A stretch of DNA of 47,766 bases, taken from Pseudomonadota bacterium (GTDB lineage: Bacteria > Desulfobacterota > Anaeroferrophillalia > Anaeroferrophillales > Tharpellaceae). The stretch's first letter is position 1. Each line of letters begins with the position of its first letter. Below, piece after piece: positions 1 through 47,766 of the stretch. Under the pieces are notes generated by a model. The model searched no databases and was not told the DNA's origin. It saw only the letters and a list, made by a program, of their open reading frames with translations. The DNA is taken from the NCBI GenBank assembly GCA_011049115.1, contig DSCM01000038.1, positions 1-47,766 of the forward strand. Reading direction: 5' to 3'. The position numbers were made by a program, and so were the translations under genes.

Positions 1-1
1 C

Positions 2-178
2 TCTAAAGTTGGTGGCGCGATCGAGAAATGCAGTGCCTGTCACAAGGCGGAAAAGGATGGCAAGAAGCTGAGCAGTAAGGATGCTGCGCATAAAACCTGC
101 CGCGGTTGCCATAAGAATATGAAGGACGCCGGCAAAAAGACCGGTCCCACCCCTTGTACCGGCTGTCACAAAAAATAG
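2..178 (+). CDS. Multihaem cytochrome c, c3/c7-like (3' end only)
   Basis: This is the last 58 codons of a gene that begins before the window. Three CxxCH haem-binding motifs (CSACH, CRGCH, CTGCH) lie within a lysine-rich stretch, and the last one ends two residues before the stop. Close spacing of CxxCH motifs in a small Lys-rich domain is typical of class III cytochromes (c3/c7), which are periplasmic electron carriers in sulfate and metal reducers. Extra histidines that could serve as distal haem ligands are also present. The number of haems in the full protein and its signal peptide cannot be seen. Its position ahead of resB-ccsA, which attach haem to such proteins, fits. A terminator follows 27 bases later. 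Confidence 0.85.
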   Translation, partial: SKVGGAIEKCSACHKAEKDGKKLSSKDAAHKTCRGCHKNMKDAGKKTGPTPCTGCHKK

Positions 179-204
179 TTGATCAAGAGAGTGAGAATGT
201 ATAT

Positions 205-233
205 AAAGGGGTGCCCCGGGGGGTGCCCCTTTT
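205..233 (+). terminator. Terminator after the cytochrome gene
   Basis: AAAGGGG pairs with CCCCTTT, and an inner CCCC/GGGG stem is separated from it by a small internal loop. The 3' side runs into a T-rich stretch. It lies 27 bases after the cytochrome stop codon. Confidence 0.75.
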
Positions 234-337
234 GTTTATCCGGTATGCCCTCGACCGACTGGCGGACTGAGGTATCTTTTCCGCTTGACTGGCGAGGTCT
301 GCCGTGATAGTTTTTCTGAAACCATACTAAATAGGTA

Positions 338-1738
338 TTGAAAGTGGCCGTCAAAAAAGATTATTCCCGTAAGAAGTCATGGTTGGCCGGAATCGGGGCG
401 GTTTTATCGTCTCTGAAACTGACGATCTTTCTCCTGATCACCCTGGCCCTGGTGTCGATTATCGGGACCGTTATCCCCCAGAACCTGCTGCGTGAGGACT
501 ATCTCAAGCTTTATCAGGAATCGACCTACAGGATCCTGCTCGGGGTGGGATTTCTGGATATGTATCATTCCTGGTGGTTTGTTCTGATTCTTCTTTTGTT
601 GACCGTAAATCTCATGGCTTGTTCCTGGAAGCATTTTCCCCGCACCTGGCGTTTCTTTTCCCAGCCCACCTGCTTGCTGGATAAGGAGCTTGAACGGGCC
701 GCGGCCAATGTCTGGAATCGATCCTGGCCGGCCCTGCCCGCCGATCCGGCGAGTCTGCGAGCTTCCCTGCAGGATTTATGGCCGGCCTCCTGGTCCTGGG
801 TCGAGCACGCCGGAGTCCTTGGCCCGGAGCTTCATTTTCGAGCGGAAAAAGGACGCTGGAGCCGGCTCGGGGTCTATTTTGTGCATCTAAGCGTTCTGGT
901 GATTTTTGCCGGCGGGATTATCGGTTCGGTTTTCGGGGTCAAGGGTTTTGTCAATATTCCGGAAGGCGAAAAGGTCGCTACCTTTTTTACCTACGGCGAC
1001 CAACGGGTTCCGATCGGGCTCGATTTCGAGGTTGAGTGCCGAGCTTTTACGGTCGATTTTTACGAGAACGGCGCTCCTAAGGAGTACGCCAGCGATCTGG
1101 TGATTCTCGATCAAGGAAAGATCGTCAAGGAAAAGATTATTAAGGTTAATCACCCGGTTTCCTATCAGGGTTTTACCTTCTATCAGTCCAGCTACGGGGC
1201 CTATGGCGGCCTGGTAGATCTGGAGCTGCATTTTCGCGACAGCGGGCTGATTCTGCCGCTCAAACTGGAAGTTGGCCGGCCCGTGCGCCTGCCGGAAAGA
1301 TGGGGCTGGGTAGAAGTTCTGCGTTACGAAGAAAACTATATGCGGATGGGTCCGGCCGTGCTGGTGCTGCGGGATCCGGGATCGGGGGGGGAACCCTATC
1401 AGTTCTGGGCCTTTCTGCGTTTTCCCAAATTTGGGGAAGAAAATCGTCAAACCTCGGAATTCGGGGTTTTTAAGAAGATTCAGCAGCGTTATTATACCGG
1501 GCTTCAGGTTAACCGGGATCCGGGGGTCTGGATCGTCTGGTTGGGGTGCCTGATGATGATTCTCGGTCTTTACGTCGCTTTTTTCATGTCCCACAAGCGG
1601 CTCTGGCTGCGTCTGGCCGCAAATCCGGAAAAACCCGGTCGTCTGTGCCTGGTACTGGTCGGTGACAGCAACAAGAACCAGCCTTCCTTTGAACTTGAAT
1701 TTCAGGCGCTGGTTGAAAAAATCAAGGGCTGGAGCTGA
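338..1738 (+). CDS. resB: ResB/Ccs1-like cytochrome c biogenesis protein
   Basis: This 466-residue membrane protein belongs to the System II (Ccs) machinery, in which ResB and CcsA carry haem to the outside of the membrane and attach it to apocytochrome CxxCH motifs. Membrane spans are visible at about 27-46 (ending in GTVIPQ, a ResB-family signature), 79-96, 179-200 (with a VHLS histidine) and 396-417, the last preceded by NRDPG. A large periplasmic domain lies between spans three and four. The start is TTG at 338; GTG at 344 is an alternative, and neither has a strong ribosome binding site. ccsA follows after 49 bases, so the two are probably one transcript. Length and topology are normal for the family. 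Confidence 0.92.
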   Translation: MKVAVKKDYSRKKSWLAGIGAVLSSLKLTIFLLITLALVSIIGTVIPQNLLREDYLKLYQESTYRILLGVGFLDMYHSWWFVLILLLLTVNLMACSWKHFPRTWRFFSQPTCLLDKELERAAANVWNRSWPALPADPASLRASLQDLWPASWSWVEHAGVLGPELHFRAEKGRWSRLGVYFVHLSVLVIFAGGIIGSVFGVKGFVNIPEGEKVATFFTYGDQRVPIGLDFEVECRAFTVDFYENGAPKEYASDLVILDQGKIVKEKIIKVNHPVSYQGFTFYQSSYGAYGGLVDLELHFRDSGLILPLKLEVGRPVRLPERWGWVEVLRYEENYMRMGPAVLVLRDPGSGGEPYQFWAFLRFPKFGEENRQTSEFGVFKKIQQRYYTGLQVNRDPGVWIVWLGCLMMILGLYVAFFMSHKRLWLRLAANPEKPGRLCLVLVGDSNKNQPSFELEFQALVEKIKGWS

Positions 1739-1787
1739 ATCGCGAGTCCTGCGGGGACTCGCCGATAATTTTTTTTAGGGAAATGTA

Positions 1788-2633
1788 ATGAACACTTTTA
1801 TTTTCAGTATCGTGACCTTTGTTTATCTGGCGGCGATGGTCGTCTACGTCGTTTATCTTGCCTTTCGCCATCCTCTGGTGGCCCGGTCGGCGACGGTTAT
1901 TCTGCTGGCCGGCTGGCTGGCGCAGACCGTGGCGATCGGCCTGCGCTGGTATGAGTCCTACGAACTCGGCATCGGCCATGCTCCGATGTCCAACCTCTAC
2001 GAATCGCTGGTGTTTTTTTCCTGGACGATCATTATGCTCTATCTCTTCATCGAGTATAAATATAAAATTTCGGTTCTGGGGGCTTTCGTTACTCCTTTCG
2101 CGTTTCTTGGAATGGCTTACGCATCGATCTCGCCGGCGGTCAATGAGACCATTCAACCGCTGGTGCCGGCGTTACAGAGCAACTGGCTGATTTCCCATGT
2201 TGTGACCTGTTTCCTCGGCTATGCCGCCTTTGCCGTGTCCTGCGGTCTGAGTATTACCTTTATTCTCAAAAAACGCTACGAAGAAAGTCGGCGGCGTGGC
2301 GGTCCACTCGGGGCCTTTCCCAGCTCCTTGGTTCTGGATGAGCTGGTTTACAAAACCATCGCCATCGGTTTTCCCCTGCTGACCATCGGTATCGTGACCG
2401 GTGCGGCCTGGGCCAATTATGCCTGGGGTACTTACTGGAGCTGGGATCCCAAGGAGACCTGGTCCTTGATTACCTGGTTTATCTACGCCGCCTTTCTGCA
2501 CGCCAGAATTACTCGCGGCTGGCGCGGGATCAAGGCCGCAACCCTTTCGATTGTCGGATTTCTGGCGGTTTTGTTTACCTATTTGGGGGTCAACCTGCTG
2601 CTTTCCGGTCTGCACAGCTACGGTGGTAGTTGA
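1788..2633 (+). CDS. ccsA: CcsA/ResC-type cytochrome c haem lyase subunit
   Basis: This 281-residue polytopic protein is the haem-handling partner of ResB in System II cytochrome c maturation. The tryptophan-rich WWD haem-binding signature (WGTYWSWDPKETW) is clear at about residue 211. Conserved histidines that ligate haem in the family occur near 65 (GHAPMSNLYES), 132 (LISHVVTC) and the C-terminus. About eight hydrophobic spans fill the rest. Naming differs between organisms: the same family is also called CcsB or ResC. The start is ATG with GGG upstream as a weak binding site. It is probably co-transcribed with resB, and the nearby multihaem cytochrome is an obvious client. Confidence 0.93.
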   Translation: MNTFIFSIVTFVYLAAMVVYVVYLAFRHPLVARSATVILLAGWLAQTVAIGLRWYESYELGIGHAPMSNLYESLVFFSWTIIMLYLFIEYKYKISVLGAFVTPFAFLGMAYASISPAVNETIQPLVPALQSNWLISHVVTCFLGYAAFAVSCGLSITFILKKRYEESRRRGGPLGAFPSSLVLDELVYKTIAIGFPLLTIGIVTGAAWANYAWGTYWSWDPKETWSLITWFIYAAFLHARITRGWRGIKAATLSIVGFLAVLFTYLGVNLLLSGLHSYGGS

Positions 2634-2771
2634 TCCGCGCCCGGAGAGGCCGGCGAGGGATTGGTGATTACTTTGTCGGCGAGCGGGTTTTTCCGCGTTT
2701 TCCCTTTTTCACCGATTGACTAATGTGTTTTTTTGTGTAATTACTAAAGTCTGTAAATGTACAGCCCGAAA

Positions 2772-2810
2772 GGCTTCGCCGAGACCGGGCCTAGCGGAAG
2801 CGGCGAAGCC
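2772..2810 (+). other. Hairpin upstream of gap
   Basis: GGCTTCGCCG (2772-2781) is exactly inverted as CGGCGAAGCC (2801-2810), leaving a 19-base loop, and is followed by GTTTT. It could end ccsA transcription or act in the gap leader; the short T run makes it a weak terminator. A poor promoter-like TTGACT (2716-2721) with an AT-rich stretch downstream lies just before it. Confidence 0.5.
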
Positions 2811-2850
2811 GTTTTGAATGCTTTTCGGATCTTTTTTAAAGGAGTGGATT

Positions 2851-3867
2851 ATGGCTGTGAACGTAGCGTTAAACGGTTTTGGCAGAATCGGCAGGGATTG
2901 TCTGCGGGCCGCGGTTGATGATGACCGCTTTAACTTCGAGGCGATCGTCAGTACCACCGATGACGCCCGGACGATGGCCCATCTGCTTAAATATGATTCC
3001 GTTTCCGGCCGGCTGGCGGCCGAGGTCGAAGCCGGAGATAAATGCATTATTGTCAATGGTCGCCGGATTAAGTTGGTGGCCAGTCGCGATCCTCGGCAGG
3101 TGCCCTGGACGGATCTGGGGATTGATATCGTCATGGAATGTTCCGGCTTGTATCGCGATCGGGCGGCGGCGGCCGTTTTCCTTGATCTTGGCGTGAAGCG
3201 GGTCGTGGTTTCCGCGCCGGTAAAAAAGGCCGACGCCACCATTGTTCTCGGGGTCAATGAGAAAAGCTTTACCCCGGAAAAGGATTTCGTGGTTTCCAAT
3301 GCCTCCTGTACCACTAACTGCCTGGCGCCGGCGGCCAAGGTCATGCTTGAGAACTTTGGCTTCAAACGAGGCCTGATGACCACGATTCACTCCTATACCC
3401 GGGACCAGGAAATTCTTGATTCCCGGCATAAGGATCTGCGTCGGGCCCGGGCCGCGGCCATGTCGATGATTCCGACGACCACCGGGGCGGCGGCGGCGGT
3501 GGGAATGGTCCTGCCGGCCTTGAAAGGTCGGATTGATGGTTTGGCGGTGCGTGTGCCGACCCCCAATGTTTCCATGGTCGACCTGGTTTTCGAGAGTGAA
3601 AAAGCGACCAGCGTCGAGGCGGTCAATGAAGCTTTTCGCGTGGCGGCCTCGGGTTCCTTGAAAGGTATTCTGGCGGTTTCCGATGAACCTTTGGTGTCGA
3701 TTGATTTCAATCATAACTCCAACTCCTCGATTATTGACGCTCCGCTGACCAATGTTATCGACGGGACCATGATCAAGGTGATGGCCTGGTATGACAACGA
3801 ATGGGGTTATGCCTGCCGTCTCAATGATCTGACGGCCTATGTCGCTCAACGGACGGGCCTGTTCTGA
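2851..3867 (+). CDS. gap: Glyceraldehyde-3-phosphate dehydrogenase
   Basis: This 338-residue enzyme interconverts glyceraldehyde-3-phosphate and 1,3-bisphosphoglycerate in the cytoplasm. The Rossmann motif NGFGRIGR is at 8-15, the catalytic cysteine is C153 in SNASCTTNC, and the histidine-bearing TIHSYTRDQ and IPTTTGAA segments follow. ATG at 2851 is chosen over ATG at 2818 because AAAGGAG sits six bases ahead and the protein then begins like its family. Three coenzyme-discriminating positions are unusual: the usual Asp32 is Thr35, and the usual Leu187-Pro188 pair is Ser191-Arg192. In characterised GAPDHs such changes go with NADP(H) use. pgk and tpiA follow, but a strong terminator separates gap from pgk. 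Confidence 0.96.
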   Translation: MAVNVALNGFGRIGRDCLRAAVDDDRFNFEAIVSTTDDARTMAHLLKYDSVSGRLAAEVEAGDKCIIVNGRRIKLVASRDPRQVPWTDLGIDIVMECSGLYRDRAAAAVFLDLGVKRVVVSAPVKKADATIVLGVNEKSFTPEKDFVVSNASCTTNCLAPAAKVMLENFGFKRGLMTTIHSYTRDQEILDSRHKDLRRARAAAMSMIPTTTGAAAAVGMVLPALKGRIDGLAVRVPTPNVSMVDLVFESEKATSVEAVNEAFRVAASGSLKGILAVSDEPLVSIDFNHNSNSSIIDAPLTNVIDGTMIKVMAWYDNEWGYACRLNDLTAYVAQRTGLF

Positions 3868-3884
3868 TCGGAACGTGAATGTTT

Positions 3885-3920
3885 AAAGCCTCCGGAAAAC
3901 CTGGTTTTCCGGAGGCTTTT
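3885..3920 (+). terminator. Terminator between gap and pgk
   Basis: AAAGCCTCCGGAAAACC (3885-3901) is followed after one base by its exact complement (3903-3919) and a short T run. The stem of about 16 pairs is very stable. Because pgk and tpiA lie beyond it, gap may be transcribed at a different level from pgk-tpiA. Confidence 0.85.
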
Positions 3921-4002
3921 GGATTCCGGCTTGATCGTTGCGGACAAGCCGCCAACCTAGCCGTCGCGTACAAGCGACCTTTGCCAATTATCAGGAGGAG
4001 CA

Positions 4003-5223
4003 ATGGGAGTTCGCTATATTGATCAGGTTCCGGAGGGTTTTTATAACGGTAAAAAGGTTCTCATGCGGGTTGATTTCAATGTGCCCATGGATGACGGCGG
4101 CAATATTACCGATGATGTTCGCATCCGTCGCGTGCTGAAAAGTATCAACTATCTTCTTGATGAAAACGCGGTGATTGTTCTGGCAACCCACATGGGCCGT
4201 CCCAAAGGTGTATTTGATGCCAGATATTCGCTGGAGCCGGTAGCCAAAAGGCTGAGCCGGTTGCTCAATAAAGAAGTGGTTTTTCTTGACGATTGCATCG
4301 GTGAGAAAGTTGCGGCGGCAGTCGCGGCGGCGGCGCCGGGCGCGGTCTTCATGCTGGAAAATCTGCGTTTTTACAAAGGGGAGACCAAGAATGACGCCGA
4401 GTTCGCCCGCTCCCTGGCGACCGGTATCGATATTTATGTCAATAACGCTTTCGCGACCGCGCATCGGGCCCACGCCTCCGTGGTCGGCGTGACCAATTTT
4501 ATTCCGGTTTGTCTGGGTGGTTTCCTGATGCGGGAGGAGCTTGAATATTTTGCCCGCGCCTTGAAAAATCCACTGCGACCCCTGACCGCGATTATCGGCG
4601 GCGCCAAGGTTTCAAGTAAGATTCTGGCGATTCGCAACCTTCTCAACTCGGTTGACCGGATCATCGTGGGCGGCGCCATGGCTTTTACCTTTCTCAAGGC
4701 CCACGGTTTCGGTCTCGGGAAGTCAATGGTCGAACTCGACATGGTTGATCAGGCCCGGGAGATTTTTGACCAGGCTATCGCCCGCGGCATCCGTTTCTAT
4801 CTGCCGGTTGACTGTGTCGCGGCTCCGTCGATGGATTCCTATGCCGAAACCCGGGTCGTGCCGGTGCAGGAGATTCCCAAGGACTGGATGGGGCTCGATA
4901 TCGGACCCGCCTCGGCAACCCTGTTCAACGAGGTGATTCAGGATTCCAAAACGATTGTCTGGAATGGCCCGATGGGGGTTTTCGAAGTGCCGATTTTCAG
5001 TCGCGGTACCCTTGGTATGGTGCATAATATTGCCAGTACCTATGCCCTGACGATTGTCGGCGGCGGTGATACCGATGTCGCCGTGCACAAGGCCGGCGAG
5101 GTTGACCGCATTTCCTATATTTCCACCGGGGGGGGCGCTTTTCTTGAATTGATGGAAGGAAAGATTCTGCCGGCGGTCAAGGTGCTGGAGGAATGCCGGA
5201 ACGGATCTGTGGAGAGTCTCTGA
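4003..5223 (+). CDS. pgk: Phosphoglycerate kinase
   Basis: This 406-residue cytoplasmic kinase exchanges phosphate between 1,3-bisphosphoglycerate and ADP. It has the N-terminal substrate-binding signature VLMRVDFNVP, the ATHMGRPKG loop, and the C-terminal nucleotide-binding GPMGVFE and GGGDTDVAV segments. A consensus AGGAGG lies seven bases before ATG. Two usually acidic positions differ from the commonest bacterial sequence: the NDAFGTAHRAHAS box reads NNAFATAHRAHAS, and KVSDK reads KVSSK (a common variant). Overall length is normal and the frame is intact. The stop shares one base with the start of tpiA, indicating translational coupling. Confidence 0.96.
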   Translation: MGVRYIDQVPEGFYNGKKVLMRVDFNVPMDDGGNITDDVRIRRVLKSINYLLDENAVIVLATHMGRPKGVFDARYSLEPVAKRLSRLLNKEVVFLDDCIGEKVAAAVAAAAPGAVFMLENLRFYKGETKNDAEFARSLATGIDIYVNNAFATAHRAHASVVGVTNFIPVCLGGFLMREELEYFARALKNPLRPLTAIIGGAKVSSKILAIRNLLNSVDRIIVGGAMAFTFLKAHGFGLGKSMVELDMVDQAREIFDQAIARGIRFYLPVDCVAAPSMDSYAETRVVPVQEIPKDWMGLDIGPASATLFNEVIQDSKTIVWNGPMGVFEVPIFSRGTLGMVHNIASTYALTIVGGGDTDVAVHKAGEVDRISYISTGGGAFLELMEGKILPAVKVLEECRNGSVESL

Positions 5224-5978
5224 TGGTTCTTCAGATCCTTGCCGGTAACTGGAAAATGAATTTGACCCTGTCTCAGGGTCGGCGTTTTATGGAAGCGTTG
5301 CGCTCCGGTCTGGAGGGTAAAAAGCCCTTCTGTAAACTCATTCTGGCACCCAATTTCACCCTGCTCGCCGAACTTGCCGGACCTTGCGCCGCTGCCGGTA
5401 TCGGATTGGCGGCGCAGAACTGCGCCGCCCAGGCCGAAGGCTCCCTGACCGGGGAAACCTCGGTGGCGATGTTGCGCGATATCGGGGTTGAATACGTGTT
5501 GGTCGGTCATTCCGAGCGGCGGCACTATTTTGCCGAAAATGATGCTTTGCTGGCCTGTAAACTGAAGCTTGTCGCCGAGGCCGGACTAACGCCGATTTTC
5601 TGTGTCGGGGAAAGTCAAGCCGAGCGTCGGGCCGGTCGGGCCGACGCCGTGGTTTTACGTCAGCTCGAACTGGGGCTTGCGGATTTTCCGGGCGCATCCT
5701 TGATGATAGCCTATGAACCGGTCTGGGCCATCGGTACCGGACAAACCGCGACTCCGGATGACGCCCGGCTCATGCATGCGCGGATTCGGAAGTTTCTGGT
5801 CGGACGGTTTGCGCAAGGAGTGGCTCTGCCGATCCTTTACGGGGGCAGTGCCAAGCCGGAAAATGCGGCGGCCCTGCTGGCTCAGCCCGAGGTGGACGGG
5901 CTTTTGGTCGGAGGGGCATCGCTGGATCCCGACTCCTTTCTGAGGATGGCTTTTACCGGCGGGGATAAGCCGTTATAA
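5223..5978 (+). CDS. tpiA: Triosephosphate isomerase
   Basis: This 251-residue TIM-barrel enzyme interconverts dihydroxyacetone phosphate and glyceraldehyde-3-phosphate. The active-site lysine is in AGNWKMN near the N-terminus, the catalytic histidine is in GHSERR, and the catalytic glutamate is in AYEPVWAIGTG. The phosphate-binding YGGSAKPEN and GLLVGGASL segments close the barrel. ATG at 5223 overlaps the pgk stop (TGATG). An upstream in-frame ATG at 5193 lies inside pgk and would add residues not found in the family. Confidence 0.96.
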   Translation: MVLQILAGNWKMNLTLSQGRRFMEALRSGLEGKKPFCKLILAPNFTLLAELAGPCAAAGIGLAAQNCAAQAEGSLTGETSVAMLRDIGVEYVLVGHSERRHYFAENDALLACKLKLVAEAGLTPIFCVGESQAERRAGRADAVVLRQLELGLADFPGASLMIAYEPVWAIGTGQTATPDDARLMHARIRKFLVGRFAQGVALPILYGGSAKPENAAALLAQPEVDGLLVGGASLDPDSFLRMAFTGGDKPL

Positions 5979-6080
5979 TTTCTTTTACTTGACTTTGCCG
6001 GCTCGGCTTGGTAAAAGCTCCAGCTTTCAGCTTTTTCGCCTTTTGCTTAATCTCTTTGACCAGATATTCGGGAGCCAGTC

Positions 6081-6494
6081 TTGACCTCATTGATAATCGC
6101 CGTTCATGTTATCGTCAGTTTTATTCTGATCGTTGTCATTCTTTTACAGTCGGGAAGTGCCGGCGGTATGGGAGCGGCTTTTGGTGGTGGCGGCAGCCAG
6201 TCGCTTTTCGGGGGGTCCGGCTCAGGTAAGTTCTTTACCCGCTTGACCGCCATCGTGGCGGCCTTGTTCATGATCACCTCGATTTCGCTGACCGTGATGT
6301 CGGCTCATCGCGCCAAAGGCACCGTCATGGAAGACTACCAGACGCCGGTGGCTGTAGAGGCTCAGGCTCCGACTGAGACCCCGGCTGCGTCCGCGCCGTC
6401 GACTGTCGCGGAGACCCCCGCACCGCTGCCGGCGGAAGCCGCGCCGGCGGCTGAAAATGTCGGCGCGGGATCGGAAAAGCCCGCCGGCGAATAG
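6081..6494 (+). CDS. secG: SecG preprotein translocase subunit
   Basis: This 137-residue inner-membrane protein assists the SecYEG channel. It has two membrane spans (about 3-22 and 54-74) joined by the typical glycine-rich cytoplasmic loop GGMGAAFGGGGSQSLFGG. The start is TTG at 6081 with GGAG eight bases upstream. The C-terminal 50 residues are an Ala/Pro/Glu-rich tail, longer than in enterobacterial SecG but common in related groups. It follows tpiA at about 100 bases; the gap-pgk-tpiA-secG order is frequent. A strong terminator ends the unit. Confidence 0.93.
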   Translation: MTSLIIAVHVIVSFILIVVILLQSGSAGGMGAAFGGGGSQSLFGGSGSGKFFTRLTAIVAALFMITSISLTVMSAHRAKGTVMEDYQTPVAVEAQAPTETPAASAPSTVAETPAPLPAEAAPAAENVGAGSEKPAGE

Positions 6495-6520
6495 TCGCGG
6501 GCTAAATGAATTTTTTTTCA

Positions 6521-6555
6521 AAAAAAAGGCTACCGGTTTTCGGTAGCCTTTTTTT
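6521..6555 (+). terminator. Terminator after secG
   Basis: GGCTACCG and CGGTAGCC enclose a GTTTT loop and are flanked by A7 on the left and T7 on the right, so the structure can stop transcription from both directions. Confidence 0.92.
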
Positions 6556-6897
6556 GTGGAACATTGTTTGCATATGCCGCCAATGCTGTTGGCTGGCTCT
6601 GGAAGGGACGGGCGTTTGCTCAGCCGGAATTTTCCTGCTTATCGCCTTAGGTTCCGCCGTCGCTTTATAACCTGCCCCTGTTAAAGGCGGGCTTCAGGTC
6701 TTCAGATCCGGTTTGCTCGGGCAGGCTTTTGATTACAGGCTTGAAAAAACCGGGTTCAGCTTTGTGATTGTACTGTAATAATGACTAATTAGTTGACAAT
6801 GACGGGTTTCATTGTTATGAATTGACTTGATTGTATTCAGCTGATGCTTGATTTTGCTAACTGTTTTCAGGATAAAGGGTGAGAAGGAGCGGGGACG
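6556..6897. other. 342-base gap before the lipoprotein gene
   Basis: No coding sequence, repeat or RNA gene was recognised here. The part near the gene is AT-rich and holds a good promoter (6793-6821), followed by about 76 bases of leader and a GAAGGAG binding site. Confidence 0.6.
6793..6821 (+). promoter_or_regulatory. Sigma-70-type promoter for the lipoprotein gene
   Basis: A perfect -35 TTGACA (6793-6798), a 17-base spacer and the -10 TATGAA (6816-6821) are seen. Transcription would begin near 6828, about 70 bases before the start codon. Confidence 0.6.
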
Positions 6898-8031
6898 ATG
6901 AAACCGAAATATGTTATCTTTGTCGCGATGATGACATTGTTGTCGGCGGCTTGTGGACAGGTGACCAAAGAGACGGTCAGTCCGATGCCGACGGACAGAA
7001 TTCAGGCCTCCGGAAAAAAGGTGGTGATCATGCCCTTTGCCGATTACACCCCGGATTCCAGTCCTGAACTTTATTGGCGGCGTAATCTCCTGGTGACGGA
7101 AGCCCTGCGGGATGAGTTCGCTCGTTATGGCCTGGCTACAGCCTTGGAGGAGGATGTGGTTGATTATCTCATGGCCGAGCATATCATCGAACCGCCGGAG
7201 CTTTTTTTTGTCGAAACTCCTAATAATAATTACATGCGTTCCGCCGCCGACAGTGGGGAATGGTCGACGGCTATGGTTGAGGAACTGCGTTACGCTATCA
7301 CCCGTAATGAAGAGTTGGAAAAACTGAGGCGGGAGAAGGAGTCCGAGTCCGAAGGCCTGGGCAGCTCCAGGCATATTTCCCTGAACAGCCTTGAAGTCGC
7401 CAGAATCGGGGACCGTTTTGCCGCCGACTATATTGTCAGGGGCCGTTTGATTGAGTTTGAAAAAGGGATGGCCAAGGATGATTTTAATCCTTTCCACGTT
7501 GGCATTCTGCCGTTCTTTTTCAACAGCAGTCAGCGTTTTCTTTTCGGACTGGCCAAGTCGGACAACTATGAATTGACGGATAAAATGGCGATCGGCGGGC
7601 TGGTCGGCACGGCTCTCGGCAGCGCCAATAAGAATTTTCCTTTTGATGAAACCAAGGACACCGTGTCGTCTGGGCACCCGCTTTTCGGGCCGACGGTGAC
7701 CAGTCTCAAGGACTATCATGCTCTGAACACGGCTCTCTGGGGAGCGGCCGGAGCCGGAGCGGCCTATCTGGCTCACAATGGCGGCAAGGTGCCGCGGGCC
7801 GTGGTTCAGGTCAGGATCATGATTCAGGATGCCAGGACCGGGAGTCTGTTGTGGAGCAATCGCTCCGAGGTCGAGGTCATTCCGGAAAGTATTTATGCTG
7901 AACAGGAATACCGCAGGCTGGTGGCCAAGGCCATTCGCCGGGCTACCGGCAGCTTGGTGCGCAGCTTTGTCGCCACGGTCGAGCGCGACCTGCTGACCGA
8001 GCCGCTCGCGGTGGCGGCGGATCCCAGCTAG
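6898..8031 (+). CDS. Predicted lipoprotein with CsgG-like N-terminal pattern
   Basis: This 377-residue protein has a lipoprotein signal peptide: a hydrophobic run ending in LSAAC, with C19 as the expected lipidated residue. The next part, KVVIMPFADYT, and the late segment VVQVRIMIQDARTGSLLWS resemble the pattern of CsgG, GNA1162 and TolB-N-like envelope lipoproteins, where an N-terminal strand is followed by an assay of regulated lipoprotein partners. A glycine/alanine-rich stretch (about 275-300) could be membrane-associated. The start is ATG with GAAGGAG ten bases ahead. It has its own promoter and precedes a large secreted protein by 351 bases, so a shared envelope role is possible but unproven. 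No specific function is assigned. Confidence 0.7.
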   Translation: MKPKYVIFVAMMTLLSAACGQVTKETVSPMPTDRIQASGKKVVIMPFADYTPDSSPELYWRRNLLVTEALRDEFARYGLATALEEDVVDYLMAEHIIEPPELFFVETPNNNYMRSAADSGEWSTAMVEELRYAITRNEELEKLRREKESESEGLGSSRHISLNSLEVARIGDRFAADYIVRGRLIEFEKGMAKDDFNPFHVGILPFFFNSSQRFLFGLAKSDNYELTDKMAIGGLVGTALGSANKNFPFDETKDTVSSGHPLFGPTVTSLKDYHALNTALWGAAGAGAAYLAHNGGKVPRAVVQVRIMIQDARTGSLLWSNRSEVEVIPESIYAEQEYRRLVAKAIRRATGSLVRSFVATVERDLLTEPLAVAADPS

Positions 8032-8382
8032 GCTGAAAACCGCTGGTTGTTAAGGTCGATTGTGGAAGCGTTGATTTAAGCTTGCGGGATTGTCGGTTGA
8101 ATAAAAAGATTGGTGATTTTCAATTAAGCCGGCTCAAAAGCCGGTTACAGTTACAAGTATGGCCGCGTTAGCGGTCTGAGGACGCTTTCAGCCCAGCCGA
8201 AGATTACAGGGATTGACCTGATTTCCATAGGAGATCCGGGATCGTGTTCCCGGAATATTCGTGAGTTTCGCAAATAAATGTCGCTATCCAGGCGCCAGGC
8301 TTACTTAGTAGTTGTGTAAACCGCTGGCTTGCTGACCAAACCGGCGGTTTCAGGCAGGAGTTCTGATTTTGGGGAGAAACGT
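8032..8382. other. 351-base gap with several hairpins
   Basis: No gene is seen. Small hairpins occur at 8129-8144 (CCGGCT/AGCCGG, loop CAAA), about 8162-8177 (GGCCGC/GCGGTC), in the segment around 8236-8253 (CCGGGA/TCCCGG) and at 8318-8350 (AAACCGC/GCGGTTT). The phrase CGCAAATAAATG near 8269 resembles the conserved linker of the dispersed element found elsewhere in the window, so this may be a decayed relative. GGGGAG at 8371 is the binding site of the next gene. Confidence 0.45.
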
Positions 8383-11300
8383 ATGAGGGCAACGGCAACT
8401 GTAAAAAATCGGCCGCAGTCGGGCGGGATTTCTTTTTCCACCCACTTTTTCTGTCTGGCCCTGTTGTGGCTGGTCCTGAGCTCGCTGTTGTCGGCGCCGC
8501 TGCAGGCCGCCAACGAAGGCGATAATATTCCCATCTCGGTAATCAACGCCACGACGACCCTGCTGCCGGATGATCAGCAGAATCCCTATGTCATCGCCGT
8601 GCCGGACAAGAACAAATGGTTCGTGGTCTGGGAAGACTGGCGCAACTGGAGCGTGAGTGGGGCCGATATCTACGGTCGCTTCATCAACGATGACGGCACC
8701 TATTGCGGTGATGAAATCGCGATCTGCACGGCTCCCGGCAATCAGACCGTGCCGGTGGCCGCCTATCGCGACCTGCCGGACGCTAGTCCCCAGACGGCCG
8801 GCACCGATAAGCTCATGGTCGCCTGGCAGGATGTGCGCGGCACGACCGCCGGGGGCTATCTGTATTACCGGATGCTGGATGTCTCCCTGCTGGTGCCGGC
8901 GGATTGTTCCGGGGTGACGCTGGGGACGGAGGCGGCGGTCGGTTATAATTCGATCGACGGCGATGAACTGCGTTCGCGCAAACTGCCGGATCTGGCTTAC
9001 GACGGCGCCCGCGATCGGTTCTGGCTGGTCTGGGTCGAGGGCAGAAACCGTCTGCAGAGGATTGAGGAGCAGCCTTTCGGCGTGGCGGCCTATGAAACCA
9101 CTCCTCGGGTGGCGATTACCACGACCTGGAACTTCGGCGACAGCAACGCGGTCGCCTATGTCGCCATTGACGCGGCTGTCGAAACTGCGGTCTCGGGTCC
9201 GGAGCTGCTGCGCAATACCAGCCTGATTCCGGTCGATAGCGACAGTGACGGTGATTTCGATGATGACGATAATTTCAGGGATGGTGTTCGGACGGTGCGG
9301 CTGATCTCGCACAGCCGATCCGACAAGGAGGATGCCTATGTCTACGAGTATTTTAGTAATATCAATAATGTCAAGGTGGCCTGTGATCAGTCCTCGCCTG
9401 AAACCCTGATCGTCTGGGAGGGGGTGCGGGGCCGGGCGACCCTGACCATTACCTATGAAGATTATCCCAATCCCGATCCGGGGGAAGGCTATGCCGATGC
9501 AAACGACCTTTTTTCCGCGAAAATGGAGCTGGATCTGTGGGACGGTGACGACGGCCTGACTCATATCTACGCCCTTTTTGATAAATATATCGACCAGACC
9601 GTGGTGAATGCCCAGCTGGTCGACAGTTCCACCAAGGGTTGTTTTTATCCAGCCATCGGTTTTGACGGAATCCATCGCAAGTTTCTTGTCGTCTGGGAGG
9701 ACCGGGACGTTTGGGGCGGAGTCGGGGATGGGCTGCACAGCAAGATTTTCGGCCAGCTGCTTTATTCCGGCGGCGGCCTTTACGGCGCCAACCTGGCGAT
9801 CGGTTTTCAGGACAGCAACGGCGACGGAAACCAGGACGCCAACCTTCTGGCCGCCAACCAGACCCGGCCGCAGGTGGCGGTGGATTCCTCGAATCAGCGT
9901 TTCTTCGTGACCTGGCAGGATGGGCGAAATTCCCAAGTTTCTCTGGAAAACCTCGATATTTACGGGCAGTTCGTCGATTCCGAGGGCAGTTTGCGGGGTA
10001 ATAATTACGCCGTTTGCGTTGAACCCGCCAATCAGTACAACCCGGTCACCGCCTATAATCCCGGCAATCATCAGTTTCTGACCGTCTGGAAGGATGCCCG
10101 GAATCTCAACACCACGAATTCCGATATCTATGGGCAGCGCTTTACCTTGGGGCAGCCTCAGCTGATTCTGCTCAACGAGGATGACACCCCCCTGGTGCCG
10201 CCGCTGCTTGATTTCGGCGCGGTCCAGGCCGGTGAAGCCCCGACCTTGTCGATCAAGATGAAAAACATTGGGGACAGCACAATGCAGATCGGCTATGTAA
10301 CCCCGTTGGCGGCCCCTTTTTCCTATGTTTCCCTGCCGCCTGAACTAGTGGCAATGGATGGCTCCAGCATTAACCTGGTGCCCGGCGCCAGTTACAAACT
10401 TTATGTGCGCTTTGCCCCGACCACGGACGGCACCTTTATCGATGATTTTACGATCACCTCGGACAGTACCAGCCTGAGGGTTAATCTGCAGGGAGTCAGT
10501 GTGGCAACCGTGCCGCCGGTTGCCGGAATTCGCGTGACTCCGGGTTCCGGGGCTTTCGGCAGCGTGCTTGTCGATGAAAGCAAGTCGATGGTTTTTACCT
10601 TTTCCAATACCGGTAACGTCGATGTCGATATCAAGGGGTACGATCTTTCTCCGGGATTCAGTGTCGAAGGGCTTTCCGGGACGATCTTGGCCGGCAAGGA
10701 TCTGGTCGCCCTGGTGAAATTCGAGCCGGAGCAGCCGCGTTCCTACTCCGGTTCTCTGCGGGTTTTCTATAACTATGGCCTGGCCACCAGCGAGATCGGT
10801 CTGAGTGGTGTTGGGGTCGGTAATGTTATCGCCGGGGTGACGGCGCCCGGCAATACCGGCTTCGGTAATTGCGCGGTCGGGGCGACGCGAACGGTCGCAC
10901 TCAATTTTGTCAATACCGGCAATGTCGATATCTCGGTTCTGGGGATTGATCTGCCCGGCACCGTTTTCAGCGTCAGTGGCCTGCCGGGCAGTATCGCAGC
11001 CTATGATTCTCTGACCGTGGTGGCTTCCTTTACCCCGGCGGAGCCGCAAAACTATAGTTCTACCCTGCGGGTGATTTACGATCATGGCTTGCCGCCGGCC
11101 GAGATTGTCTTCAGTGGTACCGGGGTCTTTGATGTTAATAATGTGATTACGGTGGCGGATGAGCTTGATTTCGGGGCCTGCAACCTTGATGAAAGCCGCA
11201 GCGCCAATCTGCGCTTTTTTAATAACGGCAGCGTTGACATCGAGATCGCGGCGGTGGATCTGCCGACTGGGGCTTTCGCGGTCAGCGGTATTCCCGGAAC

Positions 11301-12918
11301 GATTCCGGCCCAGGGCGCGCTGGATGCCATGGTCATCTTCTCGCCGCAGCTGGTGCGTTCCTATACCCAGACTATGCGGGTGCTGTACGATCACGGAGTT
11401 GTCACGGATGAGATTGTTTTCAGTGGCAGTGGAGTCAAACTTTCACTCCCGGCCGTCACACTCGCACCTCAGGCTCTCGATTTCGGTCGTACGGCCCTGG
11501 GCGCAAGCCGGAGCCAGACTCTGGTTCTGACGAATACCGGGGATGTCGATGTCAATATCGTGGCCGTGGATTTGCCCGACAGTCGTTTTATCGTCGACGG
11601 TCTGACCCCCGGAGTCTTGGCCGCAGGGCAGACCCGGGTCGCGGTGGTAACCTTTACTCCCGACGCGGCTTATACCTTTACTTCCGGACTGAGGATTTTT
11701 TTTGATCGTGATCTGGCAGCGCAGGAGATTCCCCTGCAGGGTCAGGGGGTTGAGGTCGAGTTTTCGCCGGAGCAGCTTGGTTTCCACGACTGCGAGGTGG
11801 GTAGCCGCACCATTTTAAGTGTCACCGTCACCAACGCTTCAGATCATGATTTGCAGGTGAAGGGGCTGCTTACCGGCACGGCTGATTTCAGTGTCAGCGG
11901 CATCAGAGCCGGTGATGTCCTTCATGCCGGTGGCCACTCCCTGACCTGTCAGGTAACGTTCACACCCGATGCTTCCGGTTATTTCGAGGATGGTCTTTAT
12001 ATCAGCATCGGTCCGGTGCAGGATCTGGCTACGATTCCCTATGAAGAAATTGACTGGGGCACTCCCTACATGGTGTTGCTGCGAGCTACGGTCAATGCTG
12101 ATTTCACGGTTACCGAATACGACAGTTTTACCGGTGACCGGGATTATAAAATGGCGGTTAGCGCGTCAACTCGTCAGGGCGGCCAACTCTTTATTCTGCT
12201 GTCGCATGATCCGCTTTCCGCGGGAGGGATTTATGCCCTGACCGCCAACGGTACTCTGAAGCCTTTTCCCTATAATGCCTCTTTCGGTTGGCAGAGTCTT
12301 GCCTATATGAATAGTGCCTCGTCCGGCTTGAAGCTTGATCTGAGCCGGGTCGATCTGCGGCCCCTGGGTTGCAGCGCCTGCGTGGGCGGTGTCGGCGATG
12401 AAGGGCAGAATGATATTTCTTTCGGTGGTATTGTGCTTACCCCACCGAACCGCGAGACATTCAGCAACGGTTCCGATTTCAAATACCTGGCCGGAACGCT
12501 TTATCTGGCGACCTACATCAAGGATGCCGGAATGAGTGGGCCTTTTGATTTCAATAAAGGTTTGCTGGAGATGCAGAGTCTGAACCTTCATTCCCTGGCC
12601 GGTACCTGGCGGGTGACTTCGCGTTATTACGAGGAAGATAAAACCCACCCCACGCTTCTGATTGTGAGTGAAGACGGTCAGGGCGGACTCGGTCTGAACT
12701 GGCCGGAATTTACAGGTTATGCGCCGGAGATCCTCTATAATCCTGACGCCTCCGGCTATATTATCAGATTTACGATTCCAGCCGGCGGATTGAGATACCA
12801 GTATACGTATAAAATCGGTCAGTTGACGGCGGACAGCTTCAGCGGCGCGTATAGCTGTCATGTCAATGGTGAGTTGCAGTTTGAGGACCAGCTGGTCAGT
12901 GGTGTCAGGGTTAAATAG
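8383..12918 (+). CDS. Large secreted protein with VWxDxRN repeats and choice-of-anchor-D domains
   Basis: This 1511-residue protein starts at ATG 8383 (GGGGAG six bases upstream) with a long signal peptide ending near LQAANEG. Residues of about 60-590 contain seven spaced motifs of the type FVVWEDWRN, AWQDVRG, LVWVEGRN, IVWEGVRG, VVWEDRD, VTWQDGRN and TVWKDARN, suggesting a beta-propeller-like fold. Six domains of about 100 residues follow, starting near 609, 723, 825, 928, 1032 and 1132, each with an LDFG or similar opening and an NTGNVD-type centre. This is the ASH/choice-of-anchor-D immunoglobulin-like pattern. The last 270 residues form a separate unrecognised region. No membrane anchor or sorting signal was seen at the C-terminus, so it is probably released or surface-associated. 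Function is unknown. Confidence 0.85.
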   Translation: MRATATVKNRPQSGGISFSTHFFCLALLWLVLSSLLSAPLQAANEGDNIPISVINATTTLLPDDQQNPYVIAVPDKNKWFVVWEDWRNWSVSGADIYGRFINDDGTYCGDEIAICTAPGNQTVPVAAYRDLPDASPQTAGTDKLMVAWQDVRGTTAGGYLYYRMLDVSLLVPADCSGVTLGTEAAVGYNSIDGDELRSRKLPDLAYDGARDRFWLVWVEGRNRLQRIEEQPFGVAAYETTPRVAITTTWNFGDSNAVAYVAIDAAVETAVSGPELLRNTSLIPVDSDSDGDFDDDDNFRDGVRTVRLISHSRSDKEDAYVYEYFSNINNVKVACDQSSPETLIVWEGVRGRATLTITYEDYPNPDPGEGYADANDLFSAKMELDLWDGDDGLTHIYALFDKYIDQTVVNAQLVDSSTKGCFYPAIGFDGIHRKFLVVWEDRDVWGGVGDGLHSKIFGQLLYSGGGLYGANLAIGFQDSNGDGNQDANLLAANQTRPQVAVDSSNQRFFVTWQDGRNSQVSLENLDIYGQFVDSEGSLRGNNYAVCVEPANQYNPVTAYNPGNHQFLTVWKDARNLNTTNSDIYGQRFTLGQPQLILLNEDDTPLVPPLLDFGAVQAGEAPTLSIKMKNIGDSTMQIGYVTPLAAPFSYVSLPPELVAMDGSSINLVPGASYKLYVRFAPTTDGTFIDDFTITSDSTSLRVNLQGVSVATVPPVAGIRVTPGSGAFGSVLVDESKSMVFTFSNTGNVDVDIKGYDLSPGFSVEGLSGTILAGKDLVALVKFEPEQPRSYSGSLRVFYNYGLATSEIGLSGVGVGNVIAGVTAPGNTGFGNCAVGATRTVALNFVNTGNVDISVLGIDLPGTVFSVSGLPGSIAAYDSLTVVASFTPAEPQNYSSTLRVIYDHGLPPAEIVFSGTGVFDVNNVITVADELDFGACNLDESRSANLRFFNNGSVDIEIAAVDLPTGAFAVSGIPGTIPAQGALDAMVIFSPQLVRSYTQTMRVLYDHGVVTDEIVFSGSGVKLSLPAVTLAPQALDFGRTALGASRSQTLVLTNTGDVDVNIVAVDLPDSRFIVDGLTPGVLAAGQTRVAVVTFTPDAAYTFTSGLRIFFDRDLAAQEIPLQGQGVEVEFSPEQLGFHDCEVGSRTILSVTVTNASDHDLQVKGLLTGTADFSVSGIRAGDVLHAGGHSLTCQVTFTPDASGYFEDGLYISIGPVQDLATIPYEEIDWGTPYMVLLRATVNADFTVTEYDSFTGDRDYKMAVSASTRQGGQLFILLSHDPLSAGGIYALTANGTLKPFPYNASFGWQSLAYMNSASSGLKLDLSRVDLRPLGCSACVGGVGDEGQNDISFGGIVLTPPNRETFSNGSDFKYLAGTLYLATYIKDAGMSGPFDFNKGLLEMQSLNLHSLAGTWRVTSRYYEEDKTHPTLLIVSEDGQGGLGLNWPEFTGYAPEILYNPDASGYIIRFTIPAGGLRYQYTYKIGQLTADSFSGAYSCHVNGELQFEDQLVSGVRVK

Positions 12919-13321
12919 GCGGACGGTCATCCTCGGGGCTGAAGCCGGTTGATATCGGGCCTTGGAGTCCACAGGTAGCAAAGCCGCCCCGGGGAAAACT
13001 TGCCGTTAAGAGGAAGCCCGGACGTTGCGGTAATAAAGCAGCTGGTTGCAGAGCCAGGGTTTGTTTGAGTGAATGATCAAAGTAATTCTGTCTGTTTTAA
13101 CCTCTTAATAATGAAAAAGGGCCGCCGACATCTTTGAGTCGGTGGCCCTTTCTTTATAAAAACGGGGGTTGTTTTTTATTCTGTCGGCCGGTGTTTGAGC
13201 GCACGAACGCGTGTTCAGCCATGGGGGGGCTGAGCCGCTGGTAAAATAGAAATTTTAGCGTCAGTGAAGGGGAGGAAAATCAGCTTCAGCAGCACCCGGA
13301 GCTCAATAATTATATGGTTTT
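12919..13321. other. 403-base gap between convergent genes
   Basis: This lies between the ends of the large secreted protein gene and pilQ. The first 160 bases are GC-rich with small inverted repeats and no recognised RNA family. A bidirectional terminator lies at 13116-13151. The part next to pilQ has a short TAAAAT/ATTTTA hairpin near 13242 and nothing else recognised. Confidence 0.5.
13116..13151. terminator. Bidirectional terminator between convergent genes
   Basis: AAAGGGCCGCCGAC (13116-13129) pairs with GTCGGTGGCCCTTT (13138-13151), with one G-T pair and an eight-base loop. Short A and T runs flank it. It can serve the secreted-protein gene on + and pilQ on -. Confidence 0.85.
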
Positions 13322-15094
13322 TTATTTGATGATCTTCGGTGTAATGAAGATCATCAGTTCAGTTTGCTCGGTGTCGCTGTAGTCATGTTTGAACAGCCAG
13401 CCAAACAGAGGAATATGGCCGAGCACCGGAACACTGTCATTATCTTTGCTCTTGCTGCTTTCGATAATCCCGCCGACCACCGCGGTTTCGCCGTCGCTAA
13501 GCAGCAGTGACGTGGTAATGGTCTGGGTATTGATGGCGGGTCCGTCGGGGGTGTTTTCACCCTTGGAGTCCTTGCTGACGACGACTTCCATGGAGACCAT
13601 GGCGTTGTTGGTGATCGTCGGGGTTACTTCAAGGCTTAATTCCGCCTTTTTGAACTCAGTCGTGGTTCCTTCCTGAGAGGTGGTCTGATAGGGAATCTCC
13701 TGCCCTTGTCCGATGCGGGCCGAATGTTGGTTTAGAGCCAGAACCTTGGGGCTGGAAAGAATATGGGCGTCGCCCCGGCCCTGCATGGCCGAAAGCTTGA
13801 CGTTAAGATTATATTTGTCGATTTTGCCGAAGATTAGACCGATACCGCTGTTCAGGCTGGTGGCCGGCAGATTGACTGCGTAAGAGCTGGCTAAATCTGG
13901 ACTGGCGCCGTCTCCGACCGCCGGCAGACCGGTATTGCCCAGGGTATTATTGCCAGAAAGGCCGTAATAACGATCATTGCTGCGGTTGTTCCAGGCCCCA
14001 CCCCATTGCACGCCCAGTTCACGGGCTGATCTGCGCTCGACTTTTACGATCTTGGCTTCAATCATGACTTGCCGTACCGGTTCATCAAGCTCGCGCAACA
14101 GGTTTTCGGCTCGAATAATTCGATCCTGAATGTCGTTGATAATCAGCGAGTTGGTGCGCGGATCGGTTTCCACCTTGCCGCGGTCGCTGGTGATCGTGTT
14201 TCTGATCTTATCGGCGACCTCATCAATGCTGGCGAAGTTGACTTTCAGAATTTTCATCGTTGTTGGCTGAATATCTTCTTCGGTTTTACGGCTTTCTGCC
14301 AGAGTCCGTTTCCGCTCTTCCCTGGCCAGATGTTCCTTGTTGAAGACCTCAAGCGGGGCAATGCGGATCACATTGTGATCCTGTTCCATGCCCAGTTGCC
14401 GGGTTTTCAGGACAATATTCATGACCTGTTTCCAGGGGACGTCTTTCAGACGCAGGGTTACGGTCCCGTTGACATCATCTCCCATGACTACATTGAGGTG
14501 GTTGATTTCGGCGAGAAAACGAAAAACATTCTGAATGTCGGTTCCTTTGAAATCTACCGTGATCGGCAGGTTGGGATTGGACAGCATGTGTTCAACCCCG
14601 GAAGCTTTGCTTCCGGGGTTGTTGCGTGCGGATTTTTCGGAAGCAGCAGGGAGGGTTTCCTCAGTTTCGACCGGTTTCAGCAGCAGTCGAAGTTCTCTGC
14701 CCCGGGACTGTATGCTGAATGGCGACAGGGTGGAAAAGCTGGAATCAAGGACGATTCTGGCTTTTTCCGGGTGGTTGACAAAACGCAGGCGCTTGTATCC
14801 GCTATGTTGTAGCCATGCGTCGACGTCGGTGTCGGGCGCTTTGTAAAAGGCGTTCGGAAAATCAATAACCAGGCGGGCCGGATTGTCCAGGGTGAATATT
14901 TCGTAGACAATTTCATTCCGGTGGCTGGTTTGAAAGCGTAATTCAACTTCCTCCTGTGCCCCGGACTGCAGGGAAATAACTTCTTTTTCCTCCGCCCCAA
15001 GTTCAGGAATCAAGGCGAAAGCGCAGATTACGGCAATGGTCAGAAAAAGAATTGATAAAAGCTTTCTTTTGCCTAAATTAAAGGCGTAATCCAT
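13322..15094 (-). CDS. pilQ: Type IV pilus secretin PilQ
   Basis: This 590-residue outer-membrane secretin forms the channel through which the pilus leaves the cell. After a signal segment (about 10-33) it shows one AMIN-type peptidoglycan-binding domain (about 45-135), an STN domain (about 173-245, with VTLRLKDVPW), a NolW-type ring domain (about 278-345, with TDPRTNSLII) and the secretin core to the end, closing with VPVLGHIPLFGWLF and MIFITPK signatures. It is shorter than many PilQ proteins because only one AMIN domain is present. GGAG precedes ATG by seven bases. It is the last gene of pilMNOPQ. Confidence 0.95.
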   Translation of the reverse strand: MDYAFNLGKRKLLSILFLTIAVICAFALIPELGAEEKEVISLQSGAQEEVELRFQTSHRNEIVYEIFTLDNPARLVIDFPNAFYKAPDTDVDAWLQHSGYKRLRFVNHPEKARIVLDSSFSTLSPFSIQSRGRELRLLLKPVETEETLPAASEKSARNNPGSKASGVEHMLSNPNLPITVDFKGTDIQNVFRFLAEINHLNVVMGDDVNGTVTLRLKDVPWKQVMNIVLKTRQLGMEQDHNVIRIAPLEVFNKEHLAREERKRTLAESRKTEEDIQPTTMKILKVNFASIDEVADKIRNTITSDRGKVETDPRTNSLIINDIQDRIIRAENLLRELDEPVRQVMIEAKIVKVERRSARELGVQWGGAWNNRSNDRYYGLSGNNTLGNTGLPAVGDGASPDLASSYAVNLPATSLNSGIGLIFGKIDKYNLNVKLSAMQGRGDAHILSSPKVLALNQHSARIGQGQEIPYQTTSQEGTTTEFKKAELSLEVTPTITNNAMVSMEVVVSKDSKGENTPDGPAINTQTITTSLLLSDGETAVVGGIIESSKSKDNDSVPVLGHIPLFGWLFKHDYSDTEQTELMIFITPKIIK

Positions 15095-15133
15095 ATGGAA
15101 ACTCCGTTGGTGTTGGGCTTTAGCTGGCTTGCT

Positions 15134-15700
15134 TCAGTCCTGGGTGACCAGGTAATTTTTAGTATCTTTGTTGCGCTCGTGCAGTTTCATTGAGATCGTG
15201 CGGAGCTTTTCCTGGTCAAAAATGTCCAGATATGGCTCTTCAATGATGATTTCATTGGCTTGAATCCGCTGCACGCGGCCGCTCAGATTGCCGATTTTAT
15301 CGCCTTCTCTGACCGTGTAACCGACATGTTCCGGATCTTCCACCAGGGCATAGTTCCCCGGATCGGCCATGATGATGCCCACCAGGTTGAACTGATTGAG
15401 GGCATATTTTTCTAGGGGAGTCAGGGGCAGCCTGGTATCTGTGGGAATCGATCGTTCACTTTGGGAAAAATCGATGAAAGGGCGAAACGGATCGGGACGG
15501 CCAAGAGAATCGTATTGATAGGCCGAGGTATGATCCTCAAGCAAGGCAAGCTTTTCGGGGCTTAAGAGGTTGTCGCCCGCCGTTGGCTTGGCAGGGGGTG
15601 CTGCGAACGCACTGAAGACCAGTAGCACCAGCGCCAGTCCGTTCACTATGAGCATGGGCCGCCACCGGCAAGGGCGCGGCAGGCGAAAAAAAATCATCAT
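15134..15700 (-). CDS. pilP: Type IV pilus alignment protein PilP
   Basis: This 188-residue protein links the inner-membrane PilMNO complex to the PilQ secretin. The diagnostic RPDPFRPF segment lies at about 68-75, followed by a beta-rich domain with MADPGNYALVED and REGDKIGN. PilP is normally a lipoprotein, but the N-terminal hydrophobic segment here (about 15-33) ends in SAFAAPP and has no lipobox cysteine. The protein may be cleaved by signal peptidase I or stay anchored. It sits between pilO (four bases apart) and pilQ. Confidence 0.9.
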   Translation of the reverse strand: MMIFFRLPRPCRWRPMLIVNGLALVLLVFSAFAAPPAKPTAGDNLLSPEKLALLEDHTSAYQYDSLGRPDPFRPFIDFSQSERSIPTDTRLPLTPLEKYALNQFNLVGIIMADPGNYALVEDPEHVGYTVREGDKIGNLSGRVQRIQANEIIIEEPYLDIFDQEKLRTISMKLHERNKDTKNYLVTQD

Positions 15701-15704
15701 CAGC

Positions 15705-16319
15705 TTATTTCTTTTTTTTAGTCGGTTTACTGTCCGGAGTCGCCGGTTGTTCGATAAAAGTGTAGGTTACGGCCTGAAAACGAGTTTTTAAAATATTACC
15801 GCCATCGGAGTCTGCTTGATAGTTGCCGAGGCTGAAATTATTAATATTGACGATGCGTGGCATGGCGCAGATCTGACTGAAAAAATTTCCGACCGCATGA
15901 TAGCTTCCGGATACCTCAATATCGATTGGAACCTCGGCATAGAAATCCTTGGCCCTGATAGCCAAGGGCTGGAAAAGATTGAAACTGAGTTTCGCGTCTT
16001 TGCCAAGTTTGGTGATTTTCAGCAGCAGGGCCGGTATTTCCTTGTTGTCAGGCAGTTTATTGAGAGCCTTTTTAAAGGCCATGGTCAGGTTTGCGAATTC
16101 ATTTTCAAAATCCGGTAATTGAGCTGCGATCTGCTGGGTCTGATGTAGTTTGACGCGGGCTTCCTTTAGTTGGCGTTCCAGTTTCTCGGCCTCTTTCCGC
16201 TTGGGCAGATAGGCGAAATAGACAAAAAGCGCGGCGAGCACTAATAGTATTCCCAAAAGCATGAAACATCTCTTGAGGGGTGAATAGCTATGCAGGAATG
16301 CAAAATTCAGGTCAGCCAT
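15705..16319 (-). CDS. pilO: Type IV pilus inner-membrane protein PilO
   Basis: This 204-residue bitopic protein has one membrane span at about 17-36, then a Lys/Glu-rich coiled coil (about 40-95) and a ferredoxin-like domain. It pairs with PilN to form the periplasmic part of the alignment complex. The segment with FYAEVPIDIEVSGSY and FFSQICAMPRIVNI is typical of PilO. It overlaps pilN by eight bases, so the two are translationally coupled. The end is lysine-rich. Confidence 0.92.
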   Translation of the reverse strand: MADLNFAFLHSYSPLKRCFMLLGILLVLAALFVYFAYLPKRKEAEKLERQLKEARVKLHQTQQIAAQLPDFENEFANLTMAFKKALNKLPDNKEIPALLLKITKLGKDAKLSFNLFQPLAIRAKDFYAEVPIDIEVSGSYHAVGNFFSQICAMPRIVNINNFSLGNYQADSDGGNILKTRFQAVTYTFIEQPATPDSKPTKKKK

Positions 16320-16932
16320 GATCCACTCCCTCGATTTTTAAACCGTCAGTCTGAGGCTCCGGTTTATTTTGCTGCAAAGCTTCAGGCAGGGAAGTTCTGT
16401 CAATCTGGCAATTGATCGTAAACTCCTTTAGTTCAAACCCCTCAAACTTTCTGGCTCGCACCAGATCTAGATCGGCCTTTTTTAAAAGGGGGGACAACTT
16501 CAGGTTCTCGAGAAAACTGACGATGGTTTCATGGTCAATTGCAACCCCGCTTAGGCTCAAGACCCCAGCGTTTTCCTTGAGGGAGATGAACCAGAGTTTT
16601 TCCGGCCGCTGACGATTGAGATCGGCAAGGATAACCACCGGAGCGGGTCGGTTGCGATCAAGCTCGATAATAACGGAAATTTTTTTGCCGAGGTCCTCTT
16701 TTTGTTTTTTGTAGAATTCAATCTTTTTGACGATCGGTTCAAGCGCCTTGATCTGCTGATTGGTTTTGGTCAGAGTCGCCCTGGTTCTGGTGACCCGGCT
16801 GTGTATTTGAAAATACAAGATCCCCATCACCGCCAGGGCTAAAATCAGACTCAGCGCCATGATCGAGAGCTGCTTGCGGACAAATTCTCTGCGGCGCTCG
16901 GCCCGGAAAGGAAGAAGGTTGATTTTGATCAT
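16312..16932 (-). CDS. pilN: Type IV pilus inner-membrane protein PilN
   Basis: This 206-residue protein begins with MIKINLLPFR, the conserved cytoplasmic tail of PilN that binds PilM. One membrane span follows (about 24-43), then a coiled coil and a small periplasmic domain that pairs with PilO. It overlaps pilM by four bases and pilO by eight, as in most pilMNOPQ operons. Confidence 0.94.
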   Translation of the reverse strand: MIKINLLPFRAERRREFVRKQLSIMALSLILALAVMGILYFQIHSRVTRTRATLTKTNQQIKALEPIVKKIEFYKKQKEDLGKKISVIIELDRNRPAPVVILADLNRQRPEKLWFISLKENAGVLSLSGVAIDHETIVSFLENLKLSPLLKKADLDLVRARKFEGFELKEFTINCQIDRTSLPEALQQNKPEPQTDGLKIEGVDHG

Positions 16933-17996
16933 CTTTGTACGGCCTCATCCTTGCGCAGGGCAAGTCCGGTAGCCACTGCCGCCAGCGGTGCGATCTCTTT
17001 GATGTATTCAAGGTCGAAAAGTTTTTCCGGAATAATTATATTGCGAAAAGGATCGATTATTTCTGTTTTGATGCCCAGGCTTTTTTCCAGGGATTCGAGC
17101 AGGTTAAAGGTCCGGACCCCGCCTCCGCTAAGCATGATTTTGTCGATGCGTTTTCCGGCGGTCGAGTTATGAAAAAAGTCGAGCACTTTGGTGATTTCGT
17201 TAATTAGGGGAAAGAATGATTCGGTGATGGCCGGTATGACAACTCGATTGTCGCCGATTGAGTGATCTGGGCAACCTAGTTTAAGCAGCTCAGCCTTTTC
17301 GTAGCTCAAAGAAAATTTCTTTTGCAGTTGTTCTGTGATCATGCGGCTGCCAGCGGTAAGATTGCGGGAAAAACGGGTGACGCCGTTATCGACGATGTTC
17401 AGGCAGGTCAGGTTGGCGCCGATGTCCACCAGAGCGACAAACTTGTCGGGACTGTGCTCGTAATTATGTTCATAGATATTTTCGAGCGCGAAGGTATCGA
17501 CGTCGACCACAACCGGAACTAACCCGGCCTCTTCGACCAGCAGCAAGAAGTCGTTGATCGTCTCTTTTTTGACGGCGACCAGGATAATATCCATGTTTTC
17601 GGGACTGTCCTGGGAGGGGCCGAGAATCTGGAAATCAAGATTGACGTCGCTGATATCGTAGGGAATGTGCTGGGTGGCTTCCTGATAAATGGTTTCTTCG
17701 ATGGTGTTTTCATCGACCTTCGGGAGGGAAATCTTTTTTATTATGACCGCGTGGCCTGAGATCGAGGTGCAGACTCTTTTCTTCTTGATTCTGAGGTTGG
17801 CGGACAAATTTTTAATGGCGCTGACGACGGCGCTGGTATCCATGATCGTGCCGTCAACGATGGCATCCTCCGGCAAAGCCGCCATGCCGAAATTCTTCAG
17901 GGTGTAGACTGCGCCGGAGTCTTTCAGCTCAACTATTTTGATGTAGCCGGAACCGATATTCAGACCCAGCAGGGTTTTGTTTTTGCTGAATAACAT
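16929..17996 (-). CDS. pilM: Type IV pilus assembly ATPase PilM
   Basis: This 355-residue actin-like protein works at the cytoplasmic face of the inner membrane and binds the PilN tail. The phosphate-binding loop GLNIGSGYIKIVELK is at the N-terminus, and a second nucleotide-binding segment, ALVDIGANLTCLNIV, is near 190. The adenosine-binding LSGGGVRT segment is near 290. It is the first gene of the pilMNOPQ operon, with 179 bases of noncoding DNA upstream that hold a sigma-54-like sequence. Confidence 0.94.
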   Translation of the reverse strand: MLFSKNKTLLGLNIGSGYIKIVELKDSGAVYTLKNFGMAALPEDAIVDGTIMDTSAVVSAIKNLSANLRIKKKRVCTSISGHAVIIKKISLPKVDENTIEETIYQEATQHIPYDISDVNLDFQILGPSQDSPENMDIILVAVKKETINDFLLLVEEAGLVPVVVDVDTFALENIYEHNYEHSPDKFVALVDIGANLTCLNIVDNGVTRFSRNLTAGSRMITEQLQKKFSLSYEKAELLKLGCPDHSIGDNRVVIPAITESFFPLINEITKVLDFFHNSTAGKRIDKIMLSGGGVRTFNLLESLEKSLGIKTEIIDPFRNIIIPEKLFDLEYIKEIAPLAAVATGLALRKDEAVQR

Positions 17997-18107
17997 TTTC
18001 GCTATGATTCCCAGGGCGTTGGTTACAGTTAGGTAACTTGGCGGTGCGTCCCGGTGGGGCCGTTCATTTCAGAGCTTAAGCCGAGCCACGAATCGAATTT
18101 TCCGAAA

Positions 18108-18122
18108 GCATTATCCGTGCCT
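18108..18122 (-). promoter_or_regulatory. Possible sigma-54 promoter of pilMNOPQ
   Basis: On the minus strand AGGCAC, five bases, then ATGC gives the invariant GG and GC pairs with the correct ten-base separation. Eight of ten core positions match TGGCAC-N5-TTGC. Transcription would begin about 100 bases before pilM. No activator binding site was identified. Confidence 0.35.
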
Positions 18123-18175
18123 GAATTAAGCGGTCGTCTCTTGTCTAAGCCGGGGGATGGTTTTCTTGCCGTCCG

Positions 18176-18988
18176 TCATTGGCTCAGTTTACGCCGTGCG
18201 ATTTCGGCCTGTTCGCTCTCGGGGTAGTTGGCGATAACCTTTTCCAGGATAAGCTTGCCGTCAGTGGCATCCCCTAATTCTAAAAAAGCAAAACCCTGCT
18301 TCAGTAGAGCGCTGGGTGCTTTGGGGTGATCGGGATGCTTGGCGATGATTTCATCATATTTGATTATCGCTTCGGCATAGTCCTTGGCTTTATAGAAACA
18401 TTCGCCGATCCAGAATTGGGCGTTTACCTTGTAGCTGCTGTTCGGAAAGGCGGAGATGAATTTATTGAATTTATCTTGTGCGGTTTTTAGGTCACCTTTT
18501 TTGAAGCTGGCGTAGGCATCATCATAGAGGGCCTTTTCCCGGGCTCCGGGCTGGGGTTGAGGCAAGATCGTGGGAACGGGTTGCGGGTTCGCCGGGAGAG
18601 GAGAATCCGCGGCCGCTGCCGTTGTGGAAATACCTGCAGCTTTTTCGATCTTTTGCAGACGTTCCTCATAGGCTTTGAGAGCAGCTTCAAATTGAATCTG
18701 TTCACTGCTTTTGGTTTCTACCGGCCGGGACAGACTGTCTTCGACGGTTTCGCTCAGAAGCCTCAGCTCCCTTTCGAGGTTGTCAAGACGAATACCGGTA
18801 TCGGCATTAAGTTTCTGCAGCTCGTTGGAGGTTCGCCGGGTTAGGGCGGCCTGCTGTTGTTCTACGTTGGTCAGGCGTCGGATCAGGGCCTGGTGTTCCT
18901 GGGGCTGATCCGTGCTGACGCATCCACCGGCGAGAAATGCCGGCAGCAAAAAAAGCAGATAAACTGTGTGACGGCTATACGATTTCAT
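18176..18988 (-). CDS. cpoB: Tol-Pal accessory protein CpoB/YbgF (lipoprotein form)
   Basis: This 270-residue envelope protein has a lipoprotein signal (LAGGC, C23), a long coiled coil at about 35-120 with Gln/Leu/Arg heptads, a proline-rich linker near 130-150, and three TPR repeats in the C-terminal part (DDAYASFKKGDLKTA and two following units). In E. coli, CpoB is a soluble periplasmic protein that coordinates the Tol system with peptidoglycan synthesis; the lipobox here suggests membrane anchoring. It lies downstream of pal on the same strand, separated by 545 hairpin-rich bases, and upstream of pilM. Confidence 0.9.
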   Translation of the reverse strand: MKSYSRHTVYLLFLLPAFLAGGCVSTDQPQEHQALIRRLTNVEQQQAALTRRTSNELQKLNADTGIRLDNLERELRLLSETVEDSLSRPVETKSSEQIQFEAALKAYEERLQKIEKAAGISTTAAAADSPLPANPQPVPTILPQPQPGAREKALYDDAYASFKKGDLKTAQDKFNKFISAFPNSSYKVNAQFWIGECFYKAKDYAEAIIKYDEIIAKHPDHPKAPSALLKQGFAFLELGDATDGKLILEKVIANYPESEQAEIARRKLSQ

Positions 18989-19115
18989 ACCAGCTCACCT
19001 AAAGTTGACGACTTCGTAACCACTCCACCTGCCCTCAGTTTTCGAGCGCCTCGCATGCGGAGCTGTTACTGCGCCATCCTGTGTGTTGCGATTTTCAAGT
19101 ATGGTTACGAGTTTA

Positions 19116-19348
19116 TCTAATGCGGGTATAATCCCGCAACCAAAACGGGGGCCTTCACGGCCCGTACCTAAAGGTATTTCCTTTGGTCACAAATAAGTAC
19201 TCTTATCAGGCCCAGCAGAGCTGGATAAGTTTCTTCATCGGGACATCCCCTTCGGGGATAACCCGATGAAGAAACTTAACATTTTCTTGTTTTTGTGGTT
19301 GAAAAAAATGTTGAAAAAAACAAGAAAATAACCTGTAAGGTTCTAAAA
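19116..19348 (+). repeat. Dispersed hairpin element, copy 1
   Basis: Modules in order: stem TGCGGG/CCCGCA; stem GGGCC-TTCAC-GGCCC; a 25-base stem module (19165-19189) with ACC..AAAGG pairing CCTTTGGT; a linker CAAATAAGTACTCTTATCAG; a 68-bp insertion (19210-19277); the long stem ATTTTCTTGTTTTT (19281-19294) with its exact complement (19316-19329); and a tail CCTGTAAGGTTCTAAAA. It matches copy 3 closely and copy 2 module by module. Orientation is defined by the other copies. Confidence 0.85.
19210..19277. repeat. 68-bp hairpin insertion inside element copy 1
   Basis: Copy 3 joins TTATCAG directly to AACATTTTC; in copy 1 these 68 bases separate them. The insertion holds CCAGC-AGA-GCTGG and a 17-pair perfect stem (19226-19242 with 19262-19278) whose loop itself folds as ATCCCC-TTC-GGGGAT. 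Confidence 0.8.
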
Positions 19349-19482
19349 TTAATGGCTTTGCACAAGCTCCATGCTCTTGAATCTGAACCAGACTGATCGG
19401 CGGATTCATACAGAGAAGACCAGGTCAGCACTGATATGTTATGCGGTGGGGGTGTCTTGGGGGCTTAAGCCCTCTTCAGAGC

Positions 19483-19524
19483 CTTTGTCAGGTTGTTTTT
19501 CGCGCGAAAAACAACCTGACAAAG
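19483..19524. repeat. Perfect 42-bp palindrome downstream of pal
   Basis: Two 21-base arms meet without a spacer around a central GCGC. It starts nine bases after the pal stop codon (minus strand). There is no T run on the pal side, so it is either a non-canonical terminator, an mRNA 3'-end stabiliser or a protein-binding site. Confidence 0.85.
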
Positions 19525-19533
19525 CGAGCTTGC

Positions 19534-20100
19534 TTAACGCGCGATAATAGTGAAATCATCGCGCCGATTCCGGCTCCAGCAGCTTTCATTCGCCTCGGTG
19601 CAGGAAGGTTTTTCCTCACCGTAACTCATGGTTTCCAGACGTTCCGGGGCGATGCCGAGATAGACCAAGTATTTTTTCGCGCTGGATGCCCGCCGTTCGC
19701 CCAGGGCCAGGTTGTATTCATTCGAGCCACGTTCGTCACAGTGGCCGTCGACGCGAAGGACGATGCTCGGGTTGTTTTTCAACCATTGGGCCAGTTCACT
19801 CAAGGTCTCGCGGGCTTCGCCGCTGAGCTCGGAGCGATCGAAGTCAAAATAGATGGGGAAGATCCGATCGCCGAGGTCCACTGCCCGATCGCCGACCTTG
19901 ATGCTCGCGGAGGCAATCGTTGCTGGCCTGGCAATCTCGGACTGTTCCATTTGCGACGAAATTACCGATGGCGTACTGAGCGTTTCCGGCTGACTTATTT
20001 TCTCTTCTTCAAGATCGCCGGGCTTACAGGTGCAACTGGTAACCGCAAACATTAGAAATGCCGTCAGGACCAGGGCCAGAACTACTTTTGCCGCTTTCAT
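19534..20100 (-). CDS. pal: Peptidoglycan-associated lipoprotein Pal
   Basis: This 188-residue outer-membrane lipoprotein ties the outer membrane to peptidoglycan as part of the Tol-Pal system. The signal peptide ends in AVTSC (C23). A low-complexity linker leads to an OmpA-like domain (about 83-188) starting YFDFDRSEL and including the DAP-binding segment GHCDERGSNEYNLALGERRA. A good AGGAG lies about seven bases before ATG. It has its own candidate promoter, 253 bases of noncoding DNA separating it from tolB. Confidence 0.95.
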   Translation of the reverse strand: MKAAKVVLALVLTAFLMFAVTSCTCKPGDLEEEKISQPETLSTPSVISSQMEQSEIARPATIASASIKVGDRAVDLGDRIFPIYFDFDRSELSGEARETLSELAQWLKNNPSIVLRVDGHCDERGSNEYNLALGERRASSAKKYLVYLGIAPERLETMSYGEEKPSCTEANESCWSRNRRDDFTIIAR

Positions 20101-20156
20101 TTGGAGACTCCTTTTTTATATAGGGGTTCTTAAGTTGCTTTATGGGACAAGCCTAA

Positions 20157-20162
20157 ATTATA
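20157..20162 (-). promoter_or_regulatory. Candidate -10 element of pal
   Basis: A perfect TATAAT on the minus strand lies 57 bases before the pal start. No good -35 hexamer is present 16-18 bases upstream, so this is tentative. Confidence 0.35.
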
Positions 20163-20352
20163 TCCATGCTTTTCATAACGCCTTTATTGTAAAAAATCAA
20201 GCTAATAACAGATATTTGAAGATCCTTTCCCGGTTATTTGACGGTCATTTGCTGTTTTGTGGAGAACTCTTTAAAAAAAATGGCCGCCGCTCAGATTCCT
20301 TCTTTGAGGATCGTGGTCTCTTTTCCGGTTTCTGTTTGCAGGCGAGCGGACT

Positions 20353-21717
20353 TCAGCGGTTGGCTGACCAGGCCGGGTTTTTTTTCTCCATCTTGTCAAA
20401 GGTTAGTTGTCGAAGATCGCGGCCTTGGTGGTCCATGGTCATCAGCTGGCTGAAGCCCTGAAGCTTCTGGGTGAAAAGAATATGGCGACCGTTCGGAGAC
20501 CAGCTGGGAGCCTCACAGTCACTTCGGGCGAAAGTAAGTTGTCGGTAGGCGCGGCCGTCCGGTTTGATTGTGCAGATTTGGAAGATACCATCTATCTTGG
20601 CGGTGAAAACGATGGTGTCGTTGTGAGCCGACCAGTCCGGACTGGCGTTGTAAGCCTCCTGGCGGGTCAGTCGTTGCCAGGAATTTTCACCTTCGACGGC
20701 CGTGATATAGATTTGCGGAGACCCGCCGCGGTCAGAGACAAAGGCGATTTTCCGGTTATCCGGGGACCAACAGGGAGACGCCTGATTGGCCGGGCTTTCG
20801 GTCAGGCGCCGCCGGGTTTCTCCGGTAAGCGCATCGATAATGGTTATCTCGCAGTGGTCGTCATAACGTTGCATCAGGGTGAGGTGACGGTCGTCGGTGG
20901 ACCAGGCGGCGGCCGTGTTGAGGCCTTTACGGTTGGTCAGGCGTTCTTCCCGACCTTTGATGAAATCAATCAGGTAAAGGTCAGGATTACCGTGTCGGTA
21001 TGAAGTGAAAACCAGGCGGTTGGCATCATTGGACCAGGCCGGGGAAACATTGATGGAACGATTGCGCGTGATCTGCCGGCGTTCATGACCATCGTAGTCG
21101 CAGCTGTACAGTTCCTGGGCCTCCTCTGCCTGATTGCGACCGCAGAAAGCGATCTTTGAGGTAAACTCGCCGGGCAGGCCGGTAACGCTTTCGACCGTCT
21201 GGTTGGAGAACTTGTGAAAAAGCAGGCGCAGGTCTTGAACGCGACCGCGATAACGTTTGCCGATGATCATTTTGCCGGCCAGGGTGTCGTAAAGGTGGAA
21301 TTCAACAATCAGGTGGTCGCCGCTGCGAGAATAGCCGGTCTTGATCAGTAGCTCGGCGCCGATCAAAGACCAGTTACGGAAATCGAAACTGCCGGGAACG
21401 AGACCGCAGCTCTGAGAAGGTTCAAGGTAGGATGAGGCATCGTCAAGCAATTCAAAAAAGGTTGAGAATTCGAGGTCGTCAAGCAGAATCCTGCGACCCT
21501 GGTGGGCGAGCTCCTGGTCTTGCTCACAGCCGCAAAGCGGTTGCAGCGGGGCGACCGCCAGGGGAATACGACGTAGATTGGGAGAGTTCAGCTCAAGATA
21601 AATCTTGGCTTCCGCCGCTTGCCGCGCGTCGAAAACCAGGGCGCAAAGCAGTACGAAAACGAAAAATAGAGCCAGTTTGCAGGACCGCAGCTGATGAATT
21701 CGATTTTTTCTAGTCAT
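20353..21717 (-). CDS. tolB: Tol-Pal periplasmic protein TolB
   Basis: This 454-residue protein has a signal peptide (about 12-37), an N-terminal alpha/beta domain (about 38-165) and a C-terminal six-bladed beta-propeller. The propeller repeats carry SPAWSNDANRLVFTS, SPCWSPDNRKIAFVSD, SPDWSAHNDTIVFTA and APSWSPNGRHILFT. TolB binds Pal and TolA in the periplasm and controls Pal release during outer-membrane constriction. It overlaps the upstream TonB/TolA-like gene by four bases. Confidence 0.95.
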   Translation of the reverse strand: MTRKNRIHQLRSCKLALFFVFVLLCALVFDARQAAEAKIYLELNSPNLRRIPLAVAPLQPLCGCEQDQELAHQGRRILLDDLEFSTFFELLDDASSYLEPSQSCGLVPGSFDFRNWSLIGAELLIKTGYSRSGDHLIVEFHLYDTLAGKMIIGKRYRGRVQDLRLLFHKFSNQTVESVTGLPGEFTSKIAFCGRNQAEEAQELYSCDYDGHERRQITRNRSINVSPAWSNDANRLVFTSYRHGNPDLYLIDFIKGREERLTNRKGLNTAAAWSTDDRHLTLMQRYDDHCEITIIDALTGETRRRLTESPANQASPCWSPDNRKIAFVSDRGGSPQIYITAVEGENSWQRLTRQEAYNASPDWSAHNDTIVFTAKIDGIFQICTIKPDGRAYRQLTFARSDCEAPSWSPNGRHILFTQKLQGFSQLMTMDHQGRDLRQLTFDKMEKKNPAWSANR

Positions 21718-22514
21718 GGTCTCAGATTTTTAGGGTTGAAGTTGACACTGAATTCTTCCTGTAAAAGTTGCAGTTCCTTTGGAAAAGGAGGAAAAGGGCT
21801 GGACCTGGTCACGGCCTGGCGCATGGCCGAGTCAAAAAGCGGGTTGCCGGATAGCTTTTCCTCTTTTTGCCGCAGCAGGTTACCGGAAGCATCCAGAGTC
21901 AGACTGATGGTTGCTTCCAGGCCGCTGTTAAGCAGGTGTTCGGGCAGATGCCAGTTCCGCATCAGCCAGGCGGTGAGATAGGCGCTGTAATCGTTGAGTA
22001 AGGTCATTTGTCTGGCTTGGTTTCTGGGGTCGGCCTCACGGCGCAGGCGTTCCCGAATCTGCTGGAGTTGTTGTTCTTCCCGCTGCTGCGCCAGGCGTTC
22101 TTTGATCGGAGCGAGTTGGTCGGCTTCCGGCGGTGTTTTTTTGTGGGGGAGGCTCGGTTTTTTCGCCAGCGCTGATTCCTTGTCCGGCTTTGTTTCTTTT
22201 TTAGGTGGAGTCTTACTTTTATCGATATTGACTTTGGTTTTGCGCTTGAAGTCAGGCTCTGGGGCTGGTTGCGTTTTGGGCTTGGTTTCAGGTTTGGCTT
22301 TTGGCTTGGGGTCGATCAGGCTTATTTCGAACAGATTGTCTGGTTCAAGAAAAACCCGGGATTTGAATCCAGGCAGGGGCAGCATCAGGATCAAATGCAA
22401 AACCAGGGACAGTCCGAGAGCCGGATACCAGAGCCGGTTTCCGGAGTTGGTCGCAAGGCGCGAGTAAAGTTCAGGAAACCGGGTGATAAGCGAAGTATGG
22501 CACAAAAAGGTCAT
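21714..22514 (-). CDS. TolA/TonB-like energy-transducing protein
   Basis: This 266-residue inner-membrane protein has one N-terminal span (about 32-50), a Pro/Lys/Glu-rich periplasm-spanning stretch (about 70-125), an Arg/Gln-rich helix (about 130-165) and a TonB/TolA C-terminal domain (about 180-266) with EATISLTLDASGNLL. Its place directly before tolB, with a four-base overlap, argues for TolA. The domain itself is of the TonB-C type, and the motor partners tolQ and tolR are not next to it. It also overlaps ispDF by four bases. Confidence 0.85.
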   Translation of the reverse strand: MTFLCHTSLITRFPELYSRLATNSGNRLWYPALGLSLVLHLILMLPLPGFKSRVFLEPDNLFEISLIDPKPKAKPETKPKTQPAPEPDFKRKTKVNIDKSKTPPKKETKPDKESALAKKPSLPHKKTPPEADQLAPIKERLAQQREEQQLQQIRERLRREADPRNQARQMTLLNDYSAYLTAWLMRNWHLPEHLLNSGLEATISLTLDASGNLLRQKEEKLSGNPLFDSAMRQAVTRSSPFPPFPKELQLLQEEFSVNFNPKNLRP

Positions 22515-23752
22515 GGCGTAGAGGGCGGAAGCTCGCTTACCGTGGCCACCGCGTAAGCCGCGATGCCTTCGCCACGACCGGTAAAGCCAAGCCCTTCAGT
22601 GGTTGTGGCCTTGATGTTGATCTGGCAGGGGAGTCCGATACAGGCCCGTAAGTTGTCCCGCATGGAGGGAATGTGTGGGGCCAGCCGAGGTCGCTGCGCA
22701 ACGACCGTGATATCGGCAGCTTCCAGGTAAAAACCGCGTTCTCGGACCAGGGTCAGGGCGTGGGTCAGAAACTTAAGACTACACATGTTTTTGAAAGCCG
22801 GGTCGAGGTCGGGAAAATGGTGACCGATATCACCGGCTCCGACCGCCCCGAGCAGGGCATCGACGAGAGCGTGGACCAGCACATCGGCGTCGGAATGACC
22901 GGCCAGCCCGGGGTGTCCTACTATTTCAATGCCGCCCAGAATGAGCTTGCGTCCGTCAGCGAAAGCATGGACATCGTAACCGAATCCGGTTGCCATCCGA
23001 GGTCGGTAGGGTGGGGCGGCGGACTGGCGGCGATAGATCATCCGGGCCCGTTCAAGATCTCCGGGAACCGTGATTTTAAGGTTGTCCGGGTCGCCGTCCA
23101 CCTTGGTGATGATCACCCGACAACGTTGAGCCGGAGCCAGATTTTCCAGCAGCGAACCTTCGTCGGTGATCGTGGGGTGGGGATGCTTGCGCCACCAGTC
23201 CAGAGCTTGGCCCAGCAGCTGATAAGAAATTCCCTGTGGGGTCTGGGCCAGGCCGAGATTATCGCGGTCGATGGTTTTGGTGATCGTGTCCCCGGAGAGT
23301 TGTTTGACGGTCGCGGTGGGGGTTGTGCAGGGAATGACCGCTCGGTAAGGTTCGACTCTCTGGATAACCCGCTCGATCAGTTCCGGAGTGACCAGAGGCC
23401 GAACGCCATCATGGACCAGGATCGGAGTTTGCGGGGGTAGCTTGAGGTGGGCCAGGGCGCTGAATCCGCAGCTGACCGATGCGGTGCGGCTGGCGCCGCC
23501 CGCGACGACCGCGAGCAGCTTGCTGAAGCCGGTGCATTCCCGGCGCATATCTTCCAGGGTTTGAGGGCCGTCGCCTGGACCGACCAGGATGATCCCTGCA
23601 ATTTGCGGACTGTTCTGAAAGGTCGCCAGACTCCATTGATAAAGCGGGCGTCTTTCCAGTTCGAGAAACTGCTTGCTCCGGGGCCCCGGACAACGCCGGC
23701 CGCTGCCGGCCGCGACAATGATGGCGAAGCCCTTGGTTGAATCAGGAGTCAT
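22511..23752 (-). CDS. ispDF: Bifunctional IspD/IspF isoprenoid enzyme
   Basis: This 413-residue fusion carries two steps of the methylerythritol phosphate pathway. Residues of about 8-230 are the IspD cytidylyltransferase, with AAGSGRR and a KQFLELERRPLYQW segment. Residues of about 254-410 are the IspF cyclodiphosphate synthase, with GYDVHAF, the metal-binding GHSDADVLVHALVDALLGA stretch and the closing TTEGLGFTGRGEG. Fused IspDF is known from several proteobacterial lineages. It overlaps the PIN-TRAM gene by 11 bases and the TolA-like gene by four. Confidence 0.95.
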   Translation of the reverse strand: MTPDSTKGFAIIVAAGSGRRCPGPRSKQFLELERRPLYQWSLATFQNSPQIAGIILVGPGDGPQTLEDMRRECTGFSKLLAVVAGGASRTASVSCGFSALAHLKLPPQTPILVHDGVRPLVTPELIERVIQRVEPYRAVIPCTTPTATVKQLSGDTITKTIDRDNLGLAQTPQGISYQLLGQALDWWRKHPHPTITDEGSLLENLAPAQRCRVIITKVDGDPDNLKITVPGDLERARMIYRRQSAAPPYRPRMATGFGYDVHAFADGRKLILGGIEIVGHPGLAGHSDADVLVHALVDALLGAVGAGDIGHHFPDLDPAFKNMCSLKFLTHALTLVRERGFYLEAADITVVAQRPRLAPHIPSMRDNLRACIGLPCQINIKATTTEGLGFTGRGEGIAAYAVATVSELPPSTP

Positions 23753-24731
23753 TTTTCTTTCTGGCGAAAATCATTCGTCCCGCAGTGGTTTGGAGAACGC
23801 TGGTGACCGTGACCTGAGCGGCTTCGCCGATCAGGTCACGTCCGTGGTCGACGACCACCATCGTGCCGTCATCCAGATAGGCAACCCCCTGCATAGATTC
23901 CTTGCCTTCCTTGGAGATCAAGACATCCATGGTTTCTCCGGGCAGAACCAGGGGTTTCAGGGCCTCGGCGAGCTGATTCAGGTTGAGAACCTCGATTCCC
24001 TGCAGGTCGGCAACCTTGTTGAGGTTGAAGTCATTGGTGAGAATCTGCGCCCCTCTTTTCTTGGCCAGGGCGACCAGCTTGGCGTCAACCTCCTTGATGC
24101 GGGGGAAATCCTCATCGGTGATGTTGATCTGAATCTTAGCCTGGTTTTGAATCCGCTTCAGAATGTCAAGGCCGCGTCGTCCTCGGGTTCTTTTCAGGCT
24201 GTCCGGGGAGTCGGCGATGATCTGTAGCTCATGCAGTATGAACTGAGGAATAATCAGAATGCCTTCGATAAAGCCGGTTTCGCAGACATCGGCGATCCGG
24301 CCGTCGATAATCACTGAGGTGTCGACTATCTTTTCGCTTTCGTCGCGTTTTTTGGTGATCAGGGCGCGGATCAGGTCGAATTCATCACCTTTCTTAAGTC
24401 CGACCTCCAGCGCAACATAGGCGAGCAGCGAATAAACCAGGATATAGAGCGAGAAGTTGGTTCTAGGATTATCGAAAAGGTCGACGAAAGGGGCGCCGCG
24501 GAGTAGCAGGTTGGCGATAAACAGACCGACAATCATGCCGACAAAGCCCCCCATCAGCGTGCGCAGGGGAATCCGTTTAAGCCGGCTGACGAGATAGAAT
24601 ATATAAGTCATCAGAGCGGCGGAAATAAAAAAAGCCACAAAGGCGTAATCCAGGCGGCCAAATTCCGCGCGGGCTATCTGAAATGAAAGCAGGGCCGTGA
24701 TCAGGGTGAAAAAAGTGCGGAAGATGAGCAA
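23742..24731 (-). CDS. Membrane-anchored PIN-TRAM protein (YacL-like)
   Basis: This 329-residue protein has four N-terminal membrane spans (about 4-110), then a PIN nuclease-type domain with VDTSVIIDGRIADV (about 138-151) and ILTNDFNLNKVADL (about 225-238), and a C-terminal TRAM RNA-binding domain with EGKESMQGVAYLDDGTMVVV. The acidic residues expected for metal binding in PIN domains are present. YacL-type proteins lie next to ispD/ispF and CarD in many bacteria; their exact substrate is not established. It is coupled to ispDF by overlap. Confidence 0.9.
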   Translation of the reverse strand: MLIFRTFFTLITALLSFQIARAEFGRLDYAFVAFFISAALMTYIFYLVSRLKRIPLRTLMGGFVGMIVGLFIANLLLRGAPFVDLFDNPRTNFSLYILVYSLLAYVALEVGLKKGDEFDLIRALITKKRDESEKIVDTSVIIDGRIADVCETGFIEGILIIPQFILHELQIIADSPDSLKRTRGRRGLDILKRIQNQAKIQINITDEDFPRIKEVDAKLVALAKKRGAQILTNDFNLNKVADLQGIEVLNLNQLAEALKPLVLPGETMDVLISKEGKESMQGVAYLDDGTMVVVDHGRDLIGEAAQVTVTSVLQTTAGRMIFARKKNDS

Positions 24732-24854
24732 TGAAAGCCTCTTGGTTGGATGCGGTCGGGATCGAGGTTTTGGGGTTTGGTTTCTAAGGGTGGATCGACG
24801 TTACATGGCCGTCATTTCTCGGTAAAGTCCGGAAAACTCCGGTCGGGCCTCCGG

Positions 24855-25373
24855 TCAGTCGTCACTGGTTTCCGTGGCGAAGATCTCGTTGATTTCCTTT
24901 TCCACCTCGCACTCCTTGAGGGCCCGGGCCCGCGCCAGCTCGGAGACAATCAGGTGGCGAGCGGTTTCCATCATCTTTCTTTCGCCGAAAGAAAGTTCCT
25001 TGTTGACGCTGATCAGGTTAAGGTCGCGATAGACCTCGGCCACCTCGAAAAGTGAGCCGCGTTTGATCTTGTCGTGAAATTGTTTGTAGCGTTTGTTCCA
25101 GGTCTGGTGGGATAACTTAACCCGGCGGCGTTTGAGCGTGCTGTAGACTTCCTTGATTTCATCATGGTTGACCAGTTGCCGCAGGCCGACATTGGTCGTG
25201 TTGTTTTTGGGAATCATGATGGTGATATTGCTGCCGAGAATCACCATGATATAGAAATCCTGAGTTTCATCGCAAACTTTACGCTGTTCAATTGACTTGA
25301 TCTGGCCGACACCATGTCCCGGGTAGACCGCCAGGTCCCCGATACTGAAGACTTCGCTTGTCTGTTTTCCCAT
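24855..25373 (-). CDS. carD: CarD-family transcription regulator
   Basis: This 172-residue protein starts with FSIGDLAVYPGHGVGQI, the beta-barrel RNA-polymerase-interacting domain shared with Mfd, and continues with a helical DNA-binding part (about 75-160) including SHQTWNKRYKQFHDKI. CarD/CdnL proteins bind the polymerase beta subunit and stabilise open promoter complexes, notably at rRNA promoters. It is first in the minus-strand block, 123 bases before the PIN-TRAM gene, and has a likely promoter with a palindrome in its spacer. Confidence 0.93.
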   Translation of the reverse strand: MGKQTSEVFSIGDLAVYPGHGVGQIKSIEQRKVCDETQDFYIMVILGSNITIMIPKNNTTNVGLRQLVNHDEIKEVYSTLKRRRVKLSHQTWNKRYKQFHDKIKRGSLFEVAEVYRDLNLISVNKELSFGERKMMETARHLIVSELARARALKECEVEKEINEIFATETSDD

Positions 25374-25732
25374 AGTTTTCCGTATTCCGTAGTTTGCCGC
25401 GCCTGATTTATTGCAACTGCAGGTTGCAGGATTATCAAGAGGGGTGATATATTTTCCTTTGCAAAAATAACGCCGGCGTGATATGCCCCGGCGGCCAAGC
25501 CCGCTTCCGGGTCGTCCAGTCCGGTGGGAGGTTCTTTTCTCCGCCGACAGGTTCAGCGTAAACTTGCTTGCGAACCCTTATAACATGTTGGCGCAATTTA
25601 TTCAACTGTCTAATTATTCGACTGCCTGTTATGCCACGGCCTGATATCCCCCTTGCAGTTGTGTTGTTTTGCCGGGTCGCTGGTTGAACGGGCCCGGCTG
25701 GGATTGTAATTTTTTTTAAGGTGATTAAATTT
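25374..25732. other. 359-base gap between divergent carD and pilD
   Basis: The carD-proximal part carries a promoter and palindrome on the minus strand (25410-25438). The rest, toward pilD, is of mixed composition and shows nothing recognisable apart from AAGGTG, the pilD binding site. Confidence 0.6.
25410..25438 (-). promoter_or_regulatory. Candidate carD promoter with internal palindrome
   Basis: Minus strand: -35 TTGATA (25433-25438), a 17-base spacer, then -10 TGCAAT (25410-25415). TGCAAC-TGCAG-GTTGCA (25412-25428) is an inverted repeat covering the spacer and part of the -10, a typical repressor-site position. The transcript would start about 30 bases before carD. Confidence 0.5.
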
Positions 25733-26509
25733 ATGGTTTTGGGGCTGGTTCTGGCGGCGGGGCTGCTGGGTTTAGCCTGCGGTAGCTTCTTCAATGTCTG
25801 TATCTACCGGATTCCTCTAGGGCAATCGGTGGTCAGTCCGCCGTCGCATTGTCCCGACTGTGGTCGCCGGCTGGCCTGGTGGCTTAATGTGCCGCTGCTC
25901 AGTTATTTCTTTTTACGAGGGCGCTGTTTTTACTGCCGCCGGGCCGTAGCCTGGCGTTACCCCTTGGTTGAGGCCCTGAGCGGTTTACTTTTCGGGGCGG
26001 CCGCCTGGCGTTTTGGTTGTTCTCCGGCCCTGTTGGGGGCGCTGGTGCTGATTTCCCTGCTGGTGCCGATTACCTTTATAGATCTGGATCACCAGATTAT
26101 TCCGGATTGTCTGAGCCTGAGCGGGATTGTTATCGGTCTCCTCGGCTCCTGGTGGTGGGGAGGACTGTTCTGGTGGGAGGCGCTCGCGGGCGCCGTTTTC
26201 GGCTGGCTTTCCCTGTGGACGGTGGCTGCCGCCTACCGTCAGTGTACCGGCCGTGACGGCATGGGTGGGGGCGATCTTAAACTGTTGGCCCTGCTCGGCG
26301 CTTTTCTGGGCTGGCGGGCGCTTCTTCCGATTATCCTGCTGAGCTCGGTCAGCGGCGCGTTGGTTGGTCTGGTTTTGATCATCGGGCGGCAGCGGGACGG
26401 TCGTTATGCCATTCCCTTCGGCCCCTTTCTTGCGGCCGGGGGGTTGCTTTATCTTTTCTGGGGGCCTCGGTTGCTTGAACTTTACTGGCAGTTGCTGCTG
26501 CCGGCGTAA
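25733..26509 (+). CDS. pilD: Prepilin peptidase and N-methyltransferase PilD
   Basis: This 258-residue polytopic protein cleaves and N-methylates type IV prepilins. Two CxxC pairs (CPDC near 41, CFYC near 65) form the zinc-binding site of the methylase domain. The aspartate protease motifs are IDLDHQIIPD (about 114-123) and GMGGGDLKL (about 178-186). ATG at 25733 has AAGGTG nine bases ahead and is preferred to GTG at 25721, which overlaps that site. It serves the pili assembled by pilMNOPQ. Its end overlaps the convergent rlmE by 28 bases. Confidence 0.94.
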   Translation: MVLGLVLAAGLLGLACGSFFNVCIYRIPLGQSVVSPPSHCPDCGRRLAWWLNVPLLSYFFLRGRCFYCRRAVAWRYPLVEALSGLLFGAAAWRFGCSPALLGALVLISLLVPITFIDLDHQIIPDCLSLSGIVIGLLGSWWWGGLFWWEALAGAVFGWLSLWTVAAAYRQCTGRDGMGGGDLKLLALLGAFLGWRALLPIILLSSVSGALVGLVLIIGRQRDGRYAIPFGPFLAAGGLLYLFWGPRLLELYWQLLLPA

Positions 26510-27090
26510 CCGGTGGCCACGAGATACAGCTCGCTTGAAGTCTTACGGCTGGCTTTGGGCTTGGCCAGGGTGACCTTCTGGAAAATGGCCTTGAGCTCAA
26601 GCTCGAAGTCTTTCAGCTCGTCGCCATGAAAAACCTTGCAGATAAAGAACCCCTTCTGCTGCAGGCGGGGTTTGATCAGGTTCAGGGTCTTGCTCAGGAT
26701 ATCAAGGGTGTTGGCCTGATCCGTGCTCCGGATTCCGGTCAGGTTGGGGGCCAGATCGGAGACCGCTCCGGCGAAGCGATCCGGAACTAGGGCATCTATC
26801 CGGGGCCCGGTTTCGGGAGCCGTGATGTCCGCAATCAGGGTTTGGCAGGGTGGTGAAGGCAATTCGGCGATCGGTAGCAGATCCAGGCCCAGAATGGTGC
26901 CGGCGGGGCCGATCCGGCTGGCAATATATTCCATCCAGCCCCCTGGGGCGGCTCCGAGCTCAAGGATTTTCTGGCCTTTTTTGAAGACTCGAAAGCGCTG
27001 ATCGAGCTCTTCGATCTTGTAGTTGGCGCGAGAACGCTTGCCCTCTCGTTTGGCCTTCTGATAATAGCTGTCTTTTCGGTTAAATGCCAT
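26482..27090 (-). CDS. rlmE: 23S rRNA 2'-O-methyltransferase RlmE (FtsJ/RrmJ)
   Basis: This 202-residue enzyme methylates the 2'-O of a uridine in the 23S rRNA A-loop. The SAM-binding motif LELGAAPGGWMEYI is near 43-56. The catalytic K-D-K-E tetrad is visible as K25 (ANYKIEEL), Asp in VSDLAPNLTGI, Lys in FFICKVFHGDEL and Glu in SSELYLVATGY. Gene length is normal. It is read divergently from bioB with 15 bases between the start codons, and its 3' end overlaps pilD. Confidence 0.95.
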   Translation of the reverse strand: MAFNRKDSYYQKAKREGKRSRANYKIEELDQRFRVFKKGQKILELGAAPGGWMEYIASRIGPAGTILGLDLLPIAELPSPPCQTLIADITAPETGPRIDALVPDRFAGAVSDLAPNLTGIRSTDQANTLDILSKTLNLIKPRLQQKGFFICKVFHGDELKDFELELKAIFQKVTLAKPKASRKTSSELYLVATGYAGSSNCQ

Positions 27091-27110
27091 GCTTTGAAAA
27101 ATAGCATGGC
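27086..27110. promoter_or_regulatory. Inverted repeat holding both divergent start codons
   Basis: GCCATGCT (27086-27093) and AGCATGGC (27103-27110) are exact inverses around a nine-base spacer. The CAT of the first arm is the rlmE start (minus strand) and the ATG of the second is the chosen bioB start. The symmetry suggests a protein-binding site or a chance product of similar gene starts. Confidence 0.5.
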
Positions 27111-28152
27111 GGTAGTTAAAAAAGAAAGGGATATTTTGCAGAAAAATAAGTTGCTGGAGAAAAATGAGAAAGAGGAAGCGCTGTTGGCCGAGCTGCGGAG
27201 TTCCTTACCTCGGCTGCTGGCCGGAGAAGGCCTGGCGGAGGAGACGGCCCGACGACTGGGAAGCCTGAGGGGGGCGGCCTTTTTTGAACTTCTGGCGCTT
27301 TGCCGCCGGGTGTGTAAACAGCATTGCGGTGATCAGGTTGCGCTCTGCGCGATTACCAATGCCAAGTCGGGACGATGCCCGGAAGATTGCGCTTTCTGCG
27401 CCCAGTCGAGTTCTTATGATACCGGAGTCGAAAGCTTTCCCCTGATCGAGGTCGAGGAATTGGCGGCCCGGGGCCGGATCGTGGCGGCGATGGGAGTGGA
27501 AAATTTTTCCGTGGTAACCAGCGGCACAGCGGTTGCGGACCGTAAAGAACAGGCGGCTATCGAGAAAATGCTGCGCCGCATTTCAGAACTGGGCATGGCT
27601 CCCTGCGCCTCCCTCGGTTTTCTCGAAGTGGAGACGGCGCGGCGTTATCGGGCGGCCGGTCTGCGCCACTATCACCATAATCTGGAGACGGCGCGTAGCT
27701 TTTTTCCGGAAATTTGCTCCACTCACGATTATGAACAGGCGGTGGCCACGGTCAGGATCGCTCAGGAAGCCGGATTATATGTCTGCAGTGGTGGTATCAT
27801 GGGGCTGGGTGAAAGCTGGGAACAGCGGGTCGAGTTGGCCTTGACCCTGCGGGAACTGGGCGTGGATTCGATTCCCCTGAATTTTCTGCAGCCGGTCCAG
27901 GGTACCCCGCTGGCGGATGAACCCGGCCTGATGCCCTGGCAGAGTCTCTTGACGATCGCCATGTTCCGGCTGGTTTGCCCCACCCGTGATATTCGTATCT
28001 GCGGCGGCCGACAGCAGGCCTTTGGCGATTTTCAGGGATTGATTTTCGCCGCCGGAGCCAATGGCCTGATGGTCGGCAATTATCTGACCACCAGTGGTCG
28101 GGACTGGTCTGCCGATCGGCGGTTGCTGGAGGCTTGGGTTGATTTTGTTTGA
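27106..28152 (+). CDS. bioB: Biotin synthase
   Basis: This 348-residue radical SAM enzyme inserts sulfur into dethiobiotin, the last step of biotin synthesis. The SAM [4Fe-4S] motif is CPEDCAFC within KSGRCPEDCAFCAQSSSY. Typical later segments are MGVENFSVVTSG, LRHYHHNLETA, CSGGIMGLGE and ICGGRQQAFGDFQGLIF, which carry the second-cluster ligands. The start is uncertain: ATG 27106 lacks a good binding site, TTG 27094 is upstream, and TTG 27136 has AAAGGG five bases ahead. The first 40 residues are lysine/glutamate-rich and poorly conserved. bioF follows after 11 bases. Confidence 0.94.
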   Translation: MAVVKKERDILQKNKLLEKNEKEEALLAELRSSLPRLLAGEGLAEETARRLGSLRGAAFFELLALCRRVCKQHCGDQVALCAITNAKSGRCPEDCAFCAQSSSYDTGVESFPLIEVEELAARGRIVAAMGVENFSVVTSGTAVADRKEQAAIEKMLRRISELGMAPCASLGFLEVETARRYRAAGLRHYHHNLETARSFFPEICSTHDYEQAVATVRIAQEAGLYVCSGGIMGLGESWEQRVELALTLRELGVDSIPLNFLQPVQGTPLADEPGLMPWQSLLTIAMFRLVCPTRDIRICGGRQQAFGDFQGLIFAAGANGLMVGNYLTTSGRDWSADRRLLEAWVDFV

Positions 28153-28163
28153 GGGGCGGGGCT

Positions 28164-29366
28164 ATGGGTGAAGGAACTTCAGTAAAAAGCGCGATCACGG
28201 CGGTTGCCGCGGAGCTGGAATCTTTGGCTGCGGCTGGCCGGCGGCGTTTTCTGCGAACCATCGACGGGCCTCAGCAGGCCCATATCATGCTCGCCGGTCG
28301 GCCGGTGTTATTGCTCTGTTCAAATAATTATCTTGCACTTGCCAGTCATCCCCGACTTAAGGCCGGAGCCCAAAGAGCGACGGAGCTTGACGGAGCTTCG
28401 GCCGGGGCGTCGCGTTTGATCTCGGGCACTATGCGCCTGCACCAGGAGCTGGAAGAGGCCCTGGCGGGCTTTAAAAAGGTTCCCCGGGCTTTGCTCTTCA
28501 ATAGTGGTTATGCAGCGAATCTGGCCTTGCTGACAACCTTTGCGGAAGCCGGGGACGTGATTTTCAGTGACGCTCTCAATCATGCCAGCATTGTCGACGG
28601 CTGTCGTCTGAGTCGGGCCCGTCTCGCGGTCTATCGTCATAATGATCTGGATCATCTTGAGGAGCTCCTTCGCCGGGAAGGCGCTCCCTGCCGGCGGCGT
28701 CTGATCGTTACCGACAGTGTCTTCAGTATGGACGGCGATCTGGCGGATCTGCCCGGAATAGCCGAGCTGGGACGGCGTTATGATGCGCTGGTGATGGTCG
28801 ATGATGCCCATGCGACTGGAGTTCTGGGAACTCGGGGACGGGGTTCGGCGGAGCATTTCGGACTGGATTCCTGTGCTCTGGATCTGCAGATGGGAACCCT
28901 GGGTAAAGCTCTGGGCAGCTGTGGCGCCTATGTCGCCGGCGCTGCGCCGCTGATAGATTATCTGATCAACAAGGCCCGCAGTTTTATTTATACCACGGCT
29001 TTGCCGCCGGCGGTTCTCGGAGCTTCTCTGGCGGCCTTGGAGGTTCTGGATGAAGAACCCTGGAGGGTGACCCGTCTGCGGGAGCTGGCCGCTTATCTGC
29101 GCCGGGGCCTGACGACTTTAGGCATCGTTTTGCGCAATGATCCGACCCCGATTATCCCGGTGCCGGTCGGCGACCCGCGCCGGACGATGGACTTAAGCAA
29201 CTGGTTTCTGGAACGAGGGGTTTTCATTCAGGGCATCAGACCGCCGACGGTGGCTTCCGGACAGTCCTTGCTGCGGGTCACGGTCAGCGCCGATCTCGAA
29301 TTTTCCGATCTTGACCTAGTGCTTGAGCTCTTCGCCGAACGACGCCGGGATTTTCAGGGGCGCTAA
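28164..29366 (+). CDS. bioF: 8-amino-7-oxononanoate synthase
   Basis: This 400-residue PLP enzyme condenses pimeloyl-ACP with alanine in biotin synthesis. The fold-type I features are NNYLALASHP, NSGYAANLALLTTF, the VDDAHATGVLG aspartate that contacts PLP, and the Schiff-base lysine in MGTLGKALGSCGAYVAG. The related 2-amino-3-ketobutyrate CoA ligase is the main alternative; the bioB neighbour favours BioF. ATG 28164 has GAGGGG seven bases upstream. bioA, bioD and bioC are not in the window. Confidence 0.92.
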   Translation: MGEGTSVKSAITAVAAELESLAAAGRRRFLRTIDGPQQAHIMLAGRPVLLLCSNNYLALASHPRLKAGAQRATELDGASAGASRLISGTMRLHQELEEALAGFKKVPRALLFNSGYAANLALLTTFAEAGDVIFSDALNHASIVDGCRLSRARLAVYRHNDLDHLEELLRREGAPCRRRLIVTDSVFSMDGDLADLPGIAELGRRYDALVMVDDAHATGVLGTRGRGSAEHFGLDSCALDLQMGTLGKALGSCGAYVAGAAPLIDYLINKARSFIYTTALPPAVLGASLAALEVLDEEPWRVTRLRELAAYLRRGLTTLGIVLRNDPTPIIPVPVGDPRRTMDLSNWFLERGVFIQGIRPPTVASGQSLLRVTVSADLEFSDLDLVLELFAERRRDFQGR

Positions 29367-29392
29367 TGCAGCTCCTTTTTTTGAAAAAGGGC

Positions 29393-29421
29393 TTGACAAG
29401 TGCCGTCTCTTATATTAGAAA
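29393..29421 (+). promoter_or_regulatory. Sigma-70-type promoter of rplM-rpsI
   Basis: TTGACA (29393-29398), a 17-base spacer and TAGAAA (29416-29421) are seen, with a T/A-rich -10 surround (TATATTAGAAAT). Transcription would begin near 29428, leaving a leader of about 100 bases that holds an attenuator-like hairpin. Confidence 0.6.
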
Positions 29422-29478
29422 TCTGCCCTTCGATTTTGCTGCTCCCAAGAGCGGGTAATGAACTTTGAGGGATTTATG

Positions 29479-29510
29479 TCCGGTGGGATTTGGCGACCGG
29501 ATCTTTTTTT
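29479..29510 (+). promoter_or_regulatory. Attenuator-like hairpin in the rplM leader
   Basis: TCCGGT (29479-29484) pairs with ACCGGA (29496-29501), followed by TCTTTTTTT. The structure has the form of an intrinsic terminator and ends just before the TGGAGA binding site of rplM, inside the expected 5' leader. It could limit transcription into the ribosomal protein genes. Confidence 0.5.
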
Positions 29511-29526
29511 CTGGAGACTTGAAATA

Positions 29527-29955
29527 ATGAAAACCTATGTGGCAAAACCTGCGGATGTCGAACGCAGGTGGCATTTAATTGATGCCCGGGGACAGGTTCT
29601 GGGGCGTCTGGCCAGTACTGTGGCCAACATTCTGCGGGGCAAGGATAAGGCGATCTTTACTCCCCATGTCGATACTGGTGATTATGTGATCGTGGTCAAC
29701 GCCGCAAAAGTGCGTCTGACTGGTAATAAGCTTGAGCAGAAGACTTATTATCACTATACCGGTTATCCCGGAGGGATTAAGTCCATTGGCGCCGCTGAAC
29801 TGCTCGCCAAAAATCCCGAAGAGGTAATTAATAATGCGGTCCGCGGCATGTTGCCCAAAAATAAGCTGAGCCGTCAGATTATCAAGAAGCTCAAGGTCTA
29901 CGCCGGGGCCGAGCATGGGCATGAGGCGCAGCAGCCGGAAGCCAGGGCCCTCTAA
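29527..29955 (+). CDS. rplM: Ribosomal protein L13
   Basis: This 142-residue 50S protein, the same length as E. coli L13, begins [20 protein letters not shown]. It contains [15 protein letters not shown], the internal [12 protein letters not shown] loop and [12 protein letters not shown], all diagnostic. ATG at 29527 has TGGAGA about nine bases ahead; an upstream in-frame ATG at 29458 would only translate the hairpin leader and is rejected. rpsI follows after 79 bases, the usual pair. Confidence 0.97.
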
Positions 29956-30034
29956 GGGCCTGGGGCGGTTAATTAAAGCATTACTAATAACGTCGTAAAA
30001 ATTCAATTTTTCGATAAAAATCTAGGGTTCGGAT

Positions 30035-30427
30035 ATGGCAGCGACAAAATATTATGCGACAGGCAAACGGAAATCGGCGGTAGCTAAGGTCTGGCTGGCT
30101 GAAGGCCGGGGTGAGATCAAGGTTAACGGTCATTCGGTGGAAGACTATTTCACTCTTGAAAATGCGCGGGAAATGGTTTTTCAGCCGCTTGCGGCAACCG
30201 GAACCGACAATAAATTTGACTTCATGATCAATGTTTCCGGGGGCGGCCTCGCCGGTCAGGCTGGTGCGATCAAGCATGGTATCAGTCGGGTTTTGCAGGA
30301 GTATGATCCTGAACTGCGGGCTGTATTGAAGAAGGCGGGTTACCTGACCCGTGATGCGCGAATTAAAGAGCGCAAAAAATACGGCCAGCGCGGTGCCCGG
30401 GCACGCTATCAGTTCTCTAAACGTTAA
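30035..30427 (+). CDS. rpsI: Ribosomal protein S9
   Basis: This 130-residue 30S protein has YYATGKRKSAVAKVWL at its start, INVSGGGLAGQAGAIKHGISR in the centre (split over the conserved glycine loop) and the terminal RARYQFSKR that reaches the tRNA in the P site. Length is normal. It is co-transcribed with rplM, and a strong terminator follows. Confidence 0.97.
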   Translation: MAATKYYATGKRKSAVAKVWLAEGRGEIKVNGHSVEDYFTLENAREMVFQPLAATGTDNKFDFMINVSGGGLAGQAGAIKHGISRVLQEYDPELRAVLKKAGYLTRDARIKERKKYGQRGARARYQFSKR

Positions 30428-30454
30428 ATCGCAGCAATTCAGAGACGAAACTCG

Positions 30455-30490
30455 CAGGGAGGCCGCAAAACGGCCTCCCTGTTTTATTTT
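30455..30490 (+). terminator. Terminator after rpsI
   Basis: CAGGGAGGCCG (30455-30465) pairs perfectly with CGGCCTCCCTG (30471-30481) around a CAAAA loop, followed by TTTTATTTT. The argC binding site starts right after it. Confidence 0.93.
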
Positions 30491-30507
30491 GAGGGAGGAA
30501 AAATTTG

Positions 30508-31554
30508 ATGAACAGGACAAAGGTTGCGATTATCGGAGCGAGCGGTTATACCGGAGTCGAGCTGATGCGGATTCTGGCTCTGCATCCTCAGGTGGAGCTG
30601 AAGGTGGTTACTTCGCGGCAGCATGTCGGAATGCCGGTCGCTGAGCTTTTCCCTTCGTTGCGCGGAATCGTCAAGCTTGCCTTTGTTGACCATCAGGTTG
30701 AGGTGATTGCTGACCAGGCGGAACTTTTTTTTACCGCCTTGCCGCACCAGACCGCGCTTGATGTCGTGGCCGCCCTGTGCGCGGCGGGGAAAAGGGTGGT
30801 TGACTTAAGTGCCGACTATCGGTTCTCTGCGCGCTCGCTTTATGAGCAATGGTACCAGACGCATACCCAGCCGGAGCTTCTAGCCGAGGCGGTGTATGGT
30901 TTACCTGAACTTTTTCGCCGGCAGATCCCTGAATCCCGGATCATCGGCAATCCCGGCTGCTATCCGACCAGCGTGATTTTGCCTCTGGCCCCGATCTTGT
31001 CGCGGGGGCTGGTGGCGCCCGGAACCACCATCGTCGTCGATGCCAAATCCGGTACCAGCGGTGCCGGGCGCAGTCTGAGCCCTGGTTCGCTGTACTGCGA
31101 GGTCAATGAAAATTTCAAGCCCTACAAGGCCGGCACGCACCGCCATCAGCCGGAAATGGAGGAACAGCTGGAGCGGGCCTCGGGAATCAGGCCCGAAATT
31201 TTGTTCGTGCCTCATCTTCTGCCGGTAAACCGAGGGATTCTGGCCTCGATTTATGTGCCTCTGGCCCGGCCTGTAACGGTCGCGGAGGTGGGTGAGATTC
31301 TGAACCAGGCCTATGCCGGAGAAACCTTCATCCGCCTGCTGGAAACCGGCGCCCTGCCTTCTCTGGCGGCGGTTCGGGGCAGTAACTATTGCGATATCGG
31401 CTACGTTCTGCCCGGTAATGGGAAACAGCTGATGCTTTTTTCCGCGATCGACAATCTGGTTAAGGGTGCGGCCGGGCAAGCCGTGCAGAATATGAATCTG
31501 CTGCTGGGTCTGCCCGAAGACAGCGGTTTACGCACGGTCGCGTTGGTGCCTTGA
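30508..31554 (+). CDS. argC: N-acetyl-gamma-glutamyl-phosphate reductase
   Basis: This 348-residue NADPH-dependent enzyme catalyses the third step of arginine synthesis. The nucleotide-binding GASGYTGVELMR is at the N-terminus, the catalytic cysteine is in GNPGCYPTS, and the substrate loop is KSGTSGAGR. H in HRHQPEME is the likely catalytic histidine. GAGGGAGG lies about nine bases before ATG 30508; the preceding TTG at 30505 is in frame but less likely. No other arg gene is nearby; the rpsI-argC neighbourhood is common in related genomes. Confidence 0.95.
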   Translation: MNRTKVAIIGASGYTGVELMRILALHPQVELKVVTSRQHVGMPVAELFPSLRGIVKLAFVDHQVEVIADQAELFFTALPHQTALDVVAALCAAGKRVVDLSADYRFSARSLYEQWYQTHTQPELLAEAVYGLPELFRRQIPESRIIGNPGCYPTSVILPLAPILSRGLVAPGTTIVVDAKSGTSGAGRSLSPGSLYCEVNENFKPYKAGTHRHQPEMEEQLERASGIRPEILFVPHLLPVNRGILASIYVPLARPVTVAEVGEILNQAYAGETFIRLLETGALPSLAAVRGSNYCDIGYVLPGNGKQLMLFSAIDNLVKGAAGQAVQNMNLLLGLPEDSGLRTVALVP

Positions 31555-31586
31555 GTCCGTGATTTTTAACCCGGTTGAATTGCGGG

Positions 31587-31615
31587 TTGACACGGTGGAA
31601 TTGAAGATGTATGAA
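31587..31615 (+). promoter_or_regulatory. Sigma-70-type promoter of ilvB
   Basis: TTGACA (31587-31592), a 17-base spacer and TATGAA (31610-31615) are seen. The predicted start, near 31622, falls right before the GGAGG binding site, which argues that the ATG at 31621 cannot be the main start of ilvB. Confidence 0.6.
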
Positions 31616-31632
31616 AAACTATGGAGGCGCGG

Positions 31633-33330
31633 ATGAAAAAAATGAGTGGGGCCCAAATACTCCTTGAAACTTTACAGGAGCGGGGGGTTGAGGTGATCTT
31701 CGGCTATCCCGGGGGGGCTGTGATCAATCTCTATCATCATCTGCCGGATTACTCCTGCCGACATATTCTGGTCCGGCATGAACAGGCCGCCGTGCATGCC
31801 GCCGATGGTTACGCCCGAGCGACCGGCAAGGTCGGAGTGGCCCTGGTGACCTCGGGGCCGGGGGCGACCAACACCGTCACCGGACTGGCGACCGCTTGTA
31901 TGGATTCGATTCCATTGGTGGTGTTTACCGGTCAGGTTCCCACCGCCCTGATCGGTAACGACGCTTTTCAGGAGGCCGATATCGTAGGGATCACCCGTTC
32001 CTGTACCAAACATAATTTTCTGGTCAAGAAGGTCGAAGACCTGGAAAGAATCGTTAACGAAGCTTTTCATATTGCCGCCAGCGGCCGGCCAGGGCCGGTA
32101 TTGGTTGACTTGCCCAAGGATGTGATTGCCGGCAAGGCCGTTAAAAAAGAGCGGATTGAGCTTTCCCTGAAAGGTTACAGCCCCAATTATGCCGGTCATC
32201 CGGGGCAAATCGAACGGGCCATGGGAATGCTCTTTACCGCCCGGCGCCCGCTCTTTTATGTCGGCGGCGGGGTCATCCTGGCCAATGCCGCGGCCGAGCT
32301 GACCCTTCTGGCCCGGCGCCTGCGTATACCCGTGACCACAACCTTGATGGGGCTCGGCGCTTTTCCCGAAAATGACGAGCTGGCTCTGGGAATGCTCGGC
32401 ATGCATGGAACTTATCGGGCCAACATGGCGGTTACCGGCAGCGATGTGTTGGTCGCCTTCGGCGCCCGTTTCGATGATCGGGTTACCGGTCGTATCGATA
32501 AATTTGCCGCTGATGCCAGAATTGTTCATATCGATATCGATCCGACCTCCATCTCAAAAAATGTTGAGGTCGATATTCCGATTGTCGGTGATGTCGGCGA
32601 TGTCTTGCGTAAAATGCTGTTGCAGACCGAGAAGGCCGCCGCTGCGGCCGCGGTCTTCGCCGCCGGTCATGATGATTGGCTTGGAGAAATTGCCCGCTGG
32701 CGGGACAGTCATAAACTTGCCTACGAACAGAAAGAAGTGATTAAGCCTCAGTTTGTGGTTGAGCAAATCAGTGCCTTGGCTCAGGCGCAGAACCCGATTA
32801 TCGCTACCGAAGTCGGCCAGAATCAGATGTGGGCGGCCCAGTTTTTTACCTTTCTGCATCCTCGCAGCTGGCTCTCCTCGGGGGGACTGGGAACCATGGG
32901 TTACGGTCTGCCGGCGGCGATCGGAGCTCAGGTTGCCTTTCCCGGGCGTCTGGTTATCGATATCGCCGGCGACGGCAGTATCCAGATGAACAGCCAGGAG
33001 CTGGCGACGGCGGTCCAGTATAATCTTCCGATCAAGGTGGTTATTTTGAACAATGGCTTTCTGGGCATGGTACGCCAGTGGCAGGAGCTTTTTTTCGCGG
33101 GCAACTATTCCTCTACGCGGATGGAAAGTGCTCCTGATTTTGTCAAACTGGCCGAGGCCTACGGGGCTTTAGGCCTGCGGGCCGTCAAGCCGGAAGAGGT
33201 CGAGCCGGTGTTGCGCCGGGCTTTCGCCCACTCGGGTCCGGTGGTGGTTGATATCGTGGTGGCTCCCGAGGAGAATGTCTATCCCATGGTGCCGGCCGGG
33301 GAGGCTATCTCCAATATGCTGCTGGTCTGA
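31633..33330 (+). CDS. ilvB: Acetolactate synthase large subunit
   Basis: This 565-residue thiamine diphosphate enzyme makes acetolactate or acetohydroxybutyrate, the first common step of branched-chain amino acid synthesis. The catalytic glutamate is in [16 protein letters not shown], the FAD region covers about 190-340, and the ThDP motif is [15 protein letters not shown] with [16 protein letters not shown] at 31633 has GGAGG five bases ahead; the ATG at 31621 lies at the predicted transcription start. ilvN and ilvC follow. Confidence 0.96.
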
Positions 33331-33350
33331 AAACCGGGAGGTTGGTGAAC

Positions 33351-33845
33351 ATGAGACATATCATCAATGTGCAGGTTGAAAACGAGTTCGGGGTTCTGGC
33401 CCGTATCGCCTCGCTTTTCAGTGGACGTGGCTTTAATATTGAAAGTCTGACCGTGGCGGAAACCGAGGACTCGACGGTTTCCAACATGACTATCGTCACC
33501 CAGGGTGATAATCAGATTATTGAGCAGATAACCAAACAGCTCAATAAATTAATCAATGTTATCAAGGTCGTGGAGCTTACCGAAGCGGTGCAGATGGCGC
33601 GCGAGCTGGTGCTTTTGAAGTTCGCCCCCGGCGGCGGCGCCAAGCGTCTGGAATTATTGCGCCTGATCGAGGTATATCAGGGCCGGGTTTTGGAGCTTGG
33701 TCCCCGTTTCATGATTGTCGAGCTTACAGGGGAGCGGGTTAAAATCGAGGCCGCGCTCAAGGTACTCAGGCCTTTCGGGCTGAGCGAAATGTCTCGGACC
33801 GGAATGGTGGCTCTGGCTCGTGACGGTGGCCGTCGAGGTCTATGA
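33351..33845 (+). CDS. ilvN: Acetolactate synthase small (regulatory) subunit
   Basis: This 164-residue protein has an N-terminal ACT domain (about 1-75) with VENEFGVLARIASLFSGRG, which binds valine for feedback inhibition, and a C-terminal ALS-specific domain. It raises the activity of IlvB. GGGAGG lies nine bases before ATG 33351; an in-frame TTG at 33342 is less likely. It follows ilvB after 20 bases. Confidence 0.95.
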   Translation: MRHIINVQVENEFGVLARIASLFSGRGFNIESLTVAETEDSTVSNMTIVTQGDNQIIEQITKQLNKLINVIKVVELTEAVQMARELVLLKFAPGGGAKRLELLRLIEVYQGRVLELGPRFMIVELTGERVKIEAALKVLRPFGLSEMSRTGMVALARDGGRRGL

Positions 33846-33876
33846 CGCAGTTATCTAGGTTCTGGCCGACTGCAGG

Positions 33877-33892
33877 CATCGCCCTGGCGATG
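33877..33892. other. Small hairpin between ilvN and ilvC
   Basis: CATCGCC-CT-GGCGATG forms a seven-pair stem in the 99-base spacer. No T run follows; it may protect or separate the ilvBN and ilvC parts of the message. Confidence 0.45.
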
Positions 33893-33944
33893 ACGCGATC
33901 GTGCGGGCAAGGCAGTTTAATCATTCAGGCAAAGTGAGGAAAGC

Positions 33945-34961
33945 ATGCAGCTTTATTATGAGAAAGATGCTGATTTAGCAGTGTTGCAAGGCAAGAAGAT
34001 CGCGATTATCGGTTACGGCAGTCAGGGGCATGCGCATGCGCACAATCTGCATGAAAGCGGATTTGATGTGGTCGTCGGTTTGCGTCCGGGGGGGGCTTCC
34101 TGGCGCAAGGCGGAAGCCGGAGGTTTGCCGCTTTATCCTACGGTGGAGGCAGTGCGTCAGGCCCAGGTAATCATGATTCTGGTTCCCGATGAGCTTCAGG
34201 CCGCGCTTTACCGGGATGAAATCGCCCCCCATCTCAGCAAGGGCGATTATCTGGCCTTTGCGCATGGGTTCAATATCCATTACGGTCAGATCGTGCCGCC
34301 GGCCGGGGTCAATGTCTTCATGGCGGCTCCCAAAGGTCCCGGTCATCTGGTTCGGCATGAGTACACCAAGGGCATGGGAGTGCCGACTCTGATTGCCCTG
34401 CATCAAGATCCGTCCGGTAATACCCGGGAGCTGGCTCTGGCCTATGCCTGCGGGATCGGCGGCGGCCGGGCCGGGATTATTCAGACCTCTTTCCGGGAGG
34501 AGACCGAAACCGATCTTTTCGGGGAACAGGCGGTGCTCTGCGGAGGGGTGACGGAGCTGATTCGGGCCGGTTTTGAAACCCTGGTCGATGCCGGCTACGC
34601 TCCGGAGATGGCCTATTTTGAATGCCTGCACGAGCTGAAATTGATTGTTGATCTGATCTACGAAGGCGGGATCAGCAATATGCGCTATTCGGTCAGCAAT
34701 ACGGCCCAGTTTGGTGATCTGACCCGGGGCCCTCGGGTCATCAACCAGGAGAGTCGCGAAGCCATGGCTGAAATTCTGGAAGAGATTCAGGATGGTTCCT
34801 TCGCTCGGGAATGGATTCTTGAAAATCAGGCCCATCGCCCGGTTTTTAACGCGCTGACCCGGCAGGGTGAGGAGCATGAGATTGAGCGGGTCGGTGAAAA
34901 GTTGCGCTCCATGATGAGCTGGATCGGCCAGTCGAGACTGGTCGATAAAAACAAAAACTAA
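33945..34961 (+). CDS. ilvC: Ketol-acid reductoisomerase
   Basis: This 338-residue class I enzyme isomerises and reduces acetolactate in valine and isoleucine synthesis. The Rossmann motif [13 protein letters not shown] is at about 23-35, and the coenzyme loop reads GLRPGGASW. Metal-binding acids lie in the ETDLFGEQ and [18 protein letters not shown] segments. TGAGGAAA precedes ATG. The stop codon TAA lies within the first bases of the dispersed hairpin element, copy 2. Confidence 0.96.
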
Positions 34962-35095
34962 TGCGGGAGCGAGCTTCGCAACCCAGACGGCGGTTTGCGG
35001 CCCGCACCTGACGCCACTTCCGCGGGTCGCAAATAAGGACTCTCATCGGTTCATGGGCTGGTTTTTCAGACCGAAAATGAACTGTGAGGCTCTGG
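34958..35095 (+). repeat. Dispersed hairpin element, copy 2
   Basis: It starts CTAATGCGGG as in the other copies; the TAA there is the ilvC stop. The first stem is TGCGGG..TTCGCA with G-T pairs. The linker CGCAAATAAGGACTCTCATC is conserved. The last stem is GTTCAT/ATGAAC (35049-35054, 35077-35082) with an inner GG-CTG/CAG-CC, and the tail is ACTGTGAGGCTCT. Stem sequences differ from copies 1 and 3, but pairing is retained. Confidence 0.7.
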
Positions 35096-35157
35096 TTGCA
35101 GACCGCAAGGTGCCGGCAGGCCGGTCCGCAGACTGACGCAGCGAAAGGAGTAAAAGA

Positions 35158-35826
35158 GTGGATTTTAAAAATTTGCCCTTGTTAGACAAAATTCATCCGG
35201 AGGGGCATCGCTGGGTTTTAGGCCTGGCGCTGGCGACCCTTTTTTTTCTGTTTCTGGGCTGGGGCTGGCTCTGGAAACTGAGTTTGTTGCTGGGGGTTTT
35301 CTGCGGCGCTTTTTTCCGCGACCCGCAGCGTTTTCCGCCGTTTCGGGAGGGTACTCTGGTTTCGCCTGCGGATGGCCGGGTGCTGTCCGTGACCCGGGTT
35401 GATGGGCCCGAACTGGCAGGTCTCGAAGAGAGCACCAAGGTCAGTATTTTCATGTCGGTATTCAATGTTCATGTCAATCGCTCTCCTAGTGCCGGGCGCG
35501 TACTGGCGGTCCACTATACACCGGGCAAGTTTTTTTCCGCCAACCTGGATAAGGCGGCGGAAGAAAATGAGCGCAATCTTGTGGTCATGGAGGATGAGCG
35601 GGGTAATCGTCTGGCTTTCATGCAGATCGCCGGTCTGATTGCCCGCCGGATTGTCTGTTTCGTCGGCCCCGATGACCACCTCGAAAAAGGCGAACGTTTC
35701 GGTCTGATCCGTTTCGGATCACGGGTTGATCTCTATCTTCCTCTGGAGACGGAAATTGATATCTCGGTGGGCCAGCATGTCAAGGCCGGGGAAACCATCA
35801 TTGGTTACTTGCCAAACCATGCTTGA
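35158..35826 (+). CDS. psd: Phosphatidylserine decarboxylase (short type)
   Basis: This 222-residue inner-membrane enzyme converts phosphatidylserine to phosphatidylethanolamine. Two hydrophobic segments lie at about 20-50. SPADGRV and MSVFNVHVNRSPSAG are family signatures. The self-cleavage site that yields the pyruvoyl group is FGSR, with S188. The length matches the short PSD type rather than the longer E. coli form. The start is GTG with AAAGGAG seven bases ahead. pssA follows. Confidence 0.94.
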   Translation: MDFKNLPLLDKIHPEGHRWVLGLALATLFFLFLGWGWLWKLSLLLGVFCGAFFRDPQRFPPFREGTLVSPADGRVLSVTRVDGPELAGLEESTKVSIFMSVFNVHVNRSPSAGRVLAVHYTPGKFFSANLDKAAEENERNLVVMEDERGNRLAFMQIAGLIARRIVCFVGPDDHLEKGERFGLIRFGSRVDLYLPLETEIDISVGQHVKAGETIIGYLPNHA

Positions 35827-35840
35827 TGTGTTATCAAGCA
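35820..35840 (+). other. Hairpin over the psd stop codon
   Basis: TGCTTGAT and ATCAAGCA pair around GTGTT; the psd TGA lies in the left arm. It lacks a T run and so may affect message stability or the coupling to pssA. Confidence 0.5.
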
Positions 35841-35892
35841 GCTATAGCGTCTTGGCAGATTGTTTGCATTTAATCTGGAGGGGGATAATCAA

Positions 35893-36636
35893 GTGATTCG
35901 CGGCATCTATCTGCTGCCCAATCTTTTTACCATGGGCAACCTTTTCTGTGGTTTTTTCGCCATCATTTCCGCGATTAAAGGCAATTACCCGACGGCGGCT
36001 GCGGCGATTGTGGTGGCCAATGTCTTTGATATTCTGGATGGCAAGGTGGCGCGGATGATGAAGGCCACCAGCCGTTTCGGCATGGAGTTCGACTCTCTTG
36101 CCGACCTGGTTTCTTTCGGAGTGGCTCCGGCGCTGCTGATTTTTCAGTGGAGTCTGATCTCTTTCGGTCGTATCGGCTGGCTGGCGGCCTTCCTTTTTGT
36201 TGCCTGCGGTGCTTTGCGCCTGGCTCGTTTCAACGTTCAGGTCGAGACAGTGGCGAAGGGTTTGTTCAATGGCTTGCCGATTCCGGCCGCGGCGAGCATG
36301 GCGGCGACCACGGTCTTGATTGCCGAGCATTTGGGCGCGACCGGAATCGAACGGAATGTTTTTTTGCTTCTCCTCTGTTACGGACTTGCCTTTCTGATGG
36401 TCAGCAATGTCAAATATCCGGCGTTTAAAGAGTCTCTTTTTCAGGGTCGCGCCCCTTTCAGAGCCTTGGTGATCGTCGCCCTGATTTTCATTGTGATTGC
36501 CGCCGAGCCCCAGATTTCACTTTTCACCCTGGCCGTAATCTACACCTTATCCGGTCCGGTCAAGGCGCTTCTAGGTTTGACCGGCCTCCTAAGAGGGCGG
36601 ACTCAAGGGGTCGATGAGGAGGGCGTGGCACCTTAG
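35893..36636 (+). CDS. pssA: CDP-diacylglycerol-serine O-phosphatidyltransferase
   Basis: This 247-residue membrane enzyme makes phosphatidylserine from CDP-diacylglycerol and serine. The CDP-alcohol phosphatidyltransferase signature DG-x2-AR-x8-G-x3-D-x3-D is intact in DILDGKVARMMKATSRFG and the following EFDSLADL. Several membrane spans are visible. GTG at 35893 has GGAGGGG eight bases ahead and gives the typical family start; the in-frame TTG at 35860 is rejected. It is the upstream enzyme for psd, next door. Confidence 0.94.
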   Translation: MIRGIYLLPNLFTMGNLFCGFFAIISAIKGNYPTAAAAIVVANVFDILDGKVARMMKATSRFGMEFDSLADLVSFGVAPALLIFQWSLISFGRIGWLAAFLFVACGALRLARFNVQVETVAKGLFNGLPIPAAASMAATTVLIAEHLGATGIERNVFLLLLCYGLAFLMVSNVKYPAFKESLFQGRAPFRALVIVALIFIVIAAEPQISLFTLAVIYTLSGPVKALLGLTGLLRGRTQGVDEEGVAP

Positions 36637-36666
36637 CCTGATTAAAAAAGCCTTTTTTGTCAAACT

Positions 36667-36706
36667 AAAACCCCTTGGGTTCGCTGGCCGGATTCAGGGG
36701 GTTTTT
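36667..36706 (+). terminator. Terminator after pssA
   Basis: AAAACCCC (36667-36674) pairs with GGGGTTTT (36697-36704), which runs into a T tract. The loop is about 20 bases. Confidence 0.75.
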
Positions 36707-36982
36707 CTGTGGCCGGCAGGCCATGAAAAAGAGGCTCGTGAGAGCCGTTTTTCCGGGGTTCGGTTGATCTGATCATGGTCCGCATGTAGGAAGGATAAAC
36801 TAATGCGGGAATAATCCCGCAACCCAAATGGGGGCCTTCACGGCCCGCAAATAAATACTCTTATCAGAACATTTTCTTGTTTTTATGGTTGAAAAAATTG
36901 TTGAAAAAAACAAGAAAATAACCTGTAAGGTACTAAAAACCAAACCCCGGGGCCGGCTGAGCCGTGGATAGGGAGAGGAACT
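36707..36982. other. Gap before leuA
   Basis: It contains copy 3 of the dispersed hairpin element and a short GC-rich piece with the leuA binding site AGGGAGAGGA. No leader peptide rich in leucine codons and no T-box signature was seen. Confidence 0.6.
36800..36938 (+). repeat. Dispersed hairpin element, copy 3
   Basis: The most compact copy: TGCGGGA/TCCCGCA, GGGCC-TTCAC-GGCCC, linker CGCAAATAAATACTCTTATC, long stem ATTTTCTTGTTTTT (36871-36884) with its complement (36906-36919), and tail CCTGTAAGGTACTAAAA. It lacks the 25-base third-stem module and the 68-bp insertion of copy 1. It ends 44 bases before leuA. Confidence 0.85.
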
Positions 36983-38515
36983 ATGGACAGAGTTATAATT
37001 TTCGATACGACTTTAAGGGATGGAGAACAGTCACCAGGGGCCAGCATGGATGTGGAAGAGAAATTGCTGCTGGCCAGACAATTGGAAAAACTTGGGGTTG
37101 ACGTAATTGAAGCCGGTTTCCCGATTGCATCCGAAGGTGATTTCGCCGGGGTCAAACTGGTCAGCGACGAGATTCGCGGTTGTCAGGTCGCTGGGTTGGC
37201 TCGGGCCAACCGGCAGGATATTGACCGGGCCTGGGCGGCTTTACGGGGGGGCGCCGACCCGCGTCTTCATACCTTTATTGCAACCTCACCGATTCATATG
37301 CGCTATAAACTGCAGATGGAAGCCGACGCCGTTCTGGAACAGGCCGTCGCGGCCGTGCGCTATGCCCGGACGATGACCTCAAACATTGAGTTTTCAGCTG
37401 AGGACGCAACTCGCAGTGAACCTGATTTTCTGGTGCGGATCTTTACGGCCGTGATAGAGGCCGGGGCGCGCACCATCAATATTCCGGATACCGTCGGCTA
37501 CGCTGTGCCCCGGGAATATGCGGCGCTGATCAAGGCGGTTCGCGAGCGTTTGCCGCATGGTGGTGACGGGGTGGTGATTTCGGTTCACTGCCACAACGAC
37601 CTCGGTCTGGCCACGGCAAACTCGATTGCCGCTATTGAAGCCGGGGCCCGCCAGGTTGAATGCACGATCAATGGTATCGGCGAGCGGGCCGGAAATTCCT
37701 CATTGGAGGAACTGGTCATGGCTTTGCGCACTCGACCCGATAATCTGGCTTATGAAACCGGAATCGTCACGACCCAGATCTATTCCACCAGTCGTTTGGT
37801 CAGTCAGGTTACCGGTATACGGGTGCAGCCCAACAAGGCGATCGTCGGCGCCAACGCCTTTGCTCATGAAGCCGGCATTCACCAGGACGGGGTTCTTAAA
37901 AACAAGGCGACTTACGAGATCATGACTCCCGAATCAATCGGCCTGCCGCAAAACAGCCTGGTTATGGGCAAACACTCCGGGCGTCACGCTTTTCAGGAAA
38001 AAATCAATGCCCTCGGTTACGAGCTTGACGCGCAGCAGGTGGAGACCGCTTTCTTTGCGTTCAAGAAGCTGGCGGACAAGAAAAAAGAGGTTTTTGACGA
38101 AGATATCGATGCCCTGATCGCTGACGAAATCATCCGGATTCCGTCTTATTTTAAGCTTAATTTTGTTAATATCAACAGCGGTACGGTGGCCATGCCGAGC
38201 GCGACCCTGGAGATTGAGGTCGAGGGTGAGGTCCGGCATGGAGCGGAGTTCGGCGATGGCGCGGTGGACGCGGTTTTTAAGACGATCAAGCGGCTTACCG
38301 ACACCCGGAGCCGTCTCTTGACTTATGAAGTCAAGTCAATTACAGGGGGGACGGACGCTCTCGGCGAGGTTACGGTCCGGATCAGCGAGGACGGCCTGAC
38401 GGTTATGGGGCAGGGAGCTCACACCTGTGTACTGGTTGCCAGCGCGAAAGCTTATCTGAATGCGCTGAACAAGCTTGAATACAAGAAACGTAACCGTCCC
38501 CAGGTGACGGTCTGA
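36983..38515 (+). CDS. leuA: 2-isopropylmalate synthase
   Basis: This 510-residue enzyme condenses acetyl-CoA with 2-oxoisovalerate, the first step to leucine. The active-site FDTTLRDGEQSPGASM is at the N-terminus; HCHNDLGLATANS carries metal-binding histidines, and NGIGERAGNSSLEE completes the catalytic domain. The C-terminal LeuA dimerisation and leucine-feedback domain runs from about 390. GGGAGAGGA precedes ATG. It stands behind copy 3 of the hairpin element. Confidence 0.96.
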   Translation: MDRVIIFDTTLRDGEQSPGASMDVEEKLLLARQLEKLGVDVIEAGFPIASEGDFAGVKLVSDEIRGCQVAGLARANRQDIDRAWAALRGGADPRLHTFIATSPIHMRYKLQMEADAVLEQAVAAVRYARTMTSNIEFSAEDATRSEPDFLVRIFTAVIEAGARTINIPDTVGYAVPREYAALIKAVRERLPHGGDGVVISVHCHNDLGLATANSIAAIEAGARQVECTINGIGERAGNSSLEELVMALRTRPDNLAYETGIVTTQIYSTSRLVSQVTGIRVQPNKAIVGANAFAHEAGIHQDGVLKNKATYEIMTPESIGLPQNSLVMGKHSGRHAFQEKINALGYELDAQQVETAFFAFKKLADKKKEVFDEDIDALIADEIIRIPSYFKLNFVNINSGTVAMPSATLEIEVEGEVRHGAEFGDGAVDAVFKTIKRLTDTRSRLLTYEVKSITGGTDALGEVTVRISEDGLTVMGQGAHTCVLVASAKAYLNALNKLEYKKRNRPQVTV

Positions 38516-38641
38516 AATCCGGAAGAAAACCGATTCTTTGTGAGTTTGTCAGCGGTTGGGATTGCCGACCTTATACAACTGTGTACAGATCCGGTCGTTT
38601 CACGGGCTGCGTCGCATGAGGCGGCCGGATAAGGAGATTTT

Positions 38642-39910
38642 ATGGCTCAGACTATTACCGAAAAGATACTTGCCTTCCATGCCGGACTTGATCGGGTCGA
38701 GGCCGGTCAGCTGATTGAGGCCCGGGTCGATATTGCACTTGCCAACGATGTCACCGCGCCGATTGCCATCGCGGAATTTGAAAAGCTGGGCGTGGAACGG
38801 GTTTTTGCACGGGACCGGGTGATCCTGGTTCCTGATCACTTTACGCCGAACAAAGATATTCAATCGGCCGAACAGGCTAAAATCGTGCGTGATTTTGCCC
38901 GGCGTCAGAACCTGGAACATTATTTTGAGGTCGGCCGCGTGGGCATTGAACATGTTCTGCTGCCGGAACAGGGCCTGGTTCTGCCTGGAGATCTGATTGT
39001 CGGGGCTGATTCCCATACCTGTACCTACGGCGCCCTCGGCGCGTTTGCGACCGGGGTTGGGAGTACTGATCTGGCGGCGGCCATGGCCACCGGCCGGGTC
39101 TGGTTCAAGGTGCCGGAAACCATCAGGGTGATCTACCATGGTCGTCCCGGTCCCTGGGTTGAGGGCAAGGATCTGATTTTATACACGATCGGTCTGCTCA
39201 AGGTGGACGGGGCTCTTTACCAGGCTCTGGAAATGACGGGAGAAGCGATCTCGGCGCTGCCCATGTACGGGCGCATGTCAATGGCCAACATGGCGATTGA
39301 GGCGGGAGCCAAGAACGGCATTATCGCTCCCGATGAAATTACGCTTGATTACGTGCGCCCGCGGGCCAAACGAGATTATACGATTTTTGCCAGCGATGCT
39401 GAAGCGCGTTACGTGCGGACCCTGGAAATCGATACCGCGCTTATTCGGCCGCAGGTTGCCTATCCGCCATTGCCTGATCAAAGTCGTTCGGTGGATCAGG
39501 CGGTTGCCGATAGTCTCACGATTGACCAGGTGGTTATCGGTTCTTGTACCAATGGTCGGATTGAGGATTTTCGGTTGGCCGCAAAAATCCTGCGGGGCCG
39601 CAAAGCAGCCCCTTATTTGCGGCTGTTGATTATTCCGGGGACTCAGGAAGTCTATCGCCAGATGATTCTGGAGGGGCTGACCGAGATTTTTCTCGATGCC
39701 GAGGCGGTGATTTCGCCGCCGACCTGCGGTCCCTGTCTGGGTGGACACATGGGTATCCTGGCGGCCGGAGAACGGGCGGTCGCTACCACCAATCGCAATT
39801 TTGTCGGCCGCATGGGACACCCGCAGAGTGAAGTTTATCTGAGTAACCCGGCTGTGGCCGCGGCCTCCGCCGTGCTCGGTCGCATCGCGGCCCCGGAAGA
39901 GCTCGCGTAG
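38642..39910 (+). CDS. leuC: 3-isopropylmalate dehydratase large subunit
   Basis: This 422-residue [4Fe-4S] aconitase-family protein isomerises 2- to 3-isopropylmalate together with LeuD. Cluster cysteines are in GSCTNGRIEDF and PTCGPCLGGHMG. DSHTCTYGALGAFATGVGSTD is a family signature (given here in part, as SHTCTYGALGAFA). Its length and style match the prokaryotic homoaconitase-like LeuC group rather than the longer enterobacterial form. AAGGAG lies about six bases before ATG. leuD follows after 15 bases. Confidence 0.95.
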   Translation: MAQTITEKILAFHAGLDRVEAGQLIEARVDIALANDVTAPIAIAEFEKLGVERVFARDRVILVPDHFTPNKDIQSAEQAKIVRDFARRQNLEHYFEVGRVGIEHVLLPEQGLVLPGDLIVGADSHTCTYGALGAFATGVGSTDLAAAMATGRVWFKVPETIRVIYHGRPGPWVEGKDLILYTIGLLKVDGALYQALEMTGEAISALPMYGRMSMANMAIEAGAKNGIIAPDEITLDYVRPRAKRDYTIFASDAEARYVRTLEIDTALIRPQVAYPPLPDQSRSVDQAVADSLTIDQVVIGSCTNGRIEDFRLAAKILRGRKAAPYLRLLIIPGTQEVYRQMILEGLTEIFLDAEAVISPPTCGPCLGGHMGILAAGERAVATTNRNFVGRMGHPQSEVYLSNPAVAAASAVLGRIAAPEELA

Positions 39911-39925
39911 AAAGGGAGTTTTCGC

Positions 39926-40426
39926 ATGACTAAAATTCAAGGGAAAGCCTGGAAATTCGGCGATGATGTCGATACCGACGCGATCATTCCGGCCCGTTAT
40001 CTCAATACCTCCGAGCCGGCGGCGTTGGCCCGCCATTGCATGGAAGACGCCGATCCCGGTTTCGCTGCGAAGGTGAAGCCGGGGGATATCATGGTTGCCG
40101 GGAAGAATTTCGGTTGCGGTTCTTCGCGGGAGCACGCTCCAATCGCAATTAAAGCCGCCGGAATAGCCTGTGTCATCGCTCCGACCTTTGCCCGGATTTT
40201 TTATCGCAATGCTTTCAATACCGGACTTTTGATTCTGGAGTCGACGGAAGCGGCAGCGGCTCTGCAGGAGGGGCATGAAATTGTGGTCGATCCGGCGACC
40301 GGAAGGATTGATGATTTGAGCAGCGGCCAAAGTTTTGCGGCCCGGCCGATTCCGGAGTTCATGCGCAAACTGCTGGATGACGGCGGTTTGATGGAATACT
40401 GGCGCAGACGACTGGCGGCAGATTGA
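39926..40426 (+). CDS. leuD: 3-isopropylmalate dehydratase small subunit
   Basis: This 166-residue partner of LeuC forms the swivel domain that completes the active site. GDDVDTDAIIPARYLN opens the protein, and NFGCGSSREHAPIAIKAAG holds the substrate-binding serine and arginine. It is of the short LeuD type that matches the LeuC form next to it. AAAGGGAG precedes ATG. Confidence 0.96.
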   Translation: MTKIQGKAWKFGDDVDTDAIIPARYLNTSEPAALARHCMEDADPGFAAKVKPGDIMVAGKNFGCGSSREHAPIAIKAAGIACVIAPTFARIFYRNAFNTGLLILESTEAAAALQEGHEIVVDPATGRIDDLSSGQSFAARPIPEFMRKLLDDGGLMEYWRRRLAAD

Positions 40427-40531
40427 TCGGCAGATGTTTGGTAGGCGTGCGCTAGTCCTTGCCGGCAGCCTTGAACCATGGGCGGCGCGCTGGTTAAAAT
40501 ATTTTTTAAAAGGAATCAGGCGGAGAGGAAA

Positions 40532-41557
40532 ATGAAGAAAACAGGTTATAATGTGGCCGTGGTCGGGGCCACCGGCGCGGTCGGAAATGAGATGATGGCG
40601 ACTCTGGAAGAGCGGGATTTTCCGGTTGCCGAACTGAAATTGCTGGCTTCGGCCAGATCGGCAGGGAAAACCTATGTGTTTAAAGGGGTTGAATATGCGG
40701 TCGAGGAGCTTACGGAAAACTCCTTTGCCGGAGTTGATATCGCTCTGTTTTCCGCCGGCGGCTCGATCAGTGAAAAATTCGCTCCGGCCGCCGTGCGTAG
40801 CGGCGCGGTAGTTATCGACAATAGCAATGCTTTTCGCATGGAGGCGGATGTGCCCCTGGTGGTCCCTGAAGTAAATTCCTGGGCGATTGCCGATTTCAGG
40901 AACCGGGGAATTATCGCCAATCCGAATTGCTCGACTATTCAGATGGTGGTCGCTTTGAAGCCGATTTATGATGCGGTCGGGATTCGTCGGATCGTGGTCT
41001 CGACTTATCAGGCGGTTTCCGGCACCGGCAAGAAGGCGATCGAAGAGCTGGAAAAACAGGTTCTGGCGCTGTTTAATCAGGAAGCCGATCTCCCGGTTAA
41101 GGTTTATCCGCATCAGATTGCTTTCAACTGTCTGCCTCATATCGATGTCTTTCTTGAAAACGGTTATTCCCGGGAAGAAATGAAAATGGTGCGGGAGACC
41201 AAGAAAATTTTTGGCGATGACAGTATCGGGGTGACCGCGACAGCGGTGCGGGTTCCGGTTTTTTACAGCCATTCCGAATCAATCAATATCGAGACCGATG
41301 AAAAGATCTCTGTGGCGGAGGTTCGGGCATTGATGGAACGGGCGCCGGGGGTGCGCCTGGTTGACGAGCTGGCCCATAATCTTTACCCCATGGCGATTGA
41401 TGCCGCCGGTCAGGATGACACCCTGGTCGGTCGGATTCGGGAGGATGAATCCATTGATAATGGCATCAACTTATGGGTGGTCGCTGACAATATTCGTAAA
41501 GGCGCAGCGTTAAACGCGGTCCAAATCGCGGAAATTCTGATTCGTGAGTATCTGTGA
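40532..41557 (+). CDS. asd: Aspartate-semialdehyde dehydrogenase
   Basis: This 341-residue NADPH enzyme reduces aspartyl phosphate, the branch-point step to lysine, threonine, methionine and diaminopimelate. GATGAVGNEMMATLEER is the nucleotide-binding motif; the catalytic cysteine is in NPNCSTIQMV; SGTGKKAIEELE and the histidine-bearing RVPVFYSHSES follow. ATG 40532 has GGAGAGGA directly ahead; an in-frame ATG at 40478 is upstream of that site and rejected. leuB, often found between leuD and asd, is absent. Confidence 0.95.
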   Translation: MKKTGYNVAVVGATGAVGNEMMATLEERDFPVAELKLLASARSAGKTYVFKGVEYAVEELTENSFAGVDIALFSAGGSISEKFAPAAVRSGAVVIDNSNAFRMEADVPLVVPEVNSWAIADFRNRGIIANPNCSTIQMVVALKPIYDAVGIRRIVVSTYQAVSGTGKKAIEELEKQVLALFNQEADLPVKVYPHQIAFNCLPHIDVFLENGYSREEMKMVRETKKIFGDDSIGVTATAVRVPVFYSHSESINIETDEKISVAEVRALMERAPGVRLVDELAHNLYPMAIDAAGQDDTLVGRIREDESIDNGINLWVVADNIRKGAALNAVQIAEILIREYL

Positions 41558-41961
41558 GGGTTAACTGCAAGGTTGTCTGCCTTTCGATCCGAGTCGATGA
41601 GGCAATCATGAATGATTACCGGGTGTTTGACGGCAGAGCGCATGATCGTTGTTTTTTTTCTGAGGGTGAGAACATCGGTTTTCACCCTCTTTTTTTTGTC
41701 CGCGAAGTTTTTCTCCCGGTAATCATGCCGGGATAAAGATCGGATTTAGGGGCTTTGCGGCCCGGTTTACTGCTTGACAGCGCGCCTGCTGGAGTGTACT
41801 GATATGGTTTAGTTTAATGCGACCTTGTCGGAAGCTTGTTGTTCCTATTCATAACCCTGAGAACCCTTGACTGCGGGATGATTTTGTGAATTATGCAGGT
41901 TTGCAAAGATCTGTTTTCTCAGTTAGAGATTAACGCCGCCGAAATTAGATCGTGATGACAG
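41558..41961. other. 404-base gap before the HD-GYP gene
   Basis: It holds the asd terminator (41661-41698) between two inverted 12-base copies of ATGATTACCGGG (41612-41623, 41715-41726). A TTGACA at 41774 has only a poor -10 partner. The remaining AT-rich part shows no gene. Confidence 0.6.
41661..41698 (+). terminator. Terminator after asd
   Basis: GAGGGTGA (41662-41669) pairs with TCACCCTC (41682-41689), extended inward by AAC/GTT-type pairs, and is followed by eight T. A T run lies on the left too, so it can also work on the other strand. Confidence 0.88.
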
Positions 41962-43569
41962 ATGGAAAATAGTTGGCAAAACCACGAAGTAAATATTCTG
42001 GTGGTTGACGATGATGAAGGTATCGTCGAAATTTTGGATGATTATCTTCGGGAATTGGGCTATCGCGTGGTTTGCGCCGCCAATGGGGTTGAAGCTCTGG
42101 AACGGCTTGACGAGAAAGATTTTGATTTGCTCCTGACCGATATCAACATGCCGAAAATGAACGGTATGGAACTGGTCGAACGGATCAAGACCCGGGAAAA
42201 GGCGCCGACCACGATTATGATTACCGCCTATGCGTCAATTCAGTCCGCGGTCGATGCCCTGAAATGCGGAGTTTATGATTATCTGACCAAGCCTTTTGTT
42301 CTGGATGAAGTTAAAAATGCCGTCAGCCGGGCCCTGGAAAAACATTTTCTTCAGCGCGAAAATGTTAATTTGAAGGAAATGATGGCCCTGTATCGGGCCA
42401 GTGAGGTGATCAGTTCCCGTTTTGTTTTTAAGGAAGTGCTTGAAGTTCTCTTTGATTCCGTAGCCTATTTTACCCAGACTGATTTTATCGCCCTTTATCT
42501 TGATGATTCAGGCGGGATTGAAGCCGATTCCGATTTTCGTCTCTGTCGGCGTAAACTGTTTTGTCGTTTGCCGACGGCGGATAGATATTTGCTTAATCTA
42601 TTGCCCAAGCGCTTTCCGGCCGTCGTGGCGGAAAAATATTTTCTTTGCAGCAGCAGCCGGATATTCAGCAAAAACGATGCCTCGCTGAGCGGCTTGTTCA
42701 AGGATGACTCGAACAGGTTTAATTATGAATCGATCATGACGTTTTCGTTGAAGGCCAATAATCGTCTGACCGGTTTTCTGGTCCTGGTTTCCCTCAGTCC
42801 TGAAATTGTTTTTACCGATCGCCTGCGGCGCCTGCTTTACATGCTGGTTTCCAAGGCGGCAGGCGCCATTGAGAACACCCGTCTCTACGACAACCTGCAG
42901 AGGCAATATGTCGAAACTGTCGAAAGTTTCGCCCTGGCCCTGGAGACCAAGGATTCCTATACCCATGGACACTCTCGGCAGGTGGCCTGTTATGCGGCCT
43001 TGATCGCTCGTAAACTGGATTTCTCTTCAGAGAAACTCGCCGCTTTGCAGCAGGCCGCGATTTTGCATGATATCGGTAAAATCGGGGTTTCTGATACCAT
43101 CTTGAATCTCTCCCGGCCCCTGACCGAAGGGGAATTTCAGGAAATCCGGGAACATCCTCGCAAGGGCCGGGATATTCTGGCTCCGATCAGTTCGTTGGCG
43201 ACGGTGACGGCGGTGGTCTATCATCATCATGAACATTGGAACGGCAAAGGTTACCCCGCCGGCCTGAGTGGTTTTGATATTCCCCTGATGGCGCGAATTA
43301 TCGCCGTGGCCGATGCCTTTGACGCCATGACCTCGCAGCGTCCCTATCGTTTGCCGCTGAGCTTGGATGAGGCCTTGGCCGAGTTGAGAAATGGGGCGGG
43401 CCGGCAGTTTGATCCCGAACTGGTCGCCGTGTTTCTCAAACATAAGGATGAAATCGAACTGATGTTGAGTAATCGTCCGCTGTCGGTTCAGCCTTCAGGA
43501 GGAAAAAACTATAGTTGTCCGGCGGCCCCCTCCGCCCATAACCTTTCCGAGACAATTTCTTGCGACTGA
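41962..43569 (+). CDS. Response regulator with HD-GYP domain
   Basis: This 535-residue cytoplasmic protein has a receiver domain (about 11-125) with VVDDDEG acidic residues, the phosphorylation aspartate D60 in LLLTDINMPKMNG, and a K in YLTKPF. A GAF-like middle domain (about 150-305) follows. The C-terminal HD-GYP phosphodiesterase domain (about 315-500) has HDIGKIGVSD near 369, HHHEHWNGKGYPAGL near 421-435 and VADAFDAMTSQRPYR. The metal ligands and the GYP triad are intact, so it should cleave cyclic di-GMP under control of an unlinked kinase. No strong binding site precedes the ATG. It overlaps ampG by ten bases. Confidence 0.93.
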   Translation: MENSWQNHEVNILVVDDDEGIVEILDDYLRELGYRVVCAANGVEALERLDEKDFDLLLTDINMPKMNGMELVERIKTREKAPTTIMITAYASIQSAVDALKCGVYDYLTKPFVLDEVKNAVSRALEKHFLQRENVNLKEMMALYRASEVISSRFVFKEVLEVLFDSVAYFTQTDFIALYLDDSGGIEADSDFRLCRRKLFCRLPTADRYLLNLLPKRFPAVVAEKYFLCSSSRIFSKNDASLSGLFKDDSNRFNYESIMTFSLKANNRLTGFLVLVSLSPEIVFTDRLRRLLYMLVSKAAGAIENTRLYDNLQRQYVETVESFALALETKDSYTHGHSRQVACYAALIARKLDFSSEKLAALQQAAILHDIGKIGVSDTILNLSRPLTEGEFQEIREHPRKGRDILAPISSLATVTAVVYHHHEHWNGKGYPAGLSGFDIPLMARIIAVADAFDAMTSQRPYRLPLSLDEALAELRNGAGRQFDPELVAVFLKHKDEIELMLSNRPLSVQPSGGKNYSCPAAPSAHNLSETISCD

Positions 43570-44798
43570 TCGTCAAGGTGCGGGCTCTTTTTGAACTGGC
43601 TCTGACCGCGCGGATGCTGGTTGCCTTGCTGATGGGTTTTGCCTGCGGTCTGCCCTTGTTGTTGACGATCACGATTCTTCAGGCCTGGATGAAGGAGTCC
43701 GGAGTCGACATTCGCGTGATCGGGCTTTTTTCCCTGGTTGGCCTGCCCTATACCCTGAAATTTCTCTGGGCTCCGGTTCTGGATCGCTATAGTTTGCCGT
43801 TTCTGGGGCGACGCCGAGGCTGGCTTCTGGTCGCGCAGTTTGCTCTGATTCTGACCATCGCCGGTCTGGGACTGGCCAGTCCACTTGAAAGCCCGCACCT
43901 GGTTGCCTTGCTGGCTTGTCTGGTGACCTTTTTTTCTGCTTCACAGGATATTGTCGTCGATGCTTACCGACGAGAAGATCTGAGTGATGCCGAACTGGGG
44001 CTGGGCTCTTCCCTGTATGTCAACGGCTATCGTCTCGGAATGCTTCTGGCCGGCAGCGGCGGCTTGATTCTGGCGGATCATCTTTCTTTTCGCGCGGTTT
44101 ACCTGGTCATGGCCGGATCCCTGCTTCTCGGAGTTCTGACCACCGTTTTCTGCCGGGAACCGCGACATGATGCCGGCCGGCCACGCTCCTTTAGAGAGGC
44201 CGTGCTGGGGCCGTTTGCCGACTATTTCAGTCGTCGGGGGGCCTGGTTGCTGCTGGCCTTTATTCTTTTTTATAAAATCGGCGATCAGATGGCTTCCAGT
44301 CTGACCATGCCGTTTTATCTGGAGCTGGGTTTCAGTAAAACCGAGATCGGGACGGTGGTCAAACTTTTCGGTTTCTGGGCGACCCTGGCCGGTGGCCTGG
44401 TCGGTGGGCTGACCCTGTTACAAATCGGGATTTATCGGGCTCTGTGGTGGTTTGGTCTGTTGCAGGCTCTTTCGACGGCCGGGTTTGTGCTTCTCGCTCA
44501 GGCCGGAGGCGGACTTTGTCTTCTGACCGGGGTGATCGCTTTTGAAAACCTGAGTGCGGGCATGGGCACGGCGGCCTATGTCGCCTACATGGCGACGCTG
44601 ACCAATAAAAAATTTACCGCGACGCAATATGCCCTGCTTTCCAGTTTGATGGGGATTCCCAGGGTTCTGGCCGCGGCTCCGACCGGCTATCTGGTCGCCG
44701 CCGGGGGCTGGTCTTTCTTTTTTATCTTCTGTACGGCGGCGGCCTTGCCCGGCCTGCTGCTGCTTTACTGGATTCGGCCCGATAAGCTGGAGCTGTAA
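43560..44798 (+). CDS. ampG: AmpG-like muropeptide transporter (MFS)
   Basis: This 412-residue protein has about 12-14 membrane spans and the AmpG-family segments MGFACGLPLLL, IGLFSLVGLPYTLKFLWAP and SQDIVVDAYR. AmpG imports anhydro-muropeptides from peptidoglycan turnover across the inner membrane. The TTG at 43560 overlaps the preceding gene by ten bases; GTG at 43578 is another possible start, and neither has a strong binding site. Next to it come asnB and a ligase-like gene, which may point to peptide-amide chemistry. Substrate is inferred by family only. Confidence 0.87.
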   Translation: MRLIVKVRALFELALTARMLVALLMGFACGLPLLLTITILQAWMKESGVDIRVIGLFSLVGLPYTLKFLWAPVLDRYSLPFLGRRRGWLLVAQFALILTIAGLGLASPLESPHLVALLACLVTFFSASQDIVVDAYRREDLSDAELGLGSSLYVNGYRLGMLLAGSGGLILADHLSFRAVYLVMAGSLLLGVLTTVFCREPRHDAGRPRSFREAVLGPFADYFSRRGAWLLLAFILFYKIGDQMASSLTMPFYLELGFSKTEIGTVVKLFGFWATLAGGLVGGLTLLQIGIYRALWWFGLLQALSTAGFVLLAQAGGGLCLLTGVIAFENLSAGMGTAAYVAYMATLTNKKFTATQYALLSSLMGIPRVLAAAPTGYLVAAGGWSFFFIFCTAAALPGLLLLYWIRPDKLEL

Positions 44799-44820
44799 CT
44801 TTTGCGAGTAGATGAGTGGT

Positions 44821-46728
44821 ATGTGTGGTATTGCGGGAATCATCTCAGCCCGACTGGCGGCCTCTGATCTGGAGTATAAACTGCGTCGGATGGGGGACTG
44901 TCAGAGTCATCGCGGGCCGGATGACGAGCGGGTCGAGGTCTATCAAAACGGCGTTCGGCGGGTGGGTTTTGGTTTTGTCCGGCTGGCGATTCTCGATCTG
45001 GAAACCGGAATGCAGCCGGTGTTTTCTCCGGTTGACCGGTCGGCCCTGATCTGCAACGGCCAGCTCTATAATTATCTTGAACTGAAAGCCGGGCTGGGCG
45101 GGGTCGAATGGCTGACGCGAGGGGATGCGGAAGTCGCCCTGCAAATGTTCCGCCACCATTCTCCAGCCGTCGCCCTGCAAGCGTTCAACGGTATGTACGC
45201 TGGCGCTTTCTTCAGTCCGCGGGAAAATAAGGTGATTCTCTTTCGGGATCGTTTCGGCATCAAGCCGTTGTACTACCGAGAGTTCGCAGGTGATTTTTAC
45301 TTTGCCTCCGAGATCAAGCCTCTGCTGGCGGTGACCGATCGGGCCCGCCTTCGGCAGGAGTTGTTTCCCACCCTTTTCACCTATCGCTATCTTCCCGGTG
45401 AAGAGACGATTTTCAGCGGGATCAAAAGATTGCCGCCGGGTTACTTGCTGACCTATGATCTTGAACACGGTCATTATGAAATAAGTTCCTATTGGCAGAA
45501 TCTTTTTCCCGAAAAAGATTCTGCGCTTTCCCGGGCCGATGCCGAGGCTGAACTGTTTGAACTTTTTCAGGATGCGGTGCGGCTGCGGTTACGCTCCGAT
45601 GTCGAGGTGGGCAGTTTTTTGAGCGGCGGGATTGATTCCTGTGCGGTGGCTGCGGCCGCCGCCGGCGGTGGGCGAGGTTTGTCGCTGTTCACGATTGCTT
45701 TTTCCGAACCTCAGTACAATGAACTGCCGCTGGTCGAGGAGTTTCTCAAGGCTGCGGCGGGTCGTTTCGCGGGCAGCAAGCATTATGTTGATTTCTGTTA
45801 TCCGGATCAGCTGGCCGAACTGCCGGCCCTGCTGCGGGCCTTGGAGGAACCCATTTTTCTTGGAGCGGTGTTGCCTACCGACCAGGTCTGTCGCCTGGCG
45901 GCGCAAAAGGTCAAGACGGTGCTCACGGGTGAGGGGGCCGACGAGATCTTTGCCGGCTATCGTAAATTCTTACTGGAAATGGCGGCTTTCGAGTATTCTC
46001 AGCTCGGGGTTTCCGGGCGCCGGGAGCTGGTTCATCTTTATCCTGAACTGCCGGATTATCTGGCGGTGCGGGCCGATGATCCGCTGCGCCGTTACATTCA
46101 GAGCGAGGCCCTTTTCAGCGAAGCGGAACTGGCGCGTCTTCTCGGTTATCAGAATAAATCCCGGAAACCAAGGGTGGCCGGTCTTGTTTCTCTGGGGGCG
46201 GCGCCCAGGCTTGACGGCCACGAACATCCTCTGCACGCGGCCCTGGCCGTCGAGACTCGTTGCCGCCTGCCGGACTACGTTATTTTACGTCTTGATAAGC
46301 TGGCAATGCGCCATTCTCTGGAAACGCGGACCCCTTTTCTAGATTATCGTCTGGCCGAGTTTGCCGCCCGGCTGCCGCCTGAGTACAAGATCGACCTGTC
46401 TGGAAACCGGGGAAAGGATATCTGTCGCCGGGCTTTTTCCCGTTTTGGACTGCTGGATGAAAAGAGCGCCTGGCGGCGTAAACAGCCGTTTACCAGTCCG
46501 CTGGCCGTTTGGTTGGCCGATCGCAGGCTGTGGCCGGAGGTGGTTCGGGAAGCTTTGGCCGGAGAGATGATCAGGCGTCATGGAATTTTAAATCCGGCCA
46601 TGGTCAGGGAGCTGACGGAACAGGTCACCAGCGCCGGCGTTGGTCCGGCGACCCTGGTTTCGGGGGCGGATCGTCTTTTTGCGGTGCTGGTTTTTACTTT
46701 ATGGTTTGAGGAGTTCGGCCGTGAATGA
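44821..46728 (+). CDS. asnB: Glutamine-dependent asparagine synthetase-like amidotransferase
   Basis: This 635-residue protein has an N-terminal class II glutaminase domain: C2 is exposed after removal of Met (MCGIAGII), with RLAILDLE, ICNGQLYNY and RGDAEVALQ completing the site. The synthetase domain has the PP-motif SGGIDS near 269 and TGEGADEIFAGY near 370. ATG 44821 is chosen over ATG 44812 because the nucleophile must be residue 2. The family includes asparagine makers and enzymes that amidate other acids, such as peptidoglycan diaminopimelate. The AmpG and ligase-like neighbours keep that option open. Its end overlaps the next gene by eight bases. Confidence 0.9.
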   Translation: MCGIAGIISARLAASDLEYKLRRMGDCQSHRGPDDERVEVYQNGVRRVGFGFVRLAILDLETGMQPVFSPVDRSALICNGQLYNYLELKAGLGGVEWLTRGDAEVALQMFRHHSPAVALQAFNGMYAGAFFSPRENKVILFRDRFGIKPLYYREFAGDFYFASEIKPLLAVTDRARLRQELFPTLFTYRYLPGEETIFSGIKRLPPGYLLTYDLEHGHYEISSYWQNLFPEKDSALSRADAEAELFELFQDAVRLRLRSDVEVGSFLSGGIDSCAVAAAAAGGGRGLSLFTIAFSEPQYNELPLVEEFLKAAAGRFAGSKHYVDFCYPDQLAELPALLRALEEPIFLGAVLPTDQVCRLAAQKVKTVLTGEGADEIFAGYRKFLLEMAAFEYSQLGVSGRRELVHLYPELPDYLAVRADDPLRRYIQSEALFSEAELARLLGYQNKSRKPRVAGLVSLGAAPRLDGHEHPLHAALAVETRCRLPDYVILRLDKLAMRHSLETRTPFLDYRLAEFAARLPPEYKIDLSGNRGKDICRRAFSRFGLLDEKSAWRRKQPFTSPLAVWLADRRLWPEVVREALAGEMIRRHGILNPAMVRELTEQVTSAGVGPATLVSGADRLFAVLVFTLWFEEFGRE

Positions 46729-47662
46729 ACAGGGAAAGATAAGACTTGAAAGCCTGGTCTCTGCTTTTACTACGGAACTGCGCAAAGTGCTGGTGGAGAA
46801 AATTTCCCCCGGGCCTTTGACCTATGGATTTGAGTATGAATTGCTGCCTACGCGGCGTCTGACTCCGAAGGGGATCGACAAAATCGCCCAATGTTTACTG
46901 CGCTTGGGTTACCGGCCCCAGAAGGAGGGTGAATTTCTGGCTCTCAACGGGCTGCATCTTACCTTTGAGCCGGGCGGGCAGCTGGAGTATGGTTCTCCTC
47001 CTCTTTTTGCCTTCGATGACGAGGCCCTGGCTGCCCTGTTGGAACAGCTTCGGGAAACCAATCGCTGCATAGAGGCGTTCTGCGGGGTTAAATATCGAGG
47101 TGTCGCCTATCTTCCCGGTCGGGAAACGGCGAAGCTTTGCCTTGTCAGCCGGCGTTATTTGGATATGCATGCCCTGTTTTCCGACAATGGCGGGCGGGGC
47201 CGGGAAATGATGAAGGGGACGGCCTCGATACATTTTCATGTCAGGATTCGTTGTCTGGCGGAGATGTTGCCTTTATACCGGCTCCTGGCGGAGCTTGCGG
47301 CCGAGGCCCCATTCGGGATGGGACCGGAACGGCGAAAAATCTGGGACGCGACCGAAGAAAGTCGTTGCGGCCTGCCACCGCTGAACCTCTGTGCGAATGA
47401 GAATGAGCTGCTGGCCGGGATGGTCAGGCACGCCCTTAAGGCTCTGGACCTGCGTTATCGGCAGCCTTTTTTTATGATGAGAAATATTACCTTTGCCGAT
47501 TTTTTGCTTCACCTGACAACGATTTTCACCGATGTCAGGCTCAATCTCAAAGGTCCCACCTTGGAACTGCGAACCCCAGACAGCCTGCCGCCGGAGCATT
47601 TTTCAGCTCTCTGGCGGCGCTTTGTCATGGTCGTGGAAAGAAATATGACAACCGAAATTTGA
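46721..47662 (+). CDS. Compact glutamate-cysteine-ligase-like (GCS2 family) protein
   Basis: This 313-residue protein starts at GTG 46721 (GAGGAG seven bases ahead). TYGFEYELLP, LTFEPGGQLEYGSPP (about 79-93), RYLDMHALF with EMMKGTASIHFHV, KIWDATEESRCGLPP and FLLHLTTIFTDVRL correspond in order to the motifs of the plant/alphaproteobacterial-type glutamate-cysteine ligase and EgtA family. It is well short of the usual 420-500 residues of that group. The expected acid residues for ATP-Mg binding are present. The substrate cannot be read from sequence; a gamma-glutamyl ligase on an amine or thiol is the likely chemistry. It is translationally coupled to asnB. Confidence 0.75.
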   Translation: MNEQGKIRLESLVSAFTTELRKVLVEKISPGPLTYGFEYELLPTRRLTPKGIDKIAQCLLRLGYRPQKEGEFLALNGLHLTFEPGGQLEYGSPPLFAFDDEALAALLEQLRETNRCIEAFCGVKYRGVAYLPGRETAKLCLVSRRYLDMHALFSDNGGRGREMMKGTASIHFHVRIRCLAEMLPLYRLLAELAAEAPFGMGPERRKIWDATEESRCGLPPLNLCANENELLAGMVRHALKALDLRYRQPFFMMRNITFADFLLHLTTIFTDVRLNLKGPTLELRTPDSLPPEHFSALWRRFVMVVERNMTTEI

Positions 47663-47766
47663 CCAGTTGTGATTATCGAAAATTGATCACCCTGATAGCA
47701 AGATAAAGTTAGGCACTGATGTTCATGGTTAAATTTTAAGTTTGCTTATTGGTAATGTCTTTCCAG
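47663..47766. other. AT-rich end of the window
   Basis: No gene or terminator is recognised in these 104 bases. The composition changes to AT-rich directly after the ligase-like gene, which suggests that the transcription unit ends near here. Confidence 0.4.

Follow-up and report, generated by a model that had tools for sequence, protein, structure and literature searches.

A conserved asnB-like/short GCS2 gene pair in at least three lineages of anaerobic sediment bacteria probably makes an undescribed amide-capped relative of glutathione

Introduction

Among the described systems that come closest to the locus studied here is a two-enzyme pathway in which N-acetylglutaminylglutamine (NAGG), a dipeptide, is amidated by AsnO (PMC8070244). 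As is proposed for our locus, adjacent genes encode a peptide-bond-forming enzyme and an AsnB-type enzyme that amidates the dipeptide carboxylate with glutamine nitrogen; the peptide-bond-forming enzyme Ngg is, however, not a GCS2 ligase, and the product, NAGGN, is a non-thiol osmolyte. Glutathione amide of the Chromatiaceae is an amide-capped, gamma-glutamyl-cysteine-type thiol of anaerobes (PMC8877833), but it needs glutathione and thus requires GshB, which is not recognisable in the genome analysed here; the open-licence literature that we searched names no gene for this amidation. Finally, haloarchaeal gamma-glutamylcysteine depends on a GCS2-family ligase (GshA) without GshB (PMC7278568), although the review of haloarchaeal thiols mentions no asparagine-synthetase partner (PMC7278568).

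The original prediction for the DNA examined here drew attention to a run of ampG, asnB and a short GCS2-family ligase gene, and knew of no described system with the asnB-GCS2 pair. Neither such a pair nor an AsnB-type enzyme in thiol biosynthesis turned up in our search of mainly open-licence literature.

Results and Discussion

Organisation of the locus

The window, i.e. the whole stretch of DNA analysed (47,766 nucleotides), corresponds to contig C38 over its full length. The genome to which it belongs (2.64 Mb, 97% complete) has Candidatus Tharpella metagenome-assembled genomes (MAGs) as its nearest named relatives. The predicted tight coupling of ampG, the asnB-like gene and the gene for a 313-residue GCS2 ligase was confirmed, with all three frames at the positions given originally (Table 1). 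The ampG stop and the asnB start are 22 nt apart, while the 8-nt overlap of asnB with the GCS2 gene suggests translational coupling. The AsnB-like frame is open from 44812, and its start was placed at the ATG in Table 1 because an MCG start is required for the Ntn cysteine. The window ends 104 nt past the GCS2 stop.

Table 1. Features of the locus and of the grxC gene of the same genome (window coordinates unless a contig is named).
Feature	Position	Strand	Basis and remarks
HD-GYP response regulator	41962..43569	+	Pfam Response_reg + HD_5; 5' of ampG; neighbour only
AmpG-family MFS permease (ampG)	43560..44798	+	TIGR00901 494 bits (cut-off 350); outside conserved unit
AsnB-like glutamine-dependent amidotransferase (predicted), 635 aa	44821..46728	+	TIGR01536 354 bits; own clade tied to short GCS2
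Ribosome-binding site GAGGAG, inside asnB	46708..46713	+	Sequence; 7 nt before GCS2 GTG
Overlap of GCS2 start and asnB stop, 8 nt (GTGAATGA)	46721..46728	+	Sequence
Short GCS2-family gamma-glutamyl ligase (predicted), 313 aa, GTG start, glutamate-cysteine-ligase type	46721..47662	+	Pfam GCS2
Contig end 3' of GCS2 gene	47663..47766	+	grxC (glutaredoxin 3) occupies this place in relatives
grxC, single copy of the genome	Start of contig C19, L106:256-510 (C19:265-504)		Profile match

Conservation of the pair

When public genomes were searched with the ligase as query, 30 loci emerged, distributed over Tharpella-type bacteria, Desulfobacterales and Fermentibacterota (Sabulitectum). Partner genes were located in 38 distinct loci, 36 of which had enough upstream DNA, and in 35 of these 36 the gene immediately 5' of the ligase gene, on the same strand and at a distance of -4 to 95 nt, is the AsnB-like gene. 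Only L044 departs from this arrangement; it is an additional ligase copy, and its genome has the pair as well (L047). Within the Fermentibacterota, where 23 of 42 genomes carry the ligase, AsnB adjoins it in all further loci (14/14); at one locus of this phylum, L180, the reading frame of asnB is fragmented. No match to the ligase was obtained in the plasmid collection.

In a survey of 395 genomes of the phylum, mostly MAGs, the ligase occurs in 16, a count that overstates independence because 12 of the 16 belong to one family; the pair is also carried by members of two other families and of another phylum. The co-occurrence originally proposed as a check proved to be exact: the AsnB type of the pair (680-1119 bits) is present in the same 16 genomes, and the next best AsnB elsewhere reaches 411 bits. 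One member of the source genome's own family without a ligase match, G020, holds this AsnB type at a contig edge, where the gene is cut off. In a tree, the AsnB-like proteins form a single clade with a support of 100/100 and a long stem. The asnB-like and short GCS2 genes are thus a strictly conserved unit, as the pairing suggested originally would have it, and their conservation in relatives rules out a chance adjacency. The lack of such a neighbourhood in relatives, named originally as grounds for refutation, was not observed.

The same cannot be said of the other neighbours. The gene ampG precedes asnB in no more than a minority of relatives, while the HD-GYP response regulator, and a ThiS-ThiF pair seen in relatives, are shared neighbours within the source genome's own family alone; all were rejected as members of the unit, being too narrowly conserved, and ampG is outside it. 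This bears on the suggested link to peptidoglycan, in which an AsnB of the LtsA kind would amidate meso-diaminopimelate in connection with AmpG. Although ampG adjoins asnB in the window and in some relatives, it is absent at most copies of the pair, where glutaredoxin and glyoxalase-II-like genes are found instead, and no other cell-wall gene recurs; we accord this reading scarcely any probability.

The short GCS2 ligase

The ligase scores 35.7 bits against Pfam GCS2 (cut-off 21), and each of the 33 aligned ligases is matched by the models for EgtA and for plant glutamate-cysteine ligase (GCL); only one of them also matches YbdK, and weakly. A profile of the ligase retrieves plant GCL from the PDB at E ~1e-18, and the AlphaFold (AF2) model (pLDDT 94) has plant GCL 2gwc as its top fold match (E 6e-13, TMq 0.71), followed by YbdK and E. 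coli GCS. With little or no variation, the ligases share the motifs GFExE, EPGGQxE, RY, MM.T, IW..T, HxTT.F..R and E.R; their invariant residues include E38, E40, E83, Q87 and E89. By its Pfam score, modelled fold and ExE and EPGGQ motifs, the protein can be placed in the GCS2 superfamily; it scores far below the equivalog cut-offs of both TIGR03444 (EgtA; 48.3 of 370.8 bits) and TIGR01436 (plant GCL; 36.5 of 463 bits). The fold and conserved motifs are common to plant/alphaproteobacterial-type GCL (2gwc) and EgtA, but the short ligase has 313 residues against ~450 in plant/alphaproteobacterial-type GCL, and the C-terminal part is gone.

The AsnB-like protein

The AsnB-like protein passes the Pfam Asn_synthase and GATase_7 models as well as TIGR01536 (cut-off 267 bits), a broad model that includes enzymes with other substrates. 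It retains the GATase residues C2, R54, N79 and D102 along with the PP-loop SGGIDS, E371 and K554; the counterparts kept from E. coli AsnB are Cys1, Arg49, Asn74 and Asp98, which we take to be the glutaminase residues of that enzyme, the SGG.DS PP-loop, Glu348 and Lys449. Given these glutaminase and PP-loop residues, the enzyme is expected to draw its nitrogen from glutamine and to activate a carboxylate by adenylation. Gln replaces E. coli Glu76, presumably a residue of the glutamine pocket, and an invariant Gly stands in place of Arg325, presumably a residue of the aspartate site. The loss of Arg325 was considered as an aspartate marker and found to be non-diagnostic, since other long AsnB proteins also lack this Arg.

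Fold comparison matched the protein to TsnB9, asparagine synthetases, beta-lactam synthetase and carbapenam synthetase. Lasso cyclases and beta-lactam synthetase employ amines other than ammonia. The presence among the fold matches of AsnB-fold enzymes with non-ammonia nucleophiles (beta-lactam and carbapenam synthetase), together with the lack of a recognisable gshB in the source genome, would be consistent with coupling of glycine or another amine to gamma-Glu-Cys, yielding glutathione without GshB or a new tripeptide. The glutaminase residues Cys1, Arg49, Asn74 and Asp98 are nevertheless all kept, which indicates ammonia as the nitrogen source, and we consider such a coupling unlikely.

TIGR03104, the AsnO family model, matches all 25 AsnB-like members at E <= 1e-40, with the window protein under its cut-off (262 of 570 bits). 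By analogy, AsnO is the direct chemical precedent for the amidation step proposed below. The NAGGN pathway follows the same two-step logic, and marine or vent sediments are the source of several named carriers, so that the pair might be thought to make a thiol-free, NAGGN-like dipeptide amide as an osmolyte for marine salinity. The ligase, however, resembles glutamate-cysteine ligases, and the recurring partners are glutaredoxin and glyoxalase-II-like genes; an osmolyte therefore seems rather unlikely to us.

Asparagine supply

The original prediction considered it equally conceivable that an ordinary asparagine synthetase neighbours an unrelated ligase. The AsnB-like protein does pass the TIGR01536 cut-off, and its genome encodes no other full-length AsnB. 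Among 22 genomes of the source genome's own order, however, none has an asparaginyl-tRNA synthetase (AsnRS) above the cut-off, while 21 possess GatB, and the source genome itself has GatB and no AsnRS. This implies that Asn-tRNA is made from Asp-tRNA, for which free asparagine is unneeded, so that asparagine supply fails to account for AsnB; the AsnB-like enzyme is then free for another substrate. Owing to the perfect co-occurrence in 395 genomes and the coupling with the ligase, the separate AsnB clade, and GatB without AsnRS, this explanation is disfavoured and appears very improbable.

Glutaredoxin and glyoxalase-II-like partners

A dithiol glutaredoxin gene, grxC (glutaredoxin 3, CPYC, above the TIGR02181 cut-off), lies 3' of the ligase gene in 22 of the 30 loci outside the Fermentibacterota, with one gene in between in two genomes; among these loci are some of two other families, represented by four well-completed genomes. 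In the source genome, grxC occupies the first bases of contig C19 and is followed by minus-strand BatD/BatA-type genes in the order seen after grxC in relatives; contig C19 therefore very probably continues where the window ends. Within the source genome's own family, GrxC is single-copy and encoded only beside the ligase. With the cut-off applied, 12 of the family's 16 genomes have it, against 0 of 6 in the sister family, which lacks both ligase and GrxC and has UXX-star-like proteins only. Four Desulfobacterales possess a glyoxalase-II-like (GloB-like) gene upstream. In the Fermentibacterota and some Desulfobacterales, glutaredoxin is non-adjacent.

The identity of these partners suggests a thiol that resembles glutathione. 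Of the two substrate classes envisaged originally for the ligase, a related peptide or a small thiol, it is the small thiol that is favoured by the glutamate-cysteine ligase models and by the glutaredoxin and glyoxalase-II-like neighbours. In ScGrx7, a Lys at position -3 binds the glycine carboxylate of glutathione (PMC7138851). This Lys is absent from all ligase-adjacent GrxC proteins, but this loss was dropped as a sign that the glycine carboxylate is missing, because GrxC of the glutathione users Acinetobacter, Comamonadaceae and Pseudomonas lacks the Lys as well.

Glutathione synthetase and other thiol genes

The original prediction called for a search of the genome for a second asnB and for gshB, and neither was recognisable. 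None of the 25 carrier genomes holds a gshB above the TIGR01380 cut-off. The weak GSH-S_ATP match of the source genome was rejected as a gshB, being a GAK-system ATP-grasp, as was the match in genome G009, which is a RimK-type protein. BshC, of bacillithiol biosynthesis, was found in 0 of 22 genomes.

In three carriers, a GshB-like protein narrowly misses or narrowly passes curated cut-offs, and that of G151 passes PRK05246; in these three, glutathione itself is possible and glutathione amide may be the product. Could the AsnB-like enzyme generally amidate glutathione that is made by the short GCS2 ligase and a distant gshB? Glutathione amide does occur in purple sulfur bacteria (PMC8877833), and the three GshB-like proteins would fit, yet 22 of the 25 carriers lack a full-length strong GshB-like match and the seven Fermentibacterota genomes among them lack any match at all. 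A general glutathione-amide pathway thus appears improbable.

Proposed pathway

We propose, with a probability of roughly 0.5, that the pair makes an amide-capped gamma-glutamyl-cysteine that serves as a minimal glutathione substitute; its substrates, order of steps and product are what we infer from the above. The short GCS2 ligase would use ATP to phosphorylate the gamma-carboxylate of glutamate and join it to cysteine, giving gamma-Glu-Cys. The N-terminal Ntn domain of the AsnB-like enzyme would hydrolyse glutamine, with the ammonia channelled to the C-terminal PP-loop domain, where the cysteine carboxylate of gamma-Glu-Cys would be adenylated and replaced by an amide to give gamma-Glu-Cys-NH2. 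Users of the thiol would then be the dithiol glutaredoxin encoded nearby and, in certain Desulfobacterales, also the glyoxalase-II-like hydrolase. Amide capping of the cysteine carboxylate slows metal-catalysed oxidation, and capping is common to glutathione, mycothiol and bacillithiol.

Individual parts of this proposal may be held with greater confidence: it is likely that the product is a thiol and not another peptide, and, given a thiol, amidation by ammonia is only a little less so. The fuller statement, in which gamma-Glu-Cys amide is a new low-molecular-weight thiol of Tharpella-type bacteria, Desulfobacterales and Fermentibacterota, with an AsnB-type enzyme in place of glutathione synthetase and a dedicated glutaredoxin, is advanced tentatively, at slightly less than even odds. 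As points against the amide thiol we count that AsnB passes the generic asparagine synthase cut-off, the replacement of Glu76 by Gln, the glutaredoxin genes that stand apart from the pair in Fermentibacterota and some Desulfobacterales, and the GshB-like protein of three carriers.

If the operon does make gamma-Glu-Cys-amide, this compound would extend the short list of known small thiols. The operon would then be a genetic marker predicting which organisms hold this compound. Furthermore, an AsnB-type enzyme could perform the capping step that is otherwise that of glutathione synthetase, and would offer a candidate type of enzyme that amidates the glutathione of purple sulfur bacteria.

Genomic surroundings of the asnB-ligase pair

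Contig C19 of the same genome is very likely the continuation of the window, and its gene order runs from grxC (glutaredoxin 3) to BatD and BatA/B-type genes, which are convergent. In one Fermentibacterota branch (loci L050-L056 and L193), a glutaminyl-tRNA synthetase gene is found 3' of the ligase.

On the upstream side, the HD-GYP regulator in relatives is separated from ampG or asnB by a ThiS/MoaD-like protein, ending in GGG, and a ThiF-type activating enzyme; this pair is absent from the window. In two related genomes, an enolase-C-domain protein of ~505 aa is encoded immediately 5' of the asnB-ligase-grxC operon. In the window itself, leuA, leuC and leuD (leucine biosynthesis) and asd, named by inspection only, precede the response regulator.

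Table. Coordinates of neighbouring and related features
Feature	Location
Contig C19	L106:1-4143
ThiS/MoaD-like and ThiF-type pair	L025:12897-16835; L026:3824-7705; L027:2791-6666; L017:4126-6691
Enolase-C-domain protein gene	L122:3363-4877; L123:2496-4019
leuA, leuC, leuD, asd	window:36983-41557
Second short GCS2 copy	L044:7938-8930
Split asnB frame	L180:8284-10189
ATP-grasp gene	L091:263-2205
Glutaredoxin-like frames	G001:C14; G002:C62; G003:C138; G005:C53

Besides a normal asnB-ligase pair (L047), genome PL23a_bin.99 carries a second copy of the short GCS2 that lacks an asnB partner. One Fermentibacterota genome, G442, has an intact ligase next to an asnB frame fragmented into three parts, which reflects either sequencing error or decay.

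An ATP-grasp gene with an adjoining ORF in the window's own genome was rejected as a glutathione synthetase, as it encodes a GAK-system enzyme (TIGR04356, 435 bits). Glutaredoxin-like frames with an in-frame TGA, observed in genomes of the sister family (which lacks the short GCS2 ligase and GrxC), probably encode UXX-star selenoproteins.
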